NCBI RefSeq assembly: GCF_019352895.1
Contig: NZ_JAAAFX010000004.1
Location: 1,449,286 to 1,513,285, forward strand
Length of the DNA: 64,000 nt
From: Variovorax boronicumulans
GTDB lineage: Bacteria > Pseudomonadota > Gammaproteobacteria > Burkholderiales > Burkholderiaceae_C
Direction of reading: 5' to 3'
The notes under the pieces were generated by a model. That model was not told where the DNA came from. It ran no database searches and was given only the letters and a program-made list of their open reading frames with translations. This document shows, piece by piece, positions 1 to 64,000 of the stretch (the stretch's first letter is position 1; each line of letters starts with the position of its first letter). The translations under genes and the position numbers were made by a program.

Positions 1-351
1 ACGGTGCCCTACAAGTTCCTGTTCCCGGCCATCGTGCTGTTCTGCGCAGTGGGCGTGTACTCGACCAACAACAACACCTTCGACGTCTGGATGGTGGGCC
101 TGTTCGGTTTCATCGGCTACCTGTTCCTCAAGCTCAAGGCCGAACCCGCGCCGCTGCTGCTGGGCTTCATCCTGGGCCCGATGATGGAAGAGAACCTGCG
201 CCGTGCGCTGCTGCTGTCGCGCGGCACCTGGAGCGTGTTCGTCACGCGGCCGCTGTCGGCCGGCCTGCTGGTCGCCGCCGTGCTGCTGCTGGGCATCGTG
301 CTGCTGCCGTCGATCAAGGCCAAGCGCGAGGAAGCCTTCGTAGAGGAATGA
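1..351 (+). CDS. TctA-family tripartite tricarboxylate transporter permease, C-terminal part
   Basis: Only the last 116 residues are in the window; the reading frame is open at base 1, so the apparent GTG at base 4 is internal. TctA is the large membrane subunit of tripartite tricarboxylate transporters, which import citrate-like carboxylates with a periplasmic binding protein (TctC) and a small subunit (TctB). The fragment shows two hydrophobic membrane stretches (about residues 8-45 and 85-105) separated by a loop with the family-typical GFILGPMMEENLRR segment. It ends in a charged tail. The family assignment is firm from this loop; the substrate cannot be told. The stop codon is followed within two bases by the first of two tandem GC-rich repeats. 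Confidence 0.88.
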   Translation, partial: TVPYKFLFPAIVLFCAVGVYSTNNNTFDVWMVGLFGFIGYLFLKLKAEPAPLLLGFILGPMMEENLRRALLLSRGTWSVFVTRPLSAGLLVAAVLLLGIVLLPSIKAKREEAFVEE

Positions 352-352
352 C

Positions 353-443
353 TCTCCCCCGGGGGCTCGCGCACCGCGTGTCGCTTCGCCCTCCCCCCTT
401 CCGGGGGGCGACACCGGCGGCCCGGCAGAGCCGGTTCCGCGGT
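353..443 (+). repeat. Stop-adjacent GC-rich repeat, copy 1
   Basis: About 90 bases beginning right after the tctA stop codon. It contains a run of C, a GGCTCGCGCACCGCGTGTCG segment, a hairpin built from CCCCCC and GGGGGG arms, and the ending GGCCCGGCAGAGCCGGTTCC. Other copies lie at 453-545, 11047-11140 and 57337-57430 on the plus strand, and a diverged one at 5172-5245 on the minus strand. Confidence 0.85.
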
Positions 444-452
444 AGTACTTGG

Positions 453-545
453 CTCTCCCCCAAGGGCTCGCGCACTGCGTGTCGCTTCGCCCCTCCCCCT
501 TCCGGGGGCGACACCAGCGGCCCGGCAAAGCCGGTTCCGCGGTGT
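453..545 (+). repeat. Stop-adjacent GC-rich repeat, copy 2 (tandem)
   Basis: Tandem copy of the preceding repeat at a 100-base offset. It keeps the CTCTCCCCC start, the CTCGCGCACTGCGTGTCG stretch, the C-run/G-run hairpin and the GGCCCGGCAAAGCCGGTTCC end. It leads directly into the terminator hairpin at 559-583. Confidence 0.85.
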
Positions 546-558
546 CTCACGAACAAGA

Positions 559-583
559 AAGCCGCCCTCTCGGGCGGTTTTCT
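559..583. terminator. Bidirectional intrinsic terminator between tctA and the thiolase gene
   Basis: Perfect six-base stem CCGCCC (562-567) and GGGCGG (572-577) with a four-base loop, preceded by AA and followed by TTTT. It sits between convergent genes, so it can end transcription of the TctA gene on the plus strand and of the thiolase operon on the minus strand. Confidence 0.75.
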
Positions 584-611
584 GCTTTGGGGCGGGATGG
601 TTTGTTTGCGT

Positions 612-1847
612 TCAGCTCGCTTCGACGACGAAGCTCACGACCGTGGTGGCGCTGCCGCCGATGTTCAGGGTCGCGAAGCGGCGGGCGCCTTCGACCTGGC
701 AGGCGCCGGCGCGGCCGGTGACCTGGCGGGCGGCGTCGAGGACCATGCGCACGCCGGTGGCGCCGACCGGGTGGCCCAGGCCGATCAGGCCGCCGCTGGG
801 GTTGATGGGCAGGCGGCCGCCGTGGGCGATGGTGCCGTCCTCGATCGCGCGCCAGCTCTGGCCGGGCGCGGTGAGGCCGAAGTGGTCGATGGCCATGTAC
901 TCGGTGGTGGTGAAGCAGTCGTGCGTCTCGATGCCGTCGAGCGCGAAGACGTCGGCCACGCCCGCGCGCCGGAACGCGCCCTGGATCGCCTCGCGCACAT
1001 GCGGGAACACATAGGGCTGGCCCGCGCTGGCCTGCAGCTTGGGCGCGAGCTGCAGGTGCGCGGTGCGGTGACCCCAGCCCGCGATGCGCGGCAGCGCTTC
1101 GAGCGACAACCCCTGGCGTGCAGCCCAGGCTTTCGCAAAGCGCGGCGAGGCGAGGACCACGGCCGCGGCGCCGTCGGTCACCTGGCCGCAGTCCTGGCGC
1201 CGGATCATGCCTTCGATCACCGGGTTGGCCTCGTCGTCGGCGGTGAAGCTGGCGTCGGTGTACAGCCAGCCGCGCGTCTGCGCCAAGGGGTTGCGGCGCG
1301 CGTTGCCGATGTTGATCTCGGCGATGCGCGCCAGGTGTTCGTACTTCAGGCCGAAGCGCCGCTCGTATTCCTGCCCCACCAGATGGAACATGTGCGGCCA
1401 GACGTAGGTCGCGCCCTCGCCTTCCTGGCCGACCCAGGTGGCCGCGCCCAGGTGCTGCGCCGCCACCGCGCCGGGCACGTTGCGCTCGAGCTCCACGCCG
1501 GTGACCAGCACGCAGTCGTAGCGGCCGCATTCGATCTCCGCGGTCGCGGCCAGCAGCGCGATGCTGCCCGAAGCGCAGGCCGCTTCGTGCCGGCCCGCGG
1601 GCGTGCCGTCGAAACCCGGGTCGATGGCCGCGAGCATGCCGCCCAGCTGGCCCTGGCCGGTGAACAGCTCGCCCACGAAATTGCCGACGTGGCCGGCCTC
1701 GATGTCGCGCGCGTCGAGCCGTGCATCGGCCAGCGCGCCCTGCACCGCTTCGCGCATGAGTTCGAACAGGCCGTCGCCAGCGCGCGCGGCGTTGCGCGCG
1801 AAGTCGGTCTGGTGACCGCCGAGGATGTAGACAGGGGAGGATGTCAT
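612..1847 (-). CDS. Thiolase-family acetyl-CoA acetyltransferase (SCP2-like)
   Basis: A 411-residue thiolase, expected to cleave a 3-ketoacyl-CoA to a shortened acyl-CoA plus acetyl-CoA (or the reverse condensation). The acylated cysteine is C91 in EAACASGS, and the GLGHPVGATG histidine motif is near the C-terminus. The usual second catalytic cysteine of classical thiolases is absent: the equivalent segment reads ATLNIGGSAT, as in SCP2-type thiolases. The ATG start overlaps the stop of the upstream acyl-CoA ligase gene by four bases (ATGA), so the two are translationally coupled. It is the last gene of an operon that runs from the solute-binding protein at 6509. The substrate is unknown; a short-chain or branched carboxylate is an inference from context. 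Confidence 0.88.
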   Translation of the reverse strand: MTSSPVYILGGHQTDFARNAARAGDGLFELMREAVQGALADARLDARDIEAGHVGNFVGELFTGQGQLGGMLAAIDPGFDGTPAGRHEAACASGSIALLAATAEIECGRYDCVLVTGVELERNVPGAVAAQHLGAATWVGQEGEGATYVWPHMFHLVGQEYERRFGLKYEHLARIAEINIGNARRNPLAQTRGWLYTDASFTADDEANPVIEGMIRRQDCGQVTDGAAAVVLASPRFAKAWAARQGLSLEALPRIAGWGHRTAHLQLAPKLQASAGQPYVFPHVREAIQGAFRRAGVADVFALDGIETHDCFTTTEYMAIDHFGLTAPGQSWRAIEDGTIAHGGRLPINPSGGLIGLGHPVGATGVRMVLDAARQVTGRAGACQVEGARRFATLNIGGSATTVVSFVVEAS

Positions 1848-3475
1848 GCGCGTCTTTCTGAGGAAGGGGTGGCGTGGCGCTGCACGGCCGCCTCGCGCGC
1901 CTGGGCGCGCAGCGGTGCCTTGACCAGCTTGCCGTTGAGGTTGCGCGGCAGCGGCGTGGCGCTGACCGTGACGAAGTCGGGCGTCTTGTAGTCGGCCAGC
2001 ATGCGGCGGCACAGCGCGCGCACCGCCTCGGTGTCGATCGCCTCGGTCGCGTGCACGAACACATGGATGCGCTCGCCCAGCACCGCACACGGGCTCGCGA
2101 CCGCGGCCACCTCGACCACGCCGGGATGGCGCTGGATCACGTTCTCCAGCTCCACGCAGTAGACCTTGAAGCCGCCGCGGTTGATCATGTCCTTGAGGCG
2201 GTCGAACACGCGCACGAAGCCCTCGGCATCGATGCTGCCGATGTCGCCCGAGCGCCAGTAGCCGGCCACGAAGGACGCGCGCGTGGCCTCGGCATTGGCC
2301 CAGTAGCCGATGGCGTTGCCCGGGCTGCGGATCCACAGCTCGCCCGATGCACCGACCGCCACCTCGAGCCCGTCGGCATCGAGCACGCGGATGTCGACGC
2401 AGGGCACGACCGTGCCCACGGTGTCGGGGTGGCGCGCCGCATCGCCGCGCTCGGTGAGCGTGACGGCCGAGGTCGTCTCGGTGGCGCCGAAGCCGTTGTA
2501 GAGCGCCAGGCCCGGCAGCGCCTCGGCCAGCCGTGCGATCGTGACCTCGGGCATCGCGGCGCCGCCGAAATGGCCGATGCGCCAGCACGAGAGATCGCGC
2601 TGCGGCAACTCCGGATGCAACAGGCACAGGTTGTACATGGCCGGCACCATCACCGCCGCGCTCACGCGGCGCGCCTCGATCAGCGCCAGCGTCTCGCCGG
2701 CGTTGAACTGGCGCTGCAGCACCAGGCAGCCGCCCACCTGCAGCGCGACCACGACCACCGCCAGCAGCCCCGAGATGTGCGAGCCGGGGATGGTCAGCAG
2801 CAGCCGGTCGTCGGCCGTGTAGCCGAAGCGCCGCACGTAGTGGCGCGCGGTGTGGAAGAAGCCCAGGTGCGACAGCACCGCGCCCTTGGGGTGGCCGGTG
2901 GTGCCCGAGGTGTACATGATGCAGGCGGGCTGCGTGTCGGCGAAGCCGGCCGCCACGGGTGCGTCGTTGCCGCCGGCCAGCAGTCCGGTGTATGTCAGCC
3001 CATCCGTGGGGTGACCGGCTTCCTCGATGCACACCCGGCAGTGCACGCCCGTGATCTCTTCGCGCGGCGGCAGCCGGTCGGCCAGCGAGGCGTCGAACAC
3101 CAGCGCCGCCGCACCGCACTGGTTGAGCATGTAGGCCAGCTCGGGCGCGCTCTGCCGCACGCCGATCGGCACCGCGATCGCGCCGAGGCGCCAGAGGCCG
3201 GCCAGCAGCACCACGAATTCGGCGCGGTTGCCCACGAACAGCGCCACGCGGTCGCCGGCTTTCACATCCAGCGCGAGCAAGCCGCTGGCGACGCGGTCGG
3301 CCAGGCGGTCGAGCTGCTTGTAGCTGAGGGTGCGTTCGCCGTCCTCGATCGCCGGCGCCTCGCCGCGCGCGGCCACCGAGGCGCGCAGCATCGCGTCGAG
3401 GTTGCGCGAGCGCTCGGCGTAGCAGGGCACGAGCCGGTCGCCGTAGAGCGCCTCCAGGCGCAGTGCGTCGCTCAT
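1844..3475 (-). CDS. AMP-forming acyl-CoA synthetase (fatty-acid-CoA ligase family)
   Basis: A 543-residue member of the ANL adenylating superfamily that activates a carboxylic acid with ATP and CoA. Visible motifs in order: the phosphate-binding loop MYTSGTTGHPKGA (about residues 187-199), the GFGATETTS motif, YWRSGDIG with the ribose-binding aspartate, DRLKDMINRGG hinge, and PRNLNGKLVK with the C-terminal catalytic lysine. Length is normal for the family. The start overlaps the stop of the preceding SDR gene by four bases and its own stop overlaps the thiolase start, so ligase, SDR and thiolase are coupled. It probably makes the first CoA thioester of the pathway; the acid is not identifiable from sequence alone. 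Confidence 0.9.
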   Translation of the reverse strand: MSDALRLEALYGDRLVPCYAERSRNLDAMLRASVAARGEAPAIEDGERTLSYKQLDRLADRVASGLLALDVKAGDRVALFVGNRAEFVVLLAGLWRLGAIAVPIGVRQSAPELAYMLNQCGAAALVFDASLADRLPPREEITGVHCRVCIEEAGHPTDGLTYTGLLAGGNDAPVAAGFADTQPACIMYTSGTTGHPKGAVLSHLGFFHTARHYVRRFGYTADDRLLLTIPGSHISGLLAVVVVALQVGGCLVLQRQFNAGETLALIEARRVSAAVMVPAMYNLCLLHPELPQRDLSCWRIGHFGGAAMPEVTIARLAEALPGLALYNGFGATETTSAVTLTERGDAARHPDTVGTVVPCVDIRVLDADGLEVAVGASGELWIRSPGNAIGYWANAEATRASFVAGYWRSGDIGSIDAEGFVRVFDRLKDMINRGGFKVYCVELENVIQRHPGVVEVAAVASPCAVLGERIHVFVHATEAIDTEAVRALCRRMLADYKTPDFVTVSATPLPRNLNGKLVKAPLRAQAREAAVQRHATPSSERRA

Positions 3476-4284
3476 GGCTGCGGCCTCGCTTCGCGCGGTG
3501 CCGTGGGTTCGCGCATGCGCACCGCGCCGTCGATGCGCACCACCGAGCCGTTCATCATCCCGTTCTCGATCAGCGCCTGCACCATGTGCGCGAACTCCTC
3601 GGGCCGGCCCGGGCGCGGCGGGAAGGGCACGTCGTCGATCAGCGTGCGGCGGGTGTGGGTGGGCACCACCTCGTACATGCCGGTCTCGAAGGTGCCGGGC
3701 GCGATCGCCATCACGCGGATGCCGAAGCGCGCGAGCTCGCGCGCCAGCGGCAAGGTCATGCTGGCCACGCCGGCCTTCGACGCGCCGTAGGCGGTTTGCG
3801 CCGACAGCGCCTCGTAGGCGGCCACCGAGGCGGTGTTGACGATCACGCCGCGGTCCTCGCCGTCGGCCGCATCGTCGCTGCTCAGGCCTTCGGCGAACAG
3901 GCGGATGGTGTTGAAGGTGCCGACCAGGTTGACCTCGATCACGCGGCGGAACACGTCGAGTTCGCGCGGCACGACCCTGCCCGTGGCCTTGTCGGTGCGG
4001 AACACGCGCGCGGGGCCGAGCACGCCGGCGCAATTGACCAGGATGCGCGGCGTGCCCAACGCGTCGCGCAGCTGGGCGAAGGCCGCTTCCATGCCGGCGT
4101 CGGAGCACACGTCGCCGCCGAGCGCGAGCACCTGCGGCATCGCCTTCGCCAGGGCGTCGAGCGGCGCGCCGGCCAGGTCGATCGCGGCCACGCGCGCGCC
4201 CTGCGCCGCGAGCCGCTGCACCGTGGCACGACCCAGGCCCGAGGCCGCGCCGGTGACGACGGCCACTGTTTGGTCGATCTGCAT
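3472..4284 (-). CDS. Short-chain dehydrogenase/reductase (3-hydroxyacyl-CoA dehydrogenase-like)
   Basis: A 270-residue classical SDR, NAD(P)-dependent. Cofactor motif TGAASGLG at residues 11-18, NCAG at about 84-87, and catalytic S153, Y166, K170 in the AYGASK segment. The PGTFET segment and the overall pattern resemble type II 3-hydroxyacyl-CoA dehydrogenases (HSD17B10-like), which would fit a beta-oxidation step ahead of the adjacent thiolase. The start was chosen at 4284 because an AAAGGA ribosome site lies just upstream; longer frames run back into the neighbouring gene. It is a close paralogue of the next upstream SDR, suggesting an old tandem duplication. Confidence 0.88.
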   Translation of the reverse strand: MQIDQTVAVVTGAASGLGRATVQRLAAQGARVAAIDLAGAPLDALAKAMPQVLALGGDVCSDAGMEAAFAQLRDALGTPRILVNCAGVLGPARVFRTDKATGRVVPRELDVFRRVIEVNLVGTFNTIRLFAEGLSSDDAADGEDRGVIVNTASVAAYEALSAQTAYGASKAGVASMTLPLARELARFGIRVMAIAPGTFETGMYEVVPTHTRRTLIDDVPFPPRPGRPEEFAHMVQALIENGMMNGSVVRIDGAVRMREPTAPREARPQP

Positions 4285-4319
4285 CGTGTCCTTTTCTTCT
4301 CTATCTTGAAGCGCCCGCG

Positions 4320-5105
4320 TCAGACGCGGGCCGGCATGCGCAGCCCGCCGTCGAGGCGGATCACCTCGCCGTTGAGCATCGGGTTGGCGACGATGGCCAG
4401 CACCAGCGCCGCGAATTCGTCGGCCCGGCCCGGCCGCTTGGGGAACGGCGGCACGGCCGCGAACACCACCTCGCGCGACTTCGGCGCGAGGTTGAGCGTC
4501 ATCGGCGTCTCGAACACGCCCGGCGCGATGCCCATCACGCGGATGCCGTGTTCGCCCAGCTCGCGCGCCAGCGGCAGCACCATGCCGGCCACGCCGCCCT
4601 TCGAGGCCGCATAGGCCGCCTGCCCCATCTGGCCGTCGAAGGCCGCGATCGAGGCGGTGTTGACGATCACGCCGGCCTCGGCGTCGCCGGTGCGGCCTTC
4701 GATCATCTGCGGCACCGCGCAGCGGATGCAGTTGATCGCACCCAGCAGGTTGATCTCGACCACACGGCGGAAGGCGGCCAGCGGCATGGCGACGCCGCGG
4801 CGCACCACGCTGCCGGGGTCGGCGATGCCCGCGCAATTGACCAGCAGCGCGGTGCGGCCCAGCCGCGCCTCGACCTGCGCGAACACGGCCTCGATGCCCT
4901 CGGCATCGGCCACGTCGGCCGCGAAGCCGGTGGCGCCGAGGCGAGCCGCCGCCGCTTCGACCGCCACCGCATCGCGGTCGATCAGCACCACACGGGCACC
5001 GGCCGCCCGCAGCGCCTGCGCGGTCGCCGCGCCCAGGCCCGAGGCGCCGCCGGTGACCACCGCCACCTTGTCTGCGATCGTCGAACGCATGTCTTGCACG
5101 GGCAT
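4320..5105 (-). CDS. Short-chain dehydrogenase/reductase, paralogue of its neighbour
   Basis: A 261-residue classical SDR with TGGASGLG at residues 18-25, NCAG at about 90-93 and catalytic S152, Y165 and K169 (YAASK). Like the gene just downstream it has an APGVFET segment and a C-terminal RLDGGLRM, so both probably oxidise 3-hydroxyacyl-CoA or a similar alcohol with NAD. A start five codons in (at 5090) is also possible. It lies in the minus-strand operon between the solute-binding protein gene and the second SDR, with a diverged copy of the GC-rich repeat in the gap upstream. Confidence 0.87.
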   Translation of the reverse strand: MPVQDMRSTIADKVAVVTGGASGLGAATAQALRAAGARVVLIDRDAVAVEAAAARLGATGFAADVADAEGIEAVFAQVEARLGRTALLVNCAGIADPGSVVRRGVAMPLAAFRRVVEINLLGAINCIRCAVPQMIEGRTGDAEAGVIVNTASIAAFDGQMGQAAYAASKGGVAGMVLPLARELGEHGIRVMGIAPGVFETPMTLNLAPKSREVVFAAVPPFPKRPGRADEFAALVLAIVANPMLNGEVIRLDGGLRMPARV

Positions 5106-5171
5106 CTCAGGCCTCCCTCACACCGTCGCACGAAGCACGAGGCATGACACCGCCAAGGCCAAAGTCCAGGG

Positions 5172-5245
5172 ACACCACGGCACTGGCTCTGCCAGGCCGG
5201 GGGCGTCGTCCCTTCGAGGGGGAAGCGCCACAGGCGCGACGGGGG
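5172..5245 (-). repeat. Diverged minus-strand copy of the GC-rich stop-adjacent repeat
   Basis: Read on the minus strand it begins five bases after the stop of the solute-binding protein gene with a GTCGCGCCTGTGGCGCTTCC segment, then a CCCCC/GGGGG-type hairpin, GGCCTGGCAGAGCCAGTGCC and GTGGTGTCC. The order of parts matches the copies at 353, 453, 11047 and 57337 but with many substitutions. Confidence 0.6.
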
Positions 5246-5249
5246 CGGG

Positions 5250-6509
5250 TCATGCGCCCGGACGGTTCATCTGGCAGTTCACGGGGAGTTCTGTGACCGG
5301 CCCCGGTATCTTCGCCACCGTCTTCCACCCCATGCCCAGGCCCTCGGCGTCGTACTTGACGCCCTTCACCAGCTGGTTGATGTAGAGCGGATGCGTGGCC
5401 TGGTGGTCTTCCTTGCGCATCTGGATCTTGCCGAAGGGCGAGTCGTACTCCATGCCTTCGAGCGCCTGCGCGATCTTCACCAGGTCGGTGGTGTTGCCCA
5501 CCTTCTGGATGGCGCGCGCCAGCATGTCCATCTGCACCAGGATCGAGGTGTAGTAGAGGTCCTCGCCGTACTTGGCCTTGAAGTCGCGCTGGTATTTCTC
5601 GAGGGCCGGCTGCTTGTCCTCGACCGGCACGTTGGGGTGCCACGACGAGATCTGGAACACCGTGTCTTCCCCCGCGGCGCCGATCGAGGTGGGCACGCCG
5701 AACAGGCCGCCGTAGTAGGTCACATAGCGCGCGTTCGAGCCCGACTCCTTGCTCGCGCGCACCAGCAGCGACAGGTCGTTGCCCCAGTTGCCGGTGAGCA
5801 CCGTGTCGGCGCCCGACTGCTTGATCTTGAGCACGTAGGGCGAGAAGTCCTTGACCTTGCCGAAGGGATGGAAGTCGTCGCCGACGAACTGCACGTCGGG
5901 CCGCGCCTTGCCGATGATGGCGCGTGCGTCGGCGCTGACCTGGCGGCCGAAGGCGTAGTCCTGGTTGATCAGGTAGATCTTCTTGATCTGCGGGTTCTGC
6001 TTCACGTAGTCGGCGATGGCGTACATCTTCATCAGCTGGTGGGCCTCGAAGCGGAACATCCAGAAGCTGCACTTCTCGCCGGTCAGTTCGGGCAGCGCCG
6101 AGCCGTAGTTGAGGTAGAGCACGCGCGAATCGGGGTTGCGCGCGTTGTGCTTTTCCACCGCGCCCTCGAGCGCGCCCGCGATGCCCGAGTTGCCGGCCTG
6201 CACCATGAAGCTGATCTTCTGGTCGATGGTGCTGTTGAGCATCGAGATCGCCTTGGCCGGATCGCCCGCGTTGTCCATCGGCACCACCTCGAGCTTGCGG
6301 CCCAGCACGCCGCCACGCTCGTTGATCAGGTCCACCGCATAGAGCAGCGTCTTGGCCACCGTGACACCGGTCGAGGCGGTGGGCCCCGAGAAGGTGTCGA
6401 TGTGCGAGATCTTGAGCGTCGGTTGCGCTTGCGCGTTGGCCGCGAGCGCCCAGGGAACGAGCGCGGCGCCCACACACAGGGAGCGGCACAGTGAACGAAG
6501 GAATGCCAT
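5250..6509 (-). CDS. Branched-chain-amino-acid-type ABC transporter substrate-binding protein
   Basis: A 419-residue periplasmic binding protein of the LivJ/type I family. The signal peptide covers about the first 28 residues and ends in a LAANAQAQ cleavage region; the mature protein opens with TLKISHIDTFSG, typical of the family, followed by GVTVAKTLLYAVDLINERGG. The start at 6509 follows a GGAG ribosome site; an upstream in-frame ATG at 6572 would put charged residues before the signal peptide and is less likely. No permease or ATPase genes of a Liv transporter accompany it, so it probably feeds a transporter encoded elsewhere. It is first in the operon with the SDR, ligase and thiolase genes, which suggests it binds the acid these enzymes degrade. 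Confidence 0.9.
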   Translation of the reverse strand: MAFLRSLCRSLCVGAALVPWALAANAQAQPTLKISHIDTFSGPTASTGVTVAKTLLYAVDLINERGGVLGRKLEVVPMDNAGDPAKAISMLNSTIDQKISFMVQAGNSGIAGALEGAVEKHNARNPDSRVLYLNYGSALPELTGEKCSFWMFRFEAHQLMKMYAIADYVKQNPQIKKIYLINQDYAFGRQVSADARAIIGKARPDVQFVGDDFHPFGKVKDFSPYVLKIKQSGADTVLTGNWGNDLSLLVRASKESGSNARYVTYYGGLFGVPTSIGAAGEDTVFQISSWHPNVPVEDKQPALEKYQRDFKAKYGEDLYYTSILVQMDMLARAIQKVGNTTDLVKIAQALEGMEYDSPFGKIQMRKEDHQATHPLYINQLVKGVKYDAEGLGMGWKTVAKIPGPVTELPVNCQMNRPGA

Positions 6510-6575
6510 GGTTTGTCTCCGGAGGAAGTCGGTGCGCGGGAGGTCCGCACCCGCTCGTTTCTTTGAGGTCAATGA

Positions 6576-6595
6576 AAGTTACTCTGCAGTAACTT
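6576..6595. promoter_or_regulatory. Palindrome, probable TetR operator 1
   Basis: Perfect inverted repeat AAGTTACT, CTGC spacer, AGTAACTT in the divergent gap between the solute-binding protein gene and the TetR gene. Perfect 8-4-8 symmetry and position make it a likely operator. It overlaps the next palindrome by three bases. Confidence 0.65.
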
Positions 6596-6618
6596 GTCGT
6601 TAATATAGGAACGACAAG
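6593..6618. promoter_or_regulatory. Palindrome, probable operator 2
   Basis: Perfect inverted repeat CTTGTCGTT, eight-base AT-rich spacer AATATAGG, AACGACAAG, directly abutting the first palindrome. The spacer resembles a promoter -10 region, so binding here would block one or both divergent promoters. Confidence 0.6.
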
Positions 6619-6674
6619 GCGCCTCGTCAAGCGGGCAGACCCGTTGCGCGCTTGGCCCACAATCCCCTGCATCC

Positions 6675-7349
6675 ATGGCCTCCACGTCCAAAGTCAAAAC
6701 CCCGCCGAAGCCGCCGCGCTGGAACAATGCGCTGGCCGGCACGCCCGACCCGCGCGAGATCCGCAAGCGCGCGCTGATCGCCGCCGCCGGCCGCACCTTC
6801 GGCGTCAAGGGCTTCCACAACACCACGCTGGACGACATCGCGAACGCGCTGGCCGTGACCAAGCCCGCGCTCTACCGCTACGTCAAGAACAAGCACGAGA
6901 TCCTCTACGAATGCCATCGGCTGGCCATCGGCATGGCCGAGGAGGCGCTGGCCGAAGCCGAGGCCGAGCAGCCCGCGGCGCTCGATGCACTGCGCGACTT
7001 CGTCGAGCGCTACATCCGCAAGATGACCAGCGAGCTCGGCACCTGCGTGGTGCTGACCGAGTACTACTCGATGACCGCGCAGCACCACGCGCTGATCCAG
7101 CAGCGCCGCCGCGTGGTCGACACGCAGCTGCGCGCGCTGGTCACGCGCTGCATCGACGAGGGCGCGATCGCGCCCTGCGATCCCAAGCTCGCGGTGTTCT
7201 TCTTCATGGGCGCGATCAACAACATCAACCGCTGGTTCACCGAGAAGGGCGAGACCCGTGGCGACGCGATCGCCGCGGCCTTCGCGGACCATGTGATCCA
7301 TGGGCTGCGCCCGGCCGCGAAGGGCCGGCGCGCCAAGGCCGGCACCTAG
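6675..7349 (+). CDS. TetR/AcrR-family transcriptional regulator
   Basis: A 224-residue TetR-type repressor. The N-terminal DNA-binding domain (about residues 27-73) has the family pattern with TTLDDIANALAVTKPALYRY as the helix-turn-helix. The rest is a helical ligand-binding domain; the FFFMGAINNINRWF segment near the C-terminus is typical of TetR proteins that regulate acyl-CoA metabolism. It is divergent from the minus-strand operon of solute-binding protein, SDRs, ligase and thiolase, with two palindromes between them, so it most likely represses that operon and itself, with an acyl-CoA or the substrate acid as inducer. The inducer is inference. Confidence 0.9.
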   Translation: MASTSKVKTPPKPPRWNNALAGTPDPREIRKRALIAAAGRTFGVKGFHNTTLDDIANALAVTKPALYRYVKNKHEILYECHRLAIGMAEEALAEAEAEQPAALDALRDFVERYIRKMTSELGTCVVLTEYYSMTAQHHALIQQRRRVVDTQLRALVTRCIDEGAIAPCDPKLAVFFFMGAINNINRWFTEKGETRGDAIAAAFADHVIHGLRPAAKGRRAKAGT

Positions 7350-7352
7350 AAA

Positions 7353-8282
7353 TCAGGCCTGCAAGGCGCGCCGCAGTTCGGCCGCGCACAGCGCGAGCGC
7401 GGTGTTCGCTTCGTCGAGCACCCGGCCCATCGGCAGGAAACCGTGGATCTGGCGCTCGAAACAGACGTAGCTGGTGCGGTTGCCGGCCGCGGCGAGCGCA
7501 TTCGCGTAGGCTAGGCCTTCGTCGCGCAGCGGGTCGTAGCCGGCCGTGAGCACGAGTGCGGGCGGCAGCCGAGACAGGTCGGTGTGCAGCAGCGGCGAAG
7601 CGCGCCAGTCGAGGTCGTGCCGAGCGTCGTCGATGTAGTGGTCGTGGAAATAGGCCAGCGTATCGCGCGTGAGCAGGTAGCCCTCGCCGTTGGTGCTGTG
7701 CGAGGGCTGGCCGCGCCGCATGTCGGTGGCCGGGTAGATCAGCAGCTGGAAGGCGATCGGCAGGTCGCCCGCATCGCGCGCCGCGATCGCGACCACGGCC
7801 GCGAGGTTGCCGCCTGCGCTGTCGCCGCCCACGGCGAGCCGCTGCGCATCCAGGCCCAGCGACGCCGCGTGGTCATGCACCCAGCGTGTGGCCGCCAGGG
7901 CATCGTCCACGGCCGCAGGAAAGCGGTGCTCGGGCCCCATGCGGTAGTCGACCGCGACCACGGCGCAGCCCGCGCCGTTGGCCAGGCCGCGGCACAGCAC
8001 GTCGTGGGTTTCGAGGTCGCCGATGACCCAGCCGCCGCCGTGGAAGTACACCAGCACCGGCAGCAGCGCACCGGGCACCGAACCCAGCGGCCGGTAGAGC
8101 CGCAAGGGAATCCCCTCGGCCTGCAGATCGCGGACCTCCGCCACCTCGGGCGCATCGGGCTGGGTGAAGGTGCGGCGCTCGCGGTAGGTGGCGCGGGCCT
8201 CGGCCGGCGAGAGCGTGTGCGTAGGCGGCACGCCGCGTTCCTTCATCAGATCGAGCAGGGCACGGGCCTGGGGATGCAGCAT
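7353..8282 (-). CDS. Alpha/beta hydrolase, hormone-sensitive-lipase family esterase
   Basis: A 309-residue cytoplasmic esterase. It has the oxyanion motif HGGGW at residues 81-85, the nucleophile elbow GDSAGG with S155, the DPLRDEG segment carrying the acid and the QIHGF histidine near the C-terminus, so the triad is complete. Length and motif order fit the HSL (family IV) carboxylesterases acting on short-chain acyl esters. It converges on the TetR gene with three bases between stops, and lies downstream of purT with a 37-base gap. Its physiological substrate is not clear from context. Confidence 0.9.
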   Translation of the reverse strand: MLHPQARALLDLMKERGVPPTHTLSPAEARATYRERRTFTQPDAPEVAEVRDLQAEGIPLRLYRPLGSVPGALLPVLVYFHGGGWVIGDLETHDVLCRGLANGAGCAVVAVDYRMGPEHRFPAAVDDALAATRWVHDHAASLGLDAQRLAVGGDSAGGNLAAVVAIAARDAGDLPIAFQLLIYPATDMRRGQPSHSTNGEGYLLTRDTLAYFHDHYIDDARHDLDWRASPLLHTDLSRLPPALVLTAGYDPLRDEGLAYANALAAAGNRTSYVCFERQIHGFLPMGRVLDEANTALALCAAELRRALQA

Positions 8283-8319
8283 GGGACGCTCTCTTCCGGG
8301 GGGTGGATGGAGGGGTGGA

Positions 8320-9522
8320 TCAGGCCTGGCGCGGCTTCACGCGCGAGGCGGCTTCCTTGGCGTTGGCGCGTGCGGTGTCGACATCGGCTGCATGCGCGAG
8401 CGCGACGCCCATGCGGCGCTTGACGAAGCTCTCGGGCTTGCCGAACAGGCGGATGTCGACGCCATGCACCGACAGCGCATCGGCCACGCCGTCGAACACG
8501 ATGCCGGTGGCGTCGACGCCACCGTAGATCACCGCGCTGGCGCCGGCGCTCTTGAGCGTGGTGTCGACCGGCAGGCCCAGGATCGCGCGCGCGTGCAGCT
8601 CGAACTCGTTCTGCCACTGGGTGGCCATGGTCACCATGCCGGTATCGTGAGGGCGCGGGCTGACTTCGCTGAACCAGACCTCCTCGCCCTTGACGAAGAG
8701 CTCGACGCCGAACAGGCCCTGGCCGCCCAGGTCGTCGGTCACGGCGCGCGCGATCTGCTGTGCTTTCTTGAGCGCGACCGGCGACATCGGATGCGGCTGC
8801 CAGCTCTCGACATAGTCGCCGCCCACCTGCACATGGCCGATGGGCTCGCAGAAGTGCGTCTGCACCGCCGCCTGGGCGTCGGGCGCGCGCACGGTCAGCA
8901 GCGTGATCTCGTAGTCGAAGTCGATGAAGCCCTCGACGATCACGCGGCCGTGGCTCACGCGGCCGCCCGCCATCGCGTAGTCCCAGGCTTTCTGCACGTC
9001 GGCGGGCCCGTCGATCTTGCTCTGGCCCTTGCCCGAGCTGCTCATCACGGGCTTGACGATGCAGGGGTAGCCGATGCCGGCATCGATGGCGGCCTGCAGC
9101 TCGGCCAGCGAATCGCAGAACTTGTAGGGGCTGGTCGGCACGCCCAGCGTCTCGGCCGCCAGGCGACGGATGCCTTCGCGGTCCATCGTGAGCCGCGCGG
9201 CGCGCGCGGTCGGGATCACGCGCACCACGCCCGCGGCTTCGAGCTCCTGCAGCATCGGCGTGGCGATGGCCTCGATCTCGGGCACCACCAGGTGTGGGCG
9301 CTCGGCCTCGATCAGCGCCTTGAGCTGGGCCGGATCGCTCATCGTGATGGTCCGCGCATGGTGCGCCACCTGCTGGCCCGGCGCGTTCTCGTAGCGGTCG
9401 ACCGCGATGGTCTCGACGCCCAGGCGCTGCAGCGCGATCAGCACCTCCTTGCCGAGCTCGCCGGAGCCGAGCAGCATCACGCGGGTGGCCGAGGGGGACA
9501 GGGGGGTGCCGAGGGTGGTCAT
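8320..9522 (-). CDS. purT: Formate-dependent phosphoribosylglycinamide formyltransferase
   Basis: A 400-residue ATP-grasp enzyme that makes formyl-GAR from GAR, formate and ATP, the folate-independent third step of purine synthesis. The N-terminal [10 protein letters not shown] motif, the [20 protein letters not shown]-grasp loop, the [17 protein letters not shown] segment and [14 protein letters not shown] metal-binding region are all in place and the length matches PurT proteins. The chosen ATG starts the family-typical N-terminus. It appears to stand at the head of a short minus-strand run with the esterase gene; no riboswitch or operator was recognised upstream. Confidence 0.95.
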
Positions 9523-9575
9523 GGTGCAAACGATGAGAGGGTGTCGAGGGTTGCCATCGTAGCGCTGTGCCTGCC

Positions 9576-10046
9576 TCAGCGCGGCGCTGGCCGCGGCGCG
9601 CCGCGCACGACGAATCGGCGCAGGAAACCGAAGGGGCGATGCACGCCGGCAGGCTCCCCGACGAAGGGCAGCCGCCAGGCGGGAACGGCGAGCAGTTGCA
9701 CGCTCCAGGGCGTGCCGCCCATGAAGTGGAACGCCAGGGTGTCCGGCGGCTGGATCTGCAATGCGCGGAAGTTTCCGGTGGCATAGGCGCTGCCGATGCG
9801 CGCCGAGTCCAGCCGCAACGTGCCCGCGGGGTTCAGCAGATGGATGCTCAGCATGTCCTCGAACGGCACGTCGTCGGTGAGGAACAGCAGCCAGCCCGCG
9901 TCGCACCGGAGCGCGGCTTCCAGCACCACGCCGGACAGGCACAGCCCGGTGGCGCGCCCGTCGATGCGCAGTTCACAGCGCGGCGGCTGGTCGCTTTGCG
10001 CGGGTGGGGCGGGCAGGATCGAGATCTGGTCGCTGAGGTGGAGCAT
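9576..10046 (-). CDS. Hypothetical protein
   Basis: A 156-residue protein that I do not recognise. The start at 10046 is chosen because the longer frame (to 10205) would overlap the start of the divergent dehydrogenase gene. It is rich in aromatic and beta-strand-like segments ([44 protein letters not shown]) and has an R-rich C-terminus. There is no signal peptide or membrane segment. Codon use matches its neighbours, supporting a real gene. It lies upstream of purT on the same strand with a 53-base gap. Confidence 0.65.
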
Positions 10047-10197
10047 GGGGCGAGGGGTGCGGACGTCGTGCCCGCCGACGACAATGTATCCCTGCAACCG
10101 GGTGCCCTCCAGGCCATGGCACGAACGCGACCGCCGACAGCGTGCCGCCTCGTTAGCATTCCACCCATCCTCTTTCTGCATTTTTTGGAGTTCTCGC

Positions 10198-11046
<849 letters not shown>

Positions 11047-11140
11047 CCCCCGAGGGGCTGGCCCGCTTCGTGTGGCGGCGCCCTTCCCCCTTTCCAGGGG
11101 GCCACACCGGCGGCCCGGCAAAGCCGGTTCCGCGGTGTTC
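11047..11140 (+). repeat. Stop-adjacent GC-rich repeat, copy 3
   Basis: Begins at the base after the dehydrogenase stop codon. It contains CCCCCGAGGGGCTGGC, a CCCCC/GGGGG hairpin and the shared GGCCCGGCAAAGCCGGTTCC end, then CGCGGTGTTC. It lies between two genes of one probable operon. Confidence 0.85.
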
Positions 11141-11192
11141 CGCGATAAGAGAAGATAGAGCGCAGGAAGAACAAAAAGACAGGAGACAAGAA

Positions 11193-12008
<816 letters not shown>

Positions 12009-12076
12009 GACACCCGGGCGACGGCATCCGCACCGCTCGCCCCACCCGCAGGTTTTTCAACAGAGGAGACCCACCC

Positions 12077-13399
12077 ATGCCTGTTCCATCCCTCCTGCGC
12101 CGCGCGGCATCGCTGGCCGCTGGCACACTGTTCGCGATGAACATCGCCAGTGCACAGACGCCGCCGCCCAAGCTGCCCGATCCCGCGGCGACCTCGGTCG
12201 AGGCGCTGGGCTGGATGCAGGGCTTCCCGCCGCCGCCCGACAAGCTCATCGTCTTCGAGAACGGCGTGGGCGGTGTCTTCCCCCGCAACCGCTGGACCTT
12301 CTCGCATGTGCGCGAGACGGTGCCGACGGCCAACGTGTGGCGCGGCAGCGGCGCGGGGTCGCCCCTGCCTGCGGCGCCGCGCGACCTCGATGGCATCAGC
12401 TTCCAGGCGATCGGCGGCGAGACGATGAACTTCGGCCAGATGGTGACGCGCACCTACACCGACGGCATCCTGGTGCTGCACCGCGGCCAGGTGGTCTATG
12501 AGAAGTACTTCGGCGCGCTCACGCCCGAACGGCCGCACCTGGCGATGTCGGTGACCAAATCCTTCGTCGGCACGCTGGCTGCGATCCTGGCGGCCGAGGG
12601 CCGGCTCGACCCCAACGCCCCGGTCACGAAATACCTTCCCGAACTCAAGGACAGCGCCTACGGCGACGCCACCGTGCGCCAGGTGATGGACATGACCATC
12701 GGCGTGAAGTACTCCGAGAACTACGCCGATCCCAAAGCCGAGATCTGGGACTACGCACGCGCCGGCGGCATGCTCGCGCAGGCACCGGGCTACACCGGGC
12801 CCAAGACCTTCTACGACTTCCTCCAGACGCTGCAGAAGGAAGGCGCGCACGGCGAAGCCTTCGCCTACAAGACAGTCAACGCCGAGGTGCTGGCCTGGAT
12901 CCTGCGGCGCGCATCGAACCAGTCGCTGGCCGAGTTGATGAGCGAGAAGATCTGGCGCCGCATCGGCGCCGAGCAGGACGCCTACTTCATGGTCGACCGC
13001 ATCGGCACCGAATCGGGCGGCGGTGGCCTCAACACCACGCTGCGCGACCTGGCCCGCTTCGGCGAAACGATGCGCAACGGCGGCCGGGCCAACGGGCAGC
13101 AGGTGATTCCCGCGGCCGCCGTGGCCGACATCACGCGCGGCGCGAGCAAGGCCGACTTCGCCAAGGCCGGCTATGCGCTGCTGCCCGGCTGGTCGTACCG
13201 CGACATGTGGTGGATCACGCACAACGAGCACCAGGCCTACATGGCGCGCGGCATCCACGGCCAGAGCATCTATGTCGACCCGAAGGCCGAAATGGTGATC
13301 GTGCGCTATGCCGCGCACCCGATCGCCGCCAACGCCGGCAACGACCCGCTGACGCTGCCGGCCTTCCACGCGGTGGCCAAGGCCTTGATGGGCCATTGA
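12077..13399 (+). CDS. Exported serine hydrolase (beta-lactamase/class C family)
   Basis: A 440-residue serine hydrolase with an N-terminal signal peptide (about 26 residues ending ASA before QTPPPK). The SxxK nucleophile motif is S158-V-T-K161 in the AMSVTKSFVG segment, the hallmark of class C beta-lactamases, esterases and D-alanyl-D-alanine-peptidase-like enzymes. The C-terminal part contains ARGIHGQSIYVDPK, which resembles the HxG region. A GAGGAGAC ribosome site precedes the start. Such proteins in betaproteobacteria are often esterases or oligomer hydrolases rather than true beta-lactamases; substrate is not determinable. It follows the enoyl-CoA hydratase gene by 68 bases. Confidence 0.88.
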   Translation: MPVPSLLRRAASLAAGTLFAMNIASAQTPPPKLPDPAATSVEALGWMQGFPPPPDKLIVFENGVGGVFPRNRWTFSHVRETVPTANVWRGSGAGSPLPAAPRDLDGISFQAIGGETMNFGQMVTRTYTDGILVLHRGQVVYEKYFGALTPERPHLAMSVTKSFVGTLAAILAAEGRLDPNAPVTKYLPELKDSAYGDATVRQVMDMTIGVKYSENYADPKAEIWDYARAGGMLAQAPGYTGPKTFYDFLQTLQKEGAHGEAFAYKTVNAEVLAWILRRASNQSLAELMSEKIWRRIGAEQDAYFMVDRIGTESGGGGLNTTLRDLARFGETMRNGGRANGQQVIPAAAVADITRGASKADFAKAGYALLPGWSYRDMWWITHNEHQAYMARGIHGQSIYVDPKAEMVIVRYAAHPIAANAGNDPLTLPAFHAVAKALMGH

Positions 13400-13494
13400 G
13401 TTCGCCTGCAGCGCCGCCCCTCGACCAGAGGCGGCGCTGCATGACGGCGCTATGACGCCCTCGCTTCAACCCTGCCGGCATCTGGGCGATTACT

Positions 13495-13523
13495 TTGCAC
13501 ACAATTCAATTGTTCGCTATAGT
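13495..13523 (+). promoter_or_regulatory. ohrR promoter with overlapping OhrR operator
   Basis: A -35 element TTGCAC (13495-13500), a 17-base spacer and a -10 element TATAGT (13518-13523) form a near-consensus sigma-70 promoter. The spacer contains the perfect palindrome ACAATT-C-AATTGT (13501-13513), the type of AT-rich operator known for OhrR repressors. The transcription start would fall at or within a base or two of the ATG at 13531. Confidence 0.82.
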
Positions 13524-13530
13524 TCAAGCC

Positions 13531-13980
13531 ATGCGCTCCGCCCCCACCCTCGACGACATGCTCAAGCTGGACAACCAGCTGTGCTTCGCCGTGTACTCCA
13601 CCTCGCTGGCCATGACGCGGCTCTACAAGCCGATGCTCGAGAAGCTGCAGCTCACCTATCCGCAGTACCTGGTGATGCTCGCGCTGTGGGAACGCGACGG
13701 CGAGATGGTGTCCGAGCTCGGCGAACGCCTGTCGCTCGATTCGGGCACGCTCACGCCGCTGCTCAAGCGCCTCGAGGCCAACGGCTACCTGACGCGGATG
13801 CGCGATGCAGCCGACGAGCGCCGTGTGCGCATCACCCTCACGTCGGCCGGCCGCCGGCTCAAAGCGCGCGCCGCCGATGTGCCCGCCTGTCTGATGGCCG
13901 CGGCCCAGTGCTCGGTGCCCGAACTCGTCGCGCTGACGCAGCAGATCCAGACCCTGCGCGACCGCATCAAGGCCGCGTAG
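13531..13980 (+). CDS. ohrR: Organic hydroperoxide resistance transcriptional regulator OhrR (MarR family)
   Basis: A 149-residue MarR-type repressor that senses organic hydroperoxides. The reactive cysteine is C18 in [11 protein letters not shown], matching the conserved N-terminal peroxidatic cysteine of OhrR proteins; a second cysteine pair near the C-terminus (ACLMAAAQC) could provide the resolving thiol of two-Cys OhrR. The winged helix includes [20 protein letters not shown] and the wing [15 protein letters not shown]. The start at 13531 is preferred: the longer frame from 13495 would begin inside the -35 element of the promoter. The gene is directly followed by ohr, its known target. 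Confidence 0.93.
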
Positions 13981-14053
13981 CCACCCACCTGTTTCCATCC
14001 CACCGCTTCTTCTTTCGGAAGCATTTTTCCCACCTCCTCTTCAAGGAACGACC

Positions 14054-14479
14054 ATGACCACCAAACTCGACAAGGTTCTCTACACCGCCGAAGCCCACAC
14101 CACCGGCGGCCGCGATGGCGCAGGCAAGAGCAGCGACGGCGCGATCGACGTGCAGCTGAGCTCGCCAGGTTCGGGCAAGCCGGGCACCAACCCCGAGCAG
14201 CTGTTCGCGGTCGGCTACGCCGCCTGCTTCATCGGCGCGATGAAGGCCGTGGGCCCGAAGATCAGCGTCAAGGTGCCCGACGACGTGGCCATCGACTCCA
14301 AGGTTTCCCTGGGCCCGACGAATGGCGGCGCGGCCTACGGCATCTCGGTGCAACTGTCGATCACCCTGCCCGGCCTCGACGCCGAGACGAAGAAGAAGCT
14401 GGTCGACACGGCGCACCAGGTCTGCCCCTACTCGAACGCCACCCGCGGCAACATCGACGTCGAACTCGTGATCGTCTGA
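14054..14479 (+). CDS. ohr: Organic hydroperoxide reductase Ohr
   Basis: A 141-residue OsmC/Ohr-family thiol peroxidase that reduces organic hydroperoxides, normally with lipoylated proteins as electron donors. Both active-site cysteines are present: C58 in VGYAACFIGA and C124 in HQVCPYSNA, along with the conserved arginine of GGRDG and glutamate of NPEQLF. Length is typical. An AAGGAA ribosome site precedes the ATG by six bases. It lies 73 bases after ohrR on the same strand and is followed by a strong terminator, so ohrR-ohr can be one transcript controlled by the operator upstream of ohrR. Confidence 0.95.
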   Translation: MTTKLDKVLYTAEAHTTGGRDGAGKSSDGAIDVQLSSPGSGKPGTNPEQLFAVGYAACFIGAMKAVGPKISVKVPDDVAIDSKVSLGPTNGGAAYGISVQLSITLPGLDAETKKKLVDTAHQVCPYSNATRGNIDVELVIV

Positions 14480-14501
14480 TCTCGCGTTCCTCGCCAAGAC
14501 G

Positions 14502-14536
14502 AAGCGCCCCGGCCACAAGCCGGGGCGCTTTTTTTC
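14502..14536 (+). terminator. Intrinsic terminator after ohr
   Basis: Perfect stem AAGCGCCCCGG / CCGGGGCGCTT (14502-14512 and 14520-14530) with a short loop, followed by a run of seven T. A strong rho-independent terminator closing the ohrR-ohr unit. Confidence 0.9.
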
Positions 14537-14648
14537 ATGGTCGCGCCTGTCTCGCGGGCGACGCCCGGACACGCCACGCGATAGCGCCTTTCACCCAGCC
14601 TCGCTAACGTGGCGACTCCCCTCATCACGCCCCGTGGAGATCGCCCCC

Positions 14649-15767
14649 ATGAGCAGCACCACCCGCTTCCAGGTCCGCAAGGACCAGCTCGCCACCACGC
14701 GCCTGCAGACCGCCGACGACCAGCCCCTGGCCGATGGCCAGGGGCGCGTGCGCATCGAACGCTTCGCGCTGACGTCCAACAACATCACCTACGCCGCCTT
14801 CGGCGACGCGATGCGCTACTGGCAGTTCTTCCCCGCCGGGGAAGAGGGCTGGGGCCAGATCCCGGTGTGGGGGTTCGCCAGCGTGGTGCAGTCGCTGCAC
14901 CCCGGCGTGGCGGTGGGCGAGCGCCTCTACGGCTACTGGCCGATGGCGTCGGGCACGGTGCTGAGCCCCGACCGGCTCTCCCCCGCGCGCTTCACCGACG
15001 CGGCGCCGCACCGCGCCGAACTGCCGGCCGTCTACAACCAGTATTTCCGCTGCAACGCCGATCCGCTCTACACCGCGGACACCGAGGACCTGCAGGCCCT
15101 GCTGCGGCCGCTGTTCATCACCTCGTGGCTGATCGACGACTTCATGGCCGACAACGACTTCTTCGGCGCCCGCACCCTGCTGCTGTCCAGCGCCTCCAGC
15201 AAGACCGCCTACGGCACGGCCTTCCAGCTGCACCAGCGCCAGGGCATCGAGGTGGTCGGCCTCACCTCGGCCGCCAACGTGGCTTTCTGCGAGAGCCTGG
15301 GCTGCTACCACCGCGTCCTGCGCTACGACGCGCTCGACGCCATCGCGGCCGACACGCCCTGCGTCTACATCGATTTCGCAGGCAACGGCGCGCTGCGCAC
15401 GGCGATCCACACGCGCTTCACCGATCTGCGCTACAGCAGCTCGATCGGCGGCACCCATGTGGAGCAGCTCTCGGCCAAGGGCGCGGGCAAGGACCTGCCC
15501 GGCCCGCGCGCCACGCTGTTCTTCGCGCCCGCGCAGATCCAGAAGCGCAGCGCCGAATGGGGCGCCGACGAATTCGGTCGGCGCATGGTGGCCGCCTGGC
15601 ACGACTTCCTCGCCACGGTGAGCGACCCGCGCCAGCCCTGGCTGCGCGCCGAACACCACGACGGCGGCGAGGCGGTGCAGGCCGCCTACGCGCAGGTGCT
15701 GGCGGGCCAGGGCGACCCGCGCGTCGGCCATATCCTTTCGCTTTACACGCAACCGGGCGGGCAGTGA
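14649..15767 (+). CDS. DUF2855 family protein
   Basis: A 372-residue protein of the DUF2855 family, whose biochemical role is not established. The start at 14649 is chosen because a GGAG ribosome site (14636-14639) precedes it; the upstream in-frame GTG at 14634 overlaps that site. The N-terminal half has ALTSNNITYAAFGDAMRYW, and the middle TLLLSSASSKTAYGTAF followed by VVGLTSAANVAFCESLGCY, a layout like the cofactor-binding half of medium-chain dehydrogenases/quinone oxidoreductases, although the classical glycine motif is not obvious. Downstream, srkA begins 34 bases later on the same strand. Confidence 0.82.
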   Translation: MSSTTRFQVRKDQLATTRLQTADDQPLADGQGRVRIERFALTSNNITYAAFGDAMRYWQFFPAGEEGWGQIPVWGFASVVQSLHPGVAVGERLYGYWPMASGTVLSPDRLSPARFTDAAPHRAELPAVYNQYFRCNADPLYTADTEDLQALLRPLFITSWLIDDFMADNDFFGARTLLLSSASSKTAYGTAFQLHQRQGIEVVGLTSAANVAFCESLGCYHRVLRYDALDAIAADTPCVYIDFAGNGALRTAIHTRFTDLRYSSSIGGTHVEQLSAKGAGKDLPGPRATLFFAPAQIQKRSAEWGADEFGRRMVAAWHDFLATVSDPRQPWLRAEHHDGGEAVQAAYAQVLAGQGDPRVGHILSLYTQPGGQ

Positions 15768-15801
15768 TCGCCCCGGGGGTCGGTGTGGCGACAATCGCCG
15801 C

Positions 15802-16836
15802 ATGACCTCTTCCAGTGCGCCCGCCAACACCCATCCCTATGAGAGCCTCACGCCCGACGTGGTGCTCGACGCGCTGGCCACGCTCGACCTGCACGGCGAC
15901 GGGCGGCTGACCGCCCTCAACTCCTACGAAAACCGCGTCTACCAGGTGTTCCTCGACCAGCCGGCCGCCCATGCGTCGGTGGTCGTCAAGTTCTACCGGC
16001 CCGAACGCTGGACCACGGCCGAGATCCTCGAGGAGCACGCCTTCGCGCTCGAACTCGCCGCGGCCGACGTGCCCGCCGTGCCACCGATCGAGGTGCACGG
16101 CCGCACCTTGCACCACCACGACGGCTTCGCCTTCAGCGTGAGCCCCTACCGCGGCGGCCGCTCGCCCGAGCTCGACGATTTCGAGGTGCTCGAATGGGTG
16201 GGCCGCTTCCTGGCGCGCATCCACACCATCGGCGCGGCCCGGCCCTTCGTCGCGCGCCCGGCGCTCGACCTGCAGAGCTTCGGCATCGCCTCGCGCGACT
16301 GGCTGCTGGGCCACGACAAGGTGCCGCTCGACGTGCAGCGCGCCTGGGAAACCGCCTGCAACGCCGCGCTCGACCGCATCGCGGCCACCGCGCTCTCGCC
16401 CACCGCCACCGACACGCAACTGCGCAAGCTGCGCCTGCACGGCGACGTGCACCCGGGCAACATCCTCTGGACCCCGACCGACCGCCCCCACGGCGGCCCG
16501 CACTTCGTCGACCTCGACGACGCGCGCAGCGGCTTCGCGGTGCAGGACCTGTGGATGCTGCTGTCGGGCGACCGCGCGCAGCGCACCGGCCAGCTGAGCG
16601 GCCTGCTCGACGGCTACGAGCAGTTCCGCTCCTTCGACCGCCGCGAACTCGCGCTGATCGAGCCGCTGCGCACCTTGCGGCTGATCCACTACAGCGCCTG
16701 GCTGGCGCGGCGCTGGGAAGACCCGATCTTCCCGATCAACTTCCCGTGGTTCGGCACCAGCGACTACTGGAAGGGGCAGATCCAGATGCTGGAAGACCAG
16801 TGCGAGTCGATGGACGAGGAGCCGCTCTACGCATGA
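15802..16836 (+). CDS. srkA: Stress response serine/threonine protein kinase SrkA (YihE family)
   Basis: A 344-residue protein of the YihE/SrkA kinase family, fold of choline/aminoglycoside kinases. The phosphotransfer motifs are visible: LNSYENRVYQV near the N-terminus, VVVKFYRPERW with the ATP-binding lysine, LHGDVHPGNILW with the catalytic aspartate and HFVDLDDARSG with the metal-binding aspartate. The WFGTSDYWKGQIQMLEDQ end is typical of the family. In E. coli SrkA counters stress-induced death signalling; its targets are not well defined. The last ten bases overlap the convergent tautomerase gene. Confidence 0.93.
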   Translation: MTSSSAPANTHPYESLTPDVVLDALATLDLHGDGRLTALNSYENRVYQVFLDQPAAHASVVVKFYRPERWTTAEILEEHAFALELAAADVPAVPPIEVHGRTLHHHDGFAFSVSPYRGGRSPELDDFEVLEWVGRFLARIHTIGAARPFVARPALDLQSFGIASRDWLLGHDKVPLDVQRAWETACNAALDRIAATALSPTATDTQLRKLRLHGDVHPGNILWTPTDRPHGGPHFVDLDDARSGFAVQDLWMLLSGDRAQRTGQLSGLLDGYEQFRSFDRRELALIEPLRTLRLIHYSAWLARRWEDPIFPINFPWFGTSDYWKGQIQMLEDQCESMDEEPLYA

Positions 16837-17054
16837 GGGCGGGCCGCGGCGGGCACCGGCGGCGCGCCCGCCTTGTCGCTGGACAGCACGCCCGCGCTGG
16901 CCCAGTTGTGCCGGGGCACGTCGAAGAACATGACGTCGACCGCGTCGGCAGGGCTGCCGAGCGTCTTCATGGTGGCTTCGGTGAGCGCGGCCGCCAGGGC
17001 CCGCTTCTGCTCGACGGTGCGGCCCTCGAAGAGTTCGACGCGGATCAGAGGCAT
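16827..17054 (-). CDS. 4-oxalocrotonate tautomerase family enzyme
   Basis: A 75-residue tautomerase. After removal of the initiator Met the N-terminal proline (MPLIRVEL) is the catalytic base of the family. The EGRTVEQKRALAAALTEA helix and DVMFFDVPRHNWASAG segment match small tautomerases of the 4-OT superfamily, although the usual Arg11 region differs, so the substrate is uncertain. It converges on srkA with a ten-base overlap of coding ends. Confidence 0.85.
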   Translation of the reverse strand: MPLIRVELFEGRTVEQKRALAAALTEATMKTLGSPADAVDVMFFDVPRHNWASAGVLSSDKAGAPPVPAAARPHA

Positions 17055-17123
17055 GGTTTCGTCCTTGAGTGGAATGGAACCCTGACTATGCGCGAAGCCC
17101 TCGCATCCGACCAAGGACGGGCC

Positions 17124-17248
17124 TAGAACGTGTGAAGGAACCGTCGCGAGCGCCCCGAGCCCGCGTCGAGGACCGGAGCCGCACTTGCGTGCGGTGAGGA
17201 CCGCAGGCGCAGGATCGGGGTGCGCAGCAGGTTCATTCCCACGTTCTA
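17124..17248. repeat. Imperfect inverted-repeat element of about 125 bases
   Basis: The left end TAGAACGTGTGAAGGAACC (17124-17142) is an inverted match, with about three mismatches, to the right end GGTTCATTCCCACGTTCTA (17230-17248). The interior also pairs imperfectly (CCCCGAGCCCGCG against CGCAGGATCGGGG) and has a central CCGCACTTGCGTGCGG hairpin. The right end supplies the stop codon of the lipoprotein gene. It looks like a folded, small non-autonomous repeat; no second copy was seen in the window. Confidence 0.55.
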
Positions 17249-17617
17249 CGGCGCGATCGGCTGGGCCGGCGTGCCCAGCGTGCGCTCGGCCGGCGGCACC
17301 GCGTTGAAGCGCGGCGGCGCGTTCGGATCGTGCAGCAGCACGCTGGTGCCGACACCCGCACCCACGGCCGCGCCACCACCGACACCGGTGCTCGCCCCCA
17401 CACCGGCGCTGCCGTAGACCTGCCCGCCCGAGTTCACGCCCACGCCGGCGCCCAGCGGGCCCCAGCCGGTGCCGAGCCCGCCCGAGCCCATGCCGACGCC
17501 GAGCGAGAGGCCGGGCACCAGCGGGATGCCGATGCCCACGCCGCCAGCACAGCCCGCGAGCAGGGTGGCCGCGAGCAGCGCAGCGGCGGAAGTGGCAAGA
17601 CGTGTGGTGGGCTTCAT
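17246..17617 (-). CDS. Glycine-rich lipoprotein
   Basis: A 123-residue predicted lipoprotein. The signal peptide ends in the lipobox LLAGC with the acylated cysteine at position 23. The mature part is very glycine- and valine-rich (repeated GVGxG and GAGVG units over about residues 24-90) and ends in a proline-rich tail. No enzyme domain is visible. Such short glycine-rich lipoproteins are common in Comamonadaceae and have no known function. Its stop codon lies inside the inverted-repeat element. Confidence 0.75.
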   Translation of the reverse strand: MKPTTRLATSAAALLAATLLAGCAGGVGIGIPLVPGLSLGVGMGSGGLGTGWGPLGAGVGVNSGGQVYGSAGVGASTGVGGGAAVGAGVGTSVLLHDPNAPPRFNAVPPAERTLGTPAQPIAP

Positions 17618-17674
17618 GGTGACGGTCGCTCCCTCGCGATGATGAAACGACCGTCGGGCCGCCTCGTGCGTTCT

Positions 17675-19720
<2,046 letters not shown>

Positions 19721-20062
19721 GGATTCGAAAAGCCTAGAGAGATGAAACAGGGGCCGCAGTGGCCATGTCGGAAGGTGGCGGCCGTGCCGGTATTTTCAAT
19801 GCAGCGCAGCCCGATACCGTCGCCCGGATGAAATGAATACTTTGCCCCTAAGGGCCATTCGCGCGTGCCGTTTCTTCGACGCCACGTCTAAGGGAAAGCC
19901 AGCCCTACTTGGTGCGAAATTAACGTTTCAATCACTTACATGTTCTTTTGAGTTGCCCGCTGGATTCGCTGCCCACCTAGCATTTGGGCAAGCACCGGAT
20001 GACGCGTTTCGACGCCTTCGGTGTGTCGGTGTCATCTTTTTTCAACCGTCCGGGAACACACC
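19721..20062. other. 342-base intergenic region upstream of the pilus operon
   Basis: Lies between the divergent htpG and pilus operons and must carry both promoters. It has an AT-rich patch around 19915-19950 (AAATTAACGTTTCAATCACTT and following) in an otherwise GC-rich background, the likely pilus promoter. A short open frame at 19833-20099 has no ribosome site and overlaps the pilin start; it is not judged a gene. Confidence 0.5.
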
Positions 20063-20557
20063 ATGCTCAAACTCACGCTTGCCGTTCTTGTCGCCCTGAG
20101 TGCCGTGTCCACGGCCATCGCCGACACGAAGACCACCAGCTTCAACGTGCTGCTGACCATCACCAAGGCCTGCAACTTCACGACCGCCGCCAGCGACGTG
20201 GACTTCGGCTCGAACCTGTCGACCGCCACCAGCATCGAGAACGCCGGCACCCTGCGCGTGACCTGCACCAAGGGCACGCCTTTCACCATCGGCCTCGGCG
20301 TCGGCAACGGCACGGGCGCCACCACGGCCGCGCGCAAGATGAAGGCCACCACGGCCGGCAACACCGAGGAGGTGCCCTACGTGCTCTACCGTGACAGCGC
20401 GCGCACGCTGAACTGGGGCGATGCCGCGAGCCCCGACACCCTGGGCTCCGCCGGTCTGGGCACCGAGCAGGCGATCACGGTCTACGGCCGGGTGCCAAGC
20501 GCCAACTTCCCGGCCGACAGCTACAAGGACATCATCGTGGCGACCGTCACCTATTGA
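20063..20557 (+). CDS. Spore coat U (SCPU) domain protein, pilus subunit
   Basis: A 164-residue secreted protein with a signal peptide (about 20 residues ending AIA) and a single spore coat protein U domain. It has the family pattern: a cysteine early in the mature chain (ITKACNFTT), NAGTLRVTCTKGTPFTIGLG and the C-terminal ITVYGRVPS plus IIVATVTY strand, which acts as the donor strand region in such subunits. Members with chaperone and usher genes form thin adhesive pili (the Csu type of Acinetobacter). It is the first gene of the operon and likely the main subunit. The start at 20063 removes 14 non-signal residues of a longer frame. Confidence 0.9.
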   Translation: MLKLTLAVLVALSAVSTAIADTKTTSFNVLLTITKACNFTTAASDVDFGSNLSTATSIENAGTLRVTCTKGTPFTIGLGVGNGTGATTAARKMKATTAGNTEEVPYVLYRDSARTLNWGDAASPDTLGSAGLGTEQAITVYGRVPSANFPADSYKDIIVATVTY

Positions 20558-20587
20558 CCCTCGCAAAGGCATGAGGGCCCGGCCGTC

Positions 20588-21385
20588 ATGACGATGCACA
20601 CGACCACCGCACGGGCGCTGTCCCTGCTCGCCCTGTGCGGCCTCGCACTGGTGGTCGAACCCGGCCACGCCGCCAGCCTGCAGGTGGCGCCGGTCACGCT
20701 CACACTGTCGCCGCGCCAGAACGCCGACGGGCTCTGGCTGAGCAACAGCGGCGATGCGCCGCTGCAGGCACAGGTCCGGATCTACCGCTGGACCCAGGTC
20801 GACGGGGAAGACCGGCTGGAGCCGACGCGCGACCTGACCCTCAGTCCACCGATGCTGCAGGTGGGCCCAGGCGAGCGGCAACTGGTGCGCGTGATCCGCC
20901 TCGGCCCGCCGCCGGACACGGTCGAGGCGAGCTACCGCGTGATCGTCGACGAACTGCCGGTGCCGGTCGCCGCCAATGCGCCGCCACGGCCCGGGCTCGA
21001 TTTCGTGCTGCGCTACTCGCTGCCGATGTTCCTGCGGCCGCTGTCCGACGCCGACCGCGCCGCGCCGGCCACGCCCGCCCCGCTGACCGCAACCCTGGTC
21101 GACGGCGGCGGCCAGATGCAACTCCAGCTCGAGAACCGGGGCACCGGACATGTTCAGATCGCCGACCTGGTGTTCATCGATCCTGCTGGCAAGCGCCTGG
21201 TGCTGCGCCAGGGCCTGGCAGGCTACGTGCTCCCGGGCGGAATCAAACGCTGGCCCGTGGCCAGCCCGGGCGGCATCGACGCCTTGCGCCGAGGCAGCTT
21301 CAAGGCGCGAATCAATGGCGCCCTGGAGGAAAGCGCGCTGCTGCCGTCCGAACCCACGCCGCCGCAGGCCAACGGCCCGCGCTGA
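20588..21385 (+). CDS. Periplasmic pilus assembly chaperone (PapD family)
   Basis: A 265-residue chaperone with an N-terminal signal peptide ending around GHAAS. The mature protein has the two immunoglobulin-like domains of PapD-type chaperones: ASLQVAPVTLTLSP at the start, a VRVIRLGPPP segment and LDFVLRYSLPMFLRP containing the family-typical domain-1 strand. It would hold the SCPU subunits in the periplasm by donor-strand complementation and deliver them to the usher. It starts 30 bases after the pilin stop. Confidence 0.9.
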   Translation: MTMHTTTARALSLLALCGLALVVEPGHAASLQVAPVTLTLSPRQNADGLWLSNSGDAPLQAQVRIYRWTQVDGEDRLEPTRDLTLSPPMLQVGPGERQLVRVIRLGPPPDTVEASYRVIVDELPVPVAANAPPRPGLDFVLRYSLPMFLRPLSDADRAAPATPAPLTATLVDGGGQMQLQLENRGTGHVQIADLVFIDPAGKRLVLRQGLAGYVLPGGIKRWPVASPGGIDALRRGSFKARINGALEESALLPSEPTPPQANGPR

Positions 21386-21396
21386 CGCGGTCACGC

Positions 21397-23757
21397 ATGG
21401 GCTGCCCGCACGCCGCCATCGTCGCCGTGCTGGCGGGGCTGTGCGGGCCCTGCTTCTCAGCAGCGCCGGTCGCGGTGCCGGAGGCCGGCGTCGCGCTCTA
21501 CCTCGAAGTCACGCTCAACCAGCGCACCAGCGCACAGTTGCAGCCCTTCGTGCTGCGTGACGGCCAACTGCACGCCACCGCGGGCACCTTGCGCGAACTC
21601 GGTTTCACACTGGACAAACAACCGGCCGATCGGCTGCTCGCACTGAGCGAACTGCAGGGCCTCGACATCGCCTTCGACAGCCGCCTTCAACGCGTGGCAT
21701 TGCAGGCTCCGATCGCGCTGCTGTCGCTGCCCACGACCCGGCTCGACGCCCGGCGCAGCAGCACGCCGACGCTGAGCCCCGAGGCACCCGGCGCGCTCTT
21801 CAACTACGACCTCTATGCCTCGCACGGCCGCGGCGGCAGCCAGTGGAACGCCGCGCACGAGACGCGCCTGTTCGGCTTCGGCGCCGGCATCGTGAGCCAG
21901 ACGATGCTCAACCGCGTGTTGCGCGCGGAAGGCCCTGGCGGCGACGCGTGGCACAGCCGATCCGTGCGGCTCGACACCCAGTGGCAGTTCGCCTGGCCCG
22001 AGCGCATGCTGACGCTGCAGCTCGGCGACAGCGTGAGCGGCGCGCTCGACTGGAGCCGTGCGCTGCGCATGGGCGGCGTGCGCATCGGCAGCGACTTCAG
22101 CCTGCAGCCCTACCGCGCCACCACGCCGCAGCCGGCCTTCTACGGCGAGGTCGCGGTGCCATCGACGGTCGAGCTCTACGTCAACGGCCTCAAGCAGTAC
22201 AGCGGCCAGGTGCCGCCCGGGCCTTTCGCGATCGACAGCCGGCCTGGCATCACTGGCGCCGGCCAGGCCCAGATCGTGATCAGCGACGCCTTCGGCCGCA
22301 CGCGCACGCTGACCCTGCCCTTCTACGGCACGCAGCAGCTGCTGGCTGCCGGCCTGAACGACTGGTCGGCGTCGCTCGGCCGGGTGCGCCTGGACTACGG
22401 CCAGAAATCTTTCTCCTACGACGGCGCGACGGTCATGAGCAGCAGCTGGCGCCACGGCTGGAGCGACCGCCTCACGCTCGAGGCGCATGCCGAAGGCGGT
22501 GCCGGCGTGCGCAACGGCGGCCTCGGCGGCCTGTGGCTGCTGGGCGCCGAAGGCACGGCCGGTGTGCTGCGCGCCTCGGCCGCGCATGGCGCGCTGAACG
22601 CCGACAGCGGGCACCAGTGGGCACTGGGCTACCAATGGAACCGCAACAGCCTGTTCGTCGACCTCCACACGCAGCACACGCGCGGCGACTACCGCGACAT
22701 CGCCTCGCGCTACGGCCAGCCACCCGCCAGCGTGAGCGACCGCGTCAGCACCGGCCTGAACCTGGCGCCGATCGGCAGCCTGGCGCTGAGCTATGTGCGG
22801 CTGGCCTATCCGCAGGGCGACGATGCGCGCTATGCCAGCGTCTCGTGGTCGCGCCAGCTCGGCGGTCGGCTGTCGCTCAGCGCCTCGCTGACCCGGCAAC
22901 TGAACGACCGTCGCAGCCTGGCGGTCTTCTTCGGCGCCAGCTGGTGCCTCGACGATGGCCTGTACGCCAGTGCGGCCATGCAGCGCGCCTACGGCCGTAC
23001 CGGCAGCAGCGCCGAAGTGTCGAGTCCGGTGCAGGGCGATGGCGGTGTGGGCTGGCGCACACAGGTGCGCAACGATGCAGGGCAGCCGGGCGCCCAGGCC
23101 GAGGCCAGCTGGCTGAATCGTTTCGGCCGCCTCGGCGTCGGCGCGGCGAGCTTCGCGGGCAGCAGCTACGGCTACGCGAGCGCGAGTGGCGCACTGGTCC
23201 TGATGAACGGCGGCCTGTTCGCCACGCGCGACATCAGCGACGGTTTCGCGGTCGTCAGCACCGACGGGCTGGTCGGCGTGCCGGTGAAACTGGAGAACCG
23301 CGTGGTCGGCACCACCGACGCCGACGGCCGGCTGCTCGTGACGCACCTCAATGCCTGGCAGTACAACCGGATCGGCATCGATCCGATGGACCTCCCGGCC
23401 AACGTGCGCGTGCGCGACACCGAACAGAACGCCACGCCGAGCGACCGCGCGGGCACGCTGGTGCACTTCGCGCTGCACCCCGTGCGTGCGGCCCTGCTGG
23501 TGGTCCACGACGCCCAGGGCCGGCCGCTGCCGATGGGCAGCCGTGCCACCGTCCTCGATGGCGGCGCACCGGCGACAGAGGCCATCGTCGGCTACGACGG
23601 CGAGCTCTACCTGGACGACCTCCCGACGCACAATCGGCTGAGGATCCGGCTGCCCGACAGCGGCACCGCCTGCGAACTTCGCTTCGAGCTGCCGCCCACG
23701 GCCGACGGCATCCAGCGGATCGGCCCCTTGACCTGCCTGACGGAGGCACGCCCCTGA
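21397..23757 (+). CDS. Fimbrial outer-membrane usher protein
   Basis: A 786-residue usher with a signal peptide ending at CFSAAP, an N-terminal chaperone-binding domain with LYLEVTLNQR, a beta-barrel region (about 150-650) with LQLGDSVSGA and the plug-type segment PAFYGEVAVPSTVELYVNG, and C-terminal domains from KLENRVVGTTDADGRLLV. Two cysteines near the C-terminus (ACELRF, LTCLTE) match the usual usher disulphide. It forms the pore through which subunits are assembled. It starts 11 bases after the chaperone stop; its stop overlaps the next start (TGATG). Confidence 0.92.
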   Translation: MGCPHAAIVAVLAGLCGPCFSAAPVAVPEAGVALYLEVTLNQRTSAQLQPFVLRDGQLHATAGTLRELGFTLDKQPADRLLALSELQGLDIAFDSRLQRVALQAPIALLSLPTTRLDARRSSTPTLSPEAPGALFNYDLYASHGRGGSQWNAAHETRLFGFGAGIVSQTMLNRVLRAEGPGGDAWHSRSVRLDTQWQFAWPERMLTLQLGDSVSGALDWSRALRMGGVRIGSDFSLQPYRATTPQPAFYGEVAVPSTVELYVNGLKQYSGQVPPGPFAIDSRPGITGAGQAQIVISDAFGRTRTLTLPFYGTQQLLAAGLNDWSASLGRVRLDYGQKSFSYDGATVMSSSWRHGWSDRLTLEAHAEGGAGVRNGGLGGLWLLGAEGTAGVLRASAAHGALNADSGHQWALGYQWNRNSLFVDLHTQHTRGDYRDIASRYGQPPASVSDRVSTGLNLAPIGSLALSYVRLAYPQGDDARYASVSWSRQLGGRLSLSASLTRQLNDRRSLAVFFGASWCLDDGLYASAAMQRAYGRTGSSAEVSSPVQGDGGVGWRTQVRNDAGQPGAQAEASWLNRFGRLGVGAASFAGSSYGYASASGALVLMNGGLFATRDISDGFAVVSTDGLVGVPVKLENRVVGTTDADGRLLVTHLNAWQYNRIGIDPMDLPANVRVRDTEQNATPSDRAGTLVHFALHPVRAALLVVHDAQGRPLPMGSRATVLDGGAPATEAIVGYDGELYLDDLPTHNRLRIRLPDSGTACELRFELPPTADGIQRIGPLTCLTEARP

Positions 23758-24755
23758 TGCGACGCTCGGCACTCTACGCACTCGCGCTGCTGACCCTGCT
23801 GGTGGCGCTCGCCGCGCCATCGACTGCCCGGGCGACGACCACCTGCACCGCCAGCATGAGCCCGCTGGCCTTCGGCAGCATCACCGACCCCGGGACGGCG
23901 AGCACCACCACGGCGACCCTGACCGTGCGTTGCGACACCCGCATCTCGCTGACCACGCTGGCGCGGGTCAAGGTGCGGATGTGCCTGGGCATCGGCAACG
24001 CCACCCAACCCCGCACGATGTCCGACGGGGGCACGCATTCGCTCAATTTCCAGATCTACAAGGACGCGCCCCGCACCCTGATCTGGGGCACGCGAACGGG
24101 GACGCCGAGCGCCTTGCTGCTCGACATGGAATACGACGTGACGCTGGCCGGCGGCAAGACCCAGAACATCACGGTCTACGCGGCCACCACCGCACAGTCG
24201 GCTGCCTGGGCCGGCAGCTACAGCGCGGACTACACCCTCAGCACGGCGCTCGACTACCGTTTCGACGAACCCCTGCTGGTCCTGCCCGCCCAGTATCCCG
24301 ACACCTGCACCACCGGCGGCGCGGGTGGCGGCACCAACGTGCCCTTCGGCTTCACCGTGTCGGCCTCGGTCCCGCGCAGTTGCACGCTGCTGGTGGGGGC
24401 AGACCTCGACTTCGGCCCCCACCCCGGCCCGATCGCTGCGGTGTACGACAACACGACCACGCTGAGCATGCAGTGCCGGGGCGGCACGCCCTGGACCCTG
24501 AGCCTGGACAACGGCAAGTACTTCGATAGCGGCACCCGCCGCATGCGCATCGACGGCACCGATTCGTACGTGCGCTACGGCCTGTACCACGACACCGGCC
24601 GCAGCCTCCCCTGGGGCCAGAGCGCCGGCGACACGCTGGCCGGCAGCGGGACCGGTGCGCTCGACACGCGCACGGTCTACGGGCGGGTCCCGTCCGGTCA
24701 GAACGTGCCGGCCGGCATCTACAGCGACACGGTCACCGCAACCATCACCTACTGA
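23757..24755 (+). CDS. Two-domain spore coat U protein, probable pilus tip subunit
   Basis: A 332-residue secreted protein with a signal peptide ending in STARA and two tandem SCPU domains: residues about 27-165 (CTASMSPLAFGSITDPG to LSTALDY) and about 185-332 (GFTVSASVPRSCTLLVGADL to TVTATITY). Both carry the paired cysteines and the VYGRVPS-type ending. In Csu-type systems a two-domain subunit is the tip adhesin, which is the likely role here as the last gene of the operon. Translation is coupled to the usher by a one-base overlap. Confidence 0.88.
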   Translation: MRRSALYALALLTLLVALAAPSTARATTTCTASMSPLAFGSITDPGTASTTTATLTVRCDTRISLTTLARVKVRMCLGIGNATQPRTMSDGGTHSLNFQIYKDAPRTLIWGTRTGTPSALLLDMEYDVTLAGGKTQNITVYAATTAQSAAWAGSYSADYTLSTALDYRFDEPLLVLPAQYPDTCTTGGAGGGTNVPFGFTVSASVPRSCTLLVGADLDFGPHPGPIAAVYDNTTTLSMQCRGGTPWTLSLDNGKYFDSGTRRMRIDGTDSYVRYGLYHDTGRSLPWGQSAGDTLAGSGTGALDTRTVYGRVPSGQNVPAGIYSDTVTATITY

Positions 24756-24941
24756 GTTTCATGACGGTTTCTGTCCGCCACGCGGTTGTCGGCCAGAAAG
24801 CAGCACGATCCGTGAACTGCTTCCAGCGGGATGACAAACGTTAACCAAAAAGAATACATTCCGTTTCTAGAATCCGCCCGCGCCGGGGCGGAGGCCCTTT
24901 CCGCAATTGGTTCAACAACAGCGAAAAAACGGGGTTAGAAA

Positions 24942-25640
24942 ATGGAACACAGCACCTTCAAGAAGTGGTCAGCCGAGTTCATCGGGACCTTCTGGCTCAC
25001 CTTCGGCGGCTGCGGCAGCGCCGTGCTCGCGGCGGCCTTTCCGGAGCTCGGCATCGGCTTCGCCGGTGTCGCGCTGGCCTTCGGGCTGACGGTGGTGACC
25101 GGCGCCTATGCGCTGGGCCCGATCTCGGGGGGCCATTTCAACCCCGCGGTGTCGGTCGGTCTGGTGGTCGGGGGGCGCTTCAAGGCCTCGCAGCTGCCGG
25201 GCTACGTGATCGCGCAGGTGCTTGGCGCGATCGTCGCGGCCGGCGTGCTGTACCTGATCGCCACCGGCAAGCCCGGTGCCGACATCGGCGGCTTCGCCAC
25301 CAATGGCTATGGCGAGCATTCGCCGGGCAAGTTCAACATGGTAGCGGCGCTGATCACCGAGGTGGTGCTCACCGCGATCTTCCTGATCGTGATCCTCGGC
25401 GCCACGGCCAAGCGCGCGGCCGCGGGCTTCGGCGGCCTGGCGATCGGCCTGTGCCTGACGCTGATCCACCTGATCTCGATCCCGGTGACCAACACCTCGG
25501 TCAATCCGGCGCGCAGCACCGGCCCGGCGCTGTTCGGACCGTCGTACGCGGTGTCCGAACTGTGGCTGTTCTGGGTGGCGCCGATCGCCGGCGCCGTGAT
25601 CGGCGCGCTGATCTACAACGCGCTGCTCAAGGACGAGTGA
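24942..25640 (+). CDS. aqpZ: Aquaporin Z
   Basis: A 232-residue water channel of the MIP family with six membrane helices and two half-helices. Both NPA boxes are present: HFNPAVSVG in the first half and [12 protein letters not shown] in the second, with the downstream arginine of the selectivity filter. The N-terminal [22 protein letters not shown] and the 24-30 kDa size fit AqpZ rather than glycerol facilitators, which have larger loops. It stands alone between the pilus operon and a convergent small exported-protein gene. Confidence 0.95.
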
Positions 25641-25653
25641 AGCCCGGGGTGGC

Positions 25654-25995
25654 TCAGCTGCCCGTGGCCGATTGCACGCGCGGCATCGCGGTCGACTGGC
25701 CGATCGACTCGGTGCCGGTCGGGTGGCTCGCCTGCACGGCGCCGCGGTAGACCTCGTCGGGCGACACGTTCGACGTCGGCATCGGCATCGCGGTCGACTG
25801 CCCGATCGATTCGGTGCCGGTGGGGTGCGATGCGGCGATGGCGCCGGCCTGCACCTGGGCATTGGTCGGCGAATTCATCAGCAGCGGATGAAAGTCCGAA
25901 CCGTCGGTCGTCTCGGCCGAGGCCATGCCCGCGCCCAGGGCGGCGAGCGTGACGAAGGCGGTGGTGGCGAGGCGGCGTGTGAGGGATGCGGTCAT
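25654..25995 (-). CDS. Small exported protein with a duplicated 17-residue unit
   Basis: A 113-residue exported protein with a signal peptide of about 27 residues ending in GMASAE. The mature part contains the sequence ASHPTGTESIGQSTAMP twice, at about residues 54-70 and 88-104, both in frame, the second followed by a short tail. It has no recognised enzyme motif and resembles the DUF4148-like small secreted proteins of Burkholderiales only in general layout. It is downstream of the two-component system on the same strand and might belong to its regulon, an inference from position only. An AGGAGACAACC ribosome site precedes the start. Confidence 0.75.
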   Translation of the reverse strand: MTASLTRRLATTAFVTLAALGAGMASAETTDGSDFHPLLMNSPTNAQVQAGAIAASHPTGTESIGQSTAMPMPTSNVSPDEVYRGAVQASHPTGTESIGQSTAMPRVQSATGS

Positions 25996-26108
25996 GGTTG
26001 TCTCCTGAAGGAGGAAGAGAAGGACCGGCGCCGCGGGGCGGAATGCCCCGTGGTCGGCCTTCGCCCACTCTAGGCCGCCAGAATGAGCCCTGAATGAGCA
26101 AGCCGCCC

Positions 26109-27491
26109 TCAGGCCGGCATGTGCACCCGTGCGATCAGCCCCGTCGCCGCCAGGGCTTCGACCTCTCTCTCGTCGCACCGGTTGCGCAACTCGATGCGCA
26201 GCCCGTGCCGATGCGCCGCGGCCTGCGCGATGGCCAGGCCCAGCCCGCTGCCGCCTGCGGCGGTGCCGGCCACCCGGTAGAAGCGGTCGAACACCCGCTC
26301 GATGCAGTCGGGCGGAATGCCCGGCCCGCTGTCCACCACGTCCACCACCACCGTGCCGCCGGGCACGCGGTGCAGCCGCACGTCGACCGTGCCGCCTTCG
26401 GGCGTGTAGCGCAGCGCGTTGTCGATCAGGTTGTCGAACAGGCTGCGCAACGCGCTGGTGGAGGCCACCAGCACCAGCGCGGCCCGGCCGTCGAAGCCGA
26501 CATCGATGCGGCGCTGGTCGGCCAGCGGCATCAGCTGGCTCACGCTGTCGCGCAGCAGCACGGCGATGTTGACCGGCTCGGTGGCGCCGTCCGCCTGTGC
26601 ATCGTCCTGGCGCGACATGCGCAGCAACTGCTCGATCAGGTGCTGGGCACGCAGCACGCCGGCCTCGAGCTGCGCGAAGCGCTCGCTCGCCTCGCCGTCG
26701 GGCACGTGGCCGCGCAGGTTGTCGATCTGCAGGCCGATCGCGGCCATCGGCGTGCGCAGCTCGTGCGCCGCCTCCTGCACGAAGCGGCGCTGGGTCTGCA
26801 TCACGCCGCGCGTGCGCGCCAGCAGGCTGTTGAAGGCCTCGACCAGCGGCGCGATCTCCTCGGGCACGCGGTCCGGCGAGACGCCCGCCGGACTGCGCTC
26901 GTCCTGCCGCGCCACATCGCGTGCCACGGCGCGCAGCGAACGCGAGGCGCCCGAAACGATGGCCCACAGGATCCAGAACGCCACCGGCAACAGCAGCAGG
27001 ATCGGCAGGCCTTCGAGCAGCGCGCGCTGCAGCACCCGGCCCTGGCGGTAGGCCTCGCTCTGCAGCACCTGCACGCGCGGCAGCGCGGGGTCCTCGGCGG
27101 GCGCGGTGTAGACGCGCCAGGCCACCGACTCGTCGTTGCCGGTGCGCGCCTCGCCGAAGCCGCTGTCCGAGCGCAGCGGCGAGGCGAGCGCCGACAGCGA
27201 ACTCGCGATCAGGCGCGTGCCGTCCGGGCTCCAGAGCTGCACCACCACCGCCCCATGGCGCTGCACGTCGTCGATGCTCAACGGCACCAGCGCCGAAGCC
27301 ATGGGGTGCGCCGCCTGCGACAGCGCCACCCGCTGCATCTGCTCGTCGAGGAAGTGGTGGACCAGCCGGCCGAAGGCCAGGTAGGAGTAGCCGGCGGTCG
27401 CTGCCATGGCCAGCAAGTGCAGCACCACCAGCCCGCGCAGCAGGCGACGGCGCAGCGAGGGCGCGCTCTGGAATGGCGCGTCGGCCGTCAT
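26109..27491 (-). CDS. Sensor histidine kinase (QseC/OmpR-partner type)
   Basis: A 460-residue membrane kinase. It has a membrane helix at about residues 18-40, a periplasmic sensor loop, a second helix at about 160-182, a HAMP-like linker, the phospho-accepting H243 in VQEAAHELRTPMAAI, the N box SLFDNLIDNALRYT, and G boxes VDSGPGIP and GSGLGLAIA. The layout matches QseC/TctE-type sensors. Its start overlaps the stop of the response-regulator gene by four bases. The signal is not known. Confidence 0.92.
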   Translation of the reverse strand: MTADAPFQSAPSLRRRLLRGLVVLHLLAMAATAGYSYLAFGRLVHHFLDEQMQRVALSQAAHPMASALVPLSIDDVQRHGAVVVQLWSPDGTRLIASSLSALASPLRSDSGFGEARTGNDESVAWRVYTAPAEDPALPRVQVLQSEAYRQGRVLQRALLEGLPILLLLPVAFWILWAIVSGASRSLRAVARDVARQDERSPAGVSPDRVPEEIAPLVEAFNSLLARTRGVMQTQRRFVQEAAHELRTPMAAIGLQIDNLRGHVPDGEASERFAQLEAGVLRAQHLIEQLLRMSRQDDAQADGATEPVNIAVLLRDSVSQLMPLADQRRIDVGFDGRAALVLVASTSALRSLFDNLIDNALRYTPEGGTVDVRLHRVPGGTVVVDVVDSGPGIPPDCIERVFDRFYRVAGTAAGGSGLGLAIAQAAAHRHGLRIELRNRCDEREVEALAATGLIARVHMPA

Positions 27492-28147
27492 GCTGCCGCC
27501 ACCCGCCAGCCCAGGCCGCGCACGTTGCGGATCGCGTCGGGGCCGAGCTTGCGGCGCATGCCGTAGATCAGTACGTCGACCGCGTTGCTGCTGACCTCCT
27601 CGCCCCAGCCGTAGATGCGGTGCTCGAGCTGCTCGCGCGACAGGATCGCACCGGGCCGCTCGAGCAGCGCATGCAGCAGCGCGAATTCGCGCGCGGTGAG
27701 CGCCTCCCGCACGCCCGCGACCAGCACCTCGCGCGTGCCCAGGTCGAGCTGCAGCGCGGGGGTGCCGATCAGCGACTGGGCGGCGCCGTCGCGCCGCCGC
27801 ACCACCGCGCGCATGCGGGCCATGAGCTCGCGGAAGGCGAAGGGCTTGAGCAGGTAGTCGTCGGCGCCCAGGTCGAGCGCGTCGATACGGTCCTCGAGGC
27901 CGCCGCGCGCGGTCAGCACCACGATCGGCGTCACGTCGCCGCGCGCTCGGGCGCGGCGCAGCACGTCGGTGCCGTCGCGCTCCGGCAGGCCCAGGTCGAG
28001 CAGCACGCAGGCGTAGCCGCCGTCGTCCAGCGCGCTCTGTGCCAAGCTGCCGTCGCGCACCCAGTCGACCGACCAGCCCGCGCCCTCGAGCGCCTGCCGC
28101 AGGCTGCGGCCGATCATCTCGTCGTCTTCGACCAGCAAGGTGCGCAT
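27488..28147 (-). CDS. OmpR-family response regulator
   Basis: A 219-residue two-domain regulator. The receiver domain has the acidic pocket E7-D8-D9, the phospho-acceptor D51 in CVLLDLGLPERDG and the conserved lysine in YLLKPFAF. The C-terminal winged helix has LTAREFALLHALLERPGAILSR (in parts) and VLIYGMRRKLG, typical of the QseB/TctD group. It is the first gene of the pair with the overlapping kinase gene. Its targets are unknown; the small exported-protein gene downstream is a candidate. Confidence 0.93.
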   Translation of the reverse strand: MRTLLVEDDEMIGRSLRQALEGAGWSVDWVRDGSLAQSALDDGGYACVLLDLGLPERDGTDVLRRARARGDVTPIVVLTARGGLEDRIDALDLGADDYLLKPFAFRELMARMRAVVRRRDGAAQSLIGTPALQLDLGTREVLVAGVREALTAREFALLHALLERPGAILSREQLEHRIYGWGEEVSSNAVDVLIYGMRRKLGPDAIRNVRGLGWRVAAA

Positions 28148-28216
28148 CGGGATCTCCAGTGAGAAGCCGAAGGCTAGGCGCCGATTCTTAGAGGAGGCTG
28201 AGAGCCCCCGCAGGCC

Positions 28217-29029
28217 TCAGAACTTCTCGTGCGCGCCCAGGTAGCGCCACTGGCCCACCGGCAGGTTGCCCAGCACCACGCGGCCGATGCGGATGCGCTT
28301 GAGGCCCACCACCTTCAGGCCGACCTGCTCGCACATGCGACGGATCTGGCGCTTCTTGCCCTCGGTCAGGATGAAGCGCAACTGCTCGGGGTTCTGCCAG
28401 TCGACGCGCGCCGGCTTGAGCGGCTGGCCGTCCAGGCTCAGTCCGTGGCGCAGCCGCGCCAGCATCGCGGGCGGAAACACGCGCTGCACGTCGGTCGTGA
28501 CGTCGCCGTGCGCCCCGGGGCCGCCGGTGGCGCCGGCCTGCGGCGACCAGGTCACGCGCACCAGGTATTCCTTCTCGATGCCCGAGTCCTCGCCGATCAG
28601 CTGGCGCGCCACGCGGCCGTCCTGGGTGAGCACCAGCAGACCCACCGAGTCGATGTCGAGCCGGCCGGCCGGCGCGAGGCCGCGCAGTTGCGGCGGCGAG
28701 AAACGGTGGGTGCTGGTGTCTTCGCGCCAATGGGTGCGCGGGTTGATCAGCATCACGGCCGGCTCGTGGCCGTCCTCGGCCTGGCCGCTCACGTAGCCCA
28801 TGGGCTTGTGCAGCAGGATCGTGACCTGCTGCGCCTGCTGGCCATGGGCGCGCTTGTCGACCTCCACGCGGTCGGCCGGCGTGACCTTCACGCCCATCTC
28901 GGCCGGCTGGCCGTTGACCCGGACCCAGCCCTGCGCGATCCAGTCGTCGGCCTCGCGGCGCGAGCAGATGCCGAGTTCGGCCATGCGTTTGTTGAGTCGG
29001 ACGGGTTCGGAAGTGTTTGGCGCTGTCAT
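28217..29029 (-). CDS. Pseudouridine synthase (RsuA/RluB/RluF family)
   Basis: A 270-residue enzyme that isomerises uridine in rRNA to pseudouridine. The N-terminal S4 RNA-binding domain is seen in VRLNKRMAELGICSRREADDWI, followed by the catalytic domain with ILLHKPMGYVSGQ and the catalytic aspartate in APAGRLDIDSVGLLVLTQDG. The later GKKRQIRRMCEQVGLKV segment is also typical. The VSGQAEDGHEPAV segment is closest to RluF-type enzymes, but the exact target nucleotide is not assured. It stands alone as a single gene. Confidence 0.92.
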   Translation of the reverse strand: MTAPNTSEPVRLNKRMAELGICSRREADDWIAQGWVRVNGQPAEMGVKVTPADRVEVDKRAHGQQAQQVTILLHKPMGYVSGQAEDGHEPAVMLINPRTHWREDTSTHRFSPPQLRGLAPAGRLDIDSVGLLVLTQDGRVARQLIGEDSGIEKEYLVRVTWSPQAGATGGPGAHGDVTTDVQRVFPPAMLARLRHGLSLDGQPLKPARVDWQNPEQLRFILTEGKKRQIRRMCEQVGLKVVGLKRIRIGRVVLGNLPVGQWRYLGAHEKF

Positions 29030-29081
29030 GTCGGGCGCCAGTCTACCGTCCGGCCCCGCAGCGGCGCGCGGCGCGGGCCGC

Positions 29082-29306
29082 TCAGATCTGGTCGGCTTCC
29101 TGCAGCGCGGGCGCCTGTCGGCTCACGCGCGGGATGCCCAGGTAGCGGCACACCGCCTGCGTCGAATCGCCGGCGGCGCACACGGCGCTGCGCAGCCGGG
29201 TCTCGGTCACGGCGAAGGTTCGCGTCCAGTAGCGGACCTCGCGGGGTTCTTCAAGGTTGATCCAGCCCGTGTCGCGCGGGCTGCGAACGTCGAGTTCGTA
29301 GGCCAT
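29082..29306 (-). CDS. DUF3606-like small protein
   Basis: A 74-residue protein, MAYELDVRSPRDTG at the start, with an RYWTRTFAVTETRLRSAV core that resembles DUF3606 proteins, short predicted helical proteins with no assigned role. The tail reads VCRYLGIPRVSR. The ATG at 29306 is chosen because the core fits the family from that point; longer frames add low-complexity sequence. No neighbour gives a strong functional clue. Confidence 0.68.
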   Translation of the reverse strand: MAYELDVRSPRDTGWINLEEPREVRYWTRTFAVTETRLRSAVCAAGDSTQAVCRYLGIPRVSRQAPALQEADQI

Positions 29307-29509
29307 CTCAGTGTCTCCGTCGTTTGCGTCAATGCGCAGGAACTTTCCCCTGCGGGAAGGCGCGGCGCGACAGGACGAAACGGATCGACGTTGCAGGATG
29401 TGTCCGACACGGCGCGACGCGCGCCGAAGTGCACGGCCAGGCCCGCGATGGCCAGCGGGATGAAGACCGTGCCGAGCGCGCAGAGCGCCCGCAGCCATTC
29501 ACCCGCCAT
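29207..29509 (-). CDS. Possible small membrane protein
   Basis: An open frame of 100 residues whose ATG lies within the last codons of the preceding hypothetical gene (ATGGCGGGTGA), giving possible coupled translation. The first 40 residues include one convincing membrane helix (LCALGTVFIPLAIAGLAV). However, the last third overlaps the start of the DUF3606-like gene in another frame, so either this frame is not expressed or that overlap is real. Low confidence. Confidence 0.3.
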   Translation of the reverse strand: MAGEWLRALCALGTVFIPLAIAGLAVHFGARRAVSDTSCNVDPFRPVAPRLPAGESSCALTQTTETLRWPTNSTFAARATRAGSTLKNPARSATGREPSP

Positions 29510-29858
29510 GGGCCACACCGCAGCGCCGCAGGTGGGCGCGCCAGCTGGTCAAGGCACCGATCTCGCCGTCGGGCACGCAGTCGAGCAGGCAATGCAGCAC
29601 CTCGGCATAGCGCGCGAACGGCAGCCGGACCATCAGCCTCACCCGGGGCGCAGTCGTCGCCCAGGCGGCCCCGGTGTGCAGCAGCGGCTCGCAGCGCAGC
29701 ACGCCCACGCCCTGGCACGCGGCCAGCGCGCGCCGCACGCGGCAGGCATCGACCGAGGCGACGGTCACATCGAGCACCTGGAACACCGTCTCGCCGACGG
29801 CAGCGGCGGCGGAGGCGGAAATGGCGCCGGGAGGTTCCCGGTAAGCGGCATAAGCCAT
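29499..29858 (-). CDS. Hypothetical protein
   Basis: A 119-residue protein starting MAYAAYREPPG. It has a ferredoxin-like alternation of strands and helices: ETVFQVLDVTVASVDACRVRRAL, then VRLMVRLPFARYAEVLHCLL. I do not recognise the family. It has no signal peptide or membrane helix. The start at 29858 is chosen because sequence before it is low-complexity. It is upstream of, and possibly co-transcribed with, the DUF3606-like gene. Confidence 0.55.
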   Translation of the reverse strand: MAYAAYREPPGAISASAAAAVGETVFQVLDVTVASVDACRVRRALAACQGVGVLRCEPLLHTGAAWATTAPRVRLMVRLPFARYAEVLHCLLDCVPDGEIGALTSWRAHLRRCGVAHGG

Positions 29859-30102
29859 GAGGGTCCTGCTTGGAAAAGAACAGGCATCCAGTGTCGGCAC
29901 GGGCCCGTCAAAACGGTGCAAAGCTTGGGGCGGGCGGTGCAAAGGCGGTGTAAATGCCCGCCGGCACCCGTGCCTACAGCGAATCAGGCGATTGCCGTCC
30001 CGTGGCACGCGGGGTAGCCTCGAAGATCGTGGCTTCGCCTCTCTTCTTTCCCCTGCACCGCCTCATGCCCGCCGGCCCTCTCCCCTTCGGAGCGCACGCC
30101 CC

Positions 30103-30990
30103 ATGAACCGCCTGGGCGAGCTCTGGCGCCGCGTGCGCGACGGTGCGCTGGCCACGCCGGGCCTGTGCGCGGTCCTGCTCGCCATCCGCAACTACATCCT
30201 GCACCAGAGCGCCAACCAGGCCGGCAGCCTGGCTTTCTCCTCGGTGCTGGCCATGTTCCCGCTGCTGATCCTGGTGTCGGCCGCGGCGGGCTACGTCGGC
30301 CAGCCCGGCGATGCGGCGGCGCTGGCCGACCGGGTCATGGGCTATGCGCCGCAGGTGGTGCGCGACGCGATGCAGCCGGTGATCCGGCAGGTGCTGGCCC
30401 AGCGCAACCAGGCGCTGCTGACCATCGGCGTGCTCGCCACGCTGTGGACCGCGTCCTCGGGCATGCAGGCGGTGCGCAGCGCGCTCAACCGGGCCTACGG
30501 CATCGAGCGCGGCCTGCCCTTCTGGAAGGCCCGCATCAAGGTCACCCTGTTCACCGCGATCGTGGGCCTGGGCGTCGTGGCCACCTTCAGCTCGGTGGTG
30601 ATCGTGCCCTCCCTGTGGCAACTGCTCGAGGCCAGCCTCGGGGCCGGGCAGGAGTCGCTCTGGCTGCGCAACAGCGTGCGCTACGGCTCGGCCTTCGGGG
30701 TGCTCGCGCTGCTCTACGCGCTGATGTACGGCTGGCTGCCCGACATCCGCCAGCGGCTCTACACCGTGCTGCCCGGCGCGCTGCTGGGCGCGGCCCTGTG
30801 GGTGGGCGCGGCCGCCACGCTGTCGTACACGCTGCGCACCGCCGGCAAGCTGGCCCTGCTCTACGGCAGCTTCGCCGGCGTGGTGGCCACGCTGGTCTTC
30901 CTCTACATCAGCGCGACCACGCTGATCTTCGGCGCCGAGCTCAACGGCGTGCTTCGCGCGAAGCTGGAGCCGCCGGCCAAGCCGGACTGA
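30103..30990 (+). CDS. YihY/BrkB family inner-membrane protein
   Basis: A 295-residue integral membrane protein of the YihY (formerly RNase BN) family. It has about six hydrophobic helices and the family features: NQAGSLAFSSVLAMFPLLI near the first helix, ATLWTASSGMQAVRSALNRAYG in the middle, and LYGSFAGVVATLVFLYISATTLIFGAELN at the end. The biochemical function of the family is unproven; earlier claims of tRNA-processing activity were not upheld. The next gene follows 27 bases downstream. Confidence 0.92.
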   Translation: MNRLGELWRRVRDGALATPGLCAVLLAIRNYILHQSANQAGSLAFSSVLAMFPLLILVSAAAGYVGQPGDAAALADRVMGYAPQVVRDAMQPVIRQVLAQRNQALLTIGVLATLWTASSGMQAVRSALNRAYGIERGLPFWKARIKVTLFTAIVGLGVVATFSSVVIVPSLWQLLEASLGAGQESLWLRNSVRYGSAFGVLALLYALMYGWLPDIRQRLYTVLPGALLGAALWVGAAATLSYTLRTAGKLALLYGSFAGVVATLVFLYISATTLIFGAELNGVLRAKLEPPAKPD

Positions 30991-31017
30991 TCCGCACCGC
31001 TTTGGCATGATCCGCGC

Positions 31018-31446
31018 ATGACGACGGCACCGGACTTCTCCCCGCGCCCCCTGCCGCTGCGGCTGCAGCCCGGCGACGACCTGCGGCGCGCGCTCGAAGC
31101 GCAAGTCGTGGCATCGGGCGTCAGTGCGGCCTTCGTCGTGGCGGGCATCGGCAGCCTGCGGACCGCGGCCATCCGGCTGGCTGGCGCGCAGAACGCTTCG
31201 ATCCTCGACGGCGACATGGAACTGCTGACCCTGTCAGGCAGCCTGGGCGTCGACGGCGGGCACCTTCACCTCAGCGTAGCCGATACGCAGGGCCGCGTCA
31301 CGGGCGGTCACGCCGGCTACGGCTGCATCGTGCGCACCACGGCCGAGATCCTGCTGTGCCTGCTGCCGGACTGGCACTTCTCGCGCGCACCCGATGCGGC
31401 CACGGGCTGGAACGAGCTCGCCATCCGGCGCCACCCTTCGCCCTAA
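31018..31446 (+). CDS. PPC-domain (DUF296) DNA-binding protein
   Basis: A 142-residue protein consisting of one PPC/DUF296 domain. Typical features are LRLQPGDDLRRALEAQV at the start, VVAGIGSLRTAAIRLA, and GGHLHLSVADTQGRVTGGHAG with the clustered histidines of the fold. In plants this domain occurs in AT-hook DNA-binding proteins; in bacteria its role is not established. It follows the YihY gene closely and converges on the CRP-like gene with a four-base overlap. Confidence 0.88.
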   Translation: MTTAPDFSPRPLPLRLQPGDDLRRALEAQVVASGVSAAFVVAGIGSLRTAAIRLAGAQNASILDGDMELLTLSGSLGVDGGHLHLSVADTQGRVTGGHAGYGCIVRTTAEILLCLLPDWHFSRAPDAATGWNELAIRRHPSP

Positions 31447-32153
31447 CGGTCGCCGCGCGCCAGTGCCAGCGTGTCGGACAGTTGCCGCACATCGGCCACG
31501 ACCAGCGCCTTGCCGTCCTTGTGCAGCACGCCCCGGCGCACCAGCGCGTTGAGTTCGCGCGTCACCTGCTCGCGGTTGGTGCTGATCTGGCTGGCCAGCG
31601 CGGCATGCTTGGGGGCCGGCTCCAGCCGGGCGCCGTTGCCCGACACGCCCGCGGCCTGCGCCAGCCGGAGCAGCTCGGCGTGCAGGCGCCCGGCCACGTC
31701 GAGCGTGCTCAAGTCGATGATGCGTTCGGAGAGCTGGCGCACCAGCGAGGCCAGGCGCAGCATCACGCGCTCGGCCAGCAGCGGCTCCTCGCGCAGCAGC
31801 GCGCGGAAGGCCGTCGGCGCGAGGCTGGCGACCACGCTGGGCGCCAGCGTGACGACGTCGGCCGAACGCGGCCCGCCGTCGATCGCGGCCAGTTCGCCGA
31901 AGAGTTCGCCCTCGCCACAGTCGCGGAAGGTCACCTGCCGGCCCTGGACCGCATAGGTGGTGATGCGCACGCGGCCCGAGACGATGAAATAGACCTCGCC
32001 CTGGTCCTGCGCACGCAGCACCAGCGGATGGTCGGCCTCCACGCTCTGCCAGTGGCAGGCCTGCGCGATGCGGTCGAGCCGGTCGTCGGGCAGCGCCTCG
32101 AACAGCGCGATGCGGCGCAGCGCGAGGGAAGAACGGAGGACAGGTGAGGTCAT
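31443..32153 (-). CDS. Crp/Fnr-family transcriptional regulator
   Basis: A 236-residue CRP-type regulator. The cyclic-nucleotide-binding beta-roll contains the phosphate-binding cassette F85-G-E-L followed by P95-R-S-A98; the glutamate, arginine and serine that hold the cyclic phosphate in E. coli CRP are kept. There are no N-terminal cysteines for an Fe-S cluster, so it is not FNR-like. The C-terminal helix-turn-helix is near residues 184-205 (ALASQISTNREQVTRELNAL). It is divergent from the adenylyl cyclase gene with only 59 bases between starts, suggesting that it senses the cyclase product. Binding of cAMP is inferred, not shown. Confidence 0.9.
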   Translation of the reverse strand: MTSPVLRSSLALRRIALFEALPDDRLDRIAQACHWQSVEADHPLVLRAQDQGEVYFIVSGRVRITTYAVQGRQVTFRDCGEGELFGELAAIDGGPRSADVVTLAPSVVASLAPTAFRALLREEPLLAERVMLRLASLVRQLSERIIDLSTLDVAGRLHAELLRLAQAAGVSGNGARLEPAPKHAALASQISTNREQVTRELNALVRRGVLHKDGKALVVADVRQLSDTLALARGDR

Positions 32154-32212
32154 GGAAGGGCCGGCCGCGGGGCTGCGCGGATTATGCTCGGGGCCCGTCT
32201 TCGAGCCCCTTC

Positions 32213-33859
32213 ATGCCCCTGCGTTCCCCTCCTCGCTTCGCCCTGCCCACGCGGCGCGACCTGCGATGGATCAGCGGGCTGGTCCTCATGGGCTACGTCA
32301 GCGCCCATCTGCTGAACCACGCGCTGGGCCTGGTGTCGCTGGCCCTGGCCGAAGCGGTGCTGCACGCGGTGCATTCCTTCTGGCACAGCCTGCCGGGCAC
32401 GCTGCTGCTCTACGGCGCGGCCACCACGCACATCGTGCTGGCCCTGCGCAGCGTCTGGGACCGCCGCAGCCTGCGCATGCAACCCCTCGATGCGCTGCGG
32501 CTGCTGCTGGGCTTCTCGCTGCCGCTGCTGCTGGCCTCGCACCTGAGCGCGATGCGCTGGGCCTACGAGGCCTTTGCGCTCGAACCGTCCTATGCGCGCG
32601 TGGTGCGCGGGCTCTGGAGCTTCGCCGGCGCGGGCGGCCAGTTCGCGCTGATGGCCGCCGCCTGGGCGCACGGCTGCCTGGGCGTGCACATGGCCTTGCG
32701 CGCGAAGGCGGGCTATCGCCGGCATTCGCACGGGCTGCTGGTGGCGGCGGTGCTGCTGCCGGTGCTGGCGGTCGCGGGCTTCCTCAGCATGGGCCGCGAG
32801 CTGGAGTGGTCGGGCACCGTGGCGGTCCAGGGACCGACGCCGGCGCAGGGCGAGGCCATCGAGACCACCGAACGCCGCATCGAGGTCTTCTACGGCCTGC
32901 TGCTGCTCGCGCTGTTCGCGGCGCGGCAGTTGCGCAGCCGCCGCGAACGCAGGCCCGACAGCGGTGCGATCACGCTGCGCTACCCCGAACGCAGCGTGCG
33001 CGTGCCGCGCGGCTGGAGCGTGCTCGACGCCAGCCGCGCCCACGGCATCGCGCACCTGTCGGTCTGCGGCGGGCGCGCGCGCTGCTCGACCTGCCGGGTG
33101 CGGGTGCAGGGCCCGCCCGCGCACCTCGAGGCGCCGGGCCGCGACGAGCGCCGCACGCTGGAGCGGGTGCGCGCGCCGGCCGACGTGCGCCTGGCCTGCC
33201 AGCTGCGCCCGCGCGGCGACATCGCGGTCACGCCGCTGTTCGCGCCCGCCGCCACCGAGCGCTCGGGCCACTTCGGCCGCGAGCGCGACGTGGCGATCCT
33301 GTTCGTCGACCTGCGGCGCTGGTCGGGCCTGTCGGAGAACCAGTGGCCTTTCGACCTGGCCTACCTGCTGGAGCGCTATTTCGCCACCGTCGGCGCCGCG
33401 GTGCGCGAGAGCGGCGGCGTGCCCAACCAGTTCATCGGCGACAGCGTGATGGCGATCTTCGGCCTCGAGGTCGACCTGCCGACCGCCTGCCGTCAGGCCG
33501 TGCGCGCGGCCGAATTGATCGGCGAGCGGATGGACGCCTGGAGCAGCGGCTTCGAATCGCAGTTCGGCCACCGGCTGGATTTCGGCATGGGCCTGCACGC
33601 CGGGCGCACCGCGGTCGGCGAGGTGGGCTACCTCGAGACCACCACCTTCACCGCGGTCGGCGAGGTGGTCAACACCGCCAGCCGGCTGCAGGACCACTCG
33701 AAGGTGGCCGACGCACGGCTGGTGATCTCCCTGTTCGCCGCGCGGCAGGCCGGCATCGCCGAGCGGCTGGCCACGACGCAGGCGGTGCAGACGGTGCAAC
33801 TGCGCGGGCGCAGCGAGCCGCTCGAGGTGCTGCACGTGCCGCGGCCGGTCCCCGGCTGA
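32213..33859 (+). CDS. Membrane-anchored class III adenylyl/guanylyl cyclase with [2Fe-2S] ferredoxin domain
   Basis: A 548-residue fusion. Residues 15-240 hold six predicted membrane helices rich in histidines (AHLLNHALG, HAVHSFWHS, ATTHIVLAL, SHLSAM, AWAHGCLGVHMALR), a layout like the cytochrome-b anchor of S. meliloti CyaC. Residues 253-345 form a plant-type ferredoxin domain with C285, C291, C294 and C329 (C-x5-C-x2-C and a distal C). Residues 355-510 are a class III cyclase: metal-binding D366 (FVDLRRWS) and D410 (FIGDSVMA), N487 and R491 (VVNTASRL), and T478 at the position typical of class IIIb. The lysine usually found just before FIGD is a glutamine, so purine specificity is not certain. 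It is divergent from the CRP-like gene. Confidence 0.92.
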   Translation: MPLRSPPRFALPTRRDLRWISGLVLMGYVSAHLLNHALGLVSLALAEAVLHAVHSFWHSLPGTLLLYGAATTHIVLALRSVWDRRSLRMQPLDALRLLLGFSLPLLLASHLSAMRWAYEAFALEPSYARVVRGLWSFAGAGGQFALMAAAWAHGCLGVHMALRAKAGYRRHSHGLLVAAVLLPVLAVAGFLSMGRELEWSGTVAVQGPTPAQGEAIETTERRIEVFYGLLLLALFAARQLRSRRERRPDSGAITLRYPERSVRVPRGWSVLDASRAHGIAHLSVCGGRARCSTCRVRVQGPPAHLEAPGRDERRTLERVRAPADVRLACQLRPRGDIAVTPLFAPAATERSGHFGRERDVAILFVDLRRWSGLSENQWPFDLAYLLERYFATVGAAVRESGGVPNQFIGDSVMAIFGLEVDLPTACRQAVRAAELIGERMDAWSSGFESQFGHRLDFGMGLHAGRTAVGEVGYLETTTFTAVGEVVNTASRLQDHSKVADARLVISLFAARQAGIAERLATTQAVQTVQLRGRSEPLEVLHVPRPVPG

Positions 33860-33994
33860 CCACCGGCCGACCCCGCGCAGTTGCCGGAAACTGTGCGCTG
33901 GCGCACATCGCGATCCGGCGCCGGCGATGAGACTGAGGGCCTCGTCACTGCTGTTCCCTGCGGTGACCCGAACCCTTCAGTTCAGGAGCCCCTC

Positions 33995-34444
33995 ATGCAA
34001 GTCAAATCCCTCCTCGCCCTCGCCGCCCTGGCCGCCACCCTCGGCACCGCCTCTGCCCAGACCGTTCCGGCCGAACAATGGGTCGGCGCGCCCATTGCCA
34101 CCACCGGTGCCGTGAAGCGCGCCGACGTGGTCGCCGATCTGCAGCGCAGCGCCCGCAGCGCCAGCGCACCGGCCGAGCAATGGGTCGGATCGCAGGCCTC
34201 GGCCGGCATCGCCGCCGGTTCGCTGAGCCGCGCCGAAGTCGTGGCCGACCTGAACCTCTGGCGCCGTGCCGGCCTCGAGAGCGCCGCGCTCGCCGACACC
34301 GTCGACAGCGCCAACCCGCGCTATGCCCAGCAGCTGGCCGCCTACAGCCACGCCCGCAACAGCAACGTCTACACCGCCGAGGTGCAGCGCGTGCAGGGCA
34401 ACGCCAACGCCGTCGCCGGCACGCCTTCGATCAACGCGCAGTAA
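33995..34444 (+). CDS. DUF4148-like exported protein
   Basis: A 149-residue exported protein with a signal peptide of about 20 residues ending ASA. The mature part repeats the unit PAEQWVG twice (residues about 25-31 and 60-66), each followed by a VKRADVVADLQ / SLSRAEVVADLN helix, a pattern seen in DUF4148-type small proteins of Burkholderiales. The C-terminal half is helical and polar. Function unknown. An AGGAG ribosome site lies just before the start. A DoxX gene follows six bases after its stop. Confidence 0.78.
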   Translation: MQVKSLLALAALAATLGTASAQTVPAEQWVGAPIATTGAVKRADVVADLQRSARSASAPAEQWVGSQASAGIAAGSLSRAEVVADLNLWRRAGLESAALADTVDSANPRYAQQLAAYSHARNSNVYTAEVQRVQGNANAVAGTPSINAQ

Positions 34445-34450
34445 GCACCG

Positions 34451-34864
34451 ATGAACGCCACACGCAACGACGACCTCGGCAAGCTGCTGCTGCGCATCAC
34501 GCTCGGCGGGCTGCTGCTGTTCCACGGCCTGTCGAAGGTCTTCCAGGGCGCCGACGGCATCCACCGCATGGTCGGTGCGGCCGGACTGCCCGACTGGCTG
34601 GCCTACGGCGTGTACCTGGGCGAGTTCGTCGCCCCGCTGCTGGTGCTGGGGGGCCTGTTCGCCCGCCCGGCCGCGCTGGTGATCGCCTTCAACATGGCGG
34701 TGGCGCTGCTGCTGGTGCACACCGGCCAGTTCTTCACGATGTCGAAGATGGGCGGCTGGTCGCTCGAGCTGCAGGCCTTCTTCCTGCTGAACGCCGTGAC
34801 CATCGCGGTGATGGGGGCCGGCGCGTTGCGCGTGGGCAAGCCCTCCGCGCGCTGGTGGGCCTGA
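34451..34864 (+). CDS. DoxX family membrane protein
   Basis: A 137-residue integral membrane protein with four hydrophobic segments, beginning with LGKLLLRITLGGLLLFHGLSK, typical of the DoxX/YphA family. The LGEFVAPLLVLGGLFARPAAL and LELQAFFLLNAVTIAVMG segments follow. Some members act in terminal quinol oxidation or oxidative-stress membrane complexes, but no role can be assigned here. It starts six bases after the DUF4148-like gene, so the two probably share a transcript. Confidence 0.9.
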   Translation: MNATRNDDLGKLLLRITLGGLLLFHGLSKVFQGADGIHRMVGAAGLPDWLAYGVYLGEFVAPLLVLGGLFARPAALVIAFNMAVALLLVHTGQFFTMSKMGGWSLELQAFFLLNAVTIAVMGAGALRVGKPSARWWA

Positions 34865-34941
34865 TCCCGGTCCGGACGAGACATCCGTCACGGCCGACGT
34901 CGGCCGGCACCGGGGGGTCATGGCCATAATCCGCCGGACCC

Positions 34942-36081
34942 ATGACCCAACTCCTGATCCTCAGCGTGAGCGCCGGCAACGGCCACGTGCGTGCGGCCCA
35001 GGCGCTCGCCGCCACCGCCCAGACCCTCAGCCCGCCGTGCACCGCGGTGCACATCGACGCCATGGCCCATGTGGCGGGGGGCTTTCGCAAGGTCTACACC
35101 GAGGGGTACATCCAGCTCGTGAACCGCGCACCCGACCTGTGGTCGTACCTGCACCAGCGCGCCGACGTCACGCCCCACCATGCGGCCTCGCAGCGCCTGC
35201 GCCGAGGCATCGAGCGGCTGAGCACCGGCGCGCTGCTGCGCGAGATCCGCCGCGCCAGGCCCGACGCCGTGGTCTGCACCCACTTCCTGCCGGCCGAACT
35301 GCTGATGCGCGAGCGCCGGCGCGGCCGCATCGACTACCCGGTATGGCTGCAGATCACCGACTACGACCTGCACAACATGTGGCTGGTGCCCGAGATGACG
35401 GGCTACCTCGCCGCCACCGAGGAGGTCGCCTTCCGGCTGCGTGCACGCGGCATACCGGCCGAACGCATCCACGTCACGGGCATCCCGGTGATGCCGGCCT
35501 TCTCGCAGCCCGACGCGCCGGCGCTCGCGCGCGCCCCCTGCGCCACCAGGCTCGGCCTCGACCCCGCACACCCGATCCTGCTGATGGCTTCGGGCGGCGC
35601 CGGGGTGGGTGACCTGCCGAGCATGGTCGAGCGCGTGCTGGCCACGACGGATGCGGCCCAGGTGATCGCGGTCGCGGGCCGCAATGCCGAGGCGCACGCC
35701 AGGCTCGAGGCCATGGCCGCGCGCCACCCCGGCCGCCTGGTGGCCATCGGCTTCACCGACGAGATGCACAAGCTCATGGCCGCGGCCGACCTGGTGGTCA
35801 CCAAGCCCGGCGGCCTCACGGTGTCCGAATGCCTGGCGCTGGGCAGGCCCATGCTGCTGATCTCGCCCATCCCGGGCCAGGAGGAGCACAACGCCGGCTT
35901 CCTCATGGAAGAAGGCGCGGCCTGGCTGGCCTACGACGCCATCGGCCTCGACTACAAGGTGGCGCGCCTGATGGCAGACCGGCCCAAGCTCGCGCGCATG
36001 GCCGAGCGCAGCCGTGCCCTGGGCAAGCCCCGGGCCGCGGCCGCGGTGCTGCAACGCGTGCTGCAGCGCGCGTCCGCATGA
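34942..36081 (+). CDS. Glycosyltransferase of the MGDG synthase / MurG-like family (GT28)
   Basis: A 379-residue two-domain GT-B glycosyltransferase. The N-terminal acceptor domain starts LLILSVSAGNGHVRAAQAL, like the glycine-rich loop of monogalactosyl-diacylglycerol synthases. The C-terminal nucleotide-sugar domain has LLMASGGAGVGD and the donor site KPGGLTVSECLALGRPMLL followed by PGQEEHNAGFL. Likely makes a glycolipid at the inner membrane; acceptor and sugar are unknown. Its last four bases overlap the start of the next gene (ATGA). Confidence 0.88.
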   Translation: MTQLLILSVSAGNGHVRAAQALAATAQTLSPPCTAVHIDAMAHVAGGFRKVYTEGYIQLVNRAPDLWSYLHQRADVTPHHAASQRLRRGIERLSTGALLREIRRARPDAVVCTHFLPAELLMRERRRGRIDYPVWLQITDYDLHNMWLVPEMTGYLAATEEVAFRLRARGIPAERIHVTGIPVMPAFSQPDAPALARAPCATRLGLDPAHPILLMASGGAGVGDLPSMVERVLATTDAAQVIAVAGRNAEAHARLEAMAARHPGRLVAIGFTDEMHKLMAAADLVVTKPGGLTVSECLALGRPMLLISPIPGQEEHNAGFLMEEGAAWLAYDAIGLDYKVARLMADRPKLARMAERSRALGKPRAAAAVLQRVLQRASA

Positions 36082-36593
36082 CGTCGTCGGCCATCGGGCA
36101 GCCCCGCCTGCGCCACACGCTGGTCTACCTGGCCTGGGTGCTGGTGATGGCCTTCTTCTTTGCCAAGGTCGAGATCCAGATCGAGGGCGGCGCAGGCTGG
36201 GCCGCATCGCTGCCCACCTGGCGCATCGAGCACAGCCTCTGGCTCGACATCTTCTGGGGCGGCCGGCCCATGACGGGCTACCACGCCTGGGTGTTCTCCT
36301 TCATGGCGCTGGCCTTCCTCTCGCCGCTGGCCTTCAACGGCCGCTGGACGCTGCGCGACCTCGGGCTGGCGCTCGCGGGACTCAGCCTGTTCTGGGTCTG
36401 CGAGGACGGGCTGTGGTTCCTGCTCAATCCGGCCTACGGCTGGGAGCGCTTCAACCCGGCCGGCATCGCCTGGCACAAGCGCTGGCTCTGGGGCCTGCCG
36501 GTCGACTACTGGAGCGGCCTCGTGGTCACGGCGGTGCTGCTGGCCCTGCGCCACCGCCGCCGCGGCGCGCCACGCGACCACGAACTACGATAG
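36078..36593 (+). CDS. Small membrane protein, unknown function
   Basis: A 171-residue protein with four predicted membrane segments (about residues 12-32, 68-88, 95-115 and 145-165) and tryptophan-rich loops (SLWLDIFWGG, RWLWGLPVDYWSG). No recognised domain. Its ATG overlaps the stop of the glycosyltransferase gene by four bases, so the two are probably translated together and may act on the same lipid. This functional link is inference. Confidence 0.78.
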   Translation: MTSSAIGQPRLRHTLVYLAWVLVMAFFFAKVEIQIEGGAGWAASLPTWRIEHSLWLDIFWGGRPMTGYHAWVFSFMALAFLSPLAFNGRWTLRDLGLALAGLSLFWVCEDGLWFLLNPAYGWERFNPAGIAWHKRWLWGLPVDYWSGLVVTAVLLALRHRRRGAPRDHELR

Positions 36594-36620
36594 CGCCACA
36601 TCCCGAAAGAGTGTCCCCCC

Positions 36621-37121
36621 ATGGCAAGCACACAAGAAGACATCGGCAAAGCCACCGCAGCCGATCTGGAAGGCATCCTGGACCTGCAGGCCGCCAATCA
36701 GATCACGCGCGGCGGCATGCTCTCGGCCGAATTTCCGCGCGCACGCATCGAAGCGATGATGCACAGCATGCCGCTGATTGTGGCCCGACGCGAGGGCCGC
36801 GTGACCGGCTTCCTGATGTCCACGACACGCGCCATGAATGCCGACGTTCCGGTGATTCGCGCGATGTTCCAGGCCTACGCCGGGGCCGAGGATGCATACG
36901 TCTACGGGCCGGTGTGCGTCGGGCAGGAGGAGCGCGGGAAAGGCCTGGCCGAAGCCATGTTCGCCGAGCTCCGACGGCACGAGCCGGGACGCGAAGGCGT
37001 GCTCTTCATTCGCGCCGACAACGAGCCCTCGTTGCGCGCGCATCGGCGCATGGGCATGCGGGAGGTCGCGCACTTCGAGCTCAACGCCGCGCGCTATCTC
37101 GTTTTTTCGTACGTCGGATAG
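36621..37121 (+). CDS. GNAT family N-acetyltransferase
   Basis: A 166-residue GCN5-type acetyltransferase. The acetyl-CoA-binding loop is VCVGQEERGKGLAEAMFAEL (Q/R-x-x-G-x-G/A pattern) and the preceding strand AYVYGPVCV leads into it; the LFIRADNEPSLRAHRRMGM segment is also typical of the family. Substrate unknown. Slightly lower GC than its upstream neighbours. It converges on the SfnB-like gene. Confidence 0.88.
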   Translation: MASTQEDIGKATAADLEGILDLQAANQITRGGMLSAEFPRARIEAMMHSMPLIVARREGRVTGFLMSTTRAMNADVPVIRAMFQAYAGAEDAYVYGPVCVGQEERGKGLAEAMFAELRRHEPGREGVLFIRADNEPSLRAHRRMGMREVAHFELNAARYLVFSYVG

Positions 37122-37180
37122 CGGCGCCGCATCGGCCCGCGGGGACGACCCGTGCCGCGCGCTCGCGAAGACCCTTTCAA

Positions 37181-38434
37181 TCAGAAATACGCTCCGAGCG
37201 GGAGGTCTGTTCCATTGATGTAGTGGTCGCCGAGCAGGCGCTCCTTGTAGGTTCTCGGATTGTGCGAGGACAGAACCTTGATGTTGCGCCAATGCCTGTC
37301 GAGCGCGGATTGCACCGAAACCCCGCTGCCGCTCGCCACATCGATCAGGGTGCTGGCAAGGTTGGCAGCGGTCTCGTCCACGACCACTTTCGCCTCCGAT
37401 GCAGCAAGTGCAGCTTCAAGTGACAGGGGCCATGCATCGGGCGTACCGACCGCCTTCCAGGCACGGTCGAGCTTGTGGGCGGCTCTGTCGGTGATGGCCT
37501 CCACGGCACTGCGCCATGCCGCGATGCGGCCAATGGTCGATTGCACCTCCGGCTCGTGCGCCGGCAGCTCGGCCACGCCATGATAGAAATTGCGACTGCG
37601 TTGGCGCACCAGCGTCAGCGCATCGGCGTGGATGCGATTGACGATGCCCACGATGACCGTCGTGAGATAGACCTGGTGAAAGGTGAAGCCGAACAACGGT
37701 CGTTCGCCTTCGGGCGTGGTGGCGGTCGCTCGCTTTGGAATGGTGAAAAGGTCTTCTTCACGAACCCGAACCTTGTCAAAGACGGTGGTGCCGGAGCCCG
37801 TCAGTTTCTGACCGAACCCGGACCAGTCGTCTTCCAGCACGATGCCGGCCGTGCTGGAGGGAACGAGGAATTGCCGCTCGGTGTCTCGCCCGGGCTCCGA
37901 CGCATTGGCCAGGATGAAGTCGGCGTACAGGTTCCCGGTCGAGTAGATCTTGATGCCCGAAGCTTCCCAGGCTTGATGCGACGCGGACCATTCCAATTGC
38001 ATTCCTGGGCGGCGCCCCACTTGGCCTGACGGCTTGTTGGTCTGCTCGTGCAGCGCCAATCCGATGATCTTTCCCTCGGCGGCGATGGACAGCAGGCGTT
38101 GCGCAAAGACGCTGGACGGAGCGGCCAGATGCTGCTCGACCGAGAACAGGTGATTGCGAAAGATGTGGGCGATGTTGGGGTCGGCCGAGGCCAGGTCGCG
38201 CGTCAGCGCGAACAGGTCTGGAAGCGCGATGCCCGCGCCGCCCAGCGCCTTGGGCAATCGCAAGGCGCCGTAACCGCGGCGCTTCAGTTCGGCCACCTCC
38301 GGGTGGATGGCCTGACGCTGCACATCGCGCTGCGCCGCCCCTTCGGCGAACTGCTGAAACAGGTCCGCGTAGCCCAGGCGATGGGTCGCTTCGTGCCACG
38401 TCAACGGGCTGTCCGTCGTGTTGTGTCGGGTCAT
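37181..38434 (-). CDS. SfnB-type acyl-CoA dehydrogenase-fold monooxygenase for organosulfur compounds
   Basis: A 417-residue protein of the acyl-CoA dehydrogenase fold in the SfnB/DszC branch: FMN-dependent monooxygenases or related enzymes found in sulfur-starvation clusters. Visible features are LRLPKALGGAGIALPDLFALTRDLA, DPNIAHIFRNHLF, the GSGTTVFDKVRVREEDLF hinge and FTFHQVYLTTVIVGIVNRI. It lacks a clear catalytic glutamate of genuine acyl-CoA dehydrogenases. It is the last gene of the minus-strand sulfur cluster, nine bases after the preceding monooxygenase. GC is visibly lower than in surrounding genes. The exact sulfur compound is unknown. Confidence 0.85.
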   Translation of the reverse strand: MTRHNTTDSPLTWHEATHRLGYADLFQQFAEGAAQRDVQRQAIHPEVAELKRRGYGALRLPKALGGAGIALPDLFALTRDLASADPNIAHIFRNHLFSVEQHLAAPSSVFAQRLLSIAAEGKIIGLALHEQTNKPSGQVGRRPGMQLEWSASHQAWEASGIKIYSTGNLYADFILANASEPGRDTERQFLVPSSTAGIVLEDDWSGFGQKLTGSGTTVFDKVRVREEDLFTIPKRATATTPEGERPLFGFTFHQVYLTTVIVGIVNRIHADALTLVRQRSRNFYHGVAELPAHEPEVQSTIGRIAAWRSAVEAITDRAAHKLDRAWKAVGTPDAWPLSLEAALAASEAKVVVDETAANLASTLIDVASGSGVSVQSALDRHWRNIKVLSSHNPRTYKERLLGDHYINGTDLPLGAYF

Positions 38435-38443
38435 GGCACCACC

Positions 38444-39811
38444 TCAGGCTGCGATGGCGTCGACACGGCGGCGATTCGCCTCGGCGCGGTACAGCGGAAG
38501 GCCCAGGTTCTCCCGCAACGTGGTGCCTTCATATTCATGGCGGAAGCGGCCGGCTTTTTGCAATTCTGGAATCAGGTGGTCCACCACCGCTTCCAGGCCA
38601 TCGGTCTGGACGTCGATGTTCAGGTTGAAACCGTCCGCAGCGCCGCTGTCGACCCAGTTCACGATGTTCGCAGCCACCTGCTCGGGCGTTCCGACGACCA
38701 CCCGATGGCCGCCCGTGAGGTTGTCGCGCAGTGTCTGGCGAACCGTCCAACGGTGCCTGCGGGCCTCGTCGAGCACCTTGATCATCTCGCGCCGTCGCCA
38801 TCGCGCGGCCAGAGGCACGCGACTCTCCGCCTGCTCGATCTTGTCGAAAGGCAGCGGCTCGTCAAAAGGCAGGTCTTCAGGTTCCAGGGCCAGATGACGG
38901 GCCAGCGCCTCGCGCAGCGCCGTGTGGTCCAACCCTTCGTCGAGTTCGTCCTTGCGCCGGAGAGCCTCGGCTTCCGTGCCCCCAAGGATCGGGAACAGAC
39001 CCGGCACAACCAGCAGATGCTCCGGATTTCGCCCATGACTCCGCGCCAGCGCCTTCACATCGGCGTAGAAATTCTGACCCTTCTCGAGCAGGCGCTGGCC
39101 CGTGAAAAGCGCATCGGCCCAACGCGCTCCGAAGGCTTTGCTGTCCTCGGAGTCACCGGCCTGGAAGATGACCGGGCGACCCTGCGGACTGGTCGGCAAG
39201 GAGAGCGCTCCGGCGGCCTTGAAGTGGCGTCCTTGAACGTCGATCGGATGCAACTTCGCGGGATCGACGAAGACGCCCGACTGCGGATCGGCGACGACCG
39301 CATCCCATGGAAACGAATCCCAGAGCCCGGTGACGATCTCGGTGAACTCACCGGCGCGTTCATAGCGCTGATGCTGCTCGAACCCCTTGTCGAAGCCATA
39401 GGCTGCGAGCGCCACCGGGGCCTGACTGGTGATGATGTTCCAGGCCGCGCGGCCCTTGCTGAGGTGATCCAGCGAGGAGATCTGCCGCGCCACCGTGTGG
39501 GGGTGACCGAACAGGCTGGTGGTCGTCACCACCAGTCCGATGTGATGCGTGGCCTGGCTGAGCGCCGCGTTGAGAGCGACCGGATCGAAGGCGCGCCAGG
39601 GGCGCTCGTAGGCTTCCGGCACCAGGCCGCCCGGGCCGTCGGCGAGAAACAGTGCATCGATCTTTCCGCGCTCGGCGAGCTGCGCGATACGGATGAAGGT
39701 GTCGATATCGGTGGGGAGCTTCGCCGCATCCGGCAACGTTTTCCAGGCCGCATCGTGGCGGCCCGAGGCCAGCACGTTGAGTCCCAGGCGAACAGGTTTC
39801 TTGTTGGACAT
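38444..39811 (-). CDS. NtaA/SnaA/DszA-family FMN-dependent monooxygenase
   Basis: A 455-residue bacterial-luciferase-like monooxygenase. Characteristic segments include LNVLASGRHDAAWK near the N-terminus, LFLADGPGGLVPEAYERPWRAFDPV, GLVVTTTSLFGHPHTVARQISSLDHLSKGRAAWNIITS (in parts) and RPVIFQAGDSEDSKAFGARWADALFT. Such enzymes use reduced flavin and oxygen to cleave carbon-sulfur or carbon-nitrogen bonds (dibenzothiophene sulfone, nitrilotriacetate, dimethyl sulfide). With an aliphatic-sulfonate-type transporter and an SfnB-like gene next to it, a role in sulfur scavenging is most likely. The start at 39811 is chosen over 39874, which overlaps the transporter gene. Confidence 0.9.
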   Translation of the reverse strand: MSNKKPVRLGLNVLASGRHDAAWKTLPDAAKLPTDIDTFIRIAQLAERGKIDALFLADGPGGLVPEAYERPWRAFDPVALNAALSQATHHIGLVVTTTSLFGHPHTVARQISSLDHLSKGRAAWNIITSQAPVALAAYGFDKGFEQHQRYERAGEFTEIVTGLWDSFPWDAVVADPQSGVFVDPAKLHPIDVQGRHFKAAGALSLPTSPQGRPVIFQAGDSEDSKAFGARWADALFTGQRLLEKGQNFYADVKALARSHGRNPEHLLVVPGLFPILGGTEAEALRRKDELDEGLDHTALREALARHLALEPEDLPFDEPLPFDKIEQAESRVPLAARWRRREMIKVLDEARRHRWTVRQTLRDNLTGGHRVVVGTPEQVAANIVNWVDSGAADGFNLNIDVQTDGLEAVVDHLIPELQKAGRFRHEYEGTTLRENLGLPLYRAEANRRRVDAIAA

Positions 39812-39851
39812 GGTGGGCAATTTCAGAGATCTGCGCGATGGTTCTGGCGTG

Positions 39852-40886
39852 TCAGGTGCGCACGACCAACTCACTCACATTGACTTTCTTGGGCAGGACC
39901 CCGTGGCTGGTGAGCCAATCGGCAGATCGCTGGAAGCGGCGTAGAAACTCCTGGTCCGTCGGCTCGTACAGGTGATGCTGGCGGTTGTAGGCAATCAGGT
40001 GATCACGCACGGCATCGTTGTACTTGGCGTCTTTCTGTACGACCAACTCCGCATCGCGCACGTGACCGTTGACCCATTTGGCTTCGTCTCGGAATGCACT
40101 GATGACCTCGCGGACCACGGCCGAGTTGTCGGTTGCATACTGGCGCAGCGCCGTGAGACCGGAGAAGTCCAGCGCGAAATCCAGATCCTTGCCTTCGTTG
40201 AAGATGTCTTTCGCATCGTATTTGTCGCGGGCAATGTCCACGAAAGGCGCCCACATGGACCAGGCATCCACCTTGCTTTGCCCAAAGGCCAGTGAAGCAT
40301 CGGCCGGATTCAAGTAGACGAATTCGACGGCATTGCGGTCCAGGTTGAACTTCTCGAGCGCGGCGACCAGCAGGAACTCTCCGATGCCGGATCGGTTGAC
40401 CGCGACCCGCTTCCCGATCAGGTCCTTGACGGAATGAATGCCAGAGTCTTTCTTGACGATGATGGTGGAACTGCGCGGCGTCCGGTCGTCGAACTGCGTG
40501 AACACGAGCGGCGTCCCGGCAATCGTGGATGCCAGTGCGGGGGCCGCACTGCCCCAAAACGCGAAATCCGTGCTGCCGCCCACCATGGCCTGGATCGCCG
40601 GCGCGAGATTGGGAAAGGGCCCCACCCACTCCACCTTGATGTCCTTGGCCGCCAGCGTCTTCTGGAGTTCCCCGCGTTCGCGGGCGATATGGGACAGAAC
40701 GCCCCGGCTGTAGGCAAGGCGCACGCTATCGGTATTGCGCTTGTTCTGCGCGCCTGCGCCTTGCGGAAGCCACAGCCCGGAGGCTGCTGCGGCAGCGATG
40801 CCCGCGCCCTGAAGAAGGCGGCGGCGGTTCACTGCGACAGGCTCGGAGCCGGCATCGCCGGGGTTTGCAGAAGGGAGGAAGTTCAT
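39852..40886 (-). CDS. Aliphatic sulfonate-type ABC transporter substrate-binding protein
   Basis: A 344-residue periplasmic binding protein of the SsuA/NrtA family. The N-terminus carries a twin-arginine-like signal NRRRLLQGAGIAAAAASGLW. The mature part shows VRLAYSRGVLSHIARERGEL, GSTDFAFWGSAAPALASTIAGTPLVF (in parts) and VNRSGIGEFLLVAALEKF, which fit the family. An upstream GTG at 40919 overlapping the ATPase stop (GTGA) is an alternative start. It forms an operon with the ATPase and permease upstream and two monooxygenase-type genes downstream. Confidence 0.9.
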   Translation of the reverse strand: MNFLPSANPGDAGSEPVAVNRRRLLQGAGIAAAAASGLWLPQGAGAQNKRNTDSVRLAYSRGVLSHIARERGELQKTLAAKDIKVEWVGPFPNLAPAIQAMVGGSTDFAFWGSAAPALASTIAGTPLVFTQFDDRTPRSSTIIVKKDSGIHSVKDLIGKRVAVNRSGIGEFLLVAALEKFNLDRNAVEFVYLNPADASLAFGQSKVDAWSMWAPFVDIARDKYDAKDIFNEGKDLDFALDFSGLTALRQYATDNSAVVREVISAFRDEAKWVNGHVRDAELVVQKDAKYNDAVRDHLIAYNRQHHLYEPTDQEFLRRFQRSADWLTSHGVLPKKVNVSELVVRT

Positions 40887-40915
40887 GTCAATTGAGATGG
40901 AGTGATGGATTGACT

Positions 40916-41683
40916 TCACGCCGCCAAGCTGATGCTTTCAGCTTTCCGAGGACGTTCTGGGTCTGAAGGGTTTCGGATGTCGACACCGAGCTCCTGCAGC
41001 AGCTGCAGGCGCAAAGGCTCGCGATCGATATGCGCGGCCGTTCCGACGTCGTAGGAGGCAGCGACCTTTCCTTTGCGCATCACCAGGATGCGATCGGAGA
41101 TTGAAATCGCCTCATCGACATCGTGCGTAACCAGCAATACACCCGGCTGGTGGCGTGCGACGAGTTCCTTGATGAGCACATGCATCTTGATGCGCGTCAA
41201 GGCATCGAGCGCGGCAAACGGCTCATCCAGCAGCAGCAGGCCCGGGCCCCGCACCAAGGCGCGCGCAAGCGCTACGCGTTGCGATTGCCCCCCCGAGAGT
41301 CGCCGCGGCCAATCGTCTTCGCGTCCGGCCAGGCCGACTTCGCGCAGCGCTGCTTCGGCCAACGGGCGGCCCGTGGCATCGTCCATTCCCAGTGCCACGT
41401 TGCGCCAGAGCGTTGCCCAGGGCAAGAGACGGTGCTCTTGAAACACCACGGCAGGCTGCGCCGGGCTGACGATGGTTCCGGCATCGATGACATCCAGGCC
41501 GGCCAGTGCTCGCAGCAGGGTCGTCTTGCCGCAACCGCTTTCCCCGAGCAGGGCGACGAACTCGCCATGACGAATGCTGAGATCCAGTCCGTCGATGACC
41601 ACACGGCTGCCGTACTGCCGGCGCAAGCCCCGTACGCGCACCGCTTCCTGACCTGGATTCAATGTGGGGGTCTCGGCGCTCAA
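40916..41683 (-). CDS. Aliphatic sulfonate-type ABC transporter ATP-binding protein
   Basis: About 255 residues of an ABC ATPase of the SsuB/TauB type. Walker A is LLGESGCGKTTLL, the Q-loop VVFQEHRLLPW, the signature LSGGQSQRVALARAL, Walker B LLLLDEPFAALDA and the switch histidine VTHDVDEA. I prefer a TTG start at 41683 because it overlaps the permease stop (TTGA) and follows an AAGGAAAA ribosome site; an ATG at 41713 is in frame but overlaps the permease by 34 bases. It energises uptake together with the permease at 42537. Confidence 0.9.
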   Translation of the reverse strand: MSAETPTLNPGQEAVRVRGLRRQYGSRVVIDGLDLSIRHGEFVALLGESGCGKTTLLRALAGLDVIDAGTIVSPAQPAVVFQEHRLLPWATLWRNVALGMDDATGRPLAEAALREVGLAGREDDWPRRLSGGQSQRVALARALVRGPGLLLLDEPFAALDALTRIKMHVLIKELVARHQPGVLLVTHDVDEAISISDRILVMRKGKVAASYDVGTAAHIDREPLRLQLLQELGVDIRNPSDPERPRKAESISLAA

Positions 41684-42537
41684 CGATTTTCCTTGTCGTA
41701 ATTGGGGTGCCATTGCAGCAATCTGCGCTCCAGCCAGCGGGCTACGCCATCCGCCAGAACGCCGATGAATGCATAGATCAGGATGGTCAGAACAATCACA
41801 TTGGTTTGCAGGAACTCTCGCGCATCCATCGCGAGGAAGCCGATGCCTTTGTTGGTCGCCAGCGTCTCTGCAACCACCAGCGCCAGCCAGGCAACGGCCA
41901 GCGCGTAGCGCACGCCCGTCAGGATCGACGGCATCGCGCCCGGAAGGATGATTCGACGCACGAGACCTGCCCAGCTGAGACCGGTTATTCGGCCGAGCTC
42001 CAGCAATTTGGGGTCCACCTGCCGGATGCCCAGCACCGTGTTGATGTAGATGGGAAACATCACGCCCAATGCGACCAAAAAGATCTTTCCGCCTTCGTCG
42101 ACACCGAACCAGATGATCACCAGTGGCAGCAATGCCAGGAATGGAATGGCTCGAATCATCTGTATCGGGCGGTCCAACACGGCCTGTGCGAGCGGAGAGA
42201 ATCCCACCAGAATGCCCAGTGCGAAGCCGATGCCGCCGCCAATCAGAAAGCCAATGGTCGCGCGCACCAGGCTGTAGCTCAGGTGCTCAATCAGCGTCCC
42301 GTCCAGCAGCATCTGCCAGGCTGTGGCCGCCACGCTGCTGGGCGCAGGAAGAAGTTGGGGGCGGATGTAACCGATGCGCGAAAAAAGCTCCCAGACCACC
42401 ACCACCACCACGGGCACCAGCCAAGAGAGCAACTCCAGCTTTGCGCGAGTCAGTCGCTGCCTTGTTTGTGATTTTTCTTGCGTGTCGCCGCTGGATGCAG
42501 ACGGAATAGAAAGCGCTTCGGAGCCAGCAGGAGACAT
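41680..42537 (-). CDS. Aliphatic sulfonate-type ABC transporter permease
   Basis: A 285-residue inner-membrane permease of the SsuC/TauC family with about six membrane helices and the EAA loop LGRITGLSWAGLVRRIILPGAMP. The N-terminal WLVPVVVVVVWELFSRIGYI helix and FLIGGGIGFALGILVGFS are typical. The ATG at 42537 is chosen; an upstream TTG (42609) would add a non-conserved extension. First gene of the minus-strand sulfur-acquisition operon; the AT-rich stretch at about 42655-42715 probably contains its promoter. Confidence 0.9.
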   Translation of the reverse strand: MSPAGSEALSIPSASSGDTQEKSQTRQRLTRAKLELLSWLVPVVVVVVWELFSRIGYIRPQLLPAPSSVAATAWQMLLDGTLIEHLSYSLVRATIGFLIGGGIGFALGILVGFSPLAQAVLDRPIQMIRAIPFLALLPLVIIWFGVDEGGKIFLVALGVMFPIYINTVLGIRQVDPKLLELGRITGLSWAGLVRRIILPGAMPSILTGVRYALAVAWLALVVAETLATNKGIGFLAMDAREFLQTNVIVLTILIYAFIGVLADGVARWLERRLLQWHPNYDKENR

Positions 42538-43037
42538 GAGAACTTTTCGCGAATGGTGAAGCAGGGCGAAGTAGTTCGATTGAACGATCAGTCTCCCGAT
42601 GAGTTTCAATGATTTGGCATTGAGAACGGATTTAGTTTATTTGGCCGACACCAGAACCCATAAGAAATTAAATCGTCTTTAGTTATTCTGTTTTTAGATA
42701 ATCGAATCATGCGCATTGAATCCGCGCATGCAACTTCCGCTCGGACGCAAGGCCGAATGCCCATCTGGTGGGTGCGGTGCGTTGGTGCGCCGAGGTGGGC
42801 GGGACGCGACGAACCGCCCGCACGGTCGAGCCGACGAACGCTTGCAAAGGGCACTCGCCCGGGAGTGGCATCTTCTTCGCGGGCGATGCGGCTGCGCTGG
42901 GCACTGCCAACGCGCGCTCAGTGCCGACGGGGCTGTGTGCGAAATGATCCGCGGCGCAACTGTTGCCCCGATACGCGCCGGAGAACGCCTGTCGTCTCGG
43001 CGCTCGACGCAAGCAACAGGCTCTGGATAGCGTGCCT
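42538..43037. other. 500-base gap without a recognised gene
   Basis: Lies between the sulfonate transporter permease and kdpE. Bases 42610-42715 are AT-rich (TTTAGTTATTCTGTTTTTAG and neighbours), the likely promoter region of the sulfur operon. Bases 42720-43020 return to high GC and are open in several frames on both strands, none with a convincing ribosome site or recognised protein. It may be a decayed gene or a widespread intergenic repeat; the sequence alone does not decide. Confidence 0.5.
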
Positions 43038-43742
43038 TTAGACCACCAGCCGATACCCCACCGCCGTCTCCGTCAGCAGATGCCGCGGTTGCGCCGGGTC
43101 GGCTTCGAGCTTCTGCCGCAGGTGGCCCATGTAGATGCGCAGGTAGTGGCTCTGCTCGGCATGCGACGGGCCCCACACCTCGCGCAGCAACTGCCGTTGC
43201 GTGAGCACCCGGCCCGCATTGGCGACCAGCACGCCGAGCAACCGGTATTCGGTGGGCGTGAGGTGCACTTCGACGCCGGCGCGCCGCACCAGCCGCGCGG
43301 CGCGGTCGACCTCGATCTCGCCGAAGCGGAACACCGGCTCGCCGGCTTCGGCCGTGGCGGTGCTGCCCGCCGCGGCGCGCGGGCGCCGCAGGTTGGCGCG
43401 CACGCGGGCCAGCAGTTCGCCGGTGCCGAAGGGCTTGGTCAGGTAGTCGTCGGCGCCGGCATCGAGGGCCGCGATCTTGTCGGCCTCGTCGACGCGCGCC
43501 GACAGCACGATGATCGGCACCGCCGACCAGCCGCGCACGTCGCGGATCAGCGAGAGCCCGTCGCCGTCGGGCAGACCGAGGTCGAGCACCACCAGGTCGG
43601 GCTGGCGCGTGCCGGCCGCGGCCAGGCCATCGCGCAGGCTGCCGACCTCATGCACCTGCCAGCCCTCGGCCTCGAGCGCGCCGCGCACGAAACGGCGGAT
43701 CTGCGGTTCGTCTTCGATCACGATGGCAACAGGGGAAGGCAT
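43038..43742 (-). CDS. kdpE: Response regulator KdpE
   Basis: A 234-residue OmpR-type regulator that activates kdpFABC when potassium is limiting. The receiver domain has the acidic triad in VIEDEPQIRRFVRGAL, phospho-acceptor D54 in LVVLDLGLPDGDG and the conserved lysine in YLTKPFGTGEL. The winged helix has LTPTEYRLLGVLVANAGRVL and SHYLRIYMGHLRQKLE, close to KdpE. It follows kdpD with an eight-base gap. Its likely binding sites are the TTTACGC repeats upstream of the kdp operon at 53535-53584. Confidence 0.94.
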   Translation of the reverse strand: MPSPVAIVIEDEPQIRRFVRGALEAEGWQVHEVGSLRDGLAAAGTRQPDLVVLDLGLPDGDGLSLIRDVRGWSAVPIIVLSARVDEADKIAALDAGADDYLTKPFGTGELLARVRANLRRPRAAAGSTATAEAGEPVFRFGEIEVDRAARLVRRAGVEVHLTPTEYRLLGVLVANAGRVLTQRQLLREVWGPSHAEQSHYLRIYMGHLRQKLEADPAQPRHLLTETAVGYRLVV

Positions 43743-43750
43743 GGCGGGAC

Positions 43751-46519
43751 TCAGGCAGGAAAAGGATCGTCGGACGTGACAGGCGAAACCGGCGGGGCCC
43801 GGCGCGGCAGCGTGATGGTGAATTCTGCGCCGCCGCCCGGCGCGTTCGCGGCCGTGATCTCGCCGCCGTGTGCCGAGACGATGGCCTTGCAGATGGCCAG
43901 CCCGAGGCCCACGCCCGGCGTGGCCGACTCGGCCTGGCCGCGGGTGAACTTGTCGAACAACAGGTGCTCGCGGCCGCGCAGTGCCAGCGGCAGGCCGGCG
44001 CCATGGTCGCGCACGCTGAGCACCAGGCTCTGCGTTTCGGCGCGCGCGCCGACCACGATCGGCGGTGCGCCGTACTTGGCCGCGTTCTCCAGCAGGTTGA
44101 CCAGTACGCGCTCCATCAGCACCGCATCGAACTCGACCAGCGGCAGGTCGGGCGCGAGCGCCGTCTGCACCGTGCCGCCGGCCAGCGCCGGGCCGGCTGC
44201 GCGGATGGCCGAGCCGACCACCTCCTCCACCGACTGCCAGTCGCGCCGCAGATTCACCGCGCCGCCCGCGATGCCGCTTTCGAGCCGGGCCATGTCGAGC
44301 AGGTTGTTGACCAGCGCGTTGAGCTGATGCGCCTGCCCCACGATGGCCTGCGTGGTCTGCACGCGGGTGTCGGCATCGGCCGTCTGCAGCGATTCGGCCA
44401 GGCCGATGAGTGCGGTCAGCGGCGTGCGCACGTCGTGCGAGATGGCGGCCAGCAGCGTGTTGCGCAGCCGTTCCGATTCCATCTCGACGACCGCCTGCTG
44501 CGCGACCTCGACATAGTGCACGCGCTCCAGCGCGATCGCGATCTGGCGCGCCAGCGTGTCGAGCTGCTGCGCCTGCTCGGGAATCAGCAGCCAGCGCGGC
44601 TGCGCGGGCTCGAGCGCCAGCACGCCGCGCACCCGCATCGGCGCCTGGAGCGGCACGTAGTGCCAGGGCTGCGCGGCCAGCGTGGCGGTCGCCAGGCCGG
44701 CCGGCTGGCCCTGGCGGAAAGCCCAGTCGGCCACGCTGGCATCGAAGCCCGGCGGCGGGGTCTCGGGCAGCTGCAGCCGGTCGGCCGCATCGGCCACCAG
44801 CACCAGCGCATGGCCGCCGAAGTGGCCCTGCACGGCCGCTGCGCCGAGCGCCACCACCTGCTCGCTCTGCAGCGCGGCCGAGAGTTCGCGCGTGAGCTCG
44901 AACAGCGACTGCGCGCGGCGCTCGCGGCTGGTCGACACGCTGGCCGCGAAGCGCAGACCGGCGGTGAGCTGGCCCACCAGCAGGCCCACGCCCAGCATCA
45001 CGGCGAAGGTCACGACGTACTGCACGTCGCCGATCGCGAACGACAGCCGCGGCGAGACGAAGAAGAAATCGAAGGCCGCCACGTTGAGCATCGCGGCCAG
45101 CGCCGCCGGCCCGCGGCCGAAGCGCATCGCGATGCCCACCACGCCGAGCAGGAACAGCATCACGATGTTGACCTGCTCGAGCACGCCCGACAGCGGTGTC
45201 GCGACCAGCGTGACGGCGATGCCCATGGCCGCGGCCCAGACGTAGCCGGGCCAGCGCGCATGCGGCCGGTCGGCATCGTCGTCGGAGCGTTCGTCGCCGT
45301 TCGCCAGCTCGCGCGCCGCGCCCAGCGGCGTGCGCGGCAGGCGGCGCGCGCTGTCGGCGCGGGCCGTCTCGACGATGTCGAGCGCGGGCCCGCGGCGCGC
45401 CAGCTCGCGCGTCAGCGCAGGCGACGACCACCAGCGCCGCCAGCCCGTGGCCGGCTCGGCGCGCCCCACCACCAGCGTGGCGCAATTGAGCCGCTGGGCC
45501 TGCGCGGCCAGCGCCTGCGCCACATCGTCGCCGGTCAGCACCGCGGTCACCGCGCCGAGTTCCTCGGCCAGCTTGAGCACCGCCAGCACGCGGTCGCGCT
45601 GCGCCGCCGGCAGCCGCTGCAGCGCCGGCGTCTCGACGTAGGCGGCATACCAGCGCACGCTGAGCTGGCCGGCCAGCCGCGCGGCGCTGCGCACCGTCTG
45701 GGCCGCGCCCTCGTGCGGGCCGACGCAGGCCAGGATCGCGCCCGAGGTGTTCCAGGCCTGCAGGCCGTTGCCCTTGCGGCCCGGGCCGGACTGCTCGACC
45801 CGCCAGCCGCGCACGTCGTCTTCCACGTGTTCGGCGGTGCGGCGCAGGGCGATCTCGCGCAGCGCGATCAGGTTGCCCTTGCGGAAGAAGTTCTGCTTGG
45901 CGCGTTCGGCCTGCTGCGGCAGGTAGACCTTGCCGGCCGCCAGCCGCGCCGTCAGTTCGTCGGGCGTGACGTCGACCAGCACCACCTCGTCGGCCTCGTC
46001 GAGCACGCTGTCGGGCACGGTCTCGTGCACCCGCACGCCGGTGATGGTGCCGACCGTGCCGTTGAGGCTCTCGAGGTGCTGCACGTTGAGCGCCGACCAG
46101 ACCTCGATGCCCGCGGCCAGCAGCTCCTGCACGTCCTGCCAGCGCTTGGCATGGCGCGAGCCCGGCGCGTTGGAGTGCGCGAGTTCGTCGACCAGCAGCA
46201 CCGCGGGCTTGCGCGCCAGTGCGGCATCGAGATCGAACTCGGCCAGCGTGCGGCCGCGGTAGGCCACGTCGCGCAGCGGCAGCCGCTCGAGGCCGTCGAG
46301 CAGCGCGGCGGTCTCGCTGCGCCCGTGGGTCTCGACCACGCCGATCAGCACCTCGCGGCCCGCGGCGCGCTCGCGCTGCGCGGCCGAGAGCATGGCCCAG
46401 GTCTTGCCGACGCCCGCGGTGGCGCCGAAGTAGATGCGCAGCCGCCCGCGGCGCGCGCGGGCTTCGTCGCTGCGCATCTGCGCGAGCAGCGCGTCGGGGT
46501 CGGGGCGGGTATCAGTCAA
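43751..46519 (-). CDS. kdpD: Sensor histidine kinase KdpD
   Basis: A 922-residue sensor. In order: the N-terminal KdpD domain with Walker A GATAGVGKTWAML and VETHGRSETAALLDGLERLPL, a universal-stress-protein-like domain, four clustered membrane helices around residues 400-500, a GAF-like segment, the phospho-accepting histidine in AISHDVRTPLTALIGLAESL, and the ATPase boxes NLLENAAKYG and GVGLGLAICKAIV. It starts with TTG; the following residues (TDTRPDPDALLAQ) match the normal KdpD N-terminus. kdpE follows directly. Its usual neighbour kdpC is displaced by the inserted plus-strand cassette. Confidence 0.95.
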   Translation of the reverse strand: MTDTRPDPDALLAQMRSDEARARRGRLRIYFGATAGVGKTWAMLSAAQRERAAGREVLIGVVETHGRSETAALLDGLERLPLRDVAYRGRTLAEFDLDAALARKPAVLLVDELAHSNAPGSRHAKRWQDVQELLAAGIEVWSALNVQHLESLNGTVGTITGVRVHETVPDSVLDEADEVVLVDVTPDELTARLAAGKVYLPQQAERAKQNFFRKGNLIALREIALRRTAEHVEDDVRGWRVEQSGPGRKGNGLQAWNTSGAILACVGPHEGAAQTVRSAARLAGQLSVRWYAAYVETPALQRLPAAQRDRVLAVLKLAEELGAVTAVLTGDDVAQALAAQAQRLNCATLVVGRAEPATGWRRWWSSPALTRELARRGPALDIVETARADSARRLPRTPLGAARELANGDERSDDDADRPHARWPGYVWAAAMGIAVTLVATPLSGVLEQVNIVMLFLLGVVGIAMRFGRGPAALAAMLNVAAFDFFFVSPRLSFAIGDVQYVVTFAVMLGVGLLVGQLTAGLRFAASVSTSRERRAQSLFELTRELSAALQSEQVVALGAAAVQGHFGGHALVLVADAADRLQLPETPPPGFDASVADWAFRQGQPAGLATATLAAQPWHYVPLQAPMRVRGVLALEPAQPRWLLIPEQAQQLDTLARQIAIALERVHYVEVAQQAVVEMESERLRNTLLAAISHDVRTPLTALIGLAESLQTADADTRVQTTQAIVGQAHQLNALVNNLLDMARLESGIAGGAVNLRRDWQSVEEVVGSAIRAAGPALAGGTVQTALAPDLPLVEFDAVLMERVLVNLLENAAKYGAPPIVVGARAETQSLVLSVRDHGAGLPLALRGREHLLFDKFTRGQAESATPGVGLGLAICKAIVSAHGGEITAANAPGGGAEFTITLPRRAPPVSPVTSDDPFPA

Positions 46520-46713
46520 AACGAAAGTTCAAAAGATGATGAAGGGCTGCGGCGCATTCAGAAAGAGAACGCAATCCAGCTTTGTTTCGCGCGCTTCTCT
46601 TTGGTGATAGGCTGCACCGCGCCATACATCTGGGTGTCCGTGCGGCACGGCAAACCCGAGAGGCAGCGTTGACGAACAGTAGGCCAGCACGCTGGCACAA
46701 GGAGGTACTGATC

Positions 46714-47250
46714 ATGGCAGAACGGCCCATCATTTGCGTGGGAGATACGACCTCGCACGGCGGCACCGTGCTCGAGGGTTTCCCGACCTTGAACGTGTAT
46801 GGACGGCTTGCGTCCGGCATGGGCCACAAGGTTCGATGTCCGCGTTGCAAGGGCATATTCAGCATCATCGAAGGGGCGGAGAACCGCACCGTCAACGGCA
46901 TACCGATCGCCTTGGAGGGCATGCTGACTTCGTGCGGTGCGGCGCTCGTTGCGTCTCAACGAAACGCTCGCGTAGCGATCGACCACACGGCGGCAGCGGG
47001 CCTCGCGTTCGGGCCTGCAGTCGAAGGCATGCTTGACGATCATCATTCGGACGCATCTCCCAAAGACTTTGACCAACATTTCGAGGTTCTCGATGAAGTG
47101 ACGGGCCAGCCGATGGCGAACCGCCGCTACCGCATCAGCGTCGACGGCCTGCGCTTCGAGGGCGTGACCGACAGCGAAGGTCGGACGCAACGAATCCTTG
47201 CCAAGGACGCAATGCAAGCGACGTTGGAAATTCTCCCAGGGGGTGAGTGA
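46714..47250 (+). CDS. PAAR-domain protein with C-terminal beta-sandwich extension
   Basis: A 178-residue protein. Residues 1-85 form a PAAR domain (RPIICVGDTTSHGGTVLEG, with VRCPRCKGIFSIIEG and GMLTSCGAALVAS), the spike tip of type VI secretion systems that carries effectors. Residues 100-178 look like a small transthyretin-type beta domain (FDQHFEVLDEVTGQPMANRR, YRISVDG, GVTDSEGRT), often an adaptor for a linked effector. A strong AAGGAGG ribosome site precedes the ATG. GC is lower than in the kdp genes on either side. The hydrolase gene follows after one base, so this is likely the delivery part of an effector module. Confidence 0.88.
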   Translation: MAERPIICVGDTTSHGGTVLEGFPTLNVYGRLASGMGHKVRCPRCKGIFSIIEGAENRTVNGIPIALEGMLTSCGAALVASQRNARVAIDHTAAAGLAFGPAVEGMLDDHHSDASPKDFDQHFEVLDEVTGQPMANRRYRISVDGLRFEGVTDSEGRTQRILAKDAMQATLEILPGGE

Positions 47251-47251
47251 C

Positions 47252-47962
47252 ATGGTCCTCCAAGCGGTTGTACCCATTGCGACGTTCACTGCAGCGCTCA
47301 CGCTCAAGAGCGATACGGCGCCGGTCAAGGTCTATGTCAAGACACCACGAGGCACGCTTTACTGGGGCGGTGCCGGCCTGAATGGTGACTACATCAAGCC
47401 GACCCTGGCTGCATTTCAGGTGGCGGGCATCAAGAACCTGAGCGTGGGTCTCACGAACACCGGCGGCGCGAATTTCCCCTACGGAAAGGACATTGGCGGC
47501 ACCTTTATTGACGCATTCAGGGCTGGCTTGGTCATTCGCTATGAAGACAGCGGCGATTGGGTCTTGACAACTGGGATGGACGCAAAAGAAGGCCAGTTCA
47601 ACTTGATCGGTTATTCCTATGGCTCGCTGCTCGCGGCCCAGACCGCCAACTTTTATGCAAACAAGGGCCACATCGTCGATCACCTCGTACTGATCGGATC
47701 GCCCATCGACCGTGAGTTCCTTGCCAAATTGCGTGCCAATCAGCACATCCAGAGCGTGGTGGTCGTCGATCTGACCGACAAGGGAGACGTGCTCCACGCG
47801 GGAATGACACAACTTGAAGTTGCACTGGCGATTCCAACGCTGGGCAGGCAATTCGGATCGGGCAAGGCAGAAGGTCATTTTTATTACGCCCAAGTGGTCA
47901 AGGATTCGCCGGCACGCTGGAAGTCTCTGGCCCAGAACGTCTTTGATGCCGGTGTCCGATAG
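47252..47962 (+). CDS. Putative type VI effector: alpha/beta-hydrolase (lipase-like)
   Basis: A 236-residue protein with no signal peptide. It has a GYSYG nucleophile elbow (G120-Y-S122-Y-G124) inside NLIGYSYGSLLAAQTANF, followed by VDHLVLIGSPID, an acid candidate in VVVDLTDKGD (around D173-D179) and H209 in AEGHFYYAQ, so an alpha/beta-hydrolase triad is plausible. It lies one base after the PAAR gene and overlaps the next gene, a membrane protein, by 17 bases. This PAAR-hydrolase-membrane order is how phospholipase-type Tle effectors and their immunity proteins are arranged, but it is not a clear match to a named Tle family. Function is inference. Confidence 0.75.
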   Translation: MVLQAVVPIATFTAALTLKSDTAPVKVYVKTPRGTLYWGGAGLNGDYIKPTLAAFQVAGIKNLSVGLTNTGGANFPYGKDIGGTFIDAFRAGLVIRYEDSGDWVLTTGMDAKEGQFNLIGYSYGSLLAAQTANFYANKGHIVDHLVLIGSPIDREFLAKLRANQHIQSVVVVDLTDKGDVLHAGMTQLEVALAIPTLGRQFGSGKAEGHFYYAQVVKDSPARWKSLAQNVFDAGVR

Positions 47963-48389
47963 CGCTGCCAGAGCAATCTGGCTCGGCCGGCTTGCAGGAA
48001 TCGCGGTTGCGGCATCAGTGGCACCGTTGCTGGCAGCCGTTCTTCTCTTCCCTATCAATAGGGGGACCGTTTTTGTAGGGCCTATTACCTTGTTGACGGG
48101 CCTATCGCTTCTCTCTTGGGTGCTAACGAGTGTGGCGGGCTTCGGCATGGCGCTCTGGACTCACTTCAAACGGCCCATCCTCAGGCGGCATGCGTGGTTT
48201 GCGTTGCTCGCGGGGGAGTTTTTCTATGCCACGGGGTTCATGTGCATCGGAGCTGTCGTAAGCCGAGTTCTCGACGGTCATTGGAGCACCGATGTTTCGA
48301 GCTTCATGATCTTGAGTGCCTGCGTTGTCGGCTGCGTCTGGAGCATTGCCAAAGCCCGTGGCGGCGGCGCACGAAGCCCCCCTCCCTGA
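47946..48389 (+). CDS. Small membrane protein, probable immunity protein
   Basis: A 147-residue protein with four predicted membrane helices (about residues 15-40, 45-68, 82-102 and 115-135). It starts at MPVSDSAARAIWLGR within the last codons of the hydrolase gene, so translation is coupled. Immunity proteins to lipase effectors are often membrane or periplasmic proteins encoded directly downstream. That role is inferred from position, not from homology. The C-terminus is positively charged (AKARGGGARSP). Confidence 0.7.
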   Translation: MPVSDSAARAIWLGRLAGIAVAASVAPLLAAVLLFPINRGTVFVGPITLLTGLSLLSWVLTSVAGFGMALWTHFKRPILRRHAWFALLAGEFFYATGFMCIGAVVSRVLDGHWSTDVSSFMILSACVVGCVWSIAKARGGGARSPPP

Positions 48390-48391
48390 GC

Positions 48392-48706
48392 GATGCGTCG
48401 TTGGCTTCTTCGCTGATCCTGCTGCTGAACTTCCCGCAAATCGTGGTGTCTGCGGCAACGGCCAGCTATGCCATCTGGTTTGCCGACCACGAGCAACGCA
48501 ATGTCGGGGCCCGTTGTCAGTCAGGCGGCAGAGACAATCCTGGTGATCGCCGCAACGCAGGTGCTCAATGGCTTGCTCTGGTGGATGCTCCGAAAGCATC
48601 CAACGGAGATCAGGTTCTTGAGAAAAAAATTGCTGTCGCGTCCTTGCTTGGCGTGATCCTGCTCTTCGGGCTCGGCAGTCGTTTCATCTGCGCGGGAGCA
48701 GGTTGA
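48392..48706 (+). pseudogene. Frameshifted remnant of a second small membrane protein
   Basis: Membrane-protein-like stretches occur in alternating frames: ASLASSLILLLNFPQIVVSA in one, SQAAETILVIAATQVLNGLL with WWMLRKHP in another, then KKIAVASLLGVILLFGLGS back in the first, ending at a stop near 48704. The simplest reading is one former small membrane-protein gene broken by at least two frameshifts. It may be a decayed second immunity gene of the PAAR cassette; the alternative is an unrelated relic. Confidence 0.45.
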
Positions 48707-48774
48707 GACGCAAGCCTTCTCCCATGCTCTCGCGCTAACGGCAACAAAAGCGCCGGACATGCGTTGCAACAACG

Positions 48775-49350
48775 CTACTTCGCCAGCGCATCGAGCGCCA
48801 GGTTCAGCGCCAGCACATTCACCCGCGGCTCACCGAAGAAGCCGCCCAGCGGCGTCTCGGTCTGGCGATGGACCAGTGCCGTCACCTGGTCGAGCGGCAA
48901 TTGCCGCAGGCGCGCGATGCGGGGCACCTGATAGAGCGCGGCCGCGGGGCTGATCTCGGGATCGAGGCCGCTGGCCGAGGTGGTCACCAGATCGACCGGC
49001 ACCGGTGCGGTGTGGCCCGGGTCGGCTGCGCGCAGCGCCTCGACACGGCCCTTGACGGCGTCGACCAGCGCCGGGTTGAGCGGGCCCTGGTTGGCGCCGC
49101 CCGAGGCGCTGGCGTTGTAGGGCATGGGCGCGGTGGCCGAGGGACGGCCCCAGAAATGCTGGGGGTCGCTGAAGTTCTGGCCGATCAGCCGCGAGCCGAC
49201 GGCTTGGCCGTCGCGCTCGACCAGGCTGCCCGCGGCCTGGTCGGGAAACACGGCCTGGGCGGCGCCGGTCACGGCCAGCGGATAGAGCAGGCCCGTGAGC
49301 ACGCTGAGTGCGACGAAGAGAACCAGCGCGGGGCGAAGGATGTTTTTCAT
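48775..49350 (-). CDS. kdpC: Potassium-transporting ATPase subunit C
   Basis: A 191-residue KdpC subunit. A single N-terminal membrane anchor ([20 protein letters not shown]) is followed by the periplasmic domain with [37 protein letters not shown] and the end [13 protein letters not shown], all typical. It stabilises the KdpFABC complex. It is last in the kdpFABC operon, 13 bases after kdpB. On its downstream side, where kdpD normally follows, lies instead the plus-strand PAAR cassette. Confidence 0.95.
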
Positions 49351-49363
49351 GATGGTGGTGTCC

Positions 49364-51463
<2,100 letters not shown>

Positions 51464-51473
51464 GGTGCGACCC

Positions 51474-53276
51474 TCACTTCCAGAGCATCAGGTGCTCGAC
51501 CATCGGGCCCAGCGCGAGCGCCGGCACGTAGTTGAGCAGGCCGACCAGCAGCACGGTGCCGATCAGCAGTGCCACGAACAGCGGTCCGTGCGTGGGCATG
51601 GTGCCGGCCGTCACCGGCAGGCGTTTCTTGGCGGCCAGCGCGCCGGCGATGGCCAGCACCGGCACGATCATCGCGAAGCGGCCGAACCACATCGCGATGG
51701 CCAGCAGCGCGTTGTAGAAGGGCGTGTTGGCCGACAGGCCGGCGAAGGCGCTGCCGTTGTTGTTGGCGGCCGAGGTCAGCGCATAGAGGATCTCGGAGAA
51801 GCCGTGCGCGCCGGGGTTGGCGATGCCCGCCTTGCCCGCGCCCAGGCTCACCGCGACGGCCGTGCCGGCCAGCACCAGGATCGGCGTGACCAGGATCGCG
51901 ATCGACGTCAGCTTCATCTCGTGCACCTCGATCTTCTTGCCCAGGTACTCGGGCGTGCGGCCGATCATCAGGCCGGCGATGAACACTGCGAGGATGGCGA
52001 AGATCAGCATGCCGTAGAGCCCGCTGCCGACGCCGCCGAAGACCACCTCGCCCAGCTGCATCAGCACGATCGGCACCATGCCGCCCAGCGGCGTGAAGGA
52101 GTCGTGCATGGCGTTCACCGCGCCGCACGAAGCGGCGGTGGTGACGGCCGCGAACAGCGCCGAGGCGGTGATGCCGAAGCGCGTTTCCTTGCCTTCCATG
52201 TTGCCGCCGGCCTGCAGCGCGGACTGCACCTGGTCGACGCCCAGCGGCGCCAGCAGCGGGTTGCCCACCTGCTCGGCCGGGATCACCACGATCACGGCGA
52301 TCACGAACAGCACCGTCATCGCGGCCAGCACGGCCCAGCCCTGGCGCAGGTCGCCGACCACGCGGCCGAAGGCGAAGCACAGCGCGACGGGGATCAACAG
52401 GATCGCCAGCATCTGCACGAAGTTGGTGAGCGCGGTCGGGTTCTCGTAGGGGTGGGCCGAGTTGGCGTTGAAGAAGCCGCCCCCGTTGGTGCCCAGCATC
52501 TTGATCGCCTCCTGCGACGCGACCGGGCCCATGGCGAGCGTCTGGGTCGTGGTGTTCGCGTCTTCGGTCACCGGCGCGCCGGCCTTGTCGAGCAGCGGCT
52601 GGCCGGCCGCGTCGAGCTTGGGCGCCTTGTAGGCCGTGGCCTCGAGCGTGGTCACGGTCTTGTAGGCATCGAAGTTCTGGATCACGCCCTGGCCCGCGAA
52701 GAACAGCGCCAGCACGAAGGAGATCGGCAGCAGCAGCCAGGTCGTGATGCGGGTCATGTCGACCCAGAAGTTGCCCACGAAGCCCTTGCCATCGGTGCGC
52801 CGCGCCGCGAAGCCGCGCGCCAGCGCGAAGGCCACCGCGATGCCGGTCGCGGCCGAGAGGAAGTTCTGCACCGTGAGGCCGAGCATCTGCGTGAGATAGC
52901 TCATGGTCGACTCGCCCGCATAGCCCTGCCAGTTGGTGTTGGCGACGAAGCTCACCGCGGTGTTGAAGGCGGAATCGGGCGACACCGCCGCCATGCCCGC
53001 GGGGTTGAGCGGCAGCAGGCCTTGCAGGCGCTGCAGGCCGTAGACGAAGAAGGTGCCGATGGCATTGAAGGCCAGCAGCGCCAGCGCGTAGGTGCGCCAG
53101 TGCATCGACTCGCCGGGCGCGACGCCGGCCAGCTTGTAGAGCGGGATCTCGATGCGCTGCATCCAGCGCGGCAGGCGACCGTCGCACAGCGCCGCGATGA
53201 AGCGGCCCAGCGGCCAGCCCAGCACGAGCAGCGCGACCAGCAGAAGGGCCAGCAGGCCCCAGGCGGAGGAAGTCAT
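51474..53276 (-). CDS. kdpA: Potassium-transporting ATPase subunit A
   Basis: A 600-residue integral membrane subunit that binds and passes potassium. It has ten predicted membrane helices and the four selectivity-filter-like loops of the superfamily of K transporters, e.g. [48 protein letters not shown] and [13 protein letters not shown]. It follows kdpF by two bases and precedes kdpB by ten. Confidence 0.97.
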
Positions 53277-53278
53277 GG

Positions 53279-53377
53279 TCAGAACTCCTCCGCGCAGATC
53301 AGCGCGAAGACCAGGTAGGTGAACAGGATCACCGCGATCAGGCCGCCCGCGCCATAGAGCACGTCGAGGCCGATCAC
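53279..53377 (-). CDS. kdpF: K(+)-transporting ATPase subunit F
   Basis: A 32-residue hydrophobic peptide ([20 protein letters not shown] then [10 protein letters not shown]) with one membrane helix, matching KdpF, which stabilises the Kdp complex. It begins with GTG, preceded by an AAGGAG ribosome site seven bases upstream, and the GTGA overlap couples it to the leader gene upstream. kdpA starts two bases after its stop. Confidence 0.88.
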
Positions 53378-53487
53378 GAGCGATCTCCTTCGGTGGCCTT
53401 CGGCCGGGCCAGCCTGTTCAGGCCGACCACCATCTCCGCGACCACCACCCACAGCACGGCAACCGCCGCCATCCATACGATGTCCAT
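53374..53487 (-). CDS. Small membrane protein upstream of kdpF
   Basis: A 37-residue peptide beginning [20 protein letters not shown] and continuing [17 protein letters not shown], one membrane helix with a positively charged tail. It has its own GAGGAG ribosome site seven bases before the ATG, and its stop overlaps the kdpF GTG start by four bases. No such gene is found ahead of kdpF in E. coli. It may be an extra small subunit or regulator of the Kdp complex; this is inference. Confidence 0.7.
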
Positions 53488-53534
53488 ACAGCACTCCTCA
53501 AGTTCGAGACACGGGTGTCAGTCTCGGCAGAGGG

Positions 53535-53584
53535 GCGTAAAAACGGGGAACAGAGGCGTGTGGGGGGCGTAAAGAAAGCGTAAA
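53535..53584 (-). promoter_or_regulatory. Probable KdpE-binding region of the kdp operon
   Basis: Read on the minus strand, three copies of TTTACGC occur at 53578-53584, 53567-53573 and 53535-53541. The first two are 11 bases apart and the third 32 further, so all lie on about the same face of the helix. Tandem 11-base-spaced sites are typical of OmpR-family regulators, and known KdpE boxes are T-rich direct repeats. They lie about 48-97 bases upstream of the first gene. Confidence 0.65.
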
Positions 53585-53616
53585 AACGGCGTGCGGAGAC
53601 CGTCGGGAAAAGCCTG

Positions 53617-54402
53617 TCAGCGCACGGCGCGCTCGCCGCCCAGAAGGCGTCGCAAGGCGAGTGCCCCGCAGACTGCGGCCACCAGCGACAGCAGACCGAA
53701 GGCCATGCCGTCCTCGGCCCTGTGCGGCGCCTCGGACAACATCGTGGCGCCCGTGTTGTAGGCCCCGTGAAGCGCAATGCAGGGAATGAGCGAACGCGTG
53801 CGCTCGTACAGCCACCCCAGGATCAGGCCCGCCACCAGGCCGCCCATGAACTGGTACATGTTCAGATGAACCGCACCGAACAGCACGGCCGATCCGACGA
53901 TCGCCGTGGCGCGGCTGTAGCGTTGCAGAAAGCCGCGCAGCACGATGCCACGGAAGAGCATTTCCTCCAGCACGGGCGCGAGCACGCACACCGCCAGCAG
54001 GGACGCGAATTCATCCGATCCCATGCGCGCGAAGCCCTGCTCCTCCCATGCGGACAGCGGAAAGAAATGAGTCATCACTGCCTGCACCCAGCCCATGACC
54101 AGGAGCAGCAGGGGCACCAGCAGCAGCGTGGGCGGCACGATCAAACCCAGCGTCGCCCTGGCCGACGATGCGCCGCTGTGGAACAGGTCGCGATAGCCGA
54201 GATCCTGGAAATGCATCACCAGGGCGAAGACACAGCCGTTGCCCAGCAGCACGGTCAATGAACTTCGCTGAGCTTCCGTCAGGTCGAGCAGCGCCCGGGC
54301 ATCGAACAAGGCATAGGCGATCAACTGCTCGAACAGCACCAGGGCGATGAACAGCAGCACGGCCTGGAAGGCTGTCGGAAAAGGGTCGGAGTGAGGTCGC
54401 AT
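53617..54402 (-). CDS. CPBP-family intramembrane metalloprotease
   Basis: A 261-residue membrane protein of the CPBP (CAAX protease/bacteriocin-processing, Abi) family with about seven helices. The glutamate-glutamate motif is in LEEMLFRGIVLRGFLQRY and the conserved histidines follow in FGAVHLNMYQFMGG and ALHGAYNTGA, so the glutamate/histidine active site looks complete. Members process prenylated or small peptides or aid bacteriocin immunity; no target gene is nearby. It is divergent from the efflux operon. Confidence 0.9.
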   Translation of the reverse strand: MRPHSDPFPTAFQAVLLFIALVLFEQLIAYALFDARALLDLTEAQRSSLTVLLGNGCVFALVMHFQDLGYRDLFHSGASSARATLGLIVPPTLLLVPLLLLVMGWVQAVMTHFFPLSAWEEQGFARMGSDEFASLLAVCVLAPVLEEMLFRGIVLRGFLQRYSRATAIVGSAVLFGAVHLNMYQFMGGLVAGLILGWLYERTRSLIPCIALHGAYNTGATMLSEAPHRAEDGMAFGLLSLVAAVCGALALRRLLGGERAVR

Positions 54403-54514
54403 CGCAGTGCACGCCTGGCGGCGGAAATGAAGCGACGACTCTAAGGGGGGATTGCACCGCGGCCGGGCCCGTGCGGCATCGAAAATTCACTCGCGTGACG
54501 GATGTCTCGGCGAA

Positions 54515-54679
54515 TCGGGGCAGCGCGCCTGCGCTCACCGCCCGCTGGCAAGGTTCGGTCGGCCGGTGGGCATCGCAGGCGATCGCGGCGGCCTGGCCCG
54601 CGGCTTTCGAATCGGCCCGAGTCCGCCGGCGCTTTCGCCGAAGTTGCCGGTCGCCAGCGCGCCGCAGCTGCGATCGAAA
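54515..54679 (-). pseudogene. Truncated, frameshifted copy of the DUF4189 gene
   Basis: About 165 bases match the C-terminal part of the intact DUF4189 gene at 59832-60260, including a 43-base identical run. Reading on the minus strand, FDRSCGALATGNFGE is intact, then a one-base loss shifts the frame (the shifted frame reads DSKAAGQAAAIACDAH), and the original stop codon TGA has become CGA. The 5' half is missing. It lies on the same strand as the intact copy, at the opposite end of the efflux operon. Confidence 0.75.
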
Positions 54680-54733
54680 GTCGAAAGGCGCCGGTCGTGG
54701 ACCGGCTTCTCCGGGTTCGCGGCTTTCGATCTC

Positions 54734-54754
54734 TGTAACATCGTCGATGTAACA
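54734..54754. promoter_or_regulatory. Palindrome/direct repeat upstream of the efflux operon
   Basis: The perfect palindrome ACATCG-T-CGATGT (54738-54750) is flanked by two direct copies of TGTAACA (54734-54740 and 54748-54754). It lies about 155 bases before the tolC-like start. Such sites often bind a TetR-type efflux repressor, but none is encoded beside it. Confidence 0.4.
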
Positions 54755-54908
54755 ATTGATCGACCCCCTGAATGCAAGCTAGACCTCGCGCTCGGCCTGC
54801 CACTCGGACCCGTGATCCATATGCCGGAATCCCTGGCGCGGTGCAGGCGACGTCCCCGTGAACCTGCAGCAAGCGCCAGACATGCTCTGCGCAAGGCAAC
54901 CTGAAACG

Positions 54909-56348
54909 ATGCAACGACACCGCCCCGCACTCCGCTCTTCCCTGCTGTGGCTGCCGGCTCTGCTGGGGTTCGGTGCCGCGGCCCTCGCACAGGCACCGGC
55001 GCCGCCCAGTGCCGACACTCTCGCACTGAGCTTCGACGCGGCCCGCGCCCGCATGCTCGACCGCTCCGACAAGCTGGCCGCCGCGCGCGCCGCGGTCGAC
55101 GCCAAGGAGCTGCAGCGCCAGGGCCTCCAGGGCCTGGGCGGGCCGACGGTCAGCATCTCGGGCCTGGCCTATGCCTACAACGCCAACCTGAACCTCGACC
55201 TGGACCCGCTCAACCAGAAGCTCGGGCAGGCCGGCGCGATGCTTCCGCCTTCGCTCCAGGGCTTCGTCTCGCGCCTGCCCATCCCGCAGCTGCCGAACAG
55301 CTACACGCTGAACCGGCACGACACCGGCGCCAACGCCTCGGTCTCGGCCGTCTGGCCGCTCTACCTCGGCGGCGCGACCGATGCGGTGCGCGGCTTCGTC
55401 TCGGCGCAGACGCGCGAGGCGCAGGCCGATGCCGAACAGGCCGGCCACGAGGTCGACACGCTGCTGGTGCAGCGCTACTTCAGCGCCCAGCTCGCGCAGC
55501 GCGCGGCCCTGCTGCGCGCGCAGGCCGAGCGCACCATCGCACAGCACGACGCGGCGGCGCAGAAGATGCTCGCCGCCGGCGTGATCTCGCGCGTCGAGCG
55601 GCTGCAGGCCGGCGCGGCCTATGAAGAGGCGCGGCGCAACGCACGCAAGGCCGAGGACGACGCGGCCCTGGCCGCCGTGGCGCTGGCCCGCACCGTGCGC
55701 GCCGAGGGCAGCGTGGCGCCGCAGACGCCGCTGTTCATCCTCAGCACGCCGGTCGAGCCGCTGGGCTACTTCATCGATTCGGCGCTCGTGCGCCACCCGG
55801 GCCTGGGCAAGGTCGCGGCCAAGAAGTCGCAGGCCGAGCAGCTGCACGAAGGCGAAGAGGCGCTGCGCCGCCCGCAGGTCATCGCCTTCGGCACGCGCGA
55901 GCTCAAGAGCGGCAACGCCGACTGGGTGGCCGGCGTCGGCGTGCGCTGGTCGCTGTACGACTCGGTCGACCGCAACGCGCTGTCGGCGGCGTCGCTCAAG
56001 CAGATCGAACAGGCCGAACGCACCGACGCGCAGGCGCGCAGCGACATCGCGCTGCTGGTCGAGCGCAACTGGCGCGCGCTGGAGAACGCACGCCGCCAGT
56101 ACCTGGAGATGAAGGTCTCGGTCGAACTCGCGCAGGAGGTGCTCAGGCTGCGCACCTCGGGGCTGCGCGAGGGCACCAGCACCACGCTCGACCTGATCGA
56201 CGCCGAGACCAACCAGGCCAAGGTGCTGACCGAGCGCGCGCAGGCCGCCAACGACTATGTGCAGGCACTCGCGCAACTGCTCGAGAGCGCCGGCCTGTCC
56301 GACAGCTTTTCCGACTACATCGCGCGTGCCGACGTGAAGGTGAATTGA
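54909..56348 (+). CDS. TolC-family outer-membrane efflux protein
   Basis: A 479-residue outer-membrane channel component. A signal peptide of about 27 residues (SLLWLPALLGFGAAALAQA) precedes two repeated coiled-coil halves, seen as ARARMLDRSDKLAAARAAVDA in the first and LRLRTSGLREGTSTTLDLID near the C-terminus, typical of TolC/NodT proteins. The start at 54909 places the signal peptide at the N-terminus. First gene of a four-gene operon with a HlyD-type adaptor and two ABC-2 permeases; its stop overlaps the adaptor start by one base. Confidence 0.9.
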   Translation: MQRHRPALRSSLLWLPALLGFGAAALAQAPAPPSADTLALSFDAARARMLDRSDKLAAARAAVDAKELQRQGLQGLGGPTVSISGLAYAYNANLNLDLDPLNQKLGQAGAMLPPSLQGFVSRLPIPQLPNSYTLNRHDTGANASVSAVWPLYLGGATDAVRGFVSAQTREAQADAEQAGHEVDTLLVQRYFSAQLAQRAALLRAQAERTIAQHDAAAQKMLAAGVISRVERLQAGAAYEEARRNARKAEDDAALAAVALARTVRAEGSVAPQTPLFILSTPVEPLGYFIDSALVRHPGLGKVAAKKSQAEQLHEGEEALRRPQVIAFGTRELKSGNADWVAGVGVRWSLYDSVDRNALSAASLKQIEQAERTDAQARSDIALLVERNWRALENARRQYLEMKVSVELAQEVLRLRTSGLREGTSTTLDLIDAETNQAKVLTERAQAANDYVQALAQLLESAGLSDSFSDYIARADVKVN

Positions 56349-57334
56349 TGATGAGTGCCAAGACCCGAAAACTGATCGCGATCCTCGCCGCGCTGCTCGT
56401 GCTCGCGCTGCTGGTCTGGGGCTTCTGGCGCGCGTCGCAGCCCGCGCCCGAGGTGTTCCAGGGCCAGATGGAAGCGCGCGAGACCGACGTGGCCGGCAAG
56501 GTAACGGCCCGCGTGGCCGAGGTGGCGGTCAAGGAAGGCGATCGCATCCAGGCCGGCGCAGTGCTGGTGCGCATGGACAGCCCCGAGGTGCGCGCCAAGC
56601 TCGCCCAGGCCACCGCCGCCGAACAGGCCGCGCAGGCCGTGGCCGACAAGGCGCAGAACGGCGCCCGCCCGCAGGAGGTCGAGATGGCGCGCATGCAATG
56701 GCAGCGCGCCGAGACCGCGGCGCAACTCGCGCAGACCTCGTTCCGCCGCGTCGACGGCCTGGCGCGCGAAGGCCTGGTGGCCGACCAGAAGCGCGACGAG
56801 GCCGAGGCCAACTGGAAGGCCTCGCGCGACGCCGCCATCGCCGCCCGCGCGCAGTACGACATGGCGCGCAGCGGCGCCCGCCCCGAGGACAAGGCCGCGG
56901 CCAGCGCGCAGGCGCGCCAGGTGGCCGGGGTGCTGGCCGAAGCCGAGGCCGCCAAGGCCGAGACCGAGCTGCGCAGCCCGGTCGGCGGCGAGGTGGCCAA
57001 GGTGCTGGCCAAGGTCGGCGAGCTGTCGCCGCAGGGCGTGGCGGTGGTGACCGTGGTCGACCTGAGCGACCAGTGGCTGGTGCTCAACGTGCGCGAAGAC
57101 CGGCTCGCGCGTTTTGCGATGGGCCAGGAGTTCGACGCCCGCCTGCCCGCGTTGCCCGAAGGCCAGCGCACGGCCCGCTTCAAGGTCTACTACAGCGCCG
57201 TGCTGCCCGACTTCGCGACCTGGCGCGCCACGCGCGGCGGCGCGGGCTTCGACGTGCGCACCTTCGAGGTTCGCGCACGGCCCTTGCAGCCCATCGAAGG
57301 CGCGCGCCCCGGCATGAGCGTGCTCGTGGAATGA
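56348..57334 (+). CDS. HlyD-family membrane fusion (periplasmic adaptor) protein
   Basis: A 328-residue adaptor with a single N-terminal membrane helix (LIAILAALLVLALLVWGFW), a barrel-sandwich segment (GQMEARETDVAGKVTARVAE), an alanine-rich coiled coil (about residues 75-205, EVRAKLAQATAAEQAAQAV) and the second half of the lipoyl-like domain (AETELRSPVGGEVAKVLAKV). It links the TolC-like channel to the inner-membrane permeases. A GC-rich repeat copy follows its stop codon, before the first permease gene. Confidence 0.92.
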   Translation: MMSAKTRKLIAILAALLVLALLVWGFWRASQPAPEVFQGQMEARETDVAGKVTARVAEVAVKEGDRIQAGAVLVRMDSPEVRAKLAQATAAEQAAQAVADKAQNGARPQEVEMARMQWQRAETAAQLAQTSFRRVDGLAREGLVADQKRDEAEANWKASRDAAIAARAQYDMARSGARPEDKAAASAQARQVAGVLAEAEAAKAETELRSPVGGEVAKVLAKVGELSPQGVAVVTVVDLSDQWLVLNVREDRLARFAMGQEFDARLPALPEGQRTARFKVYYSAVLPDFATWRATRGGAGFDVRTFEVRARPLQPIEGARPGMSVLVE

Positions 57335-57336
57335 GG

Positions 57337-57430
57337 CTCGCCCCCAGGCTGCGCGGCACTTCGTGTCCGCTTCGCCCACCCCCGACCGGGGGCAACACCA
57401 GCGGCCCGGCAAAGCCGGTTCCGCGGTGTT
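57337..57430 (+). repeat. Stop-adjacent GC-rich repeat, copy 4
   Basis: Starts two bases after the adaptor stop codon. It contains CGCCCCCAGGCTGCGCGGCA, a CCCCCG/CGGGGG hairpin and GGCCCGGCAAAGCCGGTTCC, matching the copies at 353, 453 and 11047. It lies inside the efflux operon, between the adaptor and the first permease. Confidence 0.85.
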
Positions 57431-57503
57431 CCTGGCCTTGCGCCGTGACGGTTTCGTGCGTGGCAGGCCTGGGCCACGCGATGCGGAACGGAGGCAACGC
57501 GCG

Positions 57504-58688
57504 ATGAGCCTCAGAGGCTTCTCCACCGCCAGTGCACGGCGCGAGTTCGCGCTGCTGCGCACGCGCCCCTGGGACCTGGCCATGGTCTCGTGGGTGCCGC
57601 TGCTCGCGGTGTTCCTGATCTGGTGGATCTTCTCGGCCGGCCTGCCGCAGCGCCTGCCGATCGGCGTGCTCGACCAGGACCACTCCGCGCTGTCGCGCCA
57701 GCTGGTGCGCTTTCTCGACGCCACGCCGGGCCTGCGCGTGGTGCAGCAATACAGCGACGAAGGCGAGATGGCGCGCGCGCTCACCAGCGGCGCGGTCGAT
57801 GCGGCCGTGCAGCTGCCGCGCGACCTGAGCCGCGACGTCAAGCAGGGCCGGGTCGGCCAGGTCGTGCTGCTGCACAACGCGCAGCTGGGCACGCATTCGA
57901 GCCTGATCCAGCGCGACGTGCGCACGGCCGTGGGCACGGTGTCGGCCGGGGTCGAGCTCGCGGTGCGCAACAAGCGCGGCGAATCGATGACCGCGGCGCG
58001 CGTGAGCATGGAGCCGATCAAGGCCAGCACGGTGGCGCTGTTCAACACCTCGACCGACTACGAGCAATTCCTGGGCGCCGCGCTCATTCCGGCCGTGCTG
58101 CACATCCTGGCCATGACCGCGGGCGCCTGGGCCGTGGGCCGCGAGCTGCGCGACCGCAGCCTCGGCGCCTGGCTGGGCGCCGCGCCGCGCTGGCACGAGG
58201 CGCTGGCCGCGCTGGCGGGCAAGCTGGCGTTGCCGCTGGCGGGCCTGTCCACGGTGGCCATCACCGCGATGCTGTGGATCACGGCCGGGCGCGGCTGGCA
58301 TCCGGTCGGCTCGCTGGGCTGGACGCTCATCGCACTGGTGGTGTTCCTCGCGCTGTCGATCGCGCTCGGCGCCTTCGTGGCGGGGCTCACGCGCTCGCTG
58401 CGCACCTCGCTGTCGGCCACGGGCTTCATCACCGCGCCGGCCTTCGCCTTCGGCGGCGTGGGCTTCCCGCTGGTCGCGATGCCCTTCTTCGCACAGCTGT
58501 GGGCCACGCTGCTGCCCTACACGCACTACATCCGCGTGCAGATGGAGCAATTGCAGATGGGCGCGCCACTGGCCTATTCGGTGGCGACGCCGCTGTGGAT
58601 GGTGCTGGGCACAGCCGTGCTGCTGGCCGCCACGGCGGGCACGCTGGTGCGCGCGGCCGGCGCGCCGGACAGCTGGGGCGGACGCTGA
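57504..58688 (+). CDS. ABC-2 type transporter permease (YhhJ/YbhR-like), first
   Basis: A 394-residue ABC-2 permease. One N-terminal membrane helix (MVSWVPLLAVFLIWWIFSAG), a large periplasmic domain (LPIGVLDQDHSALSRQLVRF then TVGTVSAGVELAVRNKRGE-like segments) and five C-terminal helices, as in YbhR/YhhJ subunits of TolC-linked exporters. The ATG at 57504 is chosen because earlier frame sequence is the repeat. The next gene encodes a homologous permease; its start overlaps this stop by one base. Confidence 0.88.
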   Translation: MSLRGFSTASARREFALLRTRPWDLAMVSWVPLLAVFLIWWIFSAGLPQRLPIGVLDQDHSALSRQLVRFLDATPGLRVVQQYSDEGEMARALTSGAVDAAVQLPRDLSRDVKQGRVGQVVLLHNAQLGTHSSLIQRDVRTAVGTVSAGVELAVRNKRGESMTAARVSMEPIKASTVALFNTSTDYEQFLGAALIPAVLHILAMTAGAWAVGRELRDRSLGAWLGAAPRWHEALAALAGKLALPLAGLSTVAITAMLWITAGRGWHPVGSLGWTLIALVVFLALSIALGAFVAGLTRSLRTSLSATGFITAPAFAFGGVGFPLVAMPFFAQLWATLLPYTHYIRVQMEQLQMGAPLAYSVATPLWMVLGTAVLLAATAGTLVRAAGAPDSWGGR

Positions 58689-59815
58689 TGACCGGCGACC
58701 GCCTCCACCTCGGCGCCGCCTGGCGCGACACCGCGCTGGCCGTGCTGCGCGACAAGGGCGTGCTGCTGATCATGCTGCTCGCGCCCATCCTCTACGGCTT
58801 CTTCTACCCCTGGCCCTACGGCACGCAGGCCGTCACGCGCGTGCCGGTGGCGGTGGTCGACCAGGACCACAGCGCGCTGTCGCGCCAGATCGCGCGCTTC
58901 GCGATGGCCAACCCGCGCCTCGACGTGCGCCTGGTCACGGCCGACGTGCACGAGGCGCAGCAGGCGCTGTGGCGCGGCGAGATCGAGGGCTATGCACTGC
59001 TGCCGGCCGACCTCAAGCGCAACGTGCTGCGCGGCACCTCGGCCGTGGTCAGCATCGAGGGCAACGGCGCCTATGCGCTGCTCAACAAGGCGGTGCTCTA
59101 CGGCTTCTCGGAGGCCGTGGGCACGGTGTCGGCGGGCGTCGAGATCCGCAAGCTGCAGGCCGGCGGGCAGAGTGCCGCGCAGGCGGCGCGCAGCCGCAGC
59201 CCGCTCAACACGCAGCTGGTCGCGCTGTTCAACCCGACCGAGGGCTACGGCAGCTATGTGGTGCCGGCGGTGGCGCTGCTGATCCTGCAGCAGACGCTGC
59301 TGATGGGCGCGGCCATGCTGGCGGGCACCTGGGCCGAAGCCGGGCGGCTGCGCGCGTCGATGGGCGCCTGGCTGGGACGGCTGGGCGCGCTCTCGGTGTT
59401 CGGTGTCCTGAGCGGGCTCTTCTACTTCGGCTGGGTGTTCTTCCTGCAGGACTATCCGCGCGGCGGCAATCCCTGGGGCGCCTTGGTGCTGCTGGTCTTC
59501 TACGTGCCCGCGATCTGCACGCTCGGCCTGCTGCTGGGCTGCTGGTTCCGCGACCGCGAGCGGGCCCTGCAGGTGCTGCTGTTCACCGCCCTGCCGATGG
59601 CTTTTCTCTCGGGTTTCTCATGGCCCGTGGAGGCGCTGCCGGCGCAGCTGCAGGCGCTGCGTTGGCTCTTTCCGAGCACCGCGGGCATCCAGGCCTCGCT
59701 GCGGCTCAACCAGATGGGCGCGCCGCTGCACGACGTGCTGCCCTACCTCGGGGCGCTGCTGGCGCTGACTCTGGCCGGGCTGTTGACGCTGTGGCGCGCG
59801 GCCACGCCGCGCTGA
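58688..59815 (+). CDS. ABC-2 type transporter permease, second
   Basis: A 375-residue homologue of its upstream neighbour: it shares VAVVDQDHSALSRQIARF near the N-terminus, the VGTVSAGVEIRKLQAGGQSA-type periplasmic domain and five C-terminal helices. The two probably form the membrane heterodimer of a type I ABC exporter. No ATP-binding subunit is encoded in this operon, so an ATPase must come from elsewhere, or the permeases work in another way. Confidence 0.88.
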   Translation: MTGDRLHLGAAWRDTALAVLRDKGVLLIMLLAPILYGFFYPWPYGTQAVTRVPVAVVDQDHSALSRQIARFAMANPRLDVRLVTADVHEAQQALWRGEIEGYALLPADLKRNVLRGTSAVVSIEGNGAYALLNKAVLYGFSEAVGTVSAGVEIRKLQAGGQSAAQAARSRSPLNTQLVALFNPTEGYGSYVVPAVALLILQQTLLMGAAMLAGTWAEAGRLRASMGAWLGRLGALSVFGVLSGLFYFGWVFFLQDYPRGGNPWGALVLLVFYVPAICTLGLLLGCWFRDRERALQVLLFTALPMAFLSGFSWPVEALPAQLQALRWLFPSTAGIQASLRLNQMGAPLHDVLPYLGALLALTLAGLLTLWRAATPR

Positions 59816-59831
59816 TCGCGCGCGACAGCGC

Positions 59832-60260
59832 TCAGGGCAGCGAGCAGACGCTCACCGCGAGCTTGCAGGGCTCGGTCGGCAGATGGGCATCGCAGGCGGT
59901 CACGGCGGCCTGGCCCGCAGCCTTGGCATCGGGCCCGAGGCCCCCGGCCCATTCGCCGAAGTTGCCGGTCGCCAGCGCGCCGCAGCTGCGATCGAAATAC
60001 ACGCGCACCTCGCAGGCGCCCGGCACGCGCTTGGCGCCGGTCGCGCGCTCGCACTGCGCGCGCGCCAGCCGCTCGGCCGTGGCGCGCGAGGGCTGGTTGA
60101 AGGCATAGCCATGGGCGCCGGGCTTGGCCGCGATCGCGCCCCAGCTGGGCTTGGACATGGCGGCGGCGGGCGGGGCCGCCTGGGCCGCCGACAGGCCCGC
60201 GCAGAGCAGCGCAGTCATGGCGAGTCGTCGGACAAGAGAGAAAGGGGAAGCTGCAAGCAT
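59832..60260 (-). CDS. DUF4189 family exported protein
   Basis: A 142-residue exported protein with a signal peptide (about 28 residues ending AQAAP; an in-frame Met at 60218 would also give a signal peptide). The mature domain reads WGAIAAKPGAHGYAFNQPSR, VRVYFDRSCGALATGNFGEW and VTACDAHLPTEPCKLAVSVC, with four conserved cysteines, typical of DUF4189, a family of small secreted proteins of unknown function. A decayed partial copy lies at 54515-54679. It converges on the efflux operon. Confidence 0.83.
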   Translation of the reverse strand: MLAASPFSLVRRLAMTALLCAGLSAAQAAPPAAAMSKPSWGAIAAKPGAHGYAFNQPSRATAERLARAQCERATGAKRVPGACEVRVYFDRSCGALATGNFGEWAGGLGPDAKAAGQAAVTACDAHLPTEPCKLAVSVCSLP

Positions 60261-60308
60261 GTTCCTGAGGTTAACGAAGGCAACCCCCTCCCTCTCGCGC
60301 GCGCCGGC

Positions 60309-61784
60309 TCAATCTTGCAAGCAGAGGTATTTGAGTTCCAGGTAGTCCTCGATGCCGTGGCGCGAGCCTTCGCGGCCCAGGCCCGACTGCTTGACGCCGC
60401 CGAAGGGCGCGACCTCGTTGGAGATCAGGCCGGTGTTGACGCCGACCATGCCGGTCTCCAACTGCTCGCCCACACGCCAGATGCGGCGGCGGTCCTCGGT
60501 GAACAGGTAGGCCGCCAGGCCGAACTCGGTGTCGTTGGCCATCGCGACGGCTTCGTCCTCGGTCTCGAAGCGGAAGATCGGCGCCAGCGGGCCGAAGGTT
60601 TCTTCGCGCGCCACGCGCATGGCCTGCGTCACGCCGCTCAGCACCGTGGGCTCGAAGAAGGTGCCGCCCAGCGCATGCGGCTTGCCGCCGGTGCGCAGTT
60701 GCGCGCCCTGCGCGAGCGCGTCTTCGATGTGCTGCTGCACCTTGGCGACGGCGCGCGTGTCGATCAGCGGGCCCTGCGTGACGCCGGCCTCGAGGCCGTT
60801 GCCCACCGGCAGCGCGGCCACCGCCTGCACCAGCCGCTCGACCAGCGCATCGTGGATGCCGGCCTGCACGTAGATGCGGTTGGCGCACACGCAGGTCTGG
60901 CCGGCGTTGCGGAACTTGGAGGCCAGGATGCCCTGCACGGCGGTGTCGAGGTCGGCATCGTCGAACACGATCAGGGGCGCGTTGCCGCCGAGCTCGAGCG
61001 AGAGCTTCTTGATGGTCGGCGCGCACTGCTGCATCAGCGTGCGGCCCACGCCGGTCGAGCCGGTGAAGCTGAGCTTGCGCACCACCTCGCTCTCGCACAA
61101 CGCGCCACCGATGGCCGGCGCGTCGCCGGTCAGGATCTGCAGCACGCCCGGTGGCAGGCCGGCCTCGAGCGCCAGCACGCCGAGCGCGAAGGCGCTGAGC
61201 GGCGTGAGCTCGGCCGGCTTCACGACGATGGTGCAGCCCGCGGCCAGCGCCGGGCCGACCTTGCGCGTGATCATCGCGGCCGGGAAGTTCCAGGGCGTGA
61301 TCGCGGCACAGACGCCGATGGGCTGCTTGAGCACCACCATGCGCTGGCCGCCGCGCTGCGGCTGCAGCACCTCGCCGTCGACGCGCTTGGCCTCTTCGGC
61401 GAACCACTCGATGAAGGAGGCCGCATAGGCGATCTCGCCCCTGGCCTCGGCCAGCGGCTTGCCCTGCTCGAGCGTCATCAGGCGACCGAGATCGTCCTGG
61501 TGCGCGACCATCAGGTCGGCCCAGCGGCGCAGCACCTGGGCGCGCTCGCGGGCGCTGCGCGCGCGCCAGGCGGGCAGCGCCGCGGCGGCGCCGGCGATGG
61601 CGCGTTCGGTTTCGGCGCGACCCATGTGGGGCACGCGAGCCAGCACCGCGCCGGTGGCGGGGTCGGTCACCTCGACCGTGCGGCCGTCGTCGGCCGCGAC
61701 CCAGCAGCCGTCGATCAGGCAGGCCTGCTGCAGCAGGTCGGGACGGGCGAGGCCCAGGGTGTCGGTGGGGACGCGCGCGTTCAT
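60309..61784 (-). CDS. gabD: NAD(P)-dependent succinate-semialdehyde dehydrogenase
   Basis: A 491-residue aldehyde dehydrogenase. The cofactor segment ITPWNFPAAMITRKVGPAL, the general-base glutamate in LSLELGGNAPLIVFD and the nucleophile cysteine in FRNAGQTCVCANRIY are all present; the QTCVC doublet cysteine is typical of GabD-type SSADH. It oxidises succinate semialdehyde to succinate. Its ATG overlaps the gabT stop by four bases, so the transaminase and dehydrogenase are coupled and turn GABA into succinate. Confidence 0.93.
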   Translation of the reverse strand: MNARVPTDTLGLARPDLLQQACLIDGCWVAADDGRTVEVTDPATGAVLARVPHMGRAETERAIAGAAAALPAWRARSARERAQVLRRWADLMVAHQDDLGRLMTLEQGKPLAEARGEIAYAASFIEWFAEEAKRVDGEVLQPQRGGQRMVVLKQPIGVCAAITPWNFPAAMITRKVGPALAAGCTIVVKPAELTPLSAFALGVLALEAGLPPGVLQILTGDAPAIGGALCESEVVRKLSFTGSTGVGRTLMQQCAPTIKKLSLELGGNAPLIVFDDADLDTAVQGILASKFRNAGQTCVCANRIYVQAGIHDALVERLVQAVAALPVGNGLEAGVTQGPLIDTRAVAKVQQHIEDALAQGAQLRTGGKPHALGGTFFEPTVLSGVTQAMRVAREETFGPLAPIFRFETEDEAVAMANDTEFGLAAYLFTEDRRRIWRVGEQLETGMVGVNTGLISNEVAPFGGVKQSGLGREGSRHGIEDYLELKYLCLQD

Positions 61785-63049
61785 GCCTGCAGTGCCTCGT
61801 CGATGACGTCCAGCGCGCGGTCGAACAGCGCCTCGGGGATGGTCAGCGGGTACAGGAAGCGGATCACGTTGCCGTACATGCCGCAGCTCAGCAGCAGCAG
61901 GCCTTGCGCCAAGGCCCTGGCCTGCACGCGCTTCACGGCTTCGGCGTCGTGGGCGCCGGTGGCCGGGTCGCGCAGTTCGATCGCGACCATCGATCCCTGG
62001 GCCCGCACGTCGGCGATGGCCGGATTCGATTCCTTGGCGCCCAGCAGGCGGGCCACCAGCCTGGCGCCCAGTGCGGCGGCGCGTTCGCACAGCTGCTCGT
62101 CGGCGATCACGTCGAGCACCGCATGGGCCGAGGCCACGGCCAGCGGGTTGCCCGCGTAGGTGCCGCCCAGGCCGCCCGGCGCGGGCGCGTCCATGATCGC
62201 GGCGCGGCCCGAAACGGCCGACAGCGGCATGCCGCCGGCCAGGCTCTTGGCCAGCGTGATCAGGTCGGGCTCGACGCCGTGGTGCTGCATCGAGAACAAC
62301 CTGCCGGTGCGCGCGAAGCCGCTCTGCACCTCGTCGGCGATGAACACGATGCCGTGCGCATCGCACAACGCGCGCAGGCCCTGCAGCAGTTCGGTCGGCG
62401 CGACGTTGAAGCCGCCCTCGCCCTGCACCGGCTCGATCACGATCGCGGCCACCCGCTGCGGCTCGATGTCGGTCTTGAACAGCCGGGCCAGCGCCGCCAG
62501 CGAATCCGCCGCGCTCACGCCTTCGATAGCGCTCGGGAAAGGCACGTGGAACACGTCGGCCGGGAAAGGCCCGAAGCCGATCTTGTAGGGCGCGACCTTG
62601 CCGGTCATGGCCAGCGCCATCAGCGTGCGGCCATGGAAGCCGCCGCCGAAGGTGACCACGCCCGCGCGGCCGGTGTGGGCGCGCGCGATCTTCACCGCGT
62701 TCTCCACCGCCTCGGCACCGGTGGTGAAGAAGGCCGTCTTCACCGGGCCGCTGATGGGCACCAGCGCGTTCAGCCGCTCGGCCAGCGTCACCACGCTCTC
62801 GTAGGGAACGATCTGGTAGGCGGTGTGGGTGAACTGCTTGAGCTGCGCGGCGATGGCGGCCTCGATGCGCGGATGGCGGTGGCCGGTGTTGAGCACCGCG
62901 ATGCCGGCGGCGAAGTCGATGTACTCGCGCCCTTCCACGTCCCACAGGCTCGCGTTCTCGGCGCGCTGGGCGAAGAAGTCGCACATCACGCCCACGCCGC
63001 GGGGCGTGGCGGCGAGGCGCCGGGCATGGAGTTCGGTGTTGCGGGTCAT
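61781..63049 (-). CDS. gabT: 4-aminobutyrate transaminase
   Basis: A 422-residue class III PLP aminotransferase that converts GABA to succinate semialdehyde. Family motifs include FFTTGAEAVENAVKIARAHT, VIEPVQGEGGFNVAP, VFIADEVQSGFARTG and the PLP-binding lysine in DLITLAKSLAGGMPLSA. The start at 63049 is chosen because sequence before it is not conserved. First gene of the minus-strand gab pair, divergent from a MocR-type regulator. Confidence 0.93.
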   Translation of the reverse strand: MTRNTELHARRLAATPRGVGVMCDFFAQRAENASLWDVEGREYIDFAAGIAVLNTGHRHPRIEAAIAAQLKQFTHTAYQIVPYESVVTLAERLNALVPISGPVKTAFFTTGAEAVENAVKIARAHTGRAGVVTFGGGFHGRTLMALAMTGKVAPYKIGFGPFPADVFHVPFPSAIEGVSAADSLAALARLFKTDIEPQRVAAIVIEPVQGEGGFNVAPTELLQGLRALCDAHGIVFIADEVQSGFARTGRLFSMQHHGVEPDLITLAKSLAGGMPLSAVSGRAAIMDAPAPGGLGGTYAGNPLAVASAHAVLDVIADEQLCERAAALGARLVARLLGAKESNPAIADVRAQGSMVAIELRDPATGAHDAEAVKRVQARALAQGLLLLSCGMYGNVIRFLYPLTIPEALFDRALDVIDEALQA

Positions 63050-63099
63050 GTCAAAGGTCCTGAAGGAAGTCGATGGGTGGTGCATGATTGAAAGCCGGA

Positions 63100-63154
63100 T
63101 TGGCCCCATCGAAAAGATCCACTTCCGTTATCTTGTTGGAGCCAATCGAAAAGA
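63100..63154. promoter_or_regulatory. Direct repeats between gabT and the MocR regulator gene
   Basis: Two near-identical units, TTGGCCCCATCGAAAAGA (63100-63117) and TTGGAGCCAATCGAAAAGA (63136-63154), in the same orientation about 36 bases apart, in the 118-base divergent gap. Paired direct repeats are the usual binding site of MocR/GabR-type regulators. Confidence 0.7.
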
Positions 63155-63167
63155 CCAAACCCAGACC

Positions 63168-64000
63168 ATGAAGTCCATCTGCGCCGACCTGGTGTTGCAA
63201 CGCCTGGCACCCGAGGCCGGCGCGGCGCTCAACCGCCAGCTCTACGACTGCCTGCGCGAGGCCATCCTCGACGGCAGCCTGCCGCCGTCGAGCCCGCTGC
63301 CCGCGTCACGCGACCTGGCGCGCGAGATCGGCATGTCGCGCAACACCGTGCTGCATGCCTATGCGCAGCTGCAGGCCGAGGGCTATGTGCATTCGCGTGT
63401 GGGCAGCGGCACCTTCGTCGCCGACACCGCACCCGACAATTTCCTGAGTGCGGGCCGCCCCGTCACCGCCGCCGCCGCCGCGAGTGCGCCGGTGCGGCTG
63501 TCGAAGCGCGCGCAGACCTTGCTGGCCAACGCCTCGGCCGCTCCGGTGCAGTGGGGCGCCTTCATGCCCGGCGTGCCCGACGTCACGCAATTCCCGCATC
63601 GGCAATACAGCCGCATCCTCCACCGGCTGTGGCGCGCGCCCGCGCCCGAACTGCTGACCTATTCGCACGGCGGCGGCCACCCCGCCCTGCGCGCCGCGAT
63701 CGCCGAACACCTGCGCGTGGCGCGCTCGGTGCGCTGCGATGCCGACCAGGTCCTCGTGACCGAGGGCGTGCACCAGGCCATCGACATGACGCTGCGCATG
63801 CTGGTCGATCCACGCGAGACGGTGTGGGTGGAGGAGCCCGGCTACTGGGGCTTCCACAAGGTGCTGCAGATGGACGCCGCGCGCGTGCGGCCGCTGCATG
63901 TGGAAAGCGACGACGAAGGCCCCGGCGCGGGCTGGCCCAAGGGCGGCAAGCCACCGCGGCTGATCTTCGTCACGCCCTCGCACCAGTACCCGCTGGGGTC
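63168..64000 (+). CDS. MocR/GabR-type PLP-dependent transcriptional regulator, N-terminal part
   Basis: The first 277 residues of a GntR-family MocR regulator; the frame runs past the window end. An N-terminal winged helix (LYDCLREAILDGSLPPSSPL, ASRDLAREIGMSRNTVLHAY, SRVGSGTFVAD) is joined by an Ala-rich linker to an aminotransferase-like domain (LTYSHGGGHPALRAAIAEHL, VTEGVHQAIDMTLRMLVDP, PGYWGFHKVL, FVTPSHQYPLG). It is divergent from gabTD and likely regulates them in response to GABA and PLP, as GabR does. It would be missed by a search for closed reading frames. Confidence 0.9.
   Translation, partial: MKSICADLVLQRLAPEAGAALNRQLYDCLREAILDGSLPPSSPLPASRDLAREIGMSRNTVLHAYAQLQAEGYVHSRVGSGTFVADTAPDNFLSAGRPVTAAAAASAPVRLSKRAQTLLANASAAPVQWGAFMPGVPDVTQFPHRQYSRILHRLWRAPAPELLTYSHGGGHPALRAAIAEHLRVARSVRCDADQVLVTEGVHQAIDMTLRMLVDPRETVWVEEPGYWGFHKVLQMDAARVRPLHVESDDEGPGAGWPKGGKPPRLIFVTPSHQYPLG

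Follow-up and report, generated by a model that had tools for sequence, protein, structure and literature searches.

The window analysed here, a stretch of 64,000 nucleotides from Variovorax boronicumulans, carries within about 3.5 kb the sensor, the receiver, the operator and the targets of what is rather probably a dedicated redox-to-transcription circuit, composed of a membrane cyclase, its paired CRP-like regulator, an operator of their own and DUF4148-like and DoxX target genes. A circuit of the cyclase and the regulator had been proposed in the original prediction, and it gains strong support from the conservation of the pair and from a matching operator with target genes. The features, in window coordinates, are as follows.

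31443..32153 (-): CRP-like regulator, 236 aa
32183..32188 (+): putative -10 of the cyclase gene, TATGCT, in the divergent gap
32213..33859 (+): membrane cyclase of class III carrying the redox anchor; 548 aa plus stop
32252..32947 (+): six-helix anchor, residues 14-245; H32, H73, H110, H153 invariant, H36 nearly so
32987..33211 (+): [2Fe-2S] ferredoxin domain, residues 259-333 (Pfam Fer2); C285, C291, C294, C329
33284..33712 (+): class III catalytic domain, residues 358-500 (Pfam range); D366, Q406, D410, T480, N487, R491
33892..33907 (strand not assigned): putative operator TGTGCGCTGGCGCACA, palindrome TGTGCGNNNNCGCACA
33929..33934 (+): -10-like hexamer GAGACT, 21 nt past the operator
33995..34444 (+): candidate first target, a small exported DUF4148-like protein; Pfam 23.6 bits, below the cut-off of 27
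34451..34864 (+): candidate second target, a membrane protein of the DoxX family; 69.2 bits with Pfam DoxX against a cut-off of 23.6

As to the pairing, the start codons of the two divergent genes are 59 bp apart, in agreement with the prediction, and while an in-frame GTG at 32144 presents a possible longer start for the cyclase, the relatives favor the ATG at 32213. By eye, the motif TTATGCTC is recognized between the divergent genes in seven of the 11 paired loci (the window, L006, L007, L008, L009, L011, and L012); no TGTGCG operator half-site was seen when the gap of the window was searched by eye. The original prediction called for a survey of co-occurrence and regarded genes that are rarely neighbors as evidence against a circuit. 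In such a survey, the divergent pair is kept in 11 of the 14 full-length relatives from 200 genomes of the same family and, in a second collection of 80 loci, in 24 of the 25 closest and in none of the 55 more distant ones. On a tree of 94 rows, the 35 paired cyclases account for two label changes versus 28.7 in shuffles, with none of 500 shuffles as low. Exceptions are also apparent: one close cyclase (L191) is without a regulator, and in six of 17 genomes the regulator is present but no cyclase match is. Overall, these distributions support a stable pairing, in which the CRP-like regulator would be dedicated to the cyclase.

The CyaC-type make-up initially ascribed to the cyclase, a histidine-rich six-helix anchor combined with a [2Fe-2S] domain and a class III cyclase, is borne out by Pfam, by a structure model (mean pLDDT 89.9) and by alignment. 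Six long anchor helices are predicted in the model (residues 14-40, 60-83, 91-121, 137-162, 166-200, and 210-245), and H32, H73, H110, and H153 are present in all 94 aligned family members, H36 in 93. Against PDB profiles, the sole match of the anchor is a fumarate reductase subunit, not significant at E 3.1. A Pfam search with 27 anchor sequences gave no match for the window and scattered single-member matches for others, one of them to Sdh_cyt at E 0.44, and when the complete protein was used to search structures, its catalytic domain took up the results. The ferredoxin domain, which precedes the catalytic domain, scores 33.7 bits (cut-off 21), and its four cysteines, the very set named in the prediction, are likewise maintained in 94 of 94 members. 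The catalytic domain (Guanylate_cyc, 40.8 bits, cut-off 21.9) possesses the class IIIb residues D366, D410, T480, N487, and R491, of which we take D366 and D410 to be the metal aspartates, T480 to stand in place of an aspartate, and N487 and R491 to be the transition-state residues. In agreement with the predicted assignment to class IIIb, T480 is at the class position, with Thr or Ser there in 92 of 94 members; one member (L215) has lost D410. In NCBIfam, none of the four window proteins has a match above a curated cut-off.

The window cyclase matches rhizobial members at 38-42% across nearly the full length and belongs with them to a family of which Sinorhizobium meliloti CyaC would be the studied member; it probably senses the electron-transport state of the cell. 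It is unlikely that the pair works on an input other than quinone redox, with the anchor and the Fe-S domain being structural or sensing oxygen, NO or iron. One member (L017) keeps the four cysteines and the invariant histidines while having lost the catalytic D366, a pattern implying that the anchor/Fe-S part can have another job, but the four histidines and four cysteines are invariant across the family, and the studied enzyme of this type is described as responding to ubiquinone (PMC10463352).

The regulator belongs to the CRP/FNR superfamily, with both a cyclic-nucleotide domain (cNMP_binding, 66.2 bits, cut-off 27.5) and a Crp helix-turn-helix (HTH) fold (HTH_Crp_2, 38.5 bits, cut-off 27), the latter reading N-R-E-Q-V-T-R from residue 193. 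The phosphate cassette of E87, R96, and S97 is exactly as originally described, with Asp at the E87 position in most paired relatives. The Arg-Ser part of the cassette is present in 35 of 35 paired regulators versus one of eight homologs not located beside a cyclase, suggesting that away from cyclases these cyclic-phosphate residues have mostly been lost.

The base-reading residues of both proteins deviate from those of the classical cAMP partners. In the cyclase, the base-reading Lys of class IIIb adenylyl cyclases is missing, with Q406 in its place. The prediction was right as to the Gln before FIGD, but not in taking it for an oddity of this one protein: Gln is found in 52 of the 94 family members, namely in every one of the 36 closer members and in 16 of the 58 more distant ones, and is a feature of the clade. 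The mycobacterial cyclase Rv0386 also has Gln at this position. A strict coupling of Gln406 with Thr488 is ruled out by 13 NQ members with Val488 and 13 DK members with Thr488. In the regulator, L141 and S142 occupy the places of E. coli T127 and S128 (alignment to Mycobacterium tuberculosis CRP), and so the base-reading Thr127 of the classical cAMP-CRP is absent. These residues could be read as a sign that the circuit is real but that its messenger is cGMP or another cyclic nucleotide, in a channel insulated from cAMP, a reading that we find doubtful. The occurrence of Gln in every closer member speaks for it, but the distant members with Gln are without the regulator, and the base-reading residues of the window cyclase are not those that we take to be classical for guanylyl cyclases. 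The Leu in the regulator also speaks for it, as Clr, according to the account in PMC10127613, reads the base with a Thr at this place; however, T127L/I is reported as frequent among E. coli CRP* alleles, said to lower the cAMP requirement (PMC2743635), so the Leu may merely alter tuning.

The circuit as we propose it also includes an operator. If up to two mismatches are allowed, every one of the 11 paired loci contains the palindrome TGTGCGNNNNCGCACA, followed in each by DUF4148-like and/or DoxX genes (DUF4148-like in 10, DoxX in 6), a pattern repeated in 22 of the 25 closest loci of the second collection. In the window, doxX starts 6 bp after the DUF4148-like gene, and the homologs of the latter in L041, L043, L048, L049, and L050 exceed the Pfam cut-off. 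The palindrome lies 21 nt upstream of a -10-like nAnACT in 13 of 13 sites examined, these being hand-picked from 17 near sites with at most two mismatches in the paired loci. Left out were L041 +1577 and L046 -2113 and -1419, with two mismatches each and spacing not read, and L047 +2444, with one mismatch, whose spacing is correct in a pattern scan for the site with its hexamer. This spacing putatively corresponds to that of class II CRP promoters, the implied site center being at -41.5, provided that the hexamer is the -10. The genome of the window contains a single exact copy of the palindrome, adjoining the pair, and its 24 other sites with one mismatch, read in both directions, have nAnACT in place in none of 48 readings. 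One such site (C11:35919) is followed by a looser GATGAT and, by eye, precedes a DODA-type dioxygenase gene.

Could the palindrome be the transcription terminator of the cyclase gene, since it lies 33 bp past the stop codon in the window? This is rejected as extremely improbable: the palindrome is found on the regulator side in L044, L048, and L049, one copy in G088 is on another contig, upstream of doxX, no terminator-like site was scored there, and the fixed spacing to the hexamer would be left unexplained. It also appears quite improbable, if less so, that the palindrome belongs to another Crp/Fnr regulator and that the paired one acts elsewhere. The site with its hexamer (at most one mismatch) is also found in 44 of 189 unpaired genomes, with 76 matches in 54 genomes in the pattern scan versus 20 in 19 for a reversed control; the half-site is thus not exclusive. 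Many unpaired matches read ...CGCACAGAC, and in the cyclase-less L155 and L168 a Crp/Fnr gene has the site upstream of its start and encodes an R-R-E helix. However, while the site is near the pair in every paired locus, five unpaired loci lack one with up to one mismatch close to the gene, none of the 55 distant cyclase loci carries it, and in G068 and G097 it adjoins the regulator gene despite the lack of a cyclase match. In G097 the site is at the 3' end of that gene. In the paired genomes G071 and G188, further exact sites away from the pair (two and one, respectively) have no recognized DUF4148 or DoxX gene downstream, and L192 possesses the regulator and DoxX without the site. A literature search on these elements in combination yielded nothing related, as judged by title and the opening of the abstract.

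In the proposed circuit, b hemes in the anchor would exchange electrons with the quinone pool, and the redox state would be passed on, probably via the [2Fe-2S] domain and by homology to CyaC, to the class III catalytic domain, whose product would be a cyclic nucleotide, most likely cAMP. A dimer of the CRP-like protein would bind the nucleotide through the Arg-Ser cassette and, so loaded, would occupy the palindrome near -41.5 and activate a class II promoter; the site and its fixed spacing are observed, while the binding, the start site and the activation are inferred. The output, judged by gene position, would be the small exported DUF4148-like protein and/or DoxX, which might plausibly act on envelope electron or thiol balance, closing the loop. 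More speculatively, a quinone-sensing cyclase and a co-inherited receiver, both with changed base-reading residues (Lys to Gln; Thr127 to Leu), might form a private second-messenger channel, with either a nucleotide different from cAMP or a mutual tuning of the partners, and with a very small regulon of DoxX and DUF4148-like genes acting back on the redox balance of the envelope; as a whole, this reading appears doubtful.

S. meliloti CyaC has a known input but a receiver that serves many cyclases, whereas the window presents a compact locus with one exact operator in the genome. With a readable operator and targets, the whole circuit becomes testable within one strain, opening the questions of how a cyclic nucleotide conveys quinone redox to transcription and of how the signal of one cyclase is kept private. 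It also offers a way into the regulation of DoxX and DUF4148, protein families that are both poorly understood.

In E. coli, the activator site of a class II CRP promoter is centered at about -41.5, and the CRP half-site is TGTGA. The window would share this center, if the hexamer is the -10; it has the HTH R-E-x-x-x-R in common and differs in its half-site, TGTGCG, and in having Leu for T127. The CRP promoter classes are restated in PMC10127613, in which Clr activation distances are given as -42 to -76. In structure comparison, the model of the window regulator matches Clr best (7pzb; Z 21.8, rmsd 3.1, 225 aligned), and, as described in the same source, the two systems share a 16-bp palindrome and targets several of which, for Clr, are small proteins with signal peptides. 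However, the Clr core is GTNNCNNNNGNNAC, with C at position 6, where the window has G, and the base is read by two Thr in Clr, in place of which the window regulator has Leu-Ser. S. meliloti CyaC itself, known here by description and not by sequence, is described as quinone-responsive, as possessing two b hemes, and as contacting Clr (PMC10463352), and the six-helix anchor with histidines, the [2Fe-2S] domain, the class III cyclase, and the CRP-type receiver are shared with the window. The differences, by the same description, are that Clr is shared by 28 cyclases, whereas the receiver in the window is the divergent neighbor of its cyclase, and that the neighbor of cyaC is the TetR-type CycR, whereas the window pair has its own operator near the DUF4148-like and DoxX genes. 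In addition, rhizobial members mostly have Lys, and the paired clade Gln, before FIGD. Another parallel is presented by the Haemophilus influenzae RpoE2 (PMC7907618) and Cupriavidus metallidurans gig (PMC10304878) clusters, which are linked in these reports to redox or metal stress and which, as here, combine a DoxX-like membrane protein with a small periplasmic protein. Their small proteins belong to other families, that of the window being DUF4148-like, and the regulator in H. influenzae is a sigma factor, in place of which the window possesses a cyclase-CRP pair.

The cyclase gene and the CRP-like regulator gene are divergent, as originally predicted, their start codons 59 bp apart, and a putative operator follows the cyclase gene:

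31443-32153, minus strand, CRP-like regulator gene, 236 aa
32213-33859, plus strand, cyclase gene, 548 aa
33892-33907, 3' of the window cyclase, putative operator TGTGCGCTGGCGCACA

The Fer2, cyclase, cyclic-nucleotide and Crp-HTH domains of the pair all exceed their Pfam cut-offs, and Pfam gave nothing for the window's anchor, with E values up to 1 considered. The AlphaFold models are confident, with a mean pLDDT of 89.9 for the cyclase and 92.3 for the regulator. A PCC/DUF296-type gene (82.8 bits; 31018-31446) converges on the regulator gene, and the two share 4 bp at their 3' ends.

The suggested association of the two genes is borne out by a survey of neighbours. Among 200 same-family genomes, 39 have cyclase matches at E up to 1e-20, 14 of them full-length (the window counted) and two covering just the anchor. 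Of the 14, 11 have the regulator beside them, divergent and no more than 500 bp away; the three most distant full-length relatives (L015-L017) have no regulator within the 1.5 kb examined. Searching the 200 genomes for the regulator (E up to 1e-30) gives homologues in 17, of which 11 are the paired genomes and six have no cyclase match. A second collection, in which each species is represented by one genome, yielded at least 513 confirmed relatives, and the best 80 of these were retained. Of the 25 top-scoring loci among these 80 (at least 48% identity), 24 have the regulator; L191 lacks it, and at L188 it is cut by the contig end. It was not found at the remaining 55 loci of the best 80 (38-44% identity), two of which (L197 and L201) have less than 300 bp of upstream sequence. 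Another of the 55, L240, carries a CRP-like match of 29%, in the same orientation as the cyclase and about 1.4 kb ahead of it. The first and second sets are not fully separate, since L194 is identical to L011. A quick tree was built from 94 sequences: the window cyclase, 13 of the same-family set and the best 80 of at least 513. In it, the 35 paired cyclases fall within one clade of 38, and pairing needs two label changes versus a shuffled mean of 28.7, with 0 of 500 shuffles as low, although shuffles leave kinship in.

A natural control is presented by the Arg-Ser pair of the cyclic-phosphate cassette, retained in 35 of 35 paired regulators (L188 is truncated beyond the cassette) versus one (L122) of eight homologues not adjoining a cyclase, six in cyclase-less genomes and two extra copies in paired genomes (Fisher 2.5e-7, kinship not corrected for). 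Such loss away from the cyclase and retention beside it would be expected of a regulator whose ligand comes from the cyclase next to it. In the cyclase, all 94 sequences have H32, H73, H110, H153 and the four Cys; H36 is missing only in L202 (93/94), D366 is lost only in L017 and D410 only in L215. The full-length L017 protein (L017:1474-3135, genome G139) has Arg in place of D366 and other decayed cyclase motifs, with the anchor His and the four Cys retained, and is perhaps a cyclase-dead redox protein. Two other same-family genomes encode anchor-only relatives, without the Fe-S or cyclase domain (L018:1504-2376 and L019:1459-2421; reading frames of 290 and 320 aa).

As to the messenger, Gln406 is found in 36 of 36 closer members and in 16 of 58 others, 40 of the 58 having Lys. 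At the places of E. coli T127 and S128 the regulator aligns Leu and Ser, whereas Clr has two Thr that read the base, and is activated by both cAMP and cGMP (PMC10127613). T127L/I is common among CRP* alleles, according to PMC2743635. The product is most likely cAMP; a different nucleotide is possible.

All 11 paired loci of the first set have, near the gene, a site that departs from TGTGCGNNNNCGCACA at no more than two positions (best site with no mismatch in six, one in four, two in one). Of the unpaired loci, three full-length and two anchor-only, none has a near site with at most one mismatch, and two have one with two mismatches. Thirteen sites, chosen from 17, were examined for spacing, and A at +23, A at +25, C at +26 and T at +27 are invariant in all; with its last T taken as -7, this -10-like nAnACT would put the centre of the site at -41.5. 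The window's own genome has a single exact copy of the palindrome, the one at this locus. The 24 other one-mismatch places compare with 23 for the reversed control pattern, so this class is background, and none of the 24 has nAnACT at the right distance, both directions read. One one-mismatch site (L132:1920; G000:C11:35919) has a looser GATGAT at that distance, before a DODA-type dioxygenase-like gene (by eye). The second collection agrees, with the site and nAnACT in place at 19 of the best 25 loci of the 80; three Ramlibacter loci have TAAAGT, TAGAGT or CAGAAT instead. No site is seen at L188, where the contig ends, at L191, which lacks the regulator, or at L192, which has both regulator and DoxX, and none with the spacing was found at the other 55.

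Does the site belong to the paired regulator? Site plus nAnACT, with at most one mismatch, is present in 10 of 11 paired genomes, the pair locus included each time, versus 44 of 189 others (Fisher 9e-6). Overall, 76 matches in 54 of the 200 genomes compare with 20 in 19 for the reversed control, which unpaired genomes also exceed. Cyclase-less genomes have a near-identical site, often of the form ...CGCACAGAC, with the same -10 spacing, and in L155 and L168 it lies ahead of Crp/Fnr-like genes with an R-R-E helix. A side reading is that a second regulator may use almost the same operator, the half-site being shared among members of the superfamily. Assignment of the site to the paired regulator is based on position, spacing and phylogeny, the counts being of non-independent events.

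In 10 of the 11 paired loci a DUF4148-like gene follows a site, and DoxX is the target or the next gene in six (the window, L041, L042, L044, L046 and L048), L041 and L042 having two sites apiece, one ahead of each gene. Genome G088 also has, on another contig, a DoxX gene preceded by an exact site at the same spacing. Another exact palindrome there (L131:2297; G088:C7) precedes a DsbA-like gene (by eye), its -10-like hexamer shifted two bases. Where the regulator has no cyclase beside it, a near site with at most one mismatch is present at two of eight loci: the G068 site separates the regulator from a divergent DUF4148 gene (50.5 bits; hexamer TAACCT), and the G097 site is at the regulator 3' end, ahead of a similar small gene (hexamer CATCAT). 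DUF4148 exceeds the Pfam cut-off of 27 in L041, L043, L048, L049, L050 and L121; the window protein scores 23.6, second copies in L045 and L047 score 18.9 and 25.9, and the remaining assignments are BLAST matches to Pfam-scored proteins. The window's own genome has five DoxX genes in total, and the two DUF4148 matches outside this locus score under the cut-off.

In the circuit suggested by what is seen in the sequence (domains, pairing, cassette retention, palindrome, spacing and target positions), the cyclase would carry heme and sense quinone, its product would bind the regulator, and the regulator would bind the palindrome and activate the promoter. As DoxX-type proteins elsewhere are tied to envelope thiol, copper or quinol chemistry (PMC7907618 and PMC10304878), the output could reasonably feed back on envelope redox balance.

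Turning to known systems, GlxR and M. tuberculosis CRP score within about one unit of the regulator's top structural match, Clr-cAMP-DNA (7pzb; Z 21.8, rmsd 3.1, 225 aligned), so these matches are tied. The catalytic part is most similar to Spirulina CyaC (1wc1; Z 26.6, rmsd 1.7, 188 aligned), which we take to be unrelated to S. meliloti CyaC despite the same name. The anchor's top PDB profile match, fumarate reductase subunit 5xmj_C, is not significant (E 3.1); in that alignment two aligned His coincide with H32 and H73. The nearest named relatives of the window cyclase are from Variovorax (Comamonadaceae), and G122, a genome of the window's own genus, nests among them. Rhizobial members, among the best 80 of at least 513, align with it almost full length (38-42%). 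One of them, from Rhizobium sp. 32-5/1 (L202:4977-7362), has Lys instead of Gln and is flanked by pyrimidine-reduction-like genes and a RutR-like TetR-type gene (by eye), a type of neighbour also found beside S. meliloti cyaC (PMC10463352). By these comparisons with rhizobial members, the window cyclase probably belongs to the CyaC family. The cyclase type is already known; in the open-licence literature searched, no description was found of a private CRP partner that is conserved alongside it and has a defined operator and DoxX/DUF4148 targets, and it is this partner, with its putative operator and putative targets, that appears to be new here.
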